In this document: positions 1-64,000 of the stretch, piece after piece
Numbering within the stretch: position 1 is the stretch's first letter
How the letters are laid out: every line of letters begins with the position of its first letter
Source of the DNA: Capitulum mitella
Taxonomy: Eukaryota > Arthropoda > Thecostraca > Pollicipedomorpha > Pollicipedidae
Reading direction: 5' to 3'
Assembly (NCBI GenBank): GCA_030062745.1
Contig: CP099840.1
Coordinates: 31,065,006 to 31,129,005 of the forward strand
DNA length: 64,000 nt
Made by a program: the position numbers and the translations under genes
The notes under the pieces: model-generated
The model's input: only the letters and a program-made list of their open reading frames with translations
Database searches by the model: none
What the model was told of the DNA's origin: nothing

Positions 1-416
1 TCTCGTTAGGACGAGGACCTCATAAAAACGGTCTCTCGCCAGGCCCCTCCCCGGCGCCCCGTATCCGCACCGCCCTCATTAATCACAGACACCGCGTTAT
101 AGCGTCGTGCTCGACACTGGGCCACGCTCGACTCGCTGCCAGGTAACGGCGCGGATGCGTGTCCGCCCCCCCGCGTTGTCCCGACCAGCTCACCGCTGAC
201 GGCGGGGCTCGGTCCCCGGGGGCCGGCGGCCCGCTGAGAAGTGACTATTTCCGTCCCCCGCCCGGTCTGACCGCCTCCGGTCAGTGTCCAGACGGTTCGT
301 CATCCGCCGGCCACAGCCGAGCGAAGCGACGACACGCGCGTCTCCGCAGCGCCACCGTCCGCGGCGACTGTTCTTTGAGCACCCAGTCGGCCCTCGGGGT
401 TTTAACTGCGCCGCAC
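1..416. other. GC-rich noncoding stretch, nothing recognised
   Basis: The sequence is GC-rich with overlapping open frames on both strands. None resembles a known protein, and GC-rich DNA has few stop codons, so the frames carry little weight. Confidence 0.4.
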
Positions 417-687
417 GCCGGTGCCGAGTATCCGTCACCCTGCGCCAGTGCCCGGTACCCATTACCCTGCGCCGGTGGCCGGTACCTGTCACCCTGTCAT
501 CCTGCGCTGCGTTTGGTACCTGTCATCCTGCGCCGGTGTGTGGTACCTGTCCATTGCACCGGTGTATAGTGCCTGATGTTTCGCGCCGGTGCGCGGTACG
601 GGTCACACTGCGCCGGTGTGTGATAGCTGTCCATAGCGCCGGCCCCCGGTACTTGGTGTTCTACGCCGGTGCCTGGTACCTGACATC
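417..687. repeat. 27-bp minisatellite, about ten degenerate copies
   Basis: A unit built on GCCGGTG..GGTACCTGTCA..CTGC recurs every 26-28 bp about ten times, with one longer copy. The copies are diverged, so the array looks old. It leaves several frames open (for example 284-745 on the plus strand), which explains the apparent ORFs here. No function is implied. Confidence 0.8.
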
Positions 688-1539
688 AGGTCAGCAGCCA
701 AGATTTTCTTCGGGGGGGCGGGGGTCGGGGCTTAGTGTGGTATGAAATCATACGAAAACCTCGTACCGGAAAGACGATGTGCACTGGTTTCCACAAAAAA
801 TGCGGACCTAAGAAGGGGGCGGGGTCCCCGGACCCCCTTGGTTGCGCCTGCGCCTGGCACGCTGCGTCGGTGCCCGACATTCCCGGCACGTTCCCCGCTG
901 AGCCGAGTGTTTTTTCGCGGGAGCGGCAGCTCCTCGTCCCCGACAGAGAGTGCAAACTTGTTGGTTTTTCGCCCGGGAAAGGTCCGATTGAATATTGATA
1001 ATGTTAATGGACGCGAGGAATGTTTAAGCGCGGCGCCAAGGCCGGCCGTCGTTCGCCGCTCCCTGTAGGTGACAACGCCCCGGAACCAGCGGGTGGCGCT
1101 CCCTACTGTGGGGCACGGCGGGACTGGGCGCTGGCTTGGCGGGGGGGGACGGGGCATCAGACCGATCACGAGGGTTGGGGACGCCCACAAGTGGTGACCT
1201 AGTGAGGGGCTGGGGCGCCTGTTTGGCTTGTGCGGTCGCACCTCCACCCCTGTTGTGACCCTGGTGGGATGCGACGTCTCCGACGGCCCGAACTGAAAGC
1301 TAAAACAAAACAAGTTAAAAAGTCCGAGGCTATGTTCGTGTAAGGTCGCAACGTCTGATGGGTAGAGTTTCCCTCCAGCAGTAGCGGAAGTGGTTTCCTC
1401 TTCCTACCAGCCATATGTAGCTCTGCAGATCTCCGTTTTCCATTTTTATATTTTTTACAGTACTATTTTTTGTTTTCTTTTATTTTCCAATTTTTTTGCT
1501 ATATTTATATACATGCATATCACATTTCCTACACATACC

Positions 1540-1540
<1 letters not shown>
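688..1540. other. Noncoding stretch, nothing recognised
   Basis: Mixed GC-rich (to about 1300) then AT-rich sequence. Short open frames exist on both strands but show no conserved motif, no consistent splice sites and no recognisable homology. Confidence 0.4.
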
Positions 1541-1591
<51 letters not shown>

Positions 1592-1598
1592 ATATATC
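1541..1598. repeat. TA dinucleotide microsatellite
   Basis: An uninterrupted AT/TA run to about 1583 is followed by a TATGTATG-type imperfect tail. Short ORFs rich in Tyr-Ile dipeptides across it are artefacts. Confidence 0.95.
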
Positions 1599-3945
1599 CT
1601 TATCTTTCCACTTGCGCTGATTTCATGTCCATCTTCGCCGGCTTCCGGAATGTGTTTTCATCTTCCCGTGACTTATGGATAGTTGAGGAAATGTTGAAAG
1701 CGCTGTGAAACACGTCTTCCGGTCTTGTTTTGCCTAATTCTGAACGCCTTTGAACACCTGTCTCGAATTTTCAAACCTCGTAAGCTGCTTCTAGATCTTC
1801 AAAGTAAACCAATTAGTTGGGATTTTCATGTGCACGGTTTTTACCGAAGAGGGAACGTAGCAGGAAACCCCGCGATCCGAGCTCGTTCCTCGCGCTAACA
1901 CATTTGTTCGTTACAACGAGTACATTAGCATTGTCCATTTTTATCATTGGCTACTGACTAATTGGCTCTATTCAACATTTGTAAATGTTATCACGCACCA
2001 AAAATGTAAAATGAATTTCGAGTGCTTATTTTCAGCACCTCTTGCCAGTCCCAAATCAGGTCACGTTTGGTGCGTTGCAATATGTCCTGACCTGATCGCG
2101 CCAAGGAAGGCTGTGAGGCGGCGTGAACGGCTAGGCGAACAGCACGATTTCTGTCTGTAAATGGAATCCTGAAAATTTTTGAAAACCCATGATGGGACCA
2201 GGTCTATTTTTCCGTTGATGGAGTTCTATAAATGTTTCTTTTTTAGTTTATTTTTCACCTACCTGTTTGCTGATTTATTTCAGTTGTCATTTCCAATGAT
2301 CACCTAATTTAAGACCCATGATAGGTATCAACTTGTCTACCACAAATCTGTGAAACTTGTACCTCGAGCGTGGTCTTTCCGAGTCGACTACGATAGTCCC
2401 AACGAAAGCTTTGTGCCGCGCTCTATCATCGTTCACACCCGCTGCGTTTTTCCGCTGCTGCGACGCTCGTCGACGGAGATGGGTCCGGTCCCTACACCCG
2501 GCTGCATCTCCTCACTTCCGGCTCGGAACGGCGCGTCGGCTCGCAGAGCGCCGCCTCGGGCGACGGCGGCCGCCGGACGCAAATTCCCGGCCATCGTTTA
2601 TTAAATCTGGCGGCGCCGATCGCACGGGCGGCGATCGTCGACGCCGACGATTCGACTGATCGAGTGAGATCAGCCGTGAAAATCCAATACAGCGTCGACG
2701 TTCGCCCGACGGCGAGACGCTTTTTTCGCGCCGACCGGCCATTAAAGCGAAATCTGGTCCGCCGCATTGTCGTCCGGCCGGCGCGCGCACATGCGACGAT
2801 GCATGCCGTTTTAACGGGAGGACGGACGGAAGGAGAACGACCGTGAATGGCAAATTATCCGGAGCAAAACGCACGCTGTGGAGCGCCGCCTGTGCGCCTA
2901 CGTCCCCCGTCGGCCGCGCCGGTTACCCTGTTTGTGCCCGCGGCTCGGCGTTTTGTCAGAGCCATCACCGAGAGAAAGGTAATGTCAGACACAAATCACA
3001 CGGTCAATGTACCGACTGTGACGCCGGAGTCAAAGGCACAAAGGCGGCGCGCCTGGCGATTCACACTGGCGGCTGCCGGGCCCGGACGAGCAGGGGACCA
3101 GGGGAACTGGAGCACACAGTGATCCCTTTCAGAGGCGTCAGGGCGTCAGGCGACGTGCCAACTGCCTCGTTAATCCGCCATCTGTATGCAGCATACGTGA
3201 TGAGGGTGGAAACGATGGTATGCCGGATTAAGGAAGGTCTTCGTTGTTTTGCGGCTCAATGACGCCGGCAGATTTTATGCTCGCCTGTGGAGAGTGTGCC
3301 TGGCTTTGCTCCGCTACGAATCGGCTGGGAGCTGATGCGGAAGCAACAGGGTTTGTCCACCTCCCTTAAACGGAAGCGCCGCGCCGAAATTGATTATACC
3401 CCTTTCCGTTTTCCCGGCAAATTGGATGGAACAGCCAATAATCGGACTGTCAGCGTTGACTCAACAAAACGAATAAGAGGCTTAGTTGAGGCGAACTGGT
3501 GAGTGGGCGGCTCCCTGTTCCAATACAAACTGTCCTGTCAACTGGGCGCTAAAAATGGCGCGGCGAACTGGAAATCAAGGCGCTTTATCTTTGGCAATGA
3601 TAGTGGGACGGACTTGAAACCTAAATTCGGATTGAAAATACATTTAGTTTTATGAATGCAATAAAAAAGAACGTTATGGAGCGCTTAGTATGGCTAAAAT
3701 TTGGAAATTAAAAGGCTCAAATGAAAGCTTTAGCGATCATAATGATAGCCTATACCTGCAAATAGACCTTATTGTTTTAACGAGAGTAAGAGACCATCAC
3801 TGAAAGAGACCAATATTCCACTTCACAGTACCAAAAATTCATGAATTTATATCTAACCAAAGCACGAAAACTCGCTATATTGTATAGGAATGTGAACGTT
3901 CGGCCGGTGACTTTTTTGTCATGTATTGTAATTATGGGGTTTAAC
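1599..3945. other. Noncoding stretch with a GC-rich island at about 2350-2900
   Basis: AT-rich sequence (1599-2340) leads into a GC-rich, CpG-rich island at roughly 2350-2900, then returns to mixed composition. Open frames in the island overlap on both strands without a recognisable product. I see no transposon ends here. Confidence 0.4.
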
Positions 3946-3947
3946 TA

Positions 3948-3973
3948 CAGTCAAATCTCGTTACTATGCCACC
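3948..3973 (+). repeat. Left terminal inverted repeat of the Tigger-like element
   Basis: This 26-bp end is the exact reverse complement of 5757-5782. The two ends diverge at the 27th base. Confidence 0.95.
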
Positions 3974-4131
3974 TCGCTACTATGCCACTCTCGCTATTAT
4001 ACCACTTTTGCTCGGGCCCGACAAAATTCAGTACAAAATAAATTTACTATGCCACCCCCTAATCTCGCTACTATGCCACGATTGTGTGTGTTGTATTTTC
4101 GAATTCAATTTTTTTTCAAATTCAGCCCACA

Positions 4132-5663
4132 ATGTCAGCTCAGAAACGCAAGCGAACCGACTTTACGCTGAAGGAGAAAAAGGAGATCATCGATGCCGCG
4201 AAGAAGGAGCCGAATCAGTCCAAGCTGGCCAGGGAGATGAGCAAGAAATGGGGCGTCGAAGTTAAGAGAACCACCGTGAAGGGCATTCTCAGCAAGAAGG
4301 ATGCAATCGAGGCGGCCATCAAAGCTGGAGTTCCATCGAAGCGCATGAAGCTGACGCAGGCTCACGACCCGAAGCTCGATGAGGGGGTGCTCATGTGGCT
4401 GAAGCAAGCAAGAGGACAGAATCTGCCAGTCAGCGGCGATCTGATCAAGGAGAAGGCGATGAAACTGGCCGAGCTGATGCACATCCCGGACTTCATGGCG
4501 AGCGACGGTTGGCTGGACAATTTCAAGAAGCGCCACGGCATCACGTTCAAGCAGGGCGAAGCTGGAGCGGTGGATTCGCAATCCCTTCTTGAGTGGCAAC
4601 AACAGGTTCTCCGGCCGGGCAGTTCTCCGCAGACGACGTCTTCAACCTGGACGAGACTAGACTCTTCTGGCAGCTGCTTCCGAGCAAGACCATGACTTTC
4701 AGGGGAGAGCGGTGCACTGGAGGAAAGAGAAGCAAGCAAAGGATCACTCTTCTGGTCGGGGCCAACATGAGCGGCAGCGAGAAGTTCCCTCTTCTGGCGA
4801 TCGGCAATTCCAAGAGACCCCGTGCCTTCAAGAACAAGGAGATCCCGGTCAAGTACAAGGCGAACTCGAAGGCGTGGATGACGGCGGAGCTTTTCGAGGA
4901 GGTGTTGCGTGCGTGGGACGGACGACTCGGCCAACAGGGACGCAGAGTGCTGCTCTGTCTCGATAACTTCTCTGGCCACCCTCCCGAGCTCCAGCTGGAC
5001 AACATCCAATTGGTCTTCTTCCCACCCAACACGCCAGCCAATTCTCAACCAATGGATCAGGTAATCATAGAGAACCTCAAGCGCCACTACAAGAAGTTCC
5101 TGCTGTGCCGCCGGCTCGAGGCCATGGACGAGGGAAAGGAGTTCAAGTTCACATTGCTCGACGCTCTTCACGTCGCCCGGCGTGCTTGGGAGCAGGTCAG
5201 CGAGTCGACGATCAGGAACTGTTTCGCGAAGGCCAAGTTCATCGAAGAGGAGATCCAAACTGAGCCAGAGGATGCTGAGCTGCTCGAGATCTGGGGAGCT
5301 CTACCTACCGAGGAAAAGATACACGAGAACGAGGAGATCGAGTTGTCTGACTTTCTCGAAGCCGACGAGCGCCTCGCGACTGGCGGGTCTTTCACGCTGG
5401 AGGAGATTGCGGAGGAGATGCTGCGCAGCGAGGAGCCGGTGGAAAGCGAAGACGACGAGGTGACTGTCGAGGAGGAAATCGTTCCGTTCGAGGAAGCCCA
5501 GCGCGCATGGAGCATCGTCCGGAAGTTCATGCAGCAGAGAAGCGGGAAGCCCGGTGTGATGCAAGCGTGCGATCGGCTAGACGAGATGCACGAGATCCGC
5601 CGAAAGAAGATGCGCCAGCCGACGATTCTTGAGAGCTTTGGGTTGAGCCGATGGGTAACTTGA
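4132..5663 (+). pseudogene. Tigger/pogo-type transposase, frameshifted
   Basis: The product would bind the element's ends and cut and paste it. The start chosen is the ATG at 4132 (MSAQKRKRTDF), just downstream of the left subterminal repeats; the open frame extends upstream but without homology. The first frame (to about 4610) holds a pipsqueak-type helix-turn-helix and then a CENP-B-type helix-turn-helix ending near WLDNFKKRHGI. The second frame (from about 4605) holds the DDE domain: Asp in FNLDET, Asp in LCLDNF and Asp in QPMDQ, with 30 residues between the last two, typical of pogo/Tigger. The C-terminus is very acidic. The frames differ by one base near 4605-4625 and the linker looks about two residues short, so a small deletion is likely, though a sequence error is possible. 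Confidence 0.9.
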
Positions 5664-5666
5664 GAG

Positions 5667-5690
5667 AATAAAGAATAAAGAAAGAATAAA
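5667..5690 (+). terminator. Polyadenylation signals of the transposase gene
   Basis: Three AATAAA hexamers (5667, 5674, 5685) lie just after the TGA at 5661-5663 and before the right subterminal repeats. Confidence 0.7.
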
Positions 5691-5756
5691 GCCGTTTTAC
5701 AAACCCTCGTTACTATGCCACTCTCGCTACTATGCCACTTTCGCTCGGTCCCTACG

Positions 5757-5782
5757 GGTGGCATAGTAACGAGATTTGACTG
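5757..5782 (-). repeat. Right terminal inverted repeat of the Tigger-like element
   Basis: Exact reverse complement of the left end, followed directly by the TA target duplication at 5783-5784. Confidence 0.95.
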
Positions 5783-5784
5783 TA

Positions 5785-7545
5785 TTCATGCATTGAGTTC
5801 ATTCGTCAAAGGAGTGCACCCATGCAATTATGGGTGCCAGTTACAGATCAGAAGAACACTAAGATTCTCATCCTCGAGCTCAGAAGCTCCCGAACGGTAA
5901 GCGCACGAGCATCCATTGGAAGCTTTTCTCTAAAGGTCTTTGCTTCTAAAGGTCTAAAGGTCTTTGAAAACCAAACTCAATATCAGTATTCCAAGCCTAC
6001 TATTTGCATTATCTAAGATCATGTGCAATATATATATTAGATGTTATATTATATGTATTACATGTGTAATATATAATAATACACTCATACATGGCAGTGT
6101 AGAGTGCCGCTTTGTTTTCCACGCACTGTAATCAGCGAACACTCTTGATACTGTCTGTACGGTGAGGTGTGGGAAGGCACGCATCAGTTTGCGCCGACAC
6201 ACCCGTGCGCGGGGTGTTTCCCAGACAACGGAGGACACTTTCATTAGTGACGAGGGGAGGCTGGGTCTGTGTTATTGACTGGCCGCCCCCTGCTGAGAGG
6301 GTGCATCTGCTCATCCTCTGACACCCCAGCCGGGCCACGCAGAATAACAGTTCCTGTTGTCTCAGCTCTTAGACTGCTCGTCATAAAATGAGTTTTTATT
6401 TTGAGAGCGTGCCATTAGAGAGATACGATAAGGAAGTACGATCCTGCTGTTGAAATGTCTTGCCGCTGATGATCATGTCCTGTTTCGGTGAGCAATTTGA
6501 GGGTTGTCCTGCTTAATAAGGTACAATTAAAACAGCCTTCGTCGACGGCCGCTGGGCCGTCAGCCAGAAGCACATCGCCGAGTTGTTTGAAACCTTTTTC
6601 GTCCTGATTAAATGGCTATCCGGTCCGAAAACGCCAGCTGTCAGCCGAGTCCGTTCAGCGGCTGGCGGCCCCGGTCGGACCGGTCCGTATCTGGCCGGCA
6701 TCGTCCTGGCCCCGGCCGGCAATGTGTCAAAACGGAGCGACTCCGACGGGGACATCCGGACCTCATTTGCTCGAAATTACGAGACAGCGGCCGGCCTGCA
6801 GCGGTTGCAAATCACCGCCCGGCCGCTAATTGATTATTAAGGCCAGGTTATCGCTCCGGCCTGTCACAGTCGGCCAGATTAGCCGCGTGGGACGACAAGG
6901 CAGGTGAAAGGGCCCGTGTCCAACTGCTGCAGTGACCGGTGAGAAAGGATTGCGGAATGAAAACGGCCGACGTCTGAAAGGACGCGCACGCATTCGAGAA
7001 TCCCGGGCGATTGCGTGACTGGCAAGGAATAAAATGTTTACGGATACGTTGCTCGATTTTGAATTGGAAATGTTTCAGCCTGATGAGCCGGACGGACGAA
7101 GACACCAGTCACAAACTACATAATGAATATCATGAATCATCTTACGTCCGGGAAAGTGACAAGCACGCCTAATTGGCAGGCCTTACGAAATTCACCACGA
7201 TGACATTTCATGCTGAGCCGTTTGTTACGACCTCACCGAGTGAGCCGTGCCATGCAAAGTGACGAGTTTCACCGCTGTGGGCTAACCCCAGAGCGCAGAG
7301 TGGTTGTCCCGCAAGACCATCCGGCGGCGGGCCTGAGGCCGGCATCTCTGACGGCCGCCGCAGAGCGCCGGAGCCCCGGTAACCGGCGGTCTAACCGGGC
7401 ATCGGCCGATCGATTTAATCGCCGCCGAGCGGTGTCCGACGGACCACCGCCCGCCGTCCGCGACTCGACGTACCCGGCCGGACTTATCCAGCCCCGGCCG
7501 GACCGCAGCGTGCGGCCCGACCGACCGACCGACGGCTTCGGAGGG
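5785..7545. other. Noncoding stretch with GC-rich islands
   Basis: AT-rich DNA with a short palindromic stretch near 6010-6090, and GC-rich blocks at about 6540-6840 and from 7300. No recognisable coding sequence or transposon termini. Confidence 0.4.
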
Positions 7546-7745
7546 GTCTGATGGTCCGCCGGCAGACCGGGGAGGTCTGGTGGTCTACCGGCAGACCGGG
7601 GGGTCTGGCGGTCTACCGGCAGACCGGGGGGTCTGGTGGTCTACCGGCAGAGCGGGGGTCTGGTGGTCCGCCAGCAGACCGGGGTTGTCCGGTGGTCCGC
7701 CAGCAGACCGGGGAGGTCTGGTAGTCGGGACTGGCGCTCTGGTGG
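7546..7745. repeat. 27-29-bp minisatellite, about seven copies
   Basis: A unit around GTCTGGTGGTCTACCGGCAG recurs at 7546, 7575, 7603, 7631, 7658, 7687 and 7716. Glycine/arginine-rich open frames across it are repeat artefacts. Confidence 0.85.
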
Positions 7746-7780
7746 CCCACCAGCGGACCACCAGACCCCCCCCCCCCCCC
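7738..7780. repeat. Short hairpin followed by a run of 15 C
   Basis: TCTGGTGG (7738-7745) pairs with CCACCAGA (7758-7765) across a 12-nt loop, directly followed by 15 cytosines (7766-7780). The G-rich complement could form unusual structures. This run is also prone to sequencing length error. Confidence 0.75.
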
Positions 7781-10626
7781 TCCGATCTAGGAAAATCACG
7801 GCTCCTGATTCTGGCTGGTGTGTAACGGAAGTTTAGCACCCGACAGTGCGGTGTAACATGAGAGTTCTTCACGTCTGACTGCTCTGCATTGTGAGTATCC
7901 TATCTTGATGAAGCTAGTCTTTTGCTGCATTTGAAAGGTATGCTAACTGCTTTGAAAACAAGCCTGTTTTTCACGCATAATCGCCGATCATTGAATCTGG
8001 TCATGGCTAAACCCTGGGAGCCCATTAAAATCACTTTCGGTTTCACCAGTTACTCGGGTCTGACAGACTCTTTTGTCTTGAACGTGTCTTTTGTTTTGTC
8101 TTGAACGTGACGTTGAAGACATTCAACAGACTGCGGCGTTTTAAGAATTCTACGCATTTGAAAGTCGGATCAATCGCGCCCATGCGCCGTATTCTATCGT
8201 AGCTTCAGCAATTCCTACACTTCCTCTGCACGTCATTAGACATCACTTCCGACACCTCACCACCACACTGCTTCTGCAGCATAACTCACCCTCTACCACG
8301 CCAGAGCCACTTCCCATCCCCGACCGTATCGCCTTCCCTGCCACGCGGCGCACCATCGCGGTCTTTCCCAGGGCGCCATCGCGGCCGGCACGACGGCCCT
8401 TCCTCCGGTAACGTCAGCCGGCCTCCGCCCCCCGCGGGGCCGCCGAGCCGACCGACGGCCGCCCGTCGACGCCGACGGCGCTGAGCGGCGGCCGGCGGCC
8501 GTTGCCGGCCTCGGAAGTGCCGGCCTGCGGTCGTGCTGGCCTGGCTGGGCCGGCCGGCCGTGCTCCGGCCGGCCCTGACGACCCTCCGGCCGCCGCCTAA
8601 TGGGGGCCGACACGTCATCGTGACGTCACACAGGACGGGGCACGGCCTGGGCAGATGAGACGGCGGGACGAGCGAGGGCGCCGCTGCGGCTGAGCCGTGG
8701 CCGTCGGCTGCTGCTCATCCCGCCAGCCTGGAAGACGTCAAGTCGACGGGGTTTTGGAAAGCGATGAAACCGCACGATCTTCTGAAACAAGGTATGCGTG
8801 GAATCCACGGAAACTACTTGACATTTCAAGCAAACTACCTTGGACAAATGAAATTAAAATGCCATATAGGTATGGAGGTGCTGTATGTGTTGGTTTGTTC
8901 TGTTTTGTAATAATGCCCAGGACGACTGTGCATGTATTAGGAAATGAACGACGCGATCAAAATGGCATAATCTGGTGCCATGGCTGAAATAACCTGAAAT
9001 TAGCTCTCATTGCTGTTCCTTTCAAGCTGAGAACGACGAGGAAGAGTTTTTGTTTGGTTTCGACCTTGGCGCCGATCTTTATTTCAGACTCTTTTGCTTC
9101 CGGATGTACGTATTGTTCTTGCAAATAAATTGGTAAAATTACGTGAGGTTTGTTGTGAAGCGTTGATTTCTTTGCAATACATGGAAAAGGTCAGCCATTA
9201 AATTAATCCAGTGCAATATTTTTACGTTCAGCGTAGACAGCGCCAACGTTTTTACTAGTTTACAAGCGCCAAACACATGTTTTCAGTTGAAAGAGATTAC
9301 CTCCCCGATATTAGGGTCGGAAGGCGTAATGGACGACCAAAAATGGAAGCATATGACAATGATTTATTCCATAGGACACAGCACAATCATCAGCGTCATT
9401 GATCATGTTTTAAAGAAACACACATAGATAATATGTAGGTGCTGGGGTCGGGCGGGCGCGTTTTTGTTTTAGACTAATGGCTTTTCAGTGTTCTTTATAA
9501 ACCTTTTAATTGACAGGACAATCTAACAAATGACTGTCTTGAGCCTCTGATTACCCAGATTTACACGATTGCTGGCGGCTTTTTCTTAATTCTGCTCATT
9601 AAGTGACAGCGGACCATTTGTTGAGCTCATGTACCGCTTTATCCTGGCTGATAGGACTCGACAGCCAACAAGCCAGGAATCACGCCATCTCTCCATGGCA
9701 GGGCTGCTCAGCTTCTGACTGAACAGTAACAAGAAAGAAATACCAAAGTCTGAACGTCAATCATACACAACAAAACGCACGTCAAAGCATTCGCGGCGAG
9801 TGACCCGCTGCTAATCGGCCCGACACTCTCGCATGACTCGGCCCGAGGATCGTCCCTCGGTCCGATACCAATCAGCGCGGCACTCGGGCGGGCCACACTC
9901 GACCGCCGCTCTGGTCCGGACACGGCGCGCCGCTGAGCCCGGTCTCAGCGCGTCTGATCAGCGCTCCTCTAACGAGCGGCCCGGTGAGCCGGAGCCCGGG
10001 CGACGAGTGAGGCGGCTGAGCGGCTCCTGTAAGGGCCCGGCCGCGGCGGCCGGCTGTCGGAGGCGCGGCCGGAGACGTGGCGACCGGAGACGTGGAGACC
10101 TGGGGGTTTCTCCGCCGCCGCCTGCCTGGCACCCACCCTGGAGACGCCACCCCGCGACTGGGGCTTGCTCGTGCCACATCGATGGTATCTATCGATTGAA
10201 TGATTATTCGACACAAAAGCTGTCAAAAATTGCACCCAGCTTTTGTTTCAACTGAGGATTCAATTAGGCAAACCAGTTAGATTGCCTTCGTGGTGACACT
10301 GTCATCCTTCGGAATGAGGCTGAAGCTTAAAGCAGCGATAGGAAACGTCTTTATATGCTCTGGCTTCCAGATCGGCCCAAACAGTAATAAACGAGCACCG
10401 AGAAACATTTACGAGACATAAAGTCCAGCCATCACTATGTGCAAAATGGTGAGGTGCATGTATTACGGATTGCGTTTCTCCTGAAAACATCACAAACTTC
10501 GCCATGACAATGGTAAGTAGCTGTATTCCACTGGCTGAGCACGCCTAAAATATTCTCGCCATGTGTCACACGCTCCCATCTCTCATCGCCGGCGCGCTCA
10601 TCCAATCAGCGTCACAGCCCGACGGA
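7781..10626. other. Noncoding stretch with GC-rich islands
   Basis: AT-rich sequence alternates with GC-rich, CpG-rich islands at about 8290-8700 and 9820-10150. Open frames within the islands occur on both strands and show no recognisable domain. The first island ends with a perfect cAMP-response-type palindrome at 8621. Confidence 0.4.
8621..8628. promoter_or_regulatory. CRE-type palindrome TGACGTCA in a GC-rich island
   Basis: A perfect 8-bp CREB/ATF consensus lies at the 3' edge of a CpG-rich block. It fits a promoter-like element, but no transcript is recognised beside it, so the role is inferred only from the motif. Confidence 0.35.
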
Positions 10627-10757
10627 CGAGAAGACGGGGCCGCCGTCAGAGGTCTGCAGTGCGGCCGCCCGCTCCGTCAAAGCGGCCGCCCGGCGCCCGC
10701 CCGCCCGAGAAGACGGGGCCGCCGTCAGAGGTCTGCAGTGCGGCCGCCCGCTCCGTC
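10627..10757 (+). repeat. 52-bp perfect direct duplication
   Basis: Positions 10627-10678 and 10706-10757 are identical over 52 bp and separated by 27 bp of GC-rich sequence. Perfect identity points to a recent local duplication. Confidence 0.95.
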
Positions 10758-13700
10758 CGGCCATTTCAAAGACATGCTCCGAGAAGTGCGGTCCACTGGG
10801 GGCCGTCTGGGCGAGTCACGGCCTGTTTGGCACGGTCGGCGGCCGGAGACGGGAGGCTGGAGCACTGACCGACTGGGCTGGACCCCTAAAACGTCCGCGA
10901 GGCGGGCGGGCTCGGTGGAAAACGGTGAGCCGCAGATGGCGTCACACTGATACAGCGTACGGGTGCATTACACAATCACGTGCACAGAGGGACCTTAGTT
11001 TGCTGCGTAGTTTGCAGCGACGGCACACGAGATACCACAGAGGAGTCTATTACACTGACGAACGGACAGTCATTCAGTAGGACCGTAAACGCTTGAATAC
11101 ACGGAGACGCCGCGATCGTTTTGAAATAAAGATATCCGTCCAGTCACCGTGCACTATTCTGAGCCACCTGCGCGTGCCAAAACAGCTGAAATACTTCTGG
11201 AAGGCCGCATCATGAACTGGGCTGTAATGCCGACACAGAGCAAACAGTTGTGTACTGGCTTCCCGGTTCAGATATAGAGAGAGCAAGGTCCCGCCTTAAA
11301 GCCAAAAAAGAATGTGGAATGACGGGGGAGTCTGATCACACCTGAATAAACGGCCCTCTGTCACAAAGTATGCTCTGCTCTGCATCCAATGATCGATCGG
11401 TCAGACTTCCCGCGTAGCAAAGCCCATCTTCCATCATCACCCAGCTGTTGCTCCTTTGGCAATGGCCGTAATCGGCCGGTGATTTAGCTCGGTGTCTGCC
11501 CGGCGGCGGTTCTGGCCGTGATAGACCGCACGTGTCGGACCGGCCGTCAGCCGCGCTCCGTCTGCGGCGGCTAACACGACACGGCGGCGATCCCGCGGCA
11601 GACAGCCCGCGGCCGGCCGGCGCCGTTTCCAGCAGACCGCGCGCGGCGCCGGACCCCCCAGGAGGCCGGGCCGACCGGCCCACGCCGCGTCAGACCTTGC
11701 TCGGCGTGCCGGCAGCGTTTCGCAACTGGCCGTCGCCGGCCGCCGGAGCCGGAGCCGCGTCTCCGGGCGGGCCGCTCGGCTCGGCCAGCCTCCGCGTAGA
11801 CTCGCCGCGACCAGCGCTCACCGGCACTGCGGACAGGTCAGCTCCTGCTGCCGCCTCTCGCCGTCCGTTCGCCCGGCGGGCAGAGGAGCGGCGATCTAAC
11901 GTCCGGCTCGCCTGCCCCAGGCCAATCGGTCGGCGCGGCCCGCCGGCGGCGCGGACGGCGGCCTCGGCGTTTTTGTGCAGTTTCGGCGCGGCGCAGCGGC
12001 GTGGCTTCGGCGTGGGACTCCAAGACCGTTCTGGGAGACTTCCAGCACGCCACTCAGAGGTGACGGGACCCCGGCCCCGGAAAAAAGGCCGCCAGCGAGA
12101 GACGAATGGCGTGAGTCGACCCGAGAGGGTTTATCATGGCTCTCGGCCCGGCACCCGCGCGCTTCTGTCAATGATGAGCTTTCTTGCACGCACACCTGCC
12201 TCGCCGCCAAGTGAGTTATGCATCCCGTGTCAATTTTTCTACTGCTGCCGTCGATAACTGGTTTCGTCGCTGTACGACTGATGATCGTCCCTCTTGCACA
12301 AAAGCGTAGGTGCTATATCGGATTTAGGTTGCGCAAAATCCACTTAATCCCTACTCCATTTCAACTGGGACGACATGTCACTGCTGTATTTCACACCCTA
12401 GAATGAAATATTATAGCGGCTAAGAACATGTCAAGAAAACTGAAAAACATCACGGGGACTGGCAGATGCTCGTTTTATAAGTTACATTGCAAAGGAATCA
12501 TACCTTGGAGGGCAATATGATCCATGTATGTATAAACTGACACCTGTAAAGGTCTTTTTTTGAATATAACATTGAATTAATCGGAGAAAGTTTGTTCTTA
12601 ATACAAGAAAGATGCTTTTGATTTCACATAGTCTACAAAAACCACTAACCTGACAGAAACGGAATTGATAACAAGGTTCGTCGGGATTTTGAATAAACAA
12701 CTGAGGTAATACCATTATTGTAGCTTATCCACACTAACTAGCATCTGGTAAAACTTTACTATGTCAACTGTTATTTACATTTCGTCAGATTATCTCAGAC
12801 ATATCACCAGTTTACGTTCACTGGCATTAGTTTGTTACATAATAAAAGAGCTTTTTGATCTAAATTCTCAGAAGGAATTGCGGAAGCTATTAGTATTCTG
12901 TGCTTACATTAAGAGTAATTCTTGTAGTACTTTTTCCGCATTATCAGTTCACTGAAATGATTAACAAGTAAAGATTCCTTGTTCGATGCGAGAGTTCGAC
13001 GACACTTCCGTTCGCTGTTTTCTTTGTAGCTACTTTCCATGCAAGTCTCGTCTAGTTTTCAGTGGAGAAAATCGATGACCCACAGATTTCGTGGCTTCCT
13101 GTCGATGTAGTTCATCGTAAATTATGATCTGAAGGTCCGATCGGGAGTTTTAGATATCAAAGATGCCAAGGGTCACAGCCAAGCAGCTGTCCCAGACAAA
13201 GAAAGACGTCCTTTTGAAATGGTTGGGCCTGAAAGCACTCTAATCAAGGAGGGAAAGCTATCTTATCTGAACAGATTTCAAACATGTTTCGATCATCAAA
13301 TCATTAAATTTTGATGTCAGACGAAATCAGTACCCAGACAATGGGGTGAACTTTCACGTCACATATAGGTCTTATGATATTTTAGCCATTATAAAATGAC
13401 AAAAGCGAAAAAATAAATGAACAGCTCCCCATACACCAGTAAAATGAAACAAACATGTAGATAATGGCGGTTTTTAAACCGGTAAAATTACAAATGAAAC
13501 TCAGTAAGGTCTGTACTTATTTTGCTCTCACATCCCATTTTATTCTTAAGCGACTAAGGGAAAGTTTTTGGACACTAGCTATGCAGTTGCTCCGAAACTG
13601 TAACTGCGTTTAAAGCCTCCAGGTTACTTTAACGTTAATTCCAGGACTAATCCAAAAATCTGCGAGTTTATTTTGGGTCATATGTGGTCAAGTGTGTCAA

Positions 13701-13801
13701 ATGAGGGAAAGGGACTATTTAGTAAGAAGTGACGTTTTAATACCGCCAGGTGTCAAGTATGCAGCTGACTTTCTTTAAAGTGAATACTACTCGCCACCTG
13801 A
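10758..13801. other. Noncoding stretch: GC island then AT-rich DNA
   Basis: A strongly GC-rich block at about 11450-12060 contains a long open frame (11532-12257, plus) with shadows in the other frames and no recognisable motif. From about 12300 the sequence is AT-rich with no feature I can support. Confidence 0.4.
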
Positions 13802-13835
13802 GGATAATCAAAATAGTTTCCCAATGGCAGTGCCC

Positions 13836-13850
13836 CAGGGCCTATTTTAA
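13836..13850 (+). repeat. Left terminal inverted repeat of the hAT element
   Basis: These 15 bp are the exact reverse complement of 17608-17622. Confidence 0.88.
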
Positions 13851-14979
13851 CATGTTAACTGGGGGGGCAAATGCCCCCCCAGTCGGGCACTTTGCCCCCC
13901 AGTCAAGATCCTTTGCCCATGCAAGGAAAAAAACAGCCAGGTGTACTAGCGTACCCAGGAAGGTATTCCATAATGCGCTGCGCTCGCAAAGCAGCATGTT
14001 ATCAACGAAGGATGTGTTGAATCACTGAGTAATGTGGGAGGACACTTAGAAGCATCACTTTATAATACGTACTGCAGGAACACCTAGTGACCGCTGGCGA
14101 GCGTGTTTCGTAATTAGTACGCCTGCACCCGATGCCGCGATTGTCTGGTGGGCGGCCAAGGCGTTTCATTGCATCGTAAGCACGTTAAAAATGATGATAC
14201 CCATCTTTGATGTGTTCAAGCGCAAGAAAACTGAAGGGCGAGCTGGTGCGCAGGGCGGTTTCGCTATGGTGAGATAAGGTTTATATGAATGCGGTAACAG
14301 TCCAGCAGTGCTGTAGTCATCACCAATCATCCTGATCCGAAAACCCTGCTAAAATCCCAGTACCTGATTGGTAGAACTTCATTGAACTAGGCGGTTAAAC
14401 CCGAGTTTTACGCGAGGAAAACAGAAAATTAATCAGTCATGTATTAAAACCGTCAATCTTGCTGCTCCTAGTGCATGGATTTGAGCATCCCATGAGCATG
14501 CTTCATCTGCTTAACGAACATGGCATGGCCAAGACTGCAGATAATGACGAATGTTCATGATAGCTCATTGAGGCGGGCCTAAGGCGAATATTTCAATCTG
14601 AGGTGACTTTTTTATTTTGGGGCCGATAACCTGGAAATGGAGAAGTTTGTTCTGCCTGTGTTAGGACAGCTTTTACACTTCTGCGCAGTGTTGAAAAACA
14701 TATGGCCAAAATTCGGTGAGAAAATGTATTTTGGGAATAGATTAGATTAACAGAAACTATCCCGGACAGGCAACCTACTGTCTCATTTAGGGAAGAATCG
14801 AAGCTGCCGCAACATCTCGCCAATATTCTGCCCATCGTTTGCAGACTGTGACTTATATATTTGAAGTACCACGCCTTGCCATGCCACGGCAACCCACGGT
14901 GCCGGTCTGGCAATTTCCCGCACGTTCTTAGACGTCAGGATATTTAAGGACCACCTGTGTCAATGCAGAAAGTACCTTT

Positions 14980-17297
14980 TATAACGGAAGTCTGTGCCAC
15001 TAAGGCTGCACCACGAGAAAAAAGACGAATTTTGGTTGACCGGTGCTCAGAACTGCCTTCGCGGGGCGAAGTGCTGCAGCAATATTTTCAGTCCCACCGT
15101 GTGGATAGGCTTACCCAGAGGTAGGTCAAAACACAGATCGTCCGCGAAATGATGAAGGTGTGGAACAAAGCCCGTATTCTCACTGCATCGGAACGGAACG
15201 TGATAAAGAAGCTCAACAGGAAGCTTGACCAGTACCAAAGGCAAATTCTGGAGGTTCAGCCCGGAAATTGACAAGAAGAATGGATTTAGGGACAACCTTA
15301 ACAATCTTTTTGACCTTGCCCTTGTCGTCACCATTAAGATCATCAAAACCAAGAGGATAAAGACTGGGCCCAAAGGGATCCAGGTCGCCGAGGCGTCATG
15401 GTGGTATTCGATAAGTTCCTTTCTGAGAAGGAGGAGCGAGCTCTTCAACGACAACAGTAGGCCGAAGCTTTAAAGGACCCGCCGTTAGATTAAACAGCAG
15501 ACCGAGCATGAGGCAACTGCCCAGCTGGAATACTCGCCTACCGACAACACATAATTGACAGATCAGGATGACCCGCAGCCCTTGGCCATGCCTTCGAAGC
15601 GGCCCTGCAGGAGAGCCAAAAACATCGCCTCTCCTGGTCAGGCAGCAGCCCTCGATCGGACCAAGCTCAATGGTCGCTCTGCAATTCACTTCCTATCGGC
15701 GACGGCTTCGGTCCTCGGCCACGACGCCTCTGAACCGGCGATCACAGAAGCTCGGGCAGGCGCGCACGTAGATCGCAGAGGAAAGCCATTGCGGACGAAA
15801 TCTAGCATTCTTTCTCCGCGTCACCCAACCTGGTGGTCCACTGGGACGGCAAACTGTTACTGACGATGGAAAGGAAAAGGTGGATCGACTCTGTCATTGT
15901 AGCCGGTCCAAGAAGTGCCGCCAAGCTCTTCGGTGTTTGGAAGTTGCAAGTAGAGCCGGAGCAACGCCAGCCGACGTTGTCGCGCTTTGTCTGGAAGACT
16001 GGGAGGTTTCGGACAACGTCGTCGGCATGAGCTTCGACACCACCTCCAGCAATACTGGACAAATTGTGGGAGCAAACACGCTTCTTCATCAGAAGCTTGA
16101 GTGAAGGCCTTTTCCACTTTGCTTGTCGTCATCATATCGTCGATCTGGTGGCAGAGGCGGCTTTCTCCACGCGCTTCGGTCCGTCCTCGGGACCGCGATC
16201 TCCTTGTTCAAGAGCTTCAAGAAGAGATGGAGATTCATTGTTTGGAACAAGTTTGAACCTATGGTGTATGAAGACCTGGAGCCAGCAGTGGCCGAGACTA
16301 TGTTGTATGAGTTTTTCCCTTCCAATGATCGTTTCGTCGCCTTCTGCCGTGAGAAGCTCGCCGAAATCCAGCCTAGCGATGATCATCGTTGGTTCTTTGA
16401 GGTCTCGATTATCCCCTTTGGTCAAGAGCCTCCACGGCGAATCAAGTTCCCCAGCCGGATGCTCTCCAACGTGTCAGATAGATGGTTCCATCGCGCCAGA
16501 TGGATGGGGCGCATAATCTGCGGGATCAAGATCTTCTGGCTTTGCCATCAGTTCTCCGTGACTCTCAGTGAATTGGGAGCACTCAAGCGCTTCGTCTCTT
16601 TCACGGTTGTTTTGTACGTCAGTGCATGGTTCTGTTCTTCATCGGCGGTCAGCGCTTCCGTGCACGACCTGGCCGTTTTGCCAAGCCTGATGTGAATGCT
16701 GAAATTTCGAAGGGGATCTCCAAGGAGTTTGCCGATCACCTGTTATCCATTATGACATTATAGTCGACATATGATTTATTATAACAATCACCTATTATGG
16801 TGCCCCAGCGAAGAACTGGCTGGTGTGTCGTTCTTCGACGAGGGCGTGCCGTGTGAGATGAAGACGAGGATGATCGCGGCACTCCAGGAACAGGGATCGG
16901 AAAGTCCTCCCAGCGAGCGCAGGTGGATCTCGCAGAAAAGGAGGTTCTCATCCCAGGAAGATCATCGTCGACTTCATTGCCGCAAAGTCGGTGGGAAACC
17001 TGAAAGCCTACGGCATCAACATGGACTTCCTTGCCGACAATCCCGCTGATTGGGAGACAGCACCTGGCTTCACGAACGCTAAGGAAGTCCTGTGCGGGAT
17101 CGCGGTAGTTAGCGACTTCGCCGAACGAGCTGTGACTCTTATCCAAGTACACAACAAGGTACTGACGAAGGATGAAGGGCAAAAGCAGTACCTGCTGCAA
17201 GTCGTCGAATAGCATCGTCGCCAGAACCCCGAGACCACTAAGAGGACTGAAGTATCATTCCCACCTAAGCCACACTGCTGCCGACAGGGCCAGTGAC
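14980..17297 (+). pseudogene. hAT-like transposase remnant with many frameshifts and stops
   Basis: Protein-like segments appear in order but in different plus-strand frames. They are an N-terminal block (EVLQQYF, about 14985-15130), a basic helical block (EMMKVWNKARI, 15137-15270), NLFDLA (about 15300), MVVFDKFLSEKEERAL (15390-15450), HWDGKLL (about 15837), a core with GMSFDTTSSNTG and then FACRHH (about 16025-16135), a central block with EPMVYEDLEPAVAE, and a C-terminal block with AERAVTLIQVHNKVLTKDEG ending at the stop 17209-17211. The D..SNTG and C-x-x-H-like signatures fit an RNase H-fold hAT-type transposase. I recognise the arrangement from a family common in invertebrate genomes but cannot name it. 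At least half a dozen frame changes make it nonfunctional. Confidence 0.7.
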
Positions 17298-17454
17298 CAA
17301 TGACCTGAGACAGAATGCGAAGTGTCTTTCGATCCAGTGTGTCAAAAGGAGTACTATGATGTGCATTTTATGCATATCGTGCGCTTCTTTTAAAAACTGA
17401 AGCACAAAACACGTTTGGGGGCATTTCAGACATCCCTGAGCGAATTGGGAGCAT

Positions 17455-17505
17455 CTATATATATATGTCCTTTCCTTAAGAATATATATATATATCTATA
17501 TATAT
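17455..17505. repeat. Interrupted TA microsatellite inside the hAT element
   Basis: Two TA runs (17455-17466 and 17482-17505) are separated by a short pyrimidine stretch. Confidence 0.85.
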
Positions 17506-17607
17506 GAAGTGGACAAAATTCAATAAGGAGAACACAAATGCCGGGGGGGGGGGGTGGTCTCAACCAATGCGTCTTGTTCGCAGAATTGCCCCCGCAGTCA
17601 TTTTTCC

Positions 17608-17622
17608 TTAAAATAGGCCCTG
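17608..17622 (-). repeat. Right terminal inverted repeat of the hAT element
   Basis: Exact reverse complement of the left end, followed directly by the CAGTGCCC duplication. Confidence 0.88.
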
Positions 17623-17679
17623 CAGTGCCCTAAAGTCTTTTCCCATGGCAGTGCCCCAAAATCGTTTCCCAATGGCAGT

Positions 17680-19839
17680 GTTTAGGTCAGGCGACTCGTC
17701 CCCCTACAGCAGCTGATTTCGGCGCACATCGTTGGTCCAGCCGTGGTCCGCGCGTGTGACGACACTCCTCGGTATCACGGCCCCTCCCATTTCTCACCCG
17801 ACATCTGGCGGCCAGTCTCTGACATCTGCGGCTCCAGTCTGACCTCTGCCACGGGGTCACCGCCGGGGGATGGCAGCGGAGGGCACGTCCTAAGCTGCGC
17901 CGGAACAGGGCGCTTTTCTACCTGCGCAAGAACGTGGTGCATGCCACTTCCAGGCAGGGTGGCTGGCTGTCTGTCAAAAAGAAACGGACGATGAGGTCAC
18001 ATGGCGCGCTGCTTAACTTTCGTAGTTCCATTTGTCCAGCGTCATGAAGTTCGGCCCTGTGTATTACCAAATGCTGGAATATCTCTTTTGCATTAGCACG
18101 TGCGTGTGGTATATCATACGCATTAAAGCCTTAATGCTTTTTGATCTGGGAAAACATTCTGGACGTCATTCGGAGAACAACATGACTGTACTTACAACCA
18201 CTCAGACTGGTGTATCGTTTTCGTTGCTCATTGCTCCCTGAAAATTGGCACCGGTGTCTAAATTGCCAATTTTGTCGACTTTCAGGTAGCGACCAGTCAG
18301 GGAGAAGAAATTATGCGTGGTACTTGTTTCGTAGTTTTCTTTCGGTATCCTCTCTGGCTTCAATCAGACAAGAGCAGACTGGCAAGTTCCGCTTAGCCTC
18401 GCGCAAAGTGTAAGCAAAGCCCACTTGGTCCTGCTTTTTCCATGAGCCTCCAAACATTTTAACCAAATTTCAGCATTCCTTGAGGTCTCCCTGCCACGGC
18501 TGTAATTGTTTCTCCATGGTCTTTTCCCTAATGTCATAACCCAAGAATGGTAGGGAAAATGGTTTTAATTTTCTCTCCATGTTTTAGCATACAACAGCAT
18601 TTGGTAGAAACCATACCACGCTTGGGTCGAAAGGTCGGAAAAATTTTCCAGGACCTTGGTCGCTGGTGAATTTCTGCCCTCGGCACTCCGTCTCGGGCAG
18701 AAATTGCAACCACGGCCTCGGCCTTTGAATTTTATTTTACTGGCTCCGTGTCGCATCGTATAGTCATTCTGTCTTCCTCAATCTAAAATGTTTCATTTAC
18801 TTGGTTTGGTAGAAAAAAATGTGATCATTGCTGATAAATGGTACAGACATAGGAAATATGCGACAAAGCAGCAATGCGATGGTGCTCATAATGACCAGCG
18901 TTGCTCTTGCCCGGGCCCTGGAGCATCTCGACACCAGATCGTTTCAGACAAGGACAGCAGGATGTGTGAGTGCCGCGAACAGCTTTGGCTGTGGGCCGTC
19001 ATTCCTCTTACGACATGCCAGCTCCTTTCGCTGTTAGTAGGGGCTCCTCCTCAGATCATAAAATACAACTTTTATGCAGAATTCCGCAAGAGCTAGGGAA
19101 CGGTTTCCCCACGTCGACTTTTCTCACAAAAGGTGCATCAGCTCAGAGACACAGACAGAACTTTGCCATATGCGAAAATCCTCTTTCTTGCGACCTGCAT
19201 GCTTGAGCTGTGAGGAACGTAAATCAGTTCTGTGAATAAATTTCGCCCCCGACACTCCCGGTCCTGCAAACCTTGCGAGATGAGTATCATCAGCCCGAGA
19301 ATCCCCCGGCAGCCCACCGCTAATTTGTGAACCTCCTCGGGCGAACATCATTAGTCTGAAGGCATCTCCGGCTAAGTCTCTCCAGTTTGAGAGCCTCTCC
19401 AGTTACCCTCTTCAGCCTGAGCCGCTCTTCAGGTGAGCGCCTCCTCCCCGGCAGTGAATCACCAGCAGAGCATCCCGGGCCGCCGGTACGATCCGAGCCA
19501 CTGCGCGGGCCGCTCTTGTTCAGCCTGCTTTTCTGCGGTCGGCCGGACGCCCGCGGCGGCGGAGAGCCCGTCTTCGCCGCCGCCGCCGCCGCGGGATGTT
19601 TGCCCTGGTGGCGCCGGGCCGGGGGCGGCGGCGGCGGCGGAGATCGATCGTCGCCGAGACGAGCTGCCGGCGCCGGCCGGGGCGCCGCCGTTGATTTGTC
19701 GCCGTACCTGCGGCCGACGGAGCCGTAATAGCCGGGGCGGTGCCGGAGACGGCCGGGCGGCGGCCCACCGCCACAGACACGGACCGCCGCCGGGACATCA
19801 GCCCCGTCCCGCCGGAGTCGTCCTCCGACAGCCTGCCGA
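17680..19839. other. Noncoding stretch, nothing recognised apart from a hairpin and a GC island
   Basis: Mixed-composition DNA. A GC-rich island at about 19400-19800 includes a run of GCC/GCG codon-like trinucleotides that opens several frames. No supported exon. Confidence 0.4.
18669..18705. repeat. Perfect 11-bp hairpin
   Basis: AATTTCTGCCC (18669-18679) and GGGCAGAAATT (18695-18705) form a perfect stem with a 15-nt loop. Its role is unknown; it could be a remnant of a small inverted-repeat element. Confidence 0.6.
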
Positions 19840-20000
19840 CAGAACCCTGCGTCAGACTTCCGGAGATACCCGCCGACAGGCTGGCGGCAGAACCCTGTAG
19901 CAGACTGTAGAAGACATCCTCTGACAGACTGCAAACAGAGATCTGTAGCAGACTGCAGGCATATCTTCCTGCAGACTGTAGACAGGCCCCGCAGCAGGCA
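19840..20000. repeat. Degenerate CAGACTG-rich tandem repeat
   Basis: The motif CTG..GACAGACTGYAG recurs irregularly (units of roughly 45-50 bp with shorter internal repeats). The copies are strongly diverged. Confidence 0.5.
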
Positions 20001-22900
20001 GGCAGCAGCAGGAAGTATTCGACGGAAAATCTAGAAAGCGGTTATTAACGGATTGTATGAGGAATATCTATTGACAGACTGAATTCGCTGACAAGGACAT
20101 GGGGTATGAATACCCATGGGCAGACTGAAGGACGCATGCACTGGCGTTCAGCAGTTATTAGCAGGCTGCAGGTGATACCAGCTGCCAGAAAGTGAAAGCA
20201 TAGGTGACGGATGGTTTGAGTACGGCCCAATCAACTTCGGACGATTTCACGTAGGCTCTATTGTTTCGCATGGAGGGAACTCATCTCAAAATGACTTGAG
20301 CTCTACCAGCTTTAATAACGCTACCACACCAGCTGGAACAGTTTCCCATCGAGTAACTGCAGTAAGGCGCACTTTTCTCACGGATGCTTGTCTGCTACCG
20401 CATCCTGTCCTGCTGGTGTGCTGAAAAGCGCTCTGATTAAGCCCAAAAGACAGCTCTCGCGGACTATGGGAGAGACGTGCCGGGGATGGCAGGAGAGGTG
20501 TGTGGGAAGACGGACGCGAACACTCCGAGGCCACTGCCGAACAGCGGAAGACACCCAACGCTTACGAAAAGCCAATGGCCAGCCGACAGAGGTGCTTGCC
20601 AACATGATGTGCGTATTCCTGTCATTGCTTCAAGACTCCACTCCCCGTAACCGCGGATTCTCCTGGACAGAAGACCGCCGACACCGCGCGACGTGGGTAA
20701 GCTCGCCACGGAACTGCGGGGACAACACGGTCAGGGACGAATACCGGGTACTATGTCAGGTCGCGGTCCCTAATGCAGTGTCCCACTCATACAATGCGCC
20801 TTCTTCCATATTGTGGCAGTAGCGACGTGCCTGACCGTCAATTGCCGCTTTTCACGCAAAACGTGCCCCTTTCATCTCTTTGGCTGAATTTTACGTTGAT
20901 AACATTGCCCCTTTACATGTCGATGAAAGGATTGGACAGATCAGCACGGCTTTGGTCGAATGACATCTTCAGCATTAAGCTGATATTTCGGACGAAAATA
21001 TTCCACTACTTTGTTTAAACATTTCAAGTCTGTTTAACGTACGTTTATACTTTACGTGTCACTTCTTGTAATGCAAATTCTCTGGATCGAGCGCCATTCA
21101 CACCTCAGCATTAGACCTTCTCGCGTCACAAGACCATCATCAGGGATCGAACCGGCCAGGCTTGACCCATGATCGGAGATCGGACCGGCCAGGCTTACTC
21201 TGACGGCAGAAGAGCGGAGTCGAAACAAAGGCCGACTGCCGCCGCCAGATAGCTGCAGCCAGTCATAGGCCACGCCCGGAGCCGTTCGGAGAATGAAATC
21301 CACTCGCAGCCGACTCCAGGAGGCGTGCTCATCCGGCTTTAGTGAAAAATGGCGCGGAAGTTAAGTGCCGTCCTGAAAGCGTGAGGCTGACCAAGCCGTT
21401 ACACCTGACCGTCCGAGAAGCACTCACCAGGCACGGGGTTTAAAGCGCACGGCGAGGCGCCGGCCGGGCCGGACGAATGTAAGTGGTGTGAAGTCAGTCG
21501 GCTTTCCGGACACCATTAAAAGCACATCAGGTGCGACTGGCTGTCATGGTTCTTAAGTCGGCAAATTACTGTGTCGACTGCAAAGCACAAAAGAAAGTTG
21601 CTGATCATTCGGTCTACTTTCTTTGCTCTGATGCCATGTGATGATTCATATTTGATGACAGTGTTGGCAAGCATAATTCCAATATCGAGATATTTGGAGC
21701 GGCTGCAGACCACAGGCTTACCCTCAAATGTCTTTATAATGAAACGGAGACATTGCAAGGAGGGGCAGTCTCTGCTTGGTCATGGAAAATGCTATGTAAT
21801 TCCACAAACATTCAAGCCAGAGCCAACAAATTTGCCTTATTTAATGACATCCTGCTGAGACGCAGCCATTAGTATTTGTTTTTTTTTCTTCCCGGCCTCT
21901 TTGGCTGCTCTTTATTCGAGCCATCGCCTCTTCCCCATCGTGGACAATGTCACGTACCCTACCAGACGCTCCATCTCTGTAAATGGCCAGAAGTCGGGTT
22001 CGGTCTGCCTCAGGTCTGCGCCACTGAAGCTGCTAACGCACCTCCGGAGCCGACCGTCGCCGGCCGCGCGCCAACTCAGCGAGCGCTGGGAAAAAAGCGA
22101 AAAAGGGGAAAGCCGATAATCGTTGCCATTATCTCCGCTGACCGGTTCGAGACGACACCGTCAGGCTAATTGCCTGCTAGCCGGCTGTTGGGCAGCGGCG
22201 TCCAGCCGGCCGGACGTTCCCAGCCCGCCGGTGCAGCTCGCGCACCACACACACCACCACCGCGCCGCCTGCTGCTTGCATTGCGTAAAAGAGAGCGGCT
22301 CCCGCCGGTCGAGATCGCCGGGAGAGGAGCGCAGACCGATAGAGAGAGAGAGACCGACCGAGATAACGAATCGGCGCGGCCGCCGTTCATTATTCAGCGG
22401 TCGGCGCGCGGCCATTATGAGATGGCCGTGTGTACCCAGCGGGTCATTACGGTGCCATTAGTCTGGGCATTGTCAGGCGGCCGCCGCCCACCGGCCGGCC
22501 GAGGCGCCGCGCCGCCGCCGGCCCGGCCACCTTAATAACCGGCTTCCGAAGTCGCCGCGGGCCGCGGCAGCCCGCTCCCGAAGCCGAGCCCGGCCTCAGC
22601 GCGCGCCCGACCGGACCGGTAACCGCCGGACGAAAGGATGACGTCCGCGAAGACGGCCTGATTGGGGCAAATCGCCCCGTTCTGATTCGATGATGACAGT
22701 CTAAAAGTCGGCGCGTCTCCCACCAATTTTTATCATTTAGAATTCAAAACGTGTAATTCATTCTAGGCGCCGATCATTAACCACGGCCTGACAAGGCTGG
22801 AGCAGGGCCGGGGGCGGTGTTTCCCAGGCGCCGTCAGTCGGCGATGTCGTCGCTTGTCACAAACCGCTGAACGGCGCCCGGGCGAGCCCACGCCGGACCG
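20001..22900. other. Noncoding stretch with a GC-rich island
   Basis: Mixed sequence. A short near-duplicate of GATCGRACCGGCCAGGCTT occurs twice at about 21140-21200. A GC-rich, CpG-rich island spans about 22020-22650. No recognisable coding sequence. Confidence 0.4.
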
Positions 22901-23010
22901 CGACCGCCGGTCACCGGTCCTCTGGCCAGAACGCCGCCGGTCACCGGTCCTCTTGTCAGGACTCCACCGGTCACCGATTCCCTGGTCAGGACGCCACCGA
23001 TTACCGGTCA
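22901..23010. repeat. 30-bp minisatellite, about 3.6 copies
   Basis: Units around CGCCGGTCACCGGTCCTCTG recur at exact 30-bp spacing, keeping the same frame from unit to unit. Confidence 0.85.
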
Positions 23011-23045
23011 GAACGGACTGCCGACGGAGCCGTCCCCAGCTGGAG

Positions 23046-23158
23046 CAGCCGACACTGTGCCGGGCCACGCGGCACTCCCAGCAGCCGACAGTGGAACCGT
23101 AACACGAGACAGCCTCCAGCGGCCGACACTGGACCGAAACACGAGGCAGCTCCCAGCG
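23046..23158. repeat. 36-38-bp tandem repeat, three copies
   Basis: Units beginning CAGCCGACACTG start at 23046, 23082 and 23120 and end in CTCCCAG or CTCCAG. Confidence 0.7.
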
Positions 23159-25535
23159 GTCGCGCGCTCCGTATGTCGATGGATTCCTGGCCGTCTTCAG
23201 CAGGTGGAAAGCATGCCGAGATATGTACGGCTATGTGTACGACATTCTGAGCCTAATCGGGGAGTCTCGTATCACGTTTATCTCGGGAAGATATCGCCCA
23301 GCTTCTGAACGCGGCGCCCTACTTGGCCGCAGAGACGAGGCTGGAAATGCGTGAGATTATTTCAGGTCCATTCCCTTCGTCCAGTTCCCATGAGCTGATA
23401 ACGGAACTTGTTTAATGTTGCGGTTGTTTAGGACTTAAGTTCGACAGATGGTAAAATCGACGCTGCATGTACAGTATACCCGTAATTATATTTGCGTATA
23501 CGTGTTTTCAAATAGCATGCACTATTCCCCAACGCTGTAAAACCAGTGACACTTTGAACACTGGCACTGTTTGCTACGCGTTGAGTTTACACAGTTAAAT
23601 TCCACGTGGGCCAAGGCACGCATTTAGCAGATTCGGCACACTTGCCGGGAATTTACTCTCGCCCAGTCTGGTTAGTGCTTTTGAGAAGCTTGAAATGTTT
23701 ACCTGAAACCAGTTAGTTGAAATTCCGGACGTTTGCATTCAGTTTTCAGCGATGTTGACTTAGCCGTACCAGCAGATTAATGAAAGACAAGGGCAGCCGA
23801 GCTCGGAGGGCTTGAAGTGGCTATGCTGAGGTAAGCTTTGTGTTTACAATGCCTGCTATTGATCCAGAACTGCCTGGTTTGAATCTGAATAAGGTGCTTT
23901 CATTAAATTTTCTAATTTCTTTGCCGATTAAATAGACGCGCTGCCCTTTGTGTGGAGGAAGCTCAGGATCAATTAAAATAAACATGCTGCTGTTTCCGTT
24001 GTTGGAACGTTGTTGTTCCAGTTCCAGTTTCAATTCAAGTAACCATCCAAAAAATGGTGCTGGATTGTTTTATGCCATTCAGGTGTCGTTTTATACATTA
24101 CTTTGCTGTATTACTTTGTGTAGATTAATGCATGACATCAAATACTATATTGTTCCAGTAATTCGAGACATGCGCGGTGAAAAGCAGCTTTTTCAAGATT
24201 CAAAAGTACTTTCTTTTGATAGCACGTTCGCACGTACACGCACACATGTCTTTTTATGGCAAAAATGCCAGGAAAAATACTCCAGAGATTACTGTGGGAA
24301 AAGTACTCCAGCAATTACTCCCAAAACATTCCGTTATTATGTCAGAGCCTCACTCGTTGATGTCATGGATCTGCAGAAATAGCTTTGTTTCGTTCAAGAA
24401 TCTCTTACGGTAAATGCAGTTCCATTTCGCGGCCAGGGCTTGAGCATCGTCCTATTTTTCTTGTCTTCTTTTGAGCAGAAAGAAAAGCAATGGCAGGCAT
24501 TGTTTGACAATATTTTTGTTTTGAACGGTTCATACATGCCAAAAATAAACACGGCCTTGGACTTGTCTTCACAGCGAGCTTCTTCGAATGGCATCTTAAG
24601 ACTAATGGATGTTTCTTTCATTTGTTACACAGTTATTCCCTAACAATGATTGTTAATTAAAAAGGCTGTTTGACCAAAGTTTCCGAAAAATGTGTTGGTG
24701 AACTGCATGTTCGTTTTCTTTCACAACAAAAACTCTGCTAGCATGACAACTGCTAAATAATTCAAGGGAATGCTCCACTTTATACGCGTTTTCAACTGAG
24801 TTAACAAAGTTGTAGTCAGACCCAAGGTGAGTCGATTTCCTATTTACATTTTGCCTCAAGGCTCTGTACTTACGGAATTTCGAAGCAATTTTCCAAGGTT
24901 TTCCGTGTGAGTTCTATTTTTGCATCCTGTTTTTCAGCTGAATTTTGTCGACATGAATTGACGCACGTCATAAAACGTCAGCAGATAAGATCAGCGCACA
25001 TTGCGGGGCGATAGCAGGTCGTCAGCAGTAATCGGCCCTTAAATGGGTGTGACTCGTGTCGTTTTCTGGGAAATGTCGTTACCTTTCTTCATGTATGTGG
25101 GACGGGTAAAACCATGTTTTAAAACCTTCTTAGTCCACTGTTGCACACATTTCGAGAACATCTGAGGCCACCAGCAAATTAGGCACATTAATAAGTTCAT
25201 TCCGGTGCGATTTGATGGGAGCATTTGTCAAATGTATACCGCTTGTAATTACGTCACCTGGTTTCGTTGTCTTATACGAAATGCTCGTCGGCAACATTTT
25301 TTACGTAAACACGTATGCCAGGTGCCTGCCTGGTGTTGTTGCTGTTAGATATCGTTTGACTGCTTGGAATACAACATTTTTCATTTTCCACGTCATCAAC
25401 GTTTGAGGCAAACGTAACGTGGCGTATATTAGTGCTCACTTTTTATGAAATACTTAACCGACATTTGTTTTATCAGATAAGTGTAAGTTTGCTTAACCAT
25501 TTATCCAGTTAACCAGGAGCCGGAAACGTAAGAAA

Positions 25536-25538
<3 letters not shown>
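23159..25538. other. AT-rich noncoding stretch, nothing recognised
   Basis: Mostly AT-rich DNA with short chance open frames and no conserved motif or transposon terminus that I can support. Confidence 0.4.

Positions 25539-25588
<50 letters not shown>
25539..25588. repeat. TA dinucleotide microsatellite (25 units)
   Basis: Uninterrupted TA run of 50 bp. Confidence 0.97.
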
Positions 25589-25592
<4 letters not shown>

Positions 25593-26436
25593 AAAACGGC
25601 TACAGCATTAACTTTTACCAGTTTTCTTATCGATTTTTTTCAGTGGAGCGAACTGTTGCCTTAAGATCGTTTGTCAACCGTAAAATCAGGGTCACAAAGG
25701 CACTCATTTATCAACGTCTCGAAAAATCCATTTTTTCATCTTTAGAATATAGACAACTATCGTGACGCTACACCTAGCGTTTGAACATTTACATGAAAGA
25801 CCATGCGATTTACGTATAAAAGTATTTTCATTCTTCATATTTCCAAGCAGTGAGAATTCAGTGCAAGTTTTCATCGGCAGGCCAACGAAAAGTCAAGGGT
25901 ATTCTTTCACTGCAGGTCACTGGCTGTTCCAAAGTCCCAGTGTCACACATGACAATCTGGACGCTCAGTGTCAGTTTGCATTTTTGTATAAAAAGTGCCT
26001 CATGTACGTAGAGACATCTGTGGTCACTAAACGTCATGAGTATCGTCGTGTTGTCAGTCAGTGTCCGTCTTGTCAGGGTTTCATCATGCACATCTGAGTG
26101 CGGGACAGGAACGCTAACACGAAGGTGCATAGTAAATCGTCTTGATAGAGAAACTGTATAACTGATAGAAAAAACTGATAGAAACTGATAGAAACTGATA
26201 GAGAAACTGTAGCAGCAGCAATGTAGTGCGATTTACGAAGTATGCAGTCTTCGTGTGAGCATGTGTATTGATATTTTACTTTGGTGCTTTTCAACGTGTT
26301 GCGTCTTTTAGTCACTTTGTTTCTCATGACAAAATTTCGGATCGTTTTGTTTCTGCGATTTATTATGAGCTGAAGTTCAACATTTCTCTTCTAGGGGTCA
26401 CGAGTTTGCGTACGTATCCTTTATAACAAATATACA

Positions 26437-26441
<5 letters not shown>
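25589..26441. other. AT-rich noncoding stretch
   Basis: No gene seen. A short tandem of AAACTGATAG-like units lies at about 26160-26210. Confidence 0.4.

Positions 26442-26483
<42 letters not shown>
26442..26483. repeat. TA dinucleotide microsatellite
   Basis: Uninterrupted AT run of 42 bp; the Tyr-Ile-rich frames over it are artefacts. Confidence 0.97.
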
Positions 26484-26485
<2 letters not shown>

Positions 26486-27954
26486 TTTGTGTGTAAATGC
26501 AAGTTTCTTCCGCATAAAAAAATTCTTAATTTTCATAACCACCATTTCACTACTTTTCATCCGAATAATTGCAAGTTTAGACGTCACGCACGCCCATCAT
26601 ATTGCTTGCTGCCATTCCTGAACTGTTCAAAAACAACCTTAAAAAATAGTTATAGGAGCAAAAACGTTACTGCCAGAAAAGCTATGTGCAAGGAAGAGCT
26701 TACAGGCTAACGCAATGAAAATAAGAAAAAGTCATAAAATGTAACGAATTAACATGTCTTTCAGTGAAAACTTCATGATTCTGCGTTCAGTGGTTGTGAA
26801 GTTATAATCCTCCAGACGCGCCACGGCCAGGCCAGACCGGCCGCCCAGTTTGATTTTTTTCTGCTAGTTGGAATAAGACTAATTCTGCTGTAGGCTTTTG
26901 GAAAACTCTTTGATCTTGGAGGCACGTAAACGATATATTTGGAATAATTATGTGATTTGCGTCTAAAGTAGAACATTCGTTTCGCATACTCTTTGGCAGC
27001 GTAGTCAATTAAATGGACGATTTCCTCGATATTCAAGAACGTTTTCTGCCGTACAAGATTTCTGTAGGCAGACATCCCGCAGCTCACAATGATCCGCTTT
27101 CAGATGTGGGCTAGTGTAAAGCAATGCCTAGGCAATGGAACCGAAGTGTGCTAAGCACGTCACCTCTGACAACAGAGGAAAGAGTGGTGCTGCGTAGCAT
27201 CGAGGTCAGAGGCAAGCTAGTGCCATAAGGAATTGTCAGTTCCAAGTTTTTGTATTCAAGTTGGGTTGCCAACGATATTTCACCAGTCCACCAACGTTGG
27301 TTGGACAAAGGAGTTGACTCTGAGTTGACTGGCGCAAAGTATATTCTGTTGCGTTCGCTGTATCGACGTCGATCAAGCTGCTGGATCTTCAGCACAGTAT
27401 TGTGGAGAGATATTTTCCCACAAGAAAGTATCTTTGCAGAAGAAAAGTTATTGACGACCCATTTTGCGACCACGGTGAGGAAAAAGAGATAATTCACCAT
27501 TTTTTGCGCAATGTTTGGAGGCACGAGTATTTTGTTATGTAGAATCGGTAGGGGTAAACCAAAGCTAAACTTACCTCCCAGGCTTAGTTTTCAGTTAGGC
27601 ACGCGCCTTTTGGTTTTGTGAAGGGCAGAGGTATTGTGACACTGACCATTTTGTTAGCAAAACAGTTTATTGTGAGTCAGCACTATCGAGTTGGACGGAG
27701 GATATGGAACAGGTAATCGCGTGGCGCAACAAAACGATTAAAAAGTTTCGAAGAAGATCGCGCCCATTCCTTTCAAACGCAGCTACGTCAAATCTGTAGA
27801 CTGCCAAGGCGTGGAGTTCTGATTGGTGCGTGGAGTTCTGAATGTGGCCTGCTCATAAGTGCACAATTAAATAAAGAAGCGTAGAAATGTTTAAAAAAAA
27901 TGGAGAGAGGACATAAAAAGTGACCAGTAGTGTACTGTGCTGATGTGAACCCCT
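26484..27954. other. Noncoding stretch, nothing recognised
   Basis: AT-rich to mixed DNA. The longest open frame (27111-27524, minus, 137 codons) has no recognisable motif and its length is within chance. Confidence 0.4.
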
Positions 27955-27959
27955 ATGCG

Positions 27960-28310
27960 ATATTATTTCCTCTGCTGCCGCAGCCGCTGGCCAGGCCTCC
28001 CGGCAGGCGCGGCACAGCGCAGGCCACGGGTCGGTCGGCCGGCCGGGTCACGTGACTGTGCACTCTGCCGGCCGGGTGTCGCGGCCGACATGGCCGGCGC
28101 CGCGGGGTTCGCGGCGAAATTTGGCGCGAGACGGTGCCGGCGGCTGCGAGTGATGCTGCCGCACGCCTTGGTTGTGTTTGTTATCGTTGTGTGATTGACG
28201 GTTTTGGGGCGAGACTGACAATCGCAAGCTGGTGATGAAGTGTTGCATAGCCACGATGGCCCGAGGTTGCTGCACAAGTGACAAGCTGGGTTGTGACGTC
28301 ATGAGGGTAT
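27960..28310. promoter_or_regulatory. CpG-rich candidate promoter with E-box, E2F-like and CRE motifs
   Basis: A compact GC-rich island in AT-rich surroundings contains the palindrome GTCACGTGAC (28047-28056, an E-box of the USF/Myc/TFEB type), an E2F-like TTTGGCGCG (28120-28128) and a perfect CRE TGACGTCA (28294-28301). Three strong proximal-promoter motifs within 260 bp suggest a promoter or enhancer (inference). No adjoining first exon is recognisable; a 34-codon ATG frame at 28090-28194 is probably chance. Confidence 0.35.
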
Positions 28311-30138
28311 GCCCGAACGTTGGCACACGCCACAATATGGACGTTCTTTATGGATAGATGTCAGATGCAAAGAAACATGGCTGTCGAAAAATCTACTGTG
28401 GGCCTTGCTCGTAATAATTCCTATATCTTAGACATTTCTTGCGAACTTGTCGTAGACATAAAGCACACTTGCTACAGACTAAATGGGTTCGCATGCACTA
28501 ACCATCTGGTTAAAGCTTTTCGGAACCGTTTCACAAATGATGTGAAATATATTGCTAACTGTGTCGAAACCTACACAGTGCAACCCACATGAAAAGCCCA
28601 TTTTGTAGCGTGTTTGAAATCAAGCTGTGATTCTTTATTGATCCGTCCCTTATATCGCAGCCCGCTGTGGAGCATGACCAGTCGTGCTTAAAAAAAGCGG
28701 AAATACTCGGACACAGGCATCCACATGCACAGATTTAGAGCAAGAGAAGAAATGACTGTCGCATTTTCGACAGCATTCAGTCCGCGTGGTTCCGTGTTTT
28801 ATGTTACATCACACAAGCCCATCTGTCACGCTTTTGTTCACCACCACGTCGTTTGCGCTAAACGACAGCCAACCGCCTTCCTACGCCACCTTATCGGATC
28901 AGATATGTAAATGTACGAGCTTTTATGCACGCTGTCTTATCTTGTTCGGGGGTATTGAAACTTAAGCGGCCGCTCTGTTTCCCATTTATCACTCTCCTTA
29001 TCAAACGCTGCCGCCGAAAACCGGCAACCGTCGCTTATAACGGCGGACACTGGAACCTCCTACTAAGAAAGACGTCATGGCAAACCTTCACCCAGCGCCG
29101 ACAACGTCCTACGTAGCAGCCACTTCCGCCATTTCCATTTCCTTTGCGGAATCCGCGAGCGACTAATTTACCTCCTCCGCGAACGCCGGCCGCTCGTCTT
29201 CAGCAGGAACGTGAGCAGATACCCCGCACCGGCGAACCCAGCCAGCCGACAGCACGGTGGACTAAACGTGTGTCTACCATCCGGCACCAGAGGTGTCGAG
29301 CGCGAGCCAGCGGCAGGCCACAACCATCCGCATTAACCGGCCACGCATAACGCACAGAGAAAACAGCGCATAAATCTGAGATAATGGCGCGCGCGCGCCG
29401 GCGGTCACGCGCTGGCGGGCCCCGGGGCCGCATCGCGGGCCGCGCCGGGAGCGGCAGCCGCCGCCGCCGCCGCCGGCCACGATTGATTGCCGCCGCCGCG
29501 TGCATAGAGAGCACGGCTCCGACCCCATCCGCCGGCCGGTCGGTGCTGCTGCCGGGGATTTACCGGTAATGGCGCCGCCAGAAGATGCGCCGCCGTCCCG
29601 CCATTATTTACCCGCGACGCACGCGCGGGACTGACGCCGAGACCACGACAGTGATGGTCTCCTGGTATCTTCCGGAGAGGGCCTTTGGTGATTGTTTTGG
29701 GGATATGCTTCCCCTGGCAATCAGACAAGATGTATATTATTTGCGTCATACGATATTGCCATTTCATCATCATCTTGCGGAATTCCTTGTAATTCACCTT
29801 TTGTAAATTTATGTAAAGATTGCTCCCCAAAACTCTTTGTCCTCTCTTTGCTTTGTGTTGAGTCTACCTTGTAGGACAAGAAGCGCATGGATTAATATTG
29901 TAGAATGATTTCCCATGATCCCCGGTTTTAAATGGTGTGTAAAGCTTACTCCTTAAATATCCATGTCGTCCTATTTTTTGTGATGATGTTGCGATTCAAG
30001 GCAATAGATGCTAAACAATAAATGATTTACTTTGGTTTCCCAGATAGTCGTCGTTAACAGTTTCGGAAACCCAAATGTTCAACCCCAGCCAGAAACTAAA
30101 ATCACCCATTGACGTGCTCGGTGAGCGTTTTCATAACT
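28311..30138. other. Noncoding stretch with a GC-rich island at about 29380-29600
   Basis: AT-rich DNA surrounds a short, strongly CpG-rich island. No supported exon or repeat family. Confidence 0.4.
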
Positions 30139-31249
30139 AGGTCAAGGGGCATTTTGGTATGGTAGGTCATGGGGTCATGGGGTCATGGGGTCAACATGGT
30201 AGGTCAAGGGGCATTTTAAGACCATTTGCTCCATGCAGCAATACAGATCCCATGTTAAAAGTTTCCAAAATTGGTATGGTGGATGCCCTGCCTACCCTAT
30301 AGCCCTCCACACCCTTGACCATTATCATAAGACAGTTGTGTTTTGATCGCGTTGGAATTATACAACACAAAATTAGTGCTGGTTAAATGTAAAGCAGGAG
30401 CTTAACCCGTAAAGTGGTGGGGTCATTTTGACCCCCGAGTGGTTCCTCAGTTATAAGTCGAAAACGAATAAATCCACAACAATGAAGTTCAACAGCGTAT
30501 TGTGTTGTGCCCAGTTTTTTTAGTTTAGCTCCAAAGGTAGATGAGCTAGGCTAGGTCAAAATCAGGTCAGCGATTAGTGAAAAGGCGAAAAATAAGGCAA
30601 ACGTTAAACGAAGTCAGGTCAAGATAAAAACTAAAAATAATAATTTCAGCTCTGGAGTTAAAAGTTATATCACATAACAAAACCATTAATCATGTGACTC
30701 ACCACAATGTCTCCTAAATATTTAAGAAGTCTCAAGTCAATATTAGGTCAGATCAGGTCAGGAGAGCAGGAAAGACGAACTTCGGTACACAGGTTGTATT
30801 ATATCAAAGTGGACTTGTGCGCATTGTGGTGACATGAAGGGAATGAATGTAACCTCTATCACCATGAAACAGAACCGAAGGTCGCCGAAAATGGCCTTGA
30901 TGTATTCTAAGGTCAAATGCCAAGTTTTTATCCCGGATCAGGCCACCTCTATCACTCAGCTTATTTTAGGCAGAAGGAAATCAAGCTTCGTATGTGAGAC
31001 TCAGTCTGTACCTCAGGAATATTTTCCTGCTTTGAGACTTAACCATCCCGTCTTGTGCCATGTGTCACATTAATGTATGGACAGTGATGCCAAGGTCAAA
31101 TAAGGTCATTCAAGTACAGAAAAGTAACGGTTTTTGTTTTTCATGTTGAATTATGGATCAAAGCAATCCGAAACAATGTTTCAGCGTAACACACCAACGA
31201 ACAGGAAGACGGTCAACTTCAAGGTCAATTTGTGCCATGACCTTGACCT
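30139..31249. promoter_or_regulatory. Cluster of nuclear-receptor half-sites AGGTCA
   Basis: Fourteen exact AGGTCA hexamers occur in 1.1 kb: plus strand at 30139, 30164, 30201, 30553, 30564, 30616, 30745, 30755, 30910, 31093, 31103 and 31222, and as TGACCT at 31238 and 31244. About 0.5 would be expected by chance. Several pairs form direct repeats spaced 4-5 bp, and the last two are immediately adjacent. AGGTCA is the core half-site of many nuclear receptors. Alternatively the motif is the unit of a degenerate repeat or lies in a decayed transposon, since GGGGTCATG-type tandems also occur at 30164-30206. Confidence 0.5.
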
Positions 31250-31570
31250 TGATCTTGAAATAATGGCAAACCATTTTGCTCCCCTGTATATCTTCTTCCG
31301 TTTGGTAATACTTTCAGTTGCCTTGCTGCGATTAGTTTGTTTCCTGAGAACCAAAGTCAAGATCCCTACACAAAACGCGCGAGACCATGAGTTTGAACTC
31401 TTTTGGGTCACCTGCATGGTCAACAGAACAAGACAGACATACACCTAACAATTTTTTTGAAGTAAAAGCATGGGGCTACATTCTGGTGAAAACCACATCT
31501 CTCCACGTGATTTCCTTCTCGGGTAAGTGGAGGGAGATTAAATTGACCCCACATCACTAAGCGTTATAGA
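30404..31570. mobile_element. Possible decayed piggyBac-like element
   Basis: The left boundary TTAACCCGTAAAGTGGTGGG, followed by GTCATTTTGACCCC (from 30404), resembles piggyBac-type ends, which start with TTAACCC. A diverged inverted counterpart, TTGACCCCACATCACTAAGC, lies near 31540-31565. The right TTAA is not intact and no transposase is recognised. Low confidence. Confidence 0.2.
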
Positions 31571-33939
31571 AGAAGTCCCAGTTCCTTACGAGTTAACGCT
31601 ATGAGTCTCTCACCAGTGGTACGGAAGCAATTAAACAATAAAAAAAGAAAAAAACGTCGCAGGTGAACAATGGAAGGAGGCAATACGTGGCATGCGAGCC
31701 ATCACCGCCAATCGGCCACTGAGTGCTAAGACTGTACGAAAAAGGCGACCGTTGAAGACAAAGCGAGTTTCATATGTGATGTTTGAATTTCAGGTAGAGT
31801 AGCAAGTTTCAATATTTTGTTGGACTTAGAATTTCTGACAAAACATTACACTAAGTTGCATTTGGATCCACCTTGTCGCCAAGCTCGCCGACGCTCAGAA
31901 GAGAGACATGCTTCTGTTTGCCTCATAATGTTGAGAATGATGGGCATGCAATGTGTATTCAGAGGTGGACTGTTTGTCTATGTTAACGATGGACTGGATG
32001 GTTGAGAATGAAGAACTGTATCATCCCCAAAACTTAGAGCTCCTTAAATATCTACGAAGCATAAGTATGCTCTTCATCCAGCCACGAGCCAGACGTTCGA
32101 GAATATTAATGTTATAGAATCTCGTTCCAATGTTGGCCAAACTGCTAATAGAATACCAAAGAGCACACGCAAGCAACTGGACAATTTGCCTCGAGCCTCG
32201 TAGTGCATTTTCAGGCCTTACCATATCTTGCGAACGAGAGCTCTCCCGCCGCAGCCCATTCATTCGGCGTCCCCGATCCATCAGAGGTGTTTGCCTTGTT
32301 AGTGGCGGCCCGGTCGGCGGCGCACACGGGCCGCGGCAGTACCTGGCCGCACGTGCTGTGCATACCGCCGCCATTAACCGTGACCACTGGGACGCATCGC
32401 TCAGCGCCCGCACCATTGGCGAGAGTGTGGACGGAGCAGTTAGGGCGCTCTTTCATGAGGTATACGCTCTTACTGATAAAACGGGAAGACGCACGCGATG
32501 AAAGCTGTAGGCGACGAGAGCAAGTGAAAACTGAAGCATTTCGTCACTTAGGAGCCCTGCTTTCCCCCGCTGCGTTAGAGCGGTTCAGATGGTGTTCGAC
32601 GGCTTCATGTGCCTTGCGCACTTCACCATCTCCGTCTGCACAGCGATTTTGATATCGACACAGCTCCTTAGCAAAGGCTAGCCATCTTCAGACATGCTGC
32701 ATGTGCCCTTCTTTTTTGTCTTGTTTTCTTGTATGTGATGGTATGTTCCTGGGCCTTTGTTTTCGTAACAGAAATAATACAGAACTATCACGAAGAAGAG
32801 GTGGTTCTTTTCATCAATATCCCTATCAAAAAACACGTGTTTAGGGTACAAAGAGATCTACCCCACCCCATAGCGTAGGTAGAGCAGCGGCCCTGTCCAT
32901 TTCGGATTATTTTAACATCAGCTCCGTGTGGAATGGAAAGAAATTGACGACAAACGGTTCCGGCCTTACCGACTCTGAAAACCCTCCTACACCCATGATG
33001 AAAATGGAAATAAATGCTGTCAACAGTGCTCCAGCAAATGACAACAGTATACCTTCTGAACTGTGATGTTTAAACTTACAACTGATCCAATCCTTTTTTG
33101 AACATGAAGTGGCCAGTGTGAACCACTCGCTTCAAAGGCTCTCGTTCACAATGTCGTTTTCAAATCACACGTGATCTACGCAACCGCAATCAGTGCAGTG
33201 CATGCGGCATTTCAAGATCAGGACCTGCAGCTGAGCAGCACTCAGTTTATTTAGACGTGCTGCATTTGTTGGGCTTCTTTCAGGTCACGCACTCCAAGAG
33301 ATTTCAGTTTGATCCGACCGACTGAGCCTAGATCAGTAGGCTGTCCCGCAAGACTGGTGACTGCAATATATCATAACGCTCTAACGGCGGCGCGAAACAT
33401 GGCAGCGTTCGCGGCATTCGAAATGGGATGCTCATGTCGGCACGCAGACGTTTATCCGTGATGGCTTTTGGTGCCATTCATATGGACAAACTTTTTTGGT
33501 GTACTTGGACATGACTGCGTTTCAACCGCTGTGATGAAGTTAAAGTCTCTTTATCTGCCATTACTTAACGATTTCGTCCCCGCAATACTGGGCTTAAACG
33601 ACGTGGGTGACACCGGCAGTAATTCATCTAAATACTTAAGGATAGGAATGTTGTTTTTAAGACGTCATAACCTCGATCAAGCATTTTCCATTGTCACTCA
33701 AAATCGCACGCATCATGTTAAAATTCCTCAAAGATGATAGAGCGGTTACCCCGGGTGGCTGGGTTTCACAGCGCGCGGATATTTCTTCATATTTATCTGT
33801 TTATTAAGCAAAATTGACATAGCTGATTGGCGTGAGAAAGAAAAATTACATGAAGTTTGGCTTGAATAGAATCTGTATTCCCATTATCAACATTCGTGTT
33901 CTTGGGCTTTCCGGTTTTAACTATTAAAACGGAAAATAT
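31571..33939. other. Noncoding stretch, nothing recognised
   Basis: Mixed AT-rich DNA with a modest GC rise at about 32240-32450. Open frames there overlap on both strands and match nothing I know. Confidence 0.4.
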
Positions 33940-33947
33940 CCGGCATC

Positions 33948-34134
33948 CAGGGGTGTCGATTTGTATTCTTTTGAAAGGGCCATGGCCCACCTAATGTTAC
34001 TTCGGTACCCTCCAGAGTTGGCTTTAAAAGGAAATAATTAAAAATGACGAAAAGAACGACCGCAATAGATAGGAGATAGGCAGAAAGTAAATAATAACGT
34101 CTGAAGTGATGTACATATCTATCTTTCTATCTTT

Positions 34135-34171
<37 letters not shown>

Positions 34172-34373
34172 GGGATAAATGCATAAATGCCGAAATACAT
34201 GGGATAAATGCAATTTTTACTTGATAAATAGTAAAGAAAAACTTAAAAAACCTTGTCGGTCAAAATAAAGTGGGCTAAATCCGTTGAGAAACCCCCATTT
34301 GGGGGGAAGTTAGGCTGTCGGGCCGTAGGCTCAGCCCCCCCCCCCCAATCATTTACAGAAATCGACGCCCCTG
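33948..34373 (+). mobile_element. hAT MITE, copy 1
   Basis: This 426-bp non-autonomous element has ends CAGGGGTGTCGATTT (left) and, at the right, the inverted form reading CAGGGGCGTCGATTT. The flanking 8-bp repeats are CCGGCATC (33940-33947) and CCTGCATC (34374-34381), matching at 7 of 8 positions. It contains a TA microsatellite (34138-34168) and a run of 12 C. It has no coding capacity and would depend on a hAT transposase from elsewhere. Confidence 0.88.
34138..34168. repeat. TA microsatellite inside MITE copy 1
   Basis: A 31-bp AT run. The other MITE copy carries TATATAGATAGATA-type sequence at the equivalent inverted position. Confidence 0.95.
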
Positions 34374-34402
34374 CCTGCATCTGCCCTCTTAACTCTAGAA
34401 GC

Positions 34403-34838
34403 CAAAGATGTTGATTTCTGTAAATGATCGGGGGCCGAGCCGAGGGCCCGACAGCCTAATCTTCCCCCAAATGTGTGTTTATTAACAGATTTAGTCCACT
34501 TTCCTTTGACCAATGGAAATTTATAAGTTTTTTGGTTGCTATTTATCAAATAAGAAATTGCATTTATTCCCCATGTGTATAGGTATGTATATATAGATAG
34601 ATAAAAGATAGATAGATAGATAGTTACATCGCTTTAGATTTTATTCTTTACTTTCTGCCTATTTCTTATCTAATGCGACCGCCCTTTTCCCTATTATTAC
34701 TCATTTCCCCTTAAAACGGGCAGAAAATATTGGAGCGCCCAAACCAATATTGGATGGGCCCAAATCAGCATTGGGTAGGCACAAATCAACACTGGGTGGG
34801 ACAGGGTCCTCTCAAAAGAATACAAATCGACACCCCTG
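34403..34838 (-). mobile_element. hAT MITE, copy 2 (inverted)
   Basis: This 436-bp element matches copy 1 in reverse orientation. Its right end is the reverse complement of copy 1's left end over about 27 bp, and the internal arms pair at length. It is flanked by a perfect 8-bp duplication CTAGAAGC (34395-34402 and 34839-34846). Its left terminus (CAAAGATGTTGATTTC) has several substitutions. It also contains short tandem repeats around CAATATTGGATGGGCCC (about 34720-34800). Confidence 0.9.
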
Positions 34839-37791
34839 CTAGAAGCCACGTTTTATTTTCAAGAATAATGCAAGGACAAGGCATTGAATAGTACACAGTG
34901 TAATGCTGGGAATGGTGAGTTGGCTTCAGAAAGAATGTTGATCTTTCCTCCATTGAAACGAACCTGAAACCTTCTGACATGATAAATTCTGTATGTTGTT
35001 GCTTGCACCTATTCACCTTTTGGAACATGTCTGGCCATCCTTGAGTGTCGACGCCCCAAGCCCGCAACGTCTTTACGTATGCTATAAATGACTGTTGCCA
35101 GGCTTCTAACTTTATATCTTTTTTGTGGCTGCACATGCTCCCACAAATACAGATCCACCTACAGCAATGCACCCATAGGCACACCCAAAAGGCACTAATC
35201 GCTCTCATGTTGTTCGGAAATCTTGAGGTATTCCTTCCCCCTTCCCGAATTAAACACCCCGAATTCTCGGTATATAAAACCAAAGTGGTTGGAATCCAAG
35301 GAATTTTTGGTTTCCAGCGAGGTGAATGTTTTTAGTTTTAAGGGCCTCTCCCGTACAACAACTCTAACGCCCCAGTGCACCCACAAAGGATTTTGGAAAA
35401 TTACACCCCTGATTGCTACTGTGTATCATTGATCAACCATAGCAAATGTTCTTTCTCGCATTCCTACGCAATGCAGCTCGGAAGACGATGCCGCTCTACC
35501 AAGAACGAAAACAGGCCGATTGAAACTCTGTAGTGATCGGACGCCACCAGCTGACGCAGAACGTTGCCGACCAATCAGCGCGCAGCACCGCCGTGTCTAC
35601 CGCGCCACAGGGAACACCGGGCGGAGAGGCAGGAATAGTCAGTCGAACTCCGGGGACGTGAGGGGTTGGTGCGCACGCTCCGACAGTGGGACGCCAGTGG
35701 CGCGAACGGGCACGTGCTTAGTCCATCCTCAGTTGAACTGAAAGTTTCATTACGTAAGCGAGAGACGTCGGCAAGTATTAGTGTGTGCAGTCGGCTCCGT
35801 CTGAACATCGGATTATCGCGGGAAGGTAAATACCAGCTGTTTGTCGGTGTCTCATATCGCTGGCCCATCTGTACGGGCCAAGACGAGTGAGTACTTCGTA
35901 CTCTTACGACTTGTCGCCGTTTGTAAACAGATATTTAATGATTTGCAAATTTATGTTCTTCTATGTACAATGTGACTCAAATGCTTTTCAGTTTGTGTGC
36001 GTTACATTTTTCCTCGCAGCGCTCGTGCAGATGACTATGTTGGCGAGTTTGGAAGAAATTTCGATATTATCCAGTTATAGCGGTGTAGTTTATTAAAAAA
36101 AAAAACGGAAATGTGCTCAGACGATCCGCGAGGATTCCGGGTAATCGGTTCTACCAAAATTCAATATTAATGGGAGCGATTACAAAAGCAAACGGTGATC
36201 ATCCCCAAGAATGATGATATGTATGATTACACCATTTCAATTCAGTCCCAAGGTACGGATGAATATTTGGCCATTAAGGTCGGGTCGCTCTATACCACCA
36301 TTTTCCTTCCACTGACGAAACTCTTCACTCGCCCCCGAAATTGGTCGTCAGACGTCAAAATGTCGTAATTACATTACGTCAAAACAATGCACAACATCAG
36401 AGGGTCCCTAGCGTACAAAGATCAGAAAGTGCAGGAAAAAAAACGGATTGCGGTATTTGCGGCTAATATGCTTCGTTCAGCGTTTTGAATGTACCGGACC
36501 TAGTGGCAAAGGTACTATTTCACAAAACACTCTTGTTCATCTGATGTATGCGAATGGCGACCAGTCTTGAACGTTTTCCGTATATTTGTCGTCCCGGTAA
36601 ATTACTGCATTTGAAGCATCTGACTGACTTGAAATGAACTTAACTACACCCATGATGCAGCGCATGCTGTAAACAAACATCCTATGTATACACATAAAAT
36701 ATATGATCTTCATTTGTACTACACCGTGAATGTAGTTTTAGTAGGTCTGTTTCTCTATTGCATACATTACCATCCTTCTGTGCGCTGCTTTTCCCGGTAT
36801 AATCCAAGGACGTCATCTAGTTTTACGAAATAACGTTGTTACTGGCTGCAAGTTAACAATGCGAATTATTTTCTTTATAGGATACGAGCAAGAGCTCTCA
36901 CATTACCCTAAACAAAATCACACTATAAGGTGTCGGTGACTAGAACCGTCTTACAATCAGTTTACTACGAACACCGAGATATAAAAATCCGTAATCCATA
37001 AGATTTTGTGCTTTGTATGCATTGGCATGTTGACAAGCCGATAGTACAGCGAAGAACGTAGTATCCTATTTTTCGGATGACCGGGTAAAATGACGTAAAC
37101 AAGATCATCAACTTGGTGCTTTTCAACGGATAACTAATAATGCCATGTAAGTTCGGACGCATCCAGATATTGCTGTCGCCCCAATGACACATTAATCTGC
37201 AATCGTTAGCTGTTAGAAAAAGAGACAGTTGCGTCGTTTCGCAATTGCATCCAGACACAAAAAGGGGATATCTCATTTTATTGAACCATAAGTGGTTTCA
37301 TTGGGTTCGAAGATGAATTCCATACTATCATTGTCTTTGCAAACATATTGAAATAAAAAATCAAGCCTGTTGTTTTCAAGAGAAGCAAAGTTGCATGATG
37401 ATGTTTTGCCATCGTAGGTCACGTAATTGGGACGTTCCTATGGGTCCCCGCTAAGCAGTACCGTGTCATTTGTTGGGAGTATTGCTCTGATACTTAATTT
37501 ATCTCTTTTTGTTGGCACTGAAACAGGAAATGTTCGTGTACCACACGGCTCAGACGAGGTTCGCCACGGCGAGAGCAGGACGCCAGCCGTTTGGTGTCCC
37601 ATCCTCGCTTCGGCCAGCACGGAAAACCGCCACTGTTTTGTGTCGATTTCACCTCGCAGTATTGGGAACACCCGCTTCGCTCTGCGAGGCTACGGCTTTT
37701 TGCCGAGCCATCAGTGCTGCTATGATTCCAGAGGTTTGGTGGTTTAGCTCAGGATTAGCCCAGGTTTAACACTTTTTGACTAGACAAGTTC
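34839..37791. other. AT-rich noncoding stretch, nothing recognised
   Basis: No coding sequence or repeat family that I can support; a short GC rise occurs near 35540-35700. Confidence 0.4.
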
Positions 37792-38451
37792 GTGTTTATC
37801 CAACAGAAGCAAGACAGCGAGGGTTTACGGACATGTGAGCCGGCTGTGAGTTGTCGTCGCCACGGGTCGGAGCAGCGCAGCTCGGGGGCAGTGTCCCGTG
37901 GTGCTGTGGGTGCCCCCACGTGCCGACACCTCGCCCCTGCTGAGCGGAAGTGCCCCCTCCGTGCCCGGGGCCGGCCGGGCCGGGCGCCGCCGGACGGATC
38001 CAGTTACCCCCTCCAGAGGCCCACCTGGAGCCAGCCCGGCGGCTTCGTCTGCTCCGACACGGAGCCGGAACTCGGGCTGATCCTGTTACCTTCTTCAGGG
38101 GCCATGTGGAACTGCTCCGGCAATATGGTCTGCCCCTACGCCGGCTCGGACGCTTCAGTCTGTCCCTGTGGGGCGAATTGGGCCAACTTCGTCTCGAGAT
38201 ACTTGTACCTCACCTGGAAAACCCCAGTTCAGACCCCAAATCCGGACTATTTATTGCTTTTAACATTCAGACGAATGGCAGGTGCAGCAATAGGCCTTCG
38301 TCAGACGTGTTCGGACACTTGGTTTCAAGTTCTTTACCTCCAGGCCCGGCGTCTTGTCCTGTTCGCGATAGGACAAGTTTGCAACAGTTCGAGGTTCAAC
38401 GTTTATCTGCCCTGGGCTGAGAACATCGCAGCGGAGTTAATCCGCAAATAG
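37792..38451 (+). other. Unrecognised 219-codon open frame, possible exon
   Basis: The longest plus-strand open frame outside the transposons and the DDR gene begins with GTG, not ATG, so it is at best part of an exon. It has a GC-rich arginine/proline-rich first half and a cysteine-containing second half. Between about 38090 and 38260 all three plus-strand frames are open. A pyrimidine-rich acceptor-like sequence (CTGTTACCTTCTTCAG, ending at 38098) precedes a protein-like segment in another frame (GHVELLRQYGLPLRRLG). I do not recognise a product in any frame. Confidence 0.2.
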
Positions 38452-41400
38452 AGGCGCGTCCGTTTAATTCGCCACTTCTTTTGTTCGCCGGATGCGCCGA
38501 CTCGCGCCATTAGCGCCTGAATAACTTGGGATACGGACGGTGGGTGGCAAGCTACCGTGGCCAGAGAGCGACGAGCAACAAAGGTCTTTGAAGTTGTAAC
38601 TGTTTTGCATTTAAATTGAATACGTGACAAGTAACAGTCATTTAGGACCCACCCCACTGCCATCTGGTCTTCGGATACACTGTGGGCGCGACAGAAGCTC
38701 TGCGAAGTTATTATCTGGCTCGCTCGAGATGTTTGGAGCATCGGGTGTGACTCGAATGAATATTCCAGCTCCACCCAGTCCGCTCAAAGGCAAAGGCCAC
38801 TATGGAATTCTCGGGAGCAGGATGACAATCGGCCTTCAACTCTTAAAAGCGTTCATGTTTTAGTAATGCTGCCTGCCGCGCATGACAAGAGAGAATAGGG
38901 AAGTTGTACATCGTTTGAAGTAATTTCAGTTTAAAACTTGATAAACAAATACGTGCCGAAGCGTACGTCGTGATACGAATATACGGAGTTTATTAGCCTC
39001 CTGGAGATAATTCATGAGGATTTCTAAAGCAACGTTGTAATCGGGGCCGTTCTTCCAGGAGACGAACTTTGTTCAAAATGCAGTCAGCGTTCCTGTAACA
39101 GTCTTATATTCCAGAGATGGAGCAGAGCATTCCAGGAATAACTGACGTAGTACAGCAATTACTCTTCTGAATCGTTTAAGTCCTTGCCATCCTGGGCTAT
39201 GCAGTCGAGGCATGCAGTCGCAGAAGCATTCAAATCGCAGAAAATTCCGATTCAGGCTTTTATGCCTCACGTTAGTATTAACAGTCGGCAACGGATTGAT
39301 GAACAGAATCGATTCAAAATTCAACAGCCGCATTCTGAGTGACAAAAGACGACGTCGGGCCTTACCGCAGCTCTAAAACATCGTGATGCGAACCTTGTCC
39401 GTTGTCATTCCTCACCACGGTGTCGCACTTCCTCTTGTTTGCCATTTTTGCGCGTGGGTTGATAAACACCGCGCCAGCGGAGCCGTGCGCCAGACAGCCG
39501 CTTCCTGTGCCCGACCGGAGCCTTGGGCCTCCGCCGCCAGCCGGCCCCGCTCGCGGCGTCAGCGTCCCGCGCGCGCGTTGCGGCTGTGTATTTGCCCAGT
39601 TTATCTTGTTTGTTTTGCTTGCTCCGTCTCTTTGGTCAGGACTTCCAGCATCTCAAAAACTGTTTGGTGGCGGGTAACAGATTTATGATTGGGTCGGCGC
39701 GCTAACACGGCGTCGACAACGGCCAGCTGTTTGTGGCGACGGCGGGGTCACGCCGTGACCCTGCTTCACTCCGTCTGTCTGGCTGTTTGGGCGGCACGCG
39801 ATAATGAACGCCGCGGGCCGGCCAGCCAACGACCGCGGACAGGGCACACGCGCTTGCCCGCCGCCGCCGCCGCCGCTGCCGGCTGGAGATTTATGGCATT
39901 AATAAGCTGGCCGGCCGGCCCGGGCCGGTGTGAGCGGCGTCAGTCCGTGAGAAGAGCCGGCGGTCGTAGTCCGTTACTCCGCCGTATCTCCCCATCTCTC
40001 ATGAGGTGTGCAAATCGCCGCCAGCCCGGAGACGGATCGTAGCCGTGGTCCGTTCTGAAAGCGTCAGTAATCCGGCTACGTGTCGTTTGTTTTCCAGGCG
40101 AGTTGCAGACTGTTAGAGTAAGAGTTAGATTTTCAGACTGTTAGAGTGGTTGCAAGAGATGCTTGTTATCATTGTTATTTGATCAGTTCAAGATAGGTTC
40201 AATTAGCGCAATAAACGCCGATAAGATAAAATGCCATTTGGCGGAATATTTGCAATTCACTATTAAGACGCAACGAAACGAATATGCTGAGCGCATCATC
40301 AACGGATCATTTACAGTGCTTGACGTCCTAAACGTTTTCATACCCTTTGAATGTCCTACACTCAAACGCTTGTAATTCATGCAGTTGTGTATCTGTAACC
40401 CGAGTACACCCCAATAAAATTCGGGTGTGATTCATTCTCGTTTCCCGAAATCGTATGAAATTCCTCGTCATCAGGCGGCGTGTGTTTTTGTCCCGGCCGG
40501 CGGCCGTCCCGCTGGGCGCGCCACAAAACACGCCGGGTACCAGTGAGAGGGTAATTGATTGGAGAGGCGGCGCTGGCAGAGTACCGCCTCCCGCCGTCAG
40601 ATCCGGCAATAACCGTCCATGCTAATGAGCCGACGCCCGGCCCTCGGCGGCCTGCTCACGCCGGGGTGGGAGGCGGCGCCGGCCGGCGGCATGGCCGGGG
40701 GACGGATTCGAGTCTGCGGACCAGCGGCGTAGTCCGGAGAGGAGACGCCTGTCTCTGCGCTTAACGCTCCGGAGAGAGGGTCACGGTGGTCTGCAGTGGA
40801 CAGGCTGCCCTGCTGGCAGACCTGACCGCGCCCGGAGGACGGGACCTCGTCTCCCGACGCCGGCAGCTGGACCGAGGTTCTGTTTCACGCCCGGCGGTGG
40901 GGGAGACCGCAGCCACCACCTCGGTAATCGCCGACGCTGATCCCCGTTAAATAAGGCTCTGTTTTTGTCCGCTGCCAAATGCGCCTCTCACACGTGAATG
41001 ACGGAGAAAAGCGGAGCCGGCGCGTTACCCACACCCATTGAGCAGACAGCAGCCGCTTTGTCCGGCTGCGCTCTGCCGGACTGCGGCTCGGAGACGCTGG
41101 CCGCGCGCTCGAAACCGCCACCTGCGGCGCCGACCGCGACCGCGCCGCTTCAGAGCCGACACCGCCGCGATCTCGTCTGTTTCCGCTCGACTCAAACGCT
41201 GGCGTAGTTCGCAGTAATGACGAGCCACTCGGCTGCCGTTCGGTTTCTTACTCCGGGTGACGAAACCTGGAGGAGGCGGCAGATCTCTGGCCGGCCCACG
41301 CTCGCCCAGTAGCCGGCGGCGCTCCAGTCGACCGCGGCGCGGCCGGCGTGGGCCTGCATGGACGGCGTCGGCCGGAGCGGCGTTTTTCCTCGCGGCACCG

Positions 41401-44400
41401 GCCGGCCGCCGTCCGCCGCCTGTCCCAGGCTGTCACCGCGCGTGCCGCAGCATGGCCAAGCGCCGCACGGGCGCAGCGGCCAGCCTCAGCGCATAACCGT
41501 GCCCGGCTACGGCTGAGGACACCGGCCAGCTCGGCCGCCCCTCTGCCTGCCGCCGGCATTCGGGCCAGGGCGGCCGGTCGAAGCCGCCGCCGGCCGCCGG
41601 ACGGAGCGGGCGCCGCCGGCCGTCGGCCGCCTGATTTGTGGCGGCTCGTTAGAGCCGGCCGAGACGGAAAAAATCGCCGGCCGGCCGGCCCGCGCCGCCG
41701 AGCCGCCAATTAGCGGCTGCCGGCGCTGACGGGAGCCGGACGGCGGGCCGCAGGGGATCCGCCGAGTTCGGGAGCCGGGCCAGGAGCCGGTCTGTCGAGA
41801 TCCTTGCCGACGGAGCCCGACTAAAGGAGACAGGGGAGCTGGTCTGAACGGGGAGGAATGCAGGAGACTGCTGCTGGGCGGATTCCACCTCTGAGCTGCA
41901 ACTACCTGGTGAAGGGGCATGTCAACTCGCGGCAGCAGGAGCCAATCGTTCGCCTGCTGTTATTCAATACGAGGCTGTCAAACACGTTATCGTGCACGAA
42001 GAGTACTAAGAGGTCGTGTAGTCAGTCTTATGAATGCAGTATGACTGATGAATGCACATACTGCATGCAGCAACTAATTACCATGCTTCAGTGCTCTGAA
42101 CAAACGTCGATAAATCACATGGAAACGATAAGCATAAGAACTGACCAGCCTGAATGTTTAATGTTCTGTTACAGCGATGACAGTGATAAATGGCAATGAT
42201 ACGCAGACTCCGAGCAACTGCTTTCGACGAATTATACGCCTCTCTTGTTTTGCAATCATTGGATATTTGTGCTAGAAACCGGAAACAGTTTAGGAATTTT
42301 GGCTTTCAGATGTACTTCATCTTGAATTCCCGAAGCAAGCCTATTCCAGATGGCCAAAATCGGTTGAAGACCTAGTCCTTCAACTGTGATGCTTTGCCAC
42401 TGTATATGACGCCCAGCCGTCCTATGTGTCTTATGTCTTGTGTCTCGTCCTATGTCCTATATCCGTTTATGCGGCAAAGAACAAAGTCACGGCAGAATGT
42501 AACTGAATCCGTAGAATGACACGTACATTTTCAGAGTGGAACGCGGGACCATTTGAATGGCAGAATCAACAAACAAGCCAATTTTACCAAAAACGTGATT
42601 CCTGTCTCCTCCTGCCAACAACCTGATTGCTAGAGCAATAAAAATAGTCGGTATTCATTTTCCAGTCATGCGCCAGTCATTTCCAATCCCCCGTCATTTT
42701 CCAGACCACTGGGACCATGTCCAGCCACCGCCAAACCGCTGGCCTCGTTGCCACGTCTCGATCCCTGGCAACAGTCAGCAGGTACTCATCAGCGGCGTTC
42801 CGGCTACCGCTCGCCGTGTCAAACCGTTTAGCCAGCCCACGCTTTGAGGCGTTTTATTTTGACAGGACGTGCTCGTCTGCCCTGTGGTGGCTCATCACTG
42901 GCGCAGTGGGGCGTCGGCGTCAGGCGCTGGGTAAACAAACTGACGCCGCCGCCGGCCGGGAGGCGCCTCACGTGGACAGGACGCTGCTCCCCTTCGCTGC
43001 TCCCCCCTCGGGCAGGGCTGTTGTCCCGGACACGGCGAGCCGGCCGCGCGGCCGCTGAGCGATGGCCTGCTTAAAACACGGGGACGGCGCACCAGGCCGG
43101 CCGCCGCCGCCGCAGCCCGTCCATCAATATTCAATCGCGTCCCTCCGCCGCGAAAAACCGACCGATCGGCGGCCGGCGCCGCGGGGAGCCGCCGGCAGAA
43201 ACAAACACGGAGCCCGCGGCCGGGCCGGACAGAGCTGGGGCCTTGGCCGGCGCCGGACAGAGCCCGGACGTGGCGGCCGGCCGGCGGGCCAGCTTGCCGA
43301 GCAAACACCGCTCCGTCTTGCCCGTCCCCGGACGCTGTTCCGGCGCCGGCCGTGTCGCAAGGTCCGCCGATACGCCGGTCCGCCGGTCCGCCGGTCCGCC
43401 GCGTGTCCGCGCCGGCGGCGGACGTGATCGAGGCCCGGTCACGCGGCTGATGACGCCGTCCCGGCCGCCCGCGGTCGCCGCGTCTGCAGCCCTGCAGCTG
43501 ACGGCCGCCGACACCCGCCGCGCTCGTGTTTGCACGCGCCGCGGGCGGGGCGGTCCCGTGGCGACGCGCACGAGCCGCGGGCCGGCACGTGTCGCGGCCG
43601 CGCTGATACAGCGCACGTGGAGCCGAACACGACAGCCGGAGTCCCCCCCCCTGCCACAAGCCTGGAACGCAGCTCGCTAAACGTTTGCGATGTTGGCGAG
43701 CTGATCAAAGAGCTCGACTGTCCGGCGAGAATGAATAATGGATCAGCGATTAGTGCTCAGCGATTCTGGCGGGCACGCTAACTTCTGTCAGAGGGACTTA
43801 AACTGAGCCTTTGACTCGCCGTCCGTAAAGTAAGCTCGCAAATGCCGTAACACGTCACAAAACACATTAGACACTGCAGGGCGTTTATTCGGGACGCTCA
43901 GTTCTGCACCGTCACAGACTGAGAGCTGCAATAACCTATCAATAGCTCTTGTAGCACTCGTTCGACGTGAATGGCAAGTTACGGCCCCACTCCATCAGCT
44001 CCACTTTGGTATAGCACACAGATCGAACATTAATCACCGCTCAGCATTATCTCGCCACCATCAACCACGTTGCTGGACCAGACTTTATGCTACCCCAGCG
44101 CCGTTTGCGCTGGCCGCCGACCCTCGAAGTCATCCCTGGCCGGGCCATCTCGCCGGCGGTGCGGCCGCGTCGCCCGCCGGCCGGAGCCGAGCACAGGAGG
44201 GCGTGGGCGCCTGCACTGCGCCGGCGAGACACGGCCCGGGGTAAACCGCGGCCGGCGGGCCGGCGGCGGACGCGTGCCAGCCGCCCCGGAGCGGCCGTAA
44301 TGACCGGCCGGTAGCGGCGGCGGCGGCGACACGGACCGGCAGCGAGCCGCCCGCGGCGCGTGCCGTCTGCCGGCCGCGCCCGGCACGTGCCGCCGCTGCC

Positions 44401-47112
44401 GGCTTATTGGAGGGACGTGCCGCTCCCAGTGACAGCGGCCGGGCGTGTCTGCGGGGAGGCAGCGGCGTCGGTGTCGGAAATTAGGAGCACCGTGGCCTTT
44501 TGGCCTCTGACGATTGGCATAGCCAGCGACTCCGCTGAACGATATAAGAGGATTTGCACATGCAAGCTGGCGCTGATGTGTTCTAGGTGCAGCTCTCTGG
44601 GCAAAAGGCTTGCAGACGCGTATTGAATACATCACACCTATTTGCTACGTCCTTCTGTTCGAATTTGGTTGTTTTGAGTTGGGCTTCGCGGTGCCCGGGC
44701 GTGTTTGCTGTCGGCTTCTTGACGTGGCGTGGTATGGCGGCTTTTTTGGTAGGGCGTAATTATGATTTGTTTATGGTTTTCCTAAAGAGATGGGATATGG
44801 TAGATATATATGTAGAAACTTTTGCACAGTATTTCCCAAAGTCTATGTTTAAGTAACTTTTTATTGGAAGCGCTGAGACATGTCTGGATTTGCGACCATA
44901 CAAGAGATGAACGCGTGAGTCAACAGTCGAAAGCTAGCTCTCCGTGTGGCTCGTGTCTGGGCCATTTTTCCGCCCAGCTCTGGGCCGTTCCGCCCGCTGC
45001 GCTCCGGTCCGATGGGGTCGGAATTTCCGTCGATCCGGGGCCAGGCAGCTCCGGCAGCGGCGTCGCACGGGAGCCGCTGTCGGTAATCCTGACAACGCTG
45101 ACGGGTCGGCAGTCTGTCAGTGGTGTTCTCGAACAAGGAAAGCCGAGTCTGACCACACTGGGCCAAGGGGTGCGAATGGGGATAACGTGCAAGGTCTTCG
45201 GCGACCGTCAGGCATGTGTTGGTCGCCGTGGTCTCGCAGGGGAGGGACAGTGGGTGGACAACACCCACTGATGGTTCAGCCTCCTTCAGCCACCGACCCT
45301 CTAGCCGTCTCCCCTGGTCCAATCTCCGCCTCTTGAACGTGCCGGATTCTGAAGCGGATCCTATCGCGCCCTCCACCGGCCCGCGAGAGGCATCGATCCG
45401 ACGGCCGAACCGCCTCGGCGGCGACGACCGAGCCGGCCCCGGCTCCACCCTGCTCAGTTCTGAACACGGCATTGAAAGCGAACAATGGAACATTGAGGAA
45501 CTCTTTCAGGGCAAACTCTCATCCCCTGTAGAGTCCTCAGAGTATGAAAGGCACTGGTAGAAGTGGCTGGTCTCCCCGTCGAACAGCCGCCGGCCAGAAA
45601 ATCAGCTTAAAAACCGGGAGCTTTGCTTTCAGACGTGTTTTCAATGGCAAGTGCAAAGGGTTGTAAAGCATGAATATGATCACGGTTCCAAAATTACTAT
45701 TTTTGGTTACTTTTTGGTTTTCGCCATTTGGTTCAGTTTAAATGTCCCTTTTTTGTAGGGGTCCGTTGGCGAATTAAACAACCAAACATTTCCCTTAGCT
45801 GGCAAAGTCGTTGCTTTAGTTTTCCTTTCACTTTGCACTCTGAACCTCAACATTTCAGTTTAAAGGCCAACATTAGGTGTTTCGCTTGTTTCATTTGTCA
45901 TGAAGAGGATCCGAAACGTCTGTATTCCAGGGATGATTTCACCTGAATATCCTACTGATAATCGTGGCAGTTTAATGTAAAGCATAGAATAATATGATGG
46001 ACGCCATGAAAACCCGATGTATACGTTGGGATTTCATAACGTCCACAAACTCCATTAAATCCCGGTAGTCGTTTTCTTGAAAAAAGGCATCAAGTCATGG
46101 ACGGAAAGCGGTCGTAGCCCGGAGGCTTCTGACACACCACTGAACCAATTTCCAGAACAAATAATATGGTAGTTTATTACCCCGTAAACTGCTTCCCTTC
46201 TTATTTGGGAGAAGACATGCACTCGTCAGCCTATGTTTTTCTTTAAGAAATCAGCCCTAAGGCGGATCCACCGAGCCCTATCGACACATCTTGTCTGGCG
46301 AAGCTCTCGAGCTTACTCGGCCACGAAATGGCGAAAGAAAGTGGATGTGAGAAAAGCACTGTAACATGGTGGAACATTAATGACAGAAACATTCTTTTTT
46401 GTTTTTGATTTTTATCTATCAGCGTTCTTGGCTAAAACAAAAAAAAAATCATGCCTCGGGCGATTTCGTTCGCGTCAAAAACGAGCTCTGTCAAATAGAA
46501 ATCAAGATAAACCTGCAAATGCTTTCGATTGCTGTCCGTAGTAATCCAGCCGACCAAAAAAGATTAACCAAATTTCGGCATGCCGTGTGACTGCTGTGCC
46601 TTGTTAATCAACCTCGAGTACTTGTCACAAGATCCGGGTCAATTAGTGTGTCAGAGTGAATTTGACGCGTCATATTGTCAGTTGCAAGCCAAATTATAAT
46701 AGGAATTCAACATAATTTTGGCAGTTTTTTTGTAACCTTTGTTTATCATCGTTTATTTCCTGATTCTTGCGTAGATTGGAAAGGATTAGAATGGAATGGA
46801 AATGTGGACGGAACTCTGCATTTACTGCAGTAGAAATTCGGCTTGTCAGCCTATGCCAAAGCGAGATCGACAAATGTTGTTCATAATGCCGAGGCAAATT
46901 GAATCGAAGATTTGTCATTACCATGCTGAGAGCAGCCTCAGCCTTGTTTCCAGTCCCCTCCCCCGTCGAGCGGGCCGCTGGCAGGCTGAACTGTGGCTGG
47001 ACCGCTTCCGGACCGGTCTCCCAGGGCGCAAACGAAGCCAGCGATTAATCAGCGCTGTGGGCGGGCCGGCGCAAAAAGCGGCCCGGCCGGCAGAGACGGC
47101 GCCGCGCGGCTG
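38452..47112. other. Noncoding stretch with several GC-rich islands
   Basis: GC- and CpG-rich islands at about 39470-40050, 40480-41860, 42880-43680, 44090-44480 and 44940-45450 alternate with AT-rich DNA. Long open frames inside them overlap on both strands (for example 42895-43659 minus) without recognisable domains, so I call no genes. The frame at 45216-45560 plus ends in an acidic, protein-like stretch (IESEQWNIEELFQGK) but stays unassigned. Confidence 0.4.
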
Positions 47113-47325
47113 CCGTGTCAGACCACCAGCTCCTCAGACCGGCCGTGTCAGACCAGCAGCTCCACATACCGGCCGAGTCAGACCGCCAATTCCACCGACT
47201 GGCCGTGTCAGGCCACCAGCTCCGCATACCAGCTGAGTCAGACCACCAGCTCCACAGACCGGCCGTGTCAGACCACCAGTTCCGCATACCGGCCGTGTCA
47301 GAACACCGGTTCCCCAAAAGGGCCG
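47113..47325 (+). repeat. 30-bp minisatellite, seven copies
   Basis: A unit around GTGTCAGACCACCAGCTCC, ending in ACCGGCCG, recurs at exact 30-bp spacing. Because 30 is divisible by three, all three plus frames read as 10-residue repeats (for example RVRPPAPQTG). No start context, splice signals or flanking domain supports translation. Confidence 0.92.
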
Positions 47326-48474
47326 GGAAACACCACCCCCAAAAGAACCAAACGGAAAGGAGTCAGACCACCAATTCCACAGACAAAGCAGACTTCAGAC
47401 GAGCCCCCCATGTCCCCATCCACTTCCTTACAGCGACGCCTTGGCCTCCATCTCCCTAACTAACAACCTGTCCCAGTCCCTTTTCTTTCAACGAGTTCCT
47501 CTCAGCTCTCCACTGCCGCTCCGAGCTTAATTCAGGGCAGCATTCGGTCCTGTCGGTGCCGCCGTGCCGCCGGTCCGGTGGGTGCTCTGTCTTCTGCCGA
47601 TTGCCGACCCTTGGTTAAACATTCTGGTCTGCAAATGCGGCCCCTCACGTGTCGGATTTTCCGTCGCTGGTTTCTGCTGTCGCCGACGTGCGTCGGTGTA
47701 CACACGACTGCCGGGCGGAGCCAACGAACCAACCTGCACTGAAAAATTACAAACCGGTCTCCGGTTCGGCTCACAATCAAAGCCAAATTGGATGGGCGGC
47801 CCCAAAATCGCAAAAATGCGTTTTGTTGGTGATTAAGCTTCGTTATTGAACAGGTACCGCTGCGAGTAGAGGAAACAGTTATGACATGCTGTAGGATTGT
47901 TCACGCTCCGTCTGATGTGCAACGCAGTTCGGCCAATCGCTTTCGCTGACCTTATCGCGGCTGTCGTTCCTTGGCGCACACGTGACTTCCATTGGCAGAC
48001 AGGCAGACAATGGCGACGCTGATCGAAATCATCCGCGCACGCCGAGCGAATTAGTTCAATCGGCAGCCAATGTTTCGACAGATTGCCTGCCTTTCAGTGT
48101 GTACCGTGAGAGCTTGAACCACTCCAACTCGGAGTGGAGGTGGGTGCGAAATGTCGTAGACTTACGCTGCTGTTGCGCGGGCTGGTAATACAGAGCCTTG
48201 GTGCGACACCAGTCAGTCCTGTATTTGCATGTCTGGTAAAGCCTGCCTCTTTTCAAATGACGCACAAAGTCGCATATTTCTAAAAGATTCACAGCAGGTG
48301 CTAGTAAATGGAAGAACCTCAGGGTTGTTCCGTTTAAAGAGCTGCGCTCGATACCGGTAAAATTATTTTGATGCGATAAAATCCATTTATTTTTGCACTG
48401 CATTGCAGCGTTTTCATACGTGAAGTCAAGTAAAAAATGAACTTAATGCAACTTGTGGTCATTCTGTACTAGCT
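47326..48474. other. Noncoding stretch, nothing recognised
   Basis: Mixed composition with short chance ORFs. Confidence 0.4.
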
Positions 48475-48482
48475 CCACCAAC

Positions 48483-48739
48483 CAGGTGCGTAGCCTTCCT
48501 CGGAGGGGGAGCAAATGTCAAATTTTGTCGTATATCACTGGTATATGACGAAGTTTATGGAAAAAAGCAGCTTTTATATGTAATTTGCCTCCTATTTAAG
48601 GCACAGGTAAACATATAATGTTTGCTTTTGCAACATATTTATGATCATTGTTGCGTACTCCCGCGAAATCGTTATATATCTAGTGTAGACAGTTTGGCTC
48701 GGGGGACATGGCCCCATGGCCCCCCTGGCTACGTCCCCG
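48483..48739. mobile_element. Short hAT-like MITE
   Basis: This 257-bp element is flanked by a perfect 8-bp direct repeat CCACCAAC (48475-48482 and 48740-48747). The ends are imperfect inverted repeats: CAGGTGCGTAGCC at the left and CGGGGACGTAGCC (reverse-complemented) at the right, matching at 10 of 13 positions, with GGGGG stretches just inside. It has no coding capacity and lies about 0.8 kb upstream of the DDR start codon. Confidence 0.8.
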
Positions 48740-48747
48740 CCACCAAC

Positions 48748-49461
48748 GAAAACACAGAAGTAAATGTCGAAGCATATGGCTTTGCATAATATCACAACAG
48801 TCTACTTCGTGCTGACATTGAAGATCCTCAGCAAATCATAAATTACTGCGTAAAAAAATGAACAAAGACCGTAATGATAGGGATCATTAGTGCGTTTAAT
48901 GTATGTCGACTGCTTTCGCCTGAAGACCAAAGATGAACCTCGTTGGGATTTGGTGACAATTTCTCTTTCATACCCAAACAAGAATTTTTGAACGAGTAGT
49001 CTACTAGGTTCCTCAAAATATGTTGAGCAAAAAAGGCGTCGCCAAAGTTTGCGTTCTGGGTAGTTTTGGACTGTCTCGCATACGACACAAGTAATAAGTA
49101 ACAAAGTAATAAAGAGAACACATTGGCACCCAAAACAAAAAGCAACTTCACCATTTGTTCCTAACGCAGTGGAACCAAACTGTATAAATATACATCCAAT
49201 TAGATTATCTGCTCCCGGGCTCAGGTGCGCTCTCCATCAAACACTTCGTCGTCATCTTTCAAAGACATTCCGGCCCTAGACGGACGCTGAGGCGGATTTG
49301 TTCCCAAGTTCGCCGTCGAGTAGGCCAACTTCCCGCGGCATTTGACGAGCGCCGTGCGAAGTTGGCCGGATCCTACGAGGGTCGATAGGTGTGGAGTAGC
49401 CCGGGGGACCTCCGGCGTCTGGCGGCCGCCCACCTGGCTGACTGGCGACCTCCTGTTCCAG
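48748..49461. other. Region upstream of the DDR gene
   Basis: AT-rich to about 49250, then GC-rich up to the first coding exon. No TATA box can be assigned with confidence. The DDR promoter may lie here or further upstream if there are noncoding first exons. Confidence 0.35.
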
Positions 49462-49518
49462 GTGACTGGCATGCGGAGGTGTGTGCTGTGACGGGCCAGG
49501 CGGCGGCGGCGGCGGACC
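49462..49518 (+). promoter_or_regulatory. Candidate DDR 5' UTR with a 6-codon upstream ORF
   Basis: A plausible 3' splice site (CTCCTGTTCCAG ending at 49461) could begin a 5' UTR/first coding exon. Within it an upstream ORF, ATG at 49471 to TGA at 49491, precedes the DDR start, which has a good Kozak context (GGACCATGG). Such a uORF can lower translation; here this is inference only. Confidence 0.35.
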
Positions 49519-49600
49519 ATGGGGCGGCTGAGACCGCAGCCGGGCACGGTCCTGCTCTGTGCCGTGTGCTGGACTGCACTGGCAGCGGCACTCTCCCTCG
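49519..49600 (+). CDS. Ddr: DDR exon 1: signal peptide
   Basis: Encodes residues 1-27 plus one base. A short basic N-terminus (MGRLRPQPG) leads into the hydrophobic core TVLLCAVCWTALAAALSL, a clear signal peptide. The donor is CTCG|GTAAGG, phase 1. The joined codon with exon 2 gives Asp28. Confidence 0.85.
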
Positions 49601-52600
49601 GTAAGGACTGGTCGACAGAAAGGCTGCCCGGCGTCTGGTCCCACTGACAGATGTTTGAGGGGATTTCTTCGAGTTCAGTAGATTTGGTGTTCAGTTTAGC
49701 AGAGGGATCCATGAGGAATGAAATCGGTCCAGTAGCTATTCGTGGCTTGAAATGGCTGCATGGTTTAGGTTGGGACCTTATATATGACCTTGTCTTCTGC
49801 GCATCCTGAAACTCGAATGACCAGTCAACGCGCAATTCAGCCGTCGATACGACAAAAGTTGGCTGACCGTGACGTGGCACAGCCAGGGAAATGTGACCTG
49901 GGTCAACAAAGCATGAGTCCACGTCGCCTAAATCTCCCGAAAGCGACGGGGGTATACAACTGCGAGCTCATGTGGTTGCAGCATTTACGGCAGGCAGGGC
50001 AGCAACCCTGCCAACCTGGCGGCGGCCCTGCCAACTAGGAATGGATTTAACGTTAGGTCTGTGGCGTTGCATGCGAAGAAATTGCCGAAAAGCGGCTCTG
50101 GCCCTTCCAGCTTCGAAAAGGCCCCTACCTGGGGCGTTTAACTAGGCAGGCTGCTCTGCGAACTGATACGGCCTGACGCCCCTCCGGGTGACCGGGCCCG
50201 ACTGACGGTGACCGCTCGGCGTGACCGACAGACCAGTGTGACCGGCCGCTGGGCATGGAGTCGGGCGAGATCGCCGACGGCCAGATCTCGGCCAGCTCGT
50301 CGCACAACGAGAACAGCGTGGGCGCGCACAGCGGCCGCATCCGGACGGAGCACCGCGGCGGCGCCTGGTGCCCCGTCTCGGTCATCACGGCCGACGTGCA
50401 CGAGTTCCTGCAGATCGACCTCGGCCGGCCGACCGTGGTCACCGCCGCCGAGACGCAGGGCCGCTTCGGCAACGGCCGCGGCGTCGAGTGGGCCGAGCGG
50501 TACGCGCTGCAGTACTGGCGGCCCGGCCGGGACGGTGACACCGGCTGGAGGACCTACCGGAACGCCTCCGGCCACACCCTGCTGGACGGCAACGTCAACC
50601 CGTACCTGGCGCACAAGACGCCGCTCAACCCGCCGCTGATCGCCACCAAGGTGCGCCTGGTGCCCCGCAGCGAGCACCCGCGCACCGTCTGTCTGAGGGC
50701 AGAGCTGTACGGCTGTCTATACACAGGTACGTGGTACGCAGAGGTACACCGTCTGTCTCAGAGCAGAGTTGTACGGCTGTTTGCATACAGGTGCGTGGTA
50801 TACAGAGGTACAACATGTTTTTAATGCAAAGCTGCACGGTTGTACGTGCACAGGTATACGTGGTATCACAAGTAACGTGAGTGAGGCTTGTGAATGTACA
50901 AGTTCATGTTTCCAAAAAAGAAATGTTTAAGCTGGCCTGTAAATAGTCTGCATTTTTCCAAACATGTTGATCGAAAGGCCCAAAGTTTGTGGAAATTGCA
51001 ACTTTGCGCGCTGGTATCCATTTCATTTGCGCACGTTTGTCTTTTGACCAAAGTAAGGTAAAAAGTGCATTTATTTCAAGAAAGTGTAAAAATTGTGTAT
51101 TCCGTGGCGTAACTACAATGCGGGGATATACGTTGTGGAAGAACCTGCGCTGTTAGATTCAAGAAGACGATAAGCTATAACCCGGCTTAATACTCGAACG
51201 TGCATCACCTGAAGCGAACCCCGCATCCCTTGAACCGAAACCTGCATCCTCGTCCGCCAGCCCTCCGTGGTATTCCGGCTGTTCAAAGCGCCGCCAAACG
51301 TTCCAGTCTGAGCACATGTGGACATGTGTACTGATCGCAGCGTTTTGGTATGTGCATAGTCGATTTATGAGACAGATAAAGGCAATTGCCGTAGGTATGG
51401 TTACACCGAGGAATGCCCAGCGGTAATGGCTCTTGCATTTCGACACGGGCCCTAACGAGGCCCTGGCCTCATGTGCACGTCTGGAACGGCCGGATGACAT
51501 CACGACCGTCGGACGCGCCCTAAAAGGGGTCAAACCGTGCGATGAAACCAGTGATTTGTCCATTGTTATTGCTTGGTTCAGCACTCAGCTTGTTTAGAAT
51601 CGCTTTCTGATGCACGGCTGTTCCCACGGCGTAGTGAAGGACGGTTGTCCATCCTGATTGCAGCCGGCATCGACAGCTACAGCATGGACGTCCCTGAGCC
51701 GAAATGGCCCGACCTGACCTATGATGGTGTTCGGACAGCAAATGTTATGGAGAAGGGACTCGGACAACTTGCTGACGGCCAAGACGGCAAAAACGACATC
51801 ACCAGTGAGTCACATCGTTCGACTGAGTGTGTTGTCTCGGGAGGGAGTGAAACTCATATTGATGAATCCTGGGCATTGACGTTATAGTGAAATTATCGAT
51901 TCTTACAACTGAAACAATTCGTGGTATAGCTCGAAGGCCACAGCAATGATTAATTCAAAGTTGGGTGTTAGGATCATGTGATAAGTTTAAAGAGCTTGAA
52001 AAAGACCGGGTTCGATACTGATTAATCGGATGAACTTGAAGTATTTTTGCAAATGCATTTGAATTATGGAACTTTGCTGACAATGTGGTTATGATTATTT
52101 GCAAACCATCCAAGGACTTCGGATGAGCTAATCCCGCTTTTTGTCATAACCTTTCTTTGGAGCACAAGCAACATCCGGAGATTACGAGGCTTTTTGGCTC
52201 AGCTTCAGACACATGAGAATGTCATGTATTTGCCACCATCGTTTTTTCCGTTTCCTAATTAGCGCGTCATTCCTGACGTTTTTCGGTCATGGGAAAACAT
52301 AACACGGGATTAAGACGTTTGTAAACATTAGCCACTGGCTGGTAACAATCTTCTGCAGTTAGTGCGGGCACCGCCGGCTCCATGAAGGGCCTGGTGGGCA
52401 GGGCCTCAGTTATCTTCTGATGCGGCGATAGGGCCCTGCTCCGCAGACCTGATGACATCGGTCTGGTGTATTTCGGGCCGGCCCGTCTGGCTGTAGTGGC
52501 GGGAGAACAGGTGCGGACTCGCTCCAGAATCCACCACTGGGGATCAGCGCCAGTCGGCCTCGGCTGGGCGCCAGTAGAGGCGCGGCGGACGGCGCGGGAA

Positions 52601-55600
52601 ACAATGGATCCGCCGCCATCACGCCTTATTTAGCGTTCGAAACGCACCAGGGCTTTGTGTGTTCAAACAGATCTGACCCAGATTAAAAAAACGAGGTCGG
52701 AATAGAGCGGAGGAGATGCGTGATCCATGTCATTGCTGGCTGAGACCCTCTGAGGACCACAGTCGGGCGACGGCGGCCCCCGCGACATGCAGTGCGTTTC
52801 TCCAACCGTCGTCAGACGCGCGTCAAACCCTCTCACCTGAGTCCGGTAGACTTTGGCGGAACTCGCCGCTTGGTGGCATAGGTCGATAATCAATTACTGA
52901 AGTTCGTGTTCCCCATTCCATCGCCATTAAGCTGTAGTCCTTCAAAGGCGTAAACGTCTTCGGAATTCTAAGGAATTAGATTGGTTGGACCAAACTGAGG
53001 CAAAGTCATTCACGCCACTATTATACAGCAAGGATTAATGGAACTTTGTCACAAATGTCAATATATGTCACGAGAGTGACTGGGTTTATAGTGACTCTCA
53101 TAAGCTTAGGTCATCTCGTCAACAAATACTTGTATGCAGACTTTGATATAAATGTGCCGTGGACATATGGGGGAAGCATCACCTTGGATGTTTAGCTGCA
53201 TACAGTGGACCATGCTATTCACGTCTTCGCCATTTGCTGCTGCTCGTATTCGTGGATTTTTGGGGGAAATTAACTGAAACAATCGCAGGAAGATATCTTC
53301 TAATTTCTCCGCAGCGGAAACCGTTTCCAGCGGTTCATGGCGCTTTTGTTGCATATCTCTTGAAGACAAGAATTGTAGAACAAAAAAATCCTGTTGTACA
53401 TCTTGTATAATACTATATGTATGTATCTGTACAATTTTTTTCAGGACGTATTACTTTATAACTATGCCTTAAAATGCATGCACTGGTCTCGTACAGGGTC
53501 TGTAAGTAATGGAAATAACTTAAAGGGTAAAAATAGTGGTTCTGATGGTAGTTTCCACTATATTTCAGTGGCCTTCACACCCAAAAGTCGATGGGTTTTT
53601 TCGACGGAATCAAGGAAGATATGTTATATGACCGGTATGAACCTTGTTGCAGTCATTATTACTGTGCTATCGCTCGGGATTACTAAGGAATGCGACGAGT
53701 GTGACAGTGCCTCGCGTTTGCACTCCACATATATGCGTAAAAATTGCTCTAAATTTGCCACACTGTGGGGCCGACACCCTGCCACCGTTACACCATCAGG
53801 GTCGGAGTGGGTCGGCTGGAAGAGGACGCCGGGACAGCTGGTCACGCTGACGTTCCAGTTCAGCACGCTGCGCGAAATCGAGTCGGCTTCATTCCACGTC
53901 AGCAACCACTTCACGGCCGGCGTCAAGGTACGGCCGCAGAGCGTCATCGCTGGAGGTCTTATTATCAGTCCGGAGCGTGCGATCGGGATCTTTTATGTTA
54001 CGCTCAGAAAGGCTGTCTTGGCATTCTCGGCGAGTCAAGGATAGCTCTGTGTTTATCACCTTTATGATGATGTCACTCTAGGAGAGGGTGAACCAAGTCC
54101 TCACGATACCGGGCAAGAAGGGATTCGTAGCATAATGCCGTCAGCTCGTTCCTCTAAACCGCGACATCCGTCTGCCTATTGACCTGAGATCAAATCATCA
54201 CTTCCTCTTTATCCAATAAACTGAGGTCAGGGGCACCTAGTCTATCCACTGGTCTGGGGCCTCTGTGTCAACACTTCCTTGAACAGCGGACAGTCCCTGC
54301 TCCGTTATGACGGGTGACTCGGCGGTCTCTGCCCCTCGGTGACGGCTGACCGGGGGCCGGCAGATGTTCTCCCAGGCGGCGTTGTTCTTCTCGCTGGACG
54401 GACAGCGGTACACGGCCACCGCCGTGACGCTGCAGCCGCCGCCGGACCGCATCTTTGAGGATTCGCGCCTGCTCAGCGTCAGCCTGCACCGCCAAGTGGC
54501 GCGCTTCGTGCGGATCCAGCTGACAGCCGCCGACAGCTGGCTACTGCTCTCCGAGGTCAGCTTCGACAGCGGTGAGTACCGGACCGTGACCCAAGGTCAG
54601 GTCGGCCCTGGTCAGTCGGCCGAGCGCCGGAGACCGGCCCGAACAGGGCAGGATCGGAACACCGTCTGTCATCGCTGGTATTATCATATGCAGCAACGAA
54701 AACAACTATCACGCCACAACCACACGGCTGTCTTATTCCGCGACGCATAACAACGGAATAAGGACGAGCACAACAGTATTGTTTTTAGGGGCCTCTGAAG
54801 CCGTAGCTCTGAGGCATTTTCTTGCTATTACTCTTCATTATGTACCTGCATAGTAAGAGCCTACCATTGCATAAACATGGCAATAGACACTTCATCGTCT
54901 GTAGGTTGTGTTCCTGCTTTCGAATAGGAACATCAGTACATACCTCAGTACTGCACTCTGCATGAGCAGGAACGCTGGTCAGGCGAACAAAAACATGTAT
55001 CGTTTTGCTGTCGTGTCGAAACTCCCGAAAATATTCCTTCTGAATGTCCTGACGCGGCATAAAACGAGAAGACGTCTGTTCAGGGCACAGCGACTAACTT
55101 TACCGTCAGATGGGTTTTCAGCAGATGAATTTTCATAGCATTGCTATTGCCAAACGTGACGCAGATCTGCAATGTTTTCTGTTCGATTCTGGCAGGATTA
55201 AAGGTTTCTGTGTCATTGATTTTGTGAAGCGCTTGCCAGCTGAAAATCTCAATGCGTATAGTGGCGGTCAAAGGACGCGTTGTACCGCAGTGCGAGGTGA
55301 CGACCGCTTCAGCGGCCGTAAGCTGCGTGTGAACGGCCGCCGGGCGGGCTCTTCGGTCCGAGCTTTCGACGGCGCCACTCGGGGCCTTTTTGTGCAGATC
55401 AGAGTTAACGTCCCCGGCCGTAACTCATTGGCCGGCCGTAAAGCCAAACAAGCGCGCCCAAACGACGCCTGCTGGATCGCTCGGTTTTCACGGGCCGCGG
55501 CCTGTGACCCAGTGCCGGGCCACCCTCGGTGTCCGCCGACCGGGCCCCGGCACCCGCGGCGCCCGCCGGCCGGGCCCCGGGAGCCGGCGAATTTAGGCCA

Positions 55601-58600
55601 GCCGCGCGCGGCTCTGGCCGCTGTTTGCAGCCGGCTAACGCGTTGCATGCACGGAACGTGATAATCGCTGTAGCCCAAATGGGCCGGGCGACTGAAAAGA
55701 ATGCGTGCCCTCCTTGAACTTTCGATATCAGAAATCAAATGGCCTGAAATTCGTGCGTTGCGTTATGCATGCTGACTCTGCAATTTGCATACATTAGTGG
55801 CCATGGGGTGTGGAGAGGCAATGAATGAATGGACCAGGTGAAAGTGTTTATGAAGTCCGAGTATGTGAAATCATGTCGTTATACCGTGAAGATGTTCTCG
55901 TGCTGTGAGGTCGCTAAGACGCGAATGTGACGTATAAAAGACTCGAAGCCACTTGTATCGCCTCCTTAGCGATACCTTGACCTACGCTTTTACATAAGAT
56001 AAGTGGCAGGTTGAATGGTGCTCAGAGGCCTTTGATTTTGATTTCTGCCGTATGGCAAATGTTGCACGAACCGCATTACAGTTTCCAAAATTGCAAAACG
56101 CAATGAAATTGTCAAAGCCAGCAGCAGCCCTGGACTGATGGGTTTCCACTAACCTCCACCCACACTTCGTTCATCGATCTGACCATGAAGAGTGTAACTC
56201 CTGCCGCGACAGAACACACCCTGTGTCCCCGCGAGCCCGGAGCGGATCCTCGACGCCTCCTCTGACGCCGTCGCCGCGCCGGCAGCGCCGTCCACGGCAA
56301 ACGTGACGCACCTGGCGACGGCCGGCGGCGACGTGACGGCCGCGCCGCCGGCCGCCGAGGCCGGCGCGGCGCCGCACGCCTCCCTGGGCGTCATCCTGGG
56401 CGTGCTCGGCCTGGTGCTGCTGCTGCTCTCGGCGCTGGTCGGGTACGTGGTGCGCGCCAGCCGGCGGAGGAAGGTGGCCGGCGGCCCCGGGCCGACCCCG
56501 CTGCCGCTGGCGCGCACGCTCAACATGAAGGAGCTGCGGCTGAGCATGCCGCTGACGGCCGGGCCGGGCCTGGGCCGCGGCCACGGCGAGCTGTACGGCC
56601 CGCTGCCGGCAGACGAGGACAAGGTCGGCCTCTGCGCCGAGCCGTACCGGCTGGTGCGGCTCGGGGCGGAGCACGGCACCGCCGCCCGCCACGGAGCACG
56701 CAGAGCACCCGGTGAGTGGAGCTGAAGGCGTACAGCAGGCTGTCGGATGTGCTCATGATGCGTTGTTGACGGTACACTGCTCAGGTTCAGGGATGTCAGG
56801 TTCTTGGTCGTAAAGAGAAAAAAATGGGGCAAACCGAAACTAAGAAAAATAAATTGTCGTGGGTCGGAAGGCGTTTGCCTTTTATTATTCGTCTAGCTCT
56901 GAGAAAAGTGGCTGGCCCGCATGTTGCTGCGAGCTTAATTGAAAAAAAGAAACTACCCAGAACATTGTCATATACCAGTCACTCCGTTTGGCATCGGTCC
57001 AATCCCCCCTGACGGGACCGGCGGGCCCGCAGAGCCGCCGTACGACTACGCCGTGCCGGTGGACAGCGGTACGCCTCCGCCGCCGTTCTCGGACTGCGTG
57101 CCGGCGGCTCGCGGCGGCGGCACGGCCTCCTGGGACAACCCCAACTACAAACAATCGCCGGGCAGCACCACCCAGTCGGGCAGCCAGCCGTCCGTGTGCA
57201 CGATCGCCGACCTGCTGCCGGCGCCGCCGCCGGTGCCGCCGCCGCCCGAGCAGCCGTGTCCGACGCTGGCGCGCCGCCGCCGCGTGCTGGCTCGCTCCGT
57301 GGAGGGTCTGACCGGCACCTGCGTCTGGGACGACCGGCGCGCCGCCGCCACTGCCGCCTCCGCCGCCGCGCCCAGCGTCAGGGACATTAACGGCGAGCTG
57401 ATCAGACGTCGGGAGAAGATCGGAGAGGGCCGGTTTGGAGAGGTCAGGAGGGGCTGCTGCCGGGGGGCCAAACAACTCCGCCAAGAGTCTTTCTGACAAC
57501 GTATCCTCGGCCGATTTCATTAACGCTGGCCTATTGTAAACTGCCCGTTTCTTGTAGATTACTGTGCTTAGTGGAGCTGGCAACGAACGGTTGGCTTTGT
57601 TTTCGTCGCTTGAGGAAATTCATTAGGCTCCTTCCGGAAAATTGTGCGTACTTGACGCGAAAAGGATCTGTTGTTATAATTTATACACAATGGTTCATGA
57701 AATACAGCGTATGTCACGGACATAAACGAATGTTTCACCCAAATGGAGATCGAAGCTGTGAGCGCGACGCTCACGGTCGGCGGTGGTCCCCCTCAGATCC
57801 ACGCCTGCGAGGTGCATTTCGCCTCGTCGCCGGACAGCCCGTACCAGGCGCCGTCCCGCCTGGCCACGGCCCGCTGCCTGCGCGCCTCCGCTCCGTCGGA
57901 CGCCGCCGCCCGACTGCGCCAGGAGGCCGAGCCGCTGGCGCGCGTCACCGACCCGCACGTCACCCGGCTGCTGGGCGTCTGCGTGCTGGACGACGCCTGC
58001 TGCCTGCTGGTCGAGTACATGGAGCGGGGCGACCTGAGCCAGTTCCTGCGCCGGACGCCGCACGAGACGGGCCGCGGGCCCCGGCCGCTCGAGTGAGTCA
58101 CGGCCGCGGCCGTCCGGCCCGCCTTGCGCAACGTGTTTGTGTTGAGCGTTTGAGGTCAGCCGGCCTCCTTCTAATGACCGTTAAAGGTGTTTGTTGTTTT
58201 GGGATTGCCTTTTGGCGCCTTTGACATCGGGGATTATTAGCGTCGTGGCCTTTCACCCTGTTGAGGTGCTTGGTGAAGCGACCTAAATACCCTTCGGTCT
58301 TATCGTGTTTCTGTCGCCATTTCGTTCTTTTCTACTGCTTGGCATGCTTTGAATTCAGTAATTTTGACTTACAAATGAATCTAAAAAACATGCACATTTA
58401 CTGCATTTTTCGTTCTTATGGTGCCTGAAAGTATCGCGATCAAGGGCCACTTCCTCCTTCATAAGGGCTGCCTTGTTGCCCGGACCGGCCACTACAGGTC
58501 GACAGTTATCGACTCGGTTAAGTGCGCGCCTCCTCCTCAATAGAATCGGCCGCGGCCGCGATCCAGCGCTGAATAAAACATGACGGGGGATCCGGCCCGG

Positions 58601-59701
58601 ATCCACCGCCGACGCTGCCGCCTGACGCTCGTCTGCCGCATCAGGTACGGCTCGCTGATCTACATGGCGACGCAGATCGCGGCCGGCATGAAGCACCTGG
58701 AGGCGCTTGGGATCGCGCACCGCGACCTGGCCGCCCGCAACTGCCTGGTCGGCCACCACCTGAAGGTCAAGGTCGGCGACCTGGGGCCGAGCCGGGCGCA
58801 GTACGCCGGCGACTACGTCACGCTGCCCGACGGCCGGGTGGTGCCCCTCCGCTGGCACGCCCCCGAGGCGCTGTTCTCAGTGAGTGGCGGCTGGTCGGCC
58901 CGGTGGTTTGATGCTCCCGGTTTTTGCGCCGGCGGCGGCGCTGGTGGCCGGGCCGAGTCGACGGTCCGCGCCGCCAGCGCGGTCGGAACTCGGCCGTCCA
59001 CCGGCGCCAATTGCAGCGGCGCTATCTGACCGCGGTCCGCGATGAGCCGACCTGCGGACGTGCTCTGGCCGCCTGGCACCGGTCTCCGGGGCGTTATCGC
59101 CGGCCGCAGACGGTGCTCTGGGCCCGTTATTGACCTACGGATACCCGCCGTGTGCCGGCGGGCGGTTGTTCCGGTATTGTACGCGGTGTACCGGGCCATT
59201 AACAGCGCAGGAAGTTGCGGCTTATCAGGTAACCAAAAACGTGCTTAGGTCATAAGTGCGCGATGCTGGCCGTAATAGCGCACGAACGGAGCTTCCTGAT
59301 AGTGACGATTGAACTCGTGACCATTGGTTCACGGGCCATGTGCGCCTGACCTCCGCCGCCGTTACCTGACCCTGTCGGCCCGCTACTGTCCTCAGGACCA
59401 GTCCAGCTCGGCGGCCGACGTCTGGTCGTTCGCCGTGACGCTGTGGGAGGTGCTGACGCGCTGCCGCGTGCAGCCGCTGGCGCAGCTGTCGGACGCGGCC
59501 GTCACCGAGCGGCTGGCCGGCTACCGCGAGGCGGCCGGCGAGCCGTTGCTGCCGCAGCCGGGCGCCTGCCCGCGCGAGATCTTCGACCTGATGAGCGAGT
59601 GCTGGCGCGCCGAGCCGAGCGCGCGGCCCTCGTTCGGCGAGATCCACATGTTCCTGCAGAGGAAGAACCTCGGCTTCGAGCCGGCCGCCGAGCCGACGTG
59701 A
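49519..59701 (+). CDS. Ddr: Discoidin domain receptor tyrosine kinase, 10 coding exons, 908 aa
   Basis: DDRs are membrane receptor tyrosine kinases activated by collagen that act in adhesion and matrix sensing. Coding exons: 49519-49600, 50232-50726, 51664-51804, 53800-53927, 54364-54571, 56286-56711, 57033-57442, 57797-58092, 58645-58879, 59396-59701. All introns are GT-AG, phases match, and the total is 2727 nt. Layout: signal peptide about 1-25; discoidin domain C30-C189 (LGMESG, ASSS, ELYGC); DS-like domain about 193-350 (GLGQLADG, WVGW); transmembrane helix 385-407 with GVILG, then basic residues; proline-rich juxtamembrane region with NPNY (529-532), a Shc-type PTB site as in vertebrate DDR1; kinase about 620-898. 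The Gly loop GEGRFGE, alphaC Glu673, HRDLAARN (754-761) and APE (801-803) are intact. The beta3 lysine is Arg656 and DFG is DLG (774-776). Length fits the family (vertebrate DDR1 about 913). The least certain junction is the exon 6 acceptor. Confidence 0.93.
50232..50726 (+). CDS. Ddr: DDR exon 2: discoidin (collagen-binding) domain
   Basis: Encodes residues 28-192. The acceptor is GACCGACAG ending at 50231, and the exon begins in phase with DQCDRPLGMESG. It spans essentially the whole F5/8 type C discoidin domain, from C30 to C189 (ELYGC). Arg105 and Glu113, which form a salt bridge in human DDR2, are conserved at the same numbers. The residue matching Trp52 is His52, and the one matching Asp69 is Gly70. 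N138 (NAS) is a possible N-glycosylation site. The donor is ACACAG|GTACGT, phase 1; this donor region is tandemly triplicated. Confidence 0.95.
50683..50874 (+). repeat. Three tandem copies of the exon 2 splice-donor region
   Basis: A 64-bp unit comprising the last 44 bp of exon 2, the donor and about 20 bp of intron (50683-50746) is repeated at 50747-50810 (54 of 64 identical) and, more diverged, at about 50811-50874. Each copy keeps CAG|GT: donors at 50727 (GTACGT), 50791 (GTGCGT) and 50854 (GTATAC). Only the first keeps the phase for exon 3. Confidence 0.92.
51664..51804 (+). CDS. Ddr: DDR exon 3: start of DS-like domain
   Basis: Encodes residues 193-239. The acceptor is CCTGATTGCAG and the donor ACCA|GTGAGT, phase 1 at both ends. 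It contains DLTYDG and the strongly conserved DDR motif GLGQLADG. Confidence 0.92.
53800..53927 (+). CDS. Ddr: DDR exon 4: DS-like domain
   Basis: Encodes residues 240-282. The acceptor is TTACACCATCAG, phase 1; the donor is GTCAAG|GTACGG, phase 0. It carries WVGWKRT and a beta-sandwich segment TLTFQFSTLREIES, matching the DDR VGWR...F.FD.IR pattern, and ends at AGVK. Confidence 0.9.
54364..54571 (+). CDS. Ddr: DDR exon 5: end of DS-like domain
   Basis: Encodes residues 283-351. The acceptor is GGGGGCCGGCAG, phase 0, and the donor AGCG|GTGAGT, phase 1. It begins MFSQAALFFSLDGQ, continuing the GVK of exon 4, and ends LLLSEVSFDS, the DDR 'SEI.F.S' motif before the extracellular juxtamembrane stretch. 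Confidence 0.9.
56286..56711 (+). CDS. Ddr: DDR exon 6: transmembrane helix and juxtamembrane region
   Basis: Encodes residues 352-493. It holds a possible N-glycosylation site (N357-V-T), a transmembrane helix at 385-407 with a GxxxG pair, the basic stop-transfer RASRRRKV, and a conserved-looking LNMKELRLSMPL. The donor is CACCCG|GTGAGT, phase 1. The acceptor at GCGCCGGCAG (ending 56285) is chosen because it preserves phase 1 without a stop. The frame is open upstream to 56213 and beyond, so the exact start is less certain. Confidence 0.8.
57033..57442 (+). CDS. Ddr: DDR exon 7: cytosolic juxtamembrane region and glycine loop
   Basis: Encodes residues 494-630. It begins EPPYDYAVP and contains NPNY (529-532), proline clusters (PAPPPVPPPPEQP) able to serve as SH3/WW ligands, and the start of the kinase domain ending KIGEGRFGE. 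The acceptor is GGGCCCGCAG, phase 1. The donor is GAG|GTCAGG, phase 0, a slightly weak donor supported by how well exon 8 continues the domain. Confidence 0.9.
57797..58092 (+). CDS. Ddr: DDR exon 8: kinase N-lobe
   Basis: Encodes residues 631-728. The acceptor is GGTCCCCCTCAG and the donor CTCGA|GTGAGT, phase 2. It begins IHACEV, matching the DDR VHLCEV. The beta3 strand reads LATARCLRA, putting Arg656 (CGC, 57872-57874) at the ATP-binding lysine position. Glu673 of helix C is conserved, followed by LLGVCVLDD and VEYMERGDLSQFL. Confidence 0.93.
58645..58879 (+). CDS. Ddr: DDR exon 9: catalytic and activation loops
   Basis: Encodes residues 729-807. The acceptor is GTCTGCCGCATCAG, phase 2, and the donor TTCTCA|GTGAGT, phase 0. 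It contains MATQIAAGMKHLEALG, HRDLAARN with catalytic Asp756 and Asn761, DLG (774-776) instead of DFG, activation-loop tyrosines Y782 and Y786, and RWHAPEAL. The third tyrosine of the vertebrate DDR activation loop is Val787. Confidence 0.95.
59396..59701 (+). CDS. Ddr: DDR exon 10: kinase C-lobe and stop
   Basis: Encodes residues 808-908 and the TGA stop. The acceptor is CTACTGTCCTCAG, phase 0. It carries SSAADVWSFAVTLWEVLT, the QPLAQLSDAAV segment typical of DDRs, and CWRAEPSARPSF near the end of the domain. The tail after the domain is short, as in vertebrate DDRs. Confidence 0.95.
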   Translation, partial: DQSSSAADVWSFAVTLWEVLTRCRVQPLAQLSDAAVTERLAGYREAAGEPLLPQPGACPREIFDLMSECWRAEPSARPSFGEIHMFLQRKNLGFEPAAEPT

Positions 59702-60425
59702 CGGCCGGCGGCGCCCGGCGACGACCGTCTCCTCCAGCTTTAGCTCGCTCGGCGACGAGCGATGTCCGCCCCGTCTGTTACGTAATTTATACCCGTGTCG
59801 TGTCATTTGTACTGGTCCCTCTCACCGACTGTCTTCCATCGGTTCGTTCAGAGCAAGCATATCACAGACGCTACCGGAACGGTTGACGGTCGGTCGTTTC
59901 GCCTTCTGGTGTTTCTCTGTAGCGGCTTCGTCACGAGTTCGACATATCCCGACACGAATCCGCCTCGGCGCGTTCAATGTTGCCCTGGGTCGCCATATGC
60001 CTGGTTGTGATAATAGAAACGGAGCTCCGTGGACGGGCTCCAACGTCTTATTTATATGTGCCCGAAATCAGTGTATGTGTTAGGGGCGCCGCTGGACGCA
60101 CCAGTCTCCGAGGGACGTATGTTGCGTAATTGGAAAGACGCCATATATAATTTTTCATGCTCCTCTTTTGCATGTCTGACTTTAAGATGATCTCATATCC
60201 CGTGACGATGATGGCTCGGTTGAACCGGCATACCAGCCTGGCCCTGCAGGCTGTTAGACTACGTCAGTTAAAAATTTTGGGATATTGTCACATGAAAGTA
60301 GATAGCGTCAGTTTACAGCTACGCTCCCCAAAGGTGTTTGTTATATTTAAGACGACCTCGTAAATGTGGCTATGAGAAATGTTTTTCATGGCGTACCCAA
60401 TAAATATATTCTCATCCACGTGTTG
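59702..60425 (+). other. Ddr: Probable DDR 3' UTR
   Basis: Sequence after the stop has no further open frame of note. The first convincing AATAAA is at 60399-60404, followed by a GT-rich stretch (CACGTGTTGG), so the transcript probably ends near 60420. The exact end is inferred. Confidence 0.5.
60399..60404 (+). terminator. Ddr: Candidate DDR polyadenylation signal AATAAA
   Basis: Canonical hexamer about 700 nt after the DDR stop, with a GT-rich downstream element within 30 nt. Confidence 0.5.
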
Positions 60426-61588
60426 GAAAGCACGTAAAAGGCACAACTCCAAGTCACGTCAAGCCAAATTTCACGATATCTCTTTGAGGAACATGTTTTC
60501 AAAAGCCCGAGGAATGGAACGTCTAAGGAACAAGACATTTTGCTGTCGAGGTATTGACTTCCCATCGTCGATCAGCAGATTAACACTGCCGTTTTCACTG
60601 ACACGATTGCACACAAGACGTAGCCCGCATGCCGTAAATACTGTGATATCAAGGTGATCGGAAGGTCAGCTGGCAGTGCGCCCATCTCCCCGTTCTGGCG
60701 AGACGGGCTCGAGTCACCTGGACGCTCGACTTTGGCTCTAACTCGCGGTCGTGTCGCACCGCTGGCGGCACGTTAGGCTTCGGGCACATCAGCCGTTACC
60801 TAGAATTATCCGTTCGGGTGAAGGAGGTCGGGGGCTACGTAACAAGCTTTGGACGAGTCCCGGTCCTTAATATCCCCGTGACACCATTTGGATCAATTTT
60901 ATTGTGAGCCCTGTGCGGACGGTTTTTGTCTCACTCACGCTGCTGGGCATCAGATATCACGATCTTCACACTATACGCGGCCTACAACAGCAGATATCGA
61001 GAACTTCTTCCTTTGATCGCGGAGAATCAAGCATCCGAGTCGTCCATCTCTCATAGAATGACAGCGAACATGAGCGGTTGCTCCGTCACACCTTGGACGC
61101 AATACGGCCACAGCGGCCGGCGCCGCCTCAGACACCACCACAGTAACATCACCACCACCAGCCAGCGGTCTGCGGCCGTCAGGGACAGCGCCGGCCAGCG
61201 GTGGACATCAGAGGCGTCCGCCGGCTCGGACCGTTTCTCCGGGCGCGGCGGCGCGTGGTCGAAAACAAGCACGCCGCGGCGGCTCCGATCCGATCGGGCC
61301 TAATCTGATTGGGGTCTCTGACACGTTTCCATCAGCGGCCGGACCGGACCGGCCGGACGGCGGCGACAAAACAGCGCTCCGGCCGAGCGGCGCCGCCGCC
61401 GGCCGCGCCGCCGCACAATAAACGGTAATCTCTGGCGAGAGAGCGGCCGGCTGGTGCGTGCGGGAGCGGAGGGAGGGGGCGTCGTGCGGGAGCGGAAGGG
61501 ACGATTGGCTGGGGGCGGAGGGGGAGAAAAGCCTGGTGGTGTTAGGTGCTGAGCACGAGGACGGCTCCTGCAGTGGTCAATGTATGGT
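60426..61588. other. Noncoding stretch with a GC-rich island at about 61080-61450
   Basis: No gene recognised. The island carries overlapping frames on both strands without recognisable motifs. Confidence 0.4.
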
Positions 61589-61804
61589 GTGCTGGGAAAA
61601 AAGGGAGCGCAGAGAGACGAGGAGAAAGAGAGATGGACAGGGAGAGAGAAAGGGGAGGAGAGGTAGAGGGGAGAGAAGGAAATATAGAAAGACAAGAGAT
61701 ACAGGAAAGGAAATGGCAGAAAATATACAAGAAAACTGTTGGAAAAGGGGGAGGACGAAGGAGAGGGGAGAGGAAGAAAGGAAACTGGGAAAACAAAAGA
61801 TTTA
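61589..61804 (+). repeat. Polypurine (GA-rich) tract of about 215 bp
   Basis: The plus strand is almost entirely A and G, with few pyrimidine interruptions. Such strand-asymmetric tracts can form triplex (H-DNA) structure. Lys/Arg/Glu-rich frames across it are compositional artefacts. Confidence 0.85.
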
Positions 61805-62965
61805 AGGACTGTTCAAGAGCGCAGCCAGCGGGGAGCCGAGGGGATGATGGACCCTCCCTTGGAGCCGAAAATTTGACTTTTTTGCACACCAACAATGAAA
61901 ATGTGCAAAAACTACGAAACTCGAAAACAAAGTGGCCGAAATCAAATGAGCTTTCGGTTTTGAACGGAGCCGGGTTTGTCCAGGTCCCCTCTTTGACGAA
62001 ATGTCGGCGCGTCCCTGGGACTGTTGTAATCAAAGGGCGCAGTCAGCGTAGAAGAGACAGGACCATGCAATGAACCCCAGCATCGTTCACAGAGGTTCCT
62101 CGGTTACCTAACTAATCTTGGAATCTAGGGACGGCAGCGTCTGCACCTGGAATGTGTCCTAGTCAGAACAATCAGGAAAACTGCACTAATCTAGCATCCG
62201 GAGGTTCACAGCGAGAGAATGGCATGGCCATTTTTGTCGGTCGCATTTTTGCACTGACGGAACTTTCAACCAATTTCAGAAAACCATCAGTCTTACCAAT
62301 AACGGAAAGGTCGGGGACACGAGTGCAGGTTGACAAGACAAATGATTCTTGTGATGTACGACTCCTTCAAAGAGTGCCGCCTCAAAAACCCCGACAGGCT
62401 AAAACGTCAATCACTTCCACAAAATATTTACCAAATGACCTCGAAAACAGTCTAGGTCAGTCGGCACGTTTCGTTGGTGATATGCCATGTCTTCATGGGC
62501 ATTCTTTCGGCGTATTCTACGTACCCTGGTGTCCCAGTAATGATCCAATGTCATGCTTTCGCAAGGATTGGATGTGAACCATCAAATCGCTTTGACGTGG
62601 AGCCTTTGAACCCCAGGTGGCTGTAATGGGTGTCCAAATAACTTGACTGAACTTCATCATAAGATTATGATAAGACATTAATGACTCATATGATCATTAG
62701 TGGGCCAATATTTCCTGACCCACAAGCTTATGCGGAACAACGTTCTGACCCAGTACCCCAAAATGCCCAGTATCCCGTGATTCAGCAGATCTGGGGAGGG
62801 GGCGATATCATCTGACCAATCAGATCATTACAGGCGGCATTCTGACTTACACGCGAACCAGCGCGCCCTGTCCACTAAACCGCGAGATGTGGAATTCCGT
62901 ACTCCGTCGTCTCCACGTGACAATGCATTCGCGGACCCCAGGCACAGCACAGGATCTCACGACCC
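61805..62965. other. Noncoding stretch, nothing recognised
   Basis: Mixed composition with chance ORFs up to 175 codons (61546-62073, mostly from the purine tract) and 141 codons (62152-62577), neither with a recognisable motif. Confidence 0.4.
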
Positions 62966-63130
62966 GTCAGCTCAGTACAGTGTGGTATTCCCGGTCCGTC
63001 AGCTCAGTGCAGTGCGGTATTCCCCGGTCCGACAGAGCGGTGCAGTGCGGTATTCCACGGCCCGTCAGCTCGGTACGGAGCAGTATTCTGCGGTCGGTCA
63101 ACTCGGTACAGTCCGGTATTCCCCGGTCCC
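62966..63130 (+). repeat. 33-bp minisatellite, five copies
   Basis: Units beginning GTCAGCTCRGTRCAGTGCGG start at 62966, 62998, 63031, 63064 and 63097 and end in CCCCGGTCC. The 33-bp period keeps frame, giving an 11-residue repeat (VSSVQCGIPRS) in one frame. No evidence that it is translated. Confidence 0.9.
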
Positions 63131-63596
63131 CTGTCCCTCGGTCGGTACCAGATTCTGCGGACGTCCGGCGTGCGGTTCCGGTGTCGCCCAGGAACGGCCG
63201 CCGCGGCAGCTGCTGCCGTGCTCAGAGGATTAATCGGGCCAATCCTTTCCCTATCAATCAGAGCACAGCGGCAGCCCCCGGCGTCCGACGCCCCGAGTGG
63301 CACCATTTCGGCCACGTTGTGGAGTGGGAGGAGGGGTGACGCCTCCGCCGACTTCTCAGGCTGCAGTCGGGACCGGTTCAGCCGCACCGTCTCCTCAGAG
63401 TCAGGCCGCCTTCTCTGCCGCACACCGGGCGGCCCAGTAAATTCTCACAGGGTCCAAATGGACGGACGGTGTACGGCGCCCGCCGGCCTTTACCGCAACG
63501 TGCTGGCGGGTCCTGGAGCGCGGCGAGGTGTATTGATTTCCGGTCTCCGCGCCGCCCAGCTACGCAGTGGCTTAACTGGGAGGAAAGCACGATCTC
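63131..63596. other. GC-rich noncoding stretch
   Basis: GC-rich with overlapping open frames on both strands; nothing recognised. Confidence 0.4.
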
Positions 63597-63678
63597 TCGC
63601 CTTCTCTCTCTCTCTCTCTCTCTCGCTCTCTCGGGTGTATTTCTGTTCGTCTCTTTCCCTATTTGCTTCTCTGTCGCA

Positions 63679-63709
<31 letters not shown>

Positions 63710-64000
63710 AACCTCTCGTTCCGCCGTCTTCTCCACCCCCATCTCGTTCTCCTCCATCTTCTCCCGTTTTTTTCTTTTGCTCTTTCACTCCCCTTACCTT
63801 TCTCGATCCAATTTTCTCCATGTTTATTGCTCTGTCCTGCAGTCTGACAATTCTTCCTTTCAACCCCTCTTTTATTTCTTAGTCTATTAATGCCGTTCGC
63901 GGTCCTCCTCTCCCTTTCTCCCTTCCTCTCCCTCTCCTCCTTTCTCTTCTCTCTCTCTCCACCTCTTTCTTCTCCCCCTCTACCTCTTTTCCTCTCTCCC
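63597..64000 (+). repeat. Polypyrimidine (CT-rich) tract with CT microsatellites, open at the window end
   Basis: About 400 bp of mostly C and T includes CT dinucleotide runs at about 63600-63630 and 63679-63705. Serine/leucine-rich frames over it are artefacts. The tract continues to the end of the window. Confidence 0.9.

What the first reader, a model, noticed from the sequence alone, without database searches (positions are those of the whole stretch)
57797..58879. DDR kinase with the ATP-binding lysine replaced by arginine and DLG in place of DFG
An ungapped alignment to vertebrate DDR2 over 22 residues, from the beta3 strand to the helix C glutamate, places Arg656 (CGC) exactly at the VAIK lysine. 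AAG/AAA to CGC differs at all three bases, so a sequencing error is unlikely. HRDLAARN, the alphaC Glu and APE are intact, so this is not simple decay. From general knowledge, K-to-R at this site usually abolishes activity, while WNK kinases lack this lysine, use another one and also carry DLG. The gene may encode a pseudokinase DDR or one with altered ATP handling. Loss of the third activation-loop tyrosine (Val787) points the same way.
Basis: partly seen in the sequence, partly recalled or inferred. Interest (0 to 1): 0.72.

Follow-up and report, generated by a model that had tools for sequence, protein, structure and literature searches.

The report
Collagen-receptor kinase lacking its ATP-binding lysine
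A probable barnacle genome carries a small clade of collagen-receptor genes whose kinase part has lost the lysine that normally holds ATP but is still under selection, alongside an ordinary copy that keeps it, which suggests receptors that have given up or changed their own enzyme activity.

Summary
The window holds an intact ten-exon discoidin domain receptor gene (49519-59701, 908 aa). Arg656 (CGC, 57872-57874) lies under the VAIK lysine of human DDR2/DDR1, with DLG for DFG.

(1) The beta3 motif is ATAR, so its Ala is also changed, to Thr. (2) The genome has five DDR loci. Twin genes on contig C3 share ATAR and DLG and also have HGD for HRD; a fourth locus is canonical; a fifth has HKD and DTG. 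(3) Window gene and twins form one clade (100/100) with kinase dN/dS below 1 (0.31-0.36 to the twins, 0.19 between them). The Arg therefore predates their split: neither an error nor recent decay.

A WNK-type substitute lysine is excluded: there is no Lys from glycine loop to hinge. The closest precedent for natural Lys-to-Arg is KSR1/2.

Most likely it is a catalytically impaired "receiver" DDR, phosphorylated in trans by the canonical DDR, as shown for engineered kinase-dead DDR1 (PMC5489314). Residual activity is not excluded. No transcript, other-species or biochemical data were available.

The parts
49519..49600 (+). Exon 1: signal-peptide exon (MGRLRPQPGTVLLCAVCWTALAAALSL)
   Evidence: Nearer of two candidates in a scan for a hydrophobic leader with a phase-1 donor; gives 908 aa and Arg656. 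Prediction only.
50232..50726 (+). Exon 2: discoidin (DS) domain, 91% identical at protein level to both C3 twins
   Evidence: PF00754 hit; DDR2 DS structures, E 6.5e-38; own-genome hits
50234..50865 (+). Putative gene-conversion tract shared with the C3 twins: exon 2 plus start of intron 2
   Evidence: W-D synonymous differences 14.5 of 125.3 sites here against pS 0.43-0.74 in exons 3-5 and 0.42-0.50 in kinase exons; about 90% DNA identity over 636 columns; ungapped identity falls to 0.8 just past the exon and then towards background. The intron part is a tandem repeat of the exon end, so the right edge is unsure.
51664..54571 (+). Exons 3-5 (51664-51804, 53800-53927, 54364-54571): DS-like domain
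   Evidence: PF21114; gene model
56286..56711 (+). Exon 6: extracellular juxtamembrane, transmembrane helix (56405-56452 LGLVLLLLSALVGYVV), start of cytoplasmic part
   Evidence: Translation; core LGLVLLLLSALVGYVVRA identical in twin copies
57033..57442 (+). Exon 7: cytoplasmic juxtamembrane with YDYAVP (57041-57058) and NPNY (in WDNPNY, 57131-57148); ends with glycine loop GEGRFGE (57422-57442)
   Evidence: Translation; tyrosines and NPxY conserved in both twins
57797..58092 (+). Exon 8: beta2 to hinge and beyond, with ATAR in place of VAIK
57872..57874 (+). Codon CGC = Arg656 at the VAIK lysine site
58645..58879 (+). Exon 9: catalytic loop HRDLAARN, DLG, activation loop YAGDYV, APE
59396..59701 (+). 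Exon 10: C-lobe and stop codon

Best explanation
A functional, selected DDR paralogue whose kinase domain keeps the fold, Mg and catalytic-base residues but has lost normal ATP anchoring (VAIK to ATAR). It most likely works as a receiver and scaffold subunit. It clusters with the genome's canonical DDR in the membrane, is phosphorylated in trans on its conserved juxtamembrane tyrosines (NPNY, YDYAVP) and activation loop, and recruits signalling proteins while adding little or no phosphotransfer of its own. Shown here: the anatomy, the shared Arg, the constraint and the canonical partner gene. Inferred: loss of activity, partnering and docking.
For: Arg under the VAIK Lys in the phmmer alignment; no Lys at all from glycine loop to hinge. 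The same ATAR in 2 further genes, and K at this site in the other 2 of 5 DDR loci, one of those a tentative exon. W/D/E clade 100/100. Window against twins: kinase dN/dS 0.36 and 0.31, catalytic-loop exon 0.15; twins 11 synonymous against 6 nonsynonymous changes, dN/dS 0.19, Fisher p 0.0008. NPNY, juxtamembrane Tyr and TM core kept in the clade. Kinase-dead K655A DDR1 receivers are phosphorylated by active DDR1, and signalling-incompetent DDR1 receiver dimers also with DDR2 as donor (PMC5489314, abstract and passages). Natural Lys-to-Arg is known in KSR1/2, and residue size at the VAIK Ala has been suggested as diagnostic for poor ATP binding in some (pseudo)kinases (PMC7586955, passages; PMC5583734, passages).
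Against: HRD Asp, Asn, DxG Asp, glycine loop and helix C Glu are all intact in the window gene. It evolves more slowly than the HGD twins (14 against 38 polarised changes, 38 unpolarised), as an active enzyme might. Exons 8 and 10 are less constrained (window-D 0.45 and 0.48), and between the twins exons 2 and 3 show no purifying selection (0 synonymous, 7 nonsynonymous; 1 and 4). Arg can keep the salt bridge to helix C Glu. There is no expression, interaction or activity evidence, and no second species was checked.
Confidence: 0.5

Rival explanations
1. Still an active, atypical kinase: Arg656 holds helix C Glu and ATP, with the rest of the site intact, giving reduced or retuned activity.
For: All other catalytic residues present; slow evolution of the window copy relative to the HGD twins (branch 0.077 against 0.436; 14 against 38 polarised changes); catalytic-loop exon most constrained.
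Against: The VAIK Ala is also changed. Mutation of the equivalent DDR1 Lys655 abolishes collagen-induced phosphorylation (PMC5489314, passage). The twins went on to lose the HRD Arg, as expected once catalysis is not needed. The third activation-loop Tyr is lost in the clade.
Confidence: 0.27
2. Catalytically dead decoy or kinase-independent adhesion receptor: binds matrix, damps or competes with canonical DDR signalling.
For: The DS exon is 91% identical across the Arg clade on two contigs, apparently by gene conversion, so the ectodomain is kept alike while the kinase diverges.
Against: The kinase domain itself shows dN/dS below 1, and docking tyrosines are kept.
Confidence: 0.15
3. Relaxed drift: a redundant duplicate losing lysines under strong GC bias, on the way to decay.
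For: GC3 of the window kinase exons is 0.96, with 5 Lys and 30 Arg in 290 residues, against 8 and 24 in the canonical DDR; long stem branch of the clade (0.70); exons 8 and 10 only moderately constrained.
Against: Open reading frame over ten exons with GT-AG splice sites. The canonical DDR of the same genome keeps its Lys, as do the 4 of 8 other kinase loci whose beta3 could be read. dN/dS is well below 1 since the duplication.
Confidence: 0.07
4. Assembly or gene-model artefact.
For: None found.
Against: All three codon bases differ from AAA/AAG; same codon in two other genes; ungapped frame through the site.
Confidence: 0.01

Closest known systems
DDR1/DDR2 receptor tyrosine kinases (vertebrate)
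   Same: DS + DS-like + TM + juxtamembrane region with tyrosines + tyrosine kinase; best PDB matches of both the kinase and DS parts
   Different: ATAR for VAVK, DLG for DFG, third activation-loop Tyr lost; His at the position of the collagen-site Trp52 of DDR2, though none of this genome's five DDRs has Trp there
KSR1/KSR2 (kinase suppressor of Ras)
   Same: Natural Lys-to-Arg at VAIK (PMC5583734; PMC7586955; passages); dimer partner of an active relative, RAF (PMC5583734; PMC10322840; passages)
   Different: Different family (RAF-like); KSR keeps the VAIK Ala, lost here (PMC7586955)
Engineered kinase-dead DDR1 K655A receiver
   Same: Same residue position altered; shows that a dead DDR can still be phosphorylated by an active one (PMC5489314, passages)
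   Different: Laboratory mutant (Ala), not a natural gene
EphA10/EphB6, ROR1/2, PTK7 receptor pseudokinases
   Same: Transmembrane receptors with altered kinase motifs; ROR1, ROR2 and PTK7 are among the PDB hits
   Different: Different subfamilies; EphA10/EphB6 lack all three canonical motifs VAIK, HRD and DFG (PMC7586955), here VAIK and only the F of DFG are changed
WNK kinases
   Same: No Lys at the VAIK site
   Different: No substitute Lys from glycine loop to hinge here; where WNK places its own is from recall

Membership tests
Discoidin domain receptor | DS (F5/8 type C) and DS-like domains | tested here: met
   PF00754 5.5e-22 and PF21114 3.5e-39 on the spliced ectodomain
Discoidin domain receptor | Tyrosine kinase domain closest to DDR1/DDR2 | tested here: met
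   Top 11 of the 60 PDB rows shown are DDR1/DDR2; seven DDR rows group against two other kinases of the genome, support 91/95, below the tool's star
Discoidin domain receptor | Collagen binding | not testable with these tools
   His at the DDR2 Trp52 site; canonical paralogue has Phe, C2 locus Tyr
Active protein kinase | VAIK lysine | tested here: not met
   Arg656
Active protein kinase | Helix C Glu, HRD Asp, catalytic-loop Asn, DxG Asp, glycine loop | tested here: met
Pseudokinase | Lack of at least one conserved catalytic residue | tested here: met
   VAIK to ATAR
Pseudokinase | Shown lack of phosphotransfer | not testable with these tools
   Needs biochemistry
WNK-type kinase | Substitute lysine in beta2/glycine loop | tested here: not met
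   No Lys from GEGRFGE to the hinge
KSR-type allosteric partner | Natural Lys-to-Arg with the VAIK Ala kept | tested here: not met
   Lys-to-Arg present, but Ala is Thr

The most novel reading that the evidence does not exclude
In this lineage collagen sensing has been divided between an enzyme DDR and a clade of natural receiver DDRs that gave up the ATP lysine. Gene conversion keeps their ligand-binding exon alike across two contigs while the kinase halves specialise: one HRD-intact and slow-changing, two HGD and fast. It would be a receptor tyrosine kinase system built on dedicated substrates rather than on duplicate enzymes.
Probability: 0.3. Interest if true: 0.7.

Novelty: new variant of a known kind. 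Interest (0 to 1): 0.5.

Why it matters
Receptor pseudokinases are known (Eph, ROR, PTK7; HER3 from recall), but I saw no report of a DDR gene in this state. That rests on open-licence PMC searches only: (listings seen for 20 of 43, 12 of 55 and 15 of 39 hits) and passages of four kinome or pseudokinase papers, none of which describes a DDR pseudokinase in the passages shown. With one canonical and three Arg-type DDRs in one genome, the trans-phosphorylation model of DDR activation, which I saw shown with engineered mutants, becomes testable with natural proteins. If the genome is a barnacle's, it bears on settlement: two DDR transcripts in Balanus amphitrite rise with larval development, peak in the cyprid and fall after settlement (PMC3146488, passages).

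Tried and rejected
WNK-like relocation of the lysine: rejected, no Lys from glycine loop to hinge. Alternative exon carrying Lys: none seen; exon 8 is one exon in window and twins, but introns were not scanned for a hidden exon. An apparent AVGR match in the canonical DDR (L026) was tblastn running into an intron; the true exon has VAVK. Loss of the collagen-site Trp as a mark of the Arg clade: rejected, since all five DDRs lack Trp there (window His, twins Tyr and His, canonical Phe, C2 locus Tyr). The beta3 exon of the C2:0.43 Mb DDR was placed by hand from the listing (SVAIAK, fifth by score, chosen because its donor and phase match the canonical intron); it is tentative, so its Lys is too. 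Control on other kinases: 8 loci in hand, a beta3 VAxK was readable in 4 of 8 (all Lys), the other 4 gave no beta3 match to the pattern. Identity of the organism was not tested: 477 Mb in 16 contigs fits the barnacle Capitulum mitella (463 Mb, 16 chromosomes, PMC8416341; another assembly 512 Mb, PMC11331182). Paper searches on pseudokinase kinomes, Drosophila Ddr (no hits) and crustacean DDR added little. Rfam gave no hit in the window at gathering score.

Full report
Observation. The window lies at G000:C2:31065006-31129005 in a 477 Mb, 16-contig genome. I rebuilt the gene from raw sequence: ten exons from 49519 to 59701, all nine introns GT-AG, 908 residues with one terminal stop, Arg656 encoded by CGC at 57872-57874. 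Pfam finds PF00754 and the DDR-specific DS-like domain PF21114 in the ectodomain and PF07714 in the kinase part (218.8 bits, cut-off 23.1). The best PDB relatives are the DDR2 and DDR1 kinases (6fer, E 6.9e-75) and, for the DS exon, DDR2 (7azb, E 6.5e-38). In the phmmer alignment Arg stands under the VAVK lysine with no gap to the helix C Glu. HRDLAARN, the DLG Asp, APE and the glycine loop are intact, and the third activation-loop Tyr is Val. There is no lysine at all from the glycine loop to the hinge.

Paralogues. PF21114 gives 15 matches in the genome, three at each of five loci: the window gene; two inverted copies on C3 at 2.41 and 2.49 Mb; C3 at 11.21-11.25 Mb; and C2 at 0.42-0.46 Mb. 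The two C3 copies (D, E) read ATAR with the same CGC codon, DLG, and HGD where HRD is expected. The C3 11.2 Mb gene is canonical: VAVK, HRDLATRN, DFG, DYY. The C2 0.43 Mb gene has HKD and DTG; its beta3 exon, tentatively placed, reads AIAK. A protein tree of nine rows puts window, D and E together with support 100/100, on a stem of 0.70 changes per column; the C2 gene and then the canonical gene join next with moderate support (91/92, 90/94). The window branch is 0.077 and the D/E branch 0.436.

Selection. Nei-Gojobori counts over 290 kinase codons: window-D dS 0.71, dN 0.26, ratio 0.36; window-E ratio 0.31; D-E 11.0 synonymous changes in 226 sites and 6.0 nonsynonymous in 644, ratio 0.19, Fisher p 0.0008. 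The exon with the catalytic loop and activation segment is the most constrained (window-D 0.15); exon 8, which holds ATAR, and exon 10 are less so (0.45, 0.48). Polarised with the canonical gene and DDR2 as outgroups, 14 changes fall on the window lineage and 38 on the E lineage, 38 could not be polarised; with the canonical gene alone 14 and 34 (43 open), with DDR2 alone 8 and 24 (59 open). So Arg656 most simply arose before these genes split, and the window copy has changed less since than the twins. Against my reading, this slow rate is also what an active enzyme would show.

Ectodomain. Exon 2 (DS domain) is 91% identical in protein between the window gene and the twins on another contig. 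Its window-D synonymous divergence is 14.5 of 125.3 sites, against 0.42-0.74 per site in the other exons compared (Fisher p 5e-14 on rounded counts). The similarity reaches a short way into intron 2, where the exon end is repeated in tandem, and stops near the exon start upstream. Gene conversion is the simplest reading. Between the twins this exon has 0 synonymous and 7 nonsynonymous changes and exon 3 has 1 and 4, so there is no sign of purifying selection there over that short time. The DDR2 collagen-site Trp52 (described in PMC5489314) is His here, but none of the five DDRs has Trp, so this does not mark the Arg clade.

Mechanism. Shown: an intact, constrained DDR with a rebuilt VAIK site, retained juxtamembrane NPNY and YDYAVP tyrosines, a conserved transmembrane core in the clade, and a canonical DDR in the same genome. 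Known from print: altering Lys655 of DDR1 abolishes its collagen-induced phosphorylation; a K655A receiver is still phosphorylated on juxtamembrane and activation-loop tyrosines when co-expressed with active DDR1; DDR2 can serve as donor for signalling-incompetent DDR1 receivers; and the process is abolished by transmembrane mutation but does not need the receiver's ectodomain (PMC5489314, abstract and passages). Natural Lys-to-Arg occurs in mammalian KSR, where residual phosphotransfer remains unvalidated (PMC5583734, passage; PMC7586955, passages). Inferred: the window gene is a natural receiver or scaffold DDR. Residual activity with Arg in place of Lys is the main rival.

Setting. Size and chromosome number fit a stalked barnacle, an inference not tested by markers. 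In a barnacle, two DDR transcripts were highest in cyprids (PMC3146488, passages), and one gene named DDR2 was listed as positively selected in a deep-sea species (PMC7077169, passages). A whole-genome duplication has been proposed for barnacles (PMC11331182, passages), a possible source of the paralogues. The passages do not tell which DDR locus they concern.

Limits. One genome, no transcripts, no other species, no biochemistry, no structure model. Novelty rests on open-licence literature: listings and passages of four papers.

Noticed in passing
window 50234-50865; G000:C3:2407794-2408285 and C3:2496817-2497308: DS-domain exon far more alike between contigs C2 and C3 than the rest of the gene, with similarity running into the intron: likely gene conversion.
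   Followed up: partly
window 50683-50812: The end of exon 2 with its splice donor is repeated in tandem into the following intron (64-base period); similar repeats follow the exon in the twins.
   Followed up: no
G000:C3:2407794-2414740 and C3:2487583-2497308: Inverted twin DDR genes about 73 kb apart, 91-96% identical in DNA over the main matching blocks, with HGD in place of HRD.
   Followed up: partly
G000:C2:424308-461784 (- strand): A fifth DDR with HKD and DTG and a divergent N-lobe, not in the Arg clade; possibly another atypical kinase.
   Followed up: partly
window 4063-5663 (+): Tc5/pogo-like transposase pieces in two overlapping frames: HTH_Tnp_Tc5 3e-18 and DDE_1 9.3e-46.
   Followed up: no
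window 47112-47337: 30/60-base minisatellite, about 3-7 copies.
   Followed up: no
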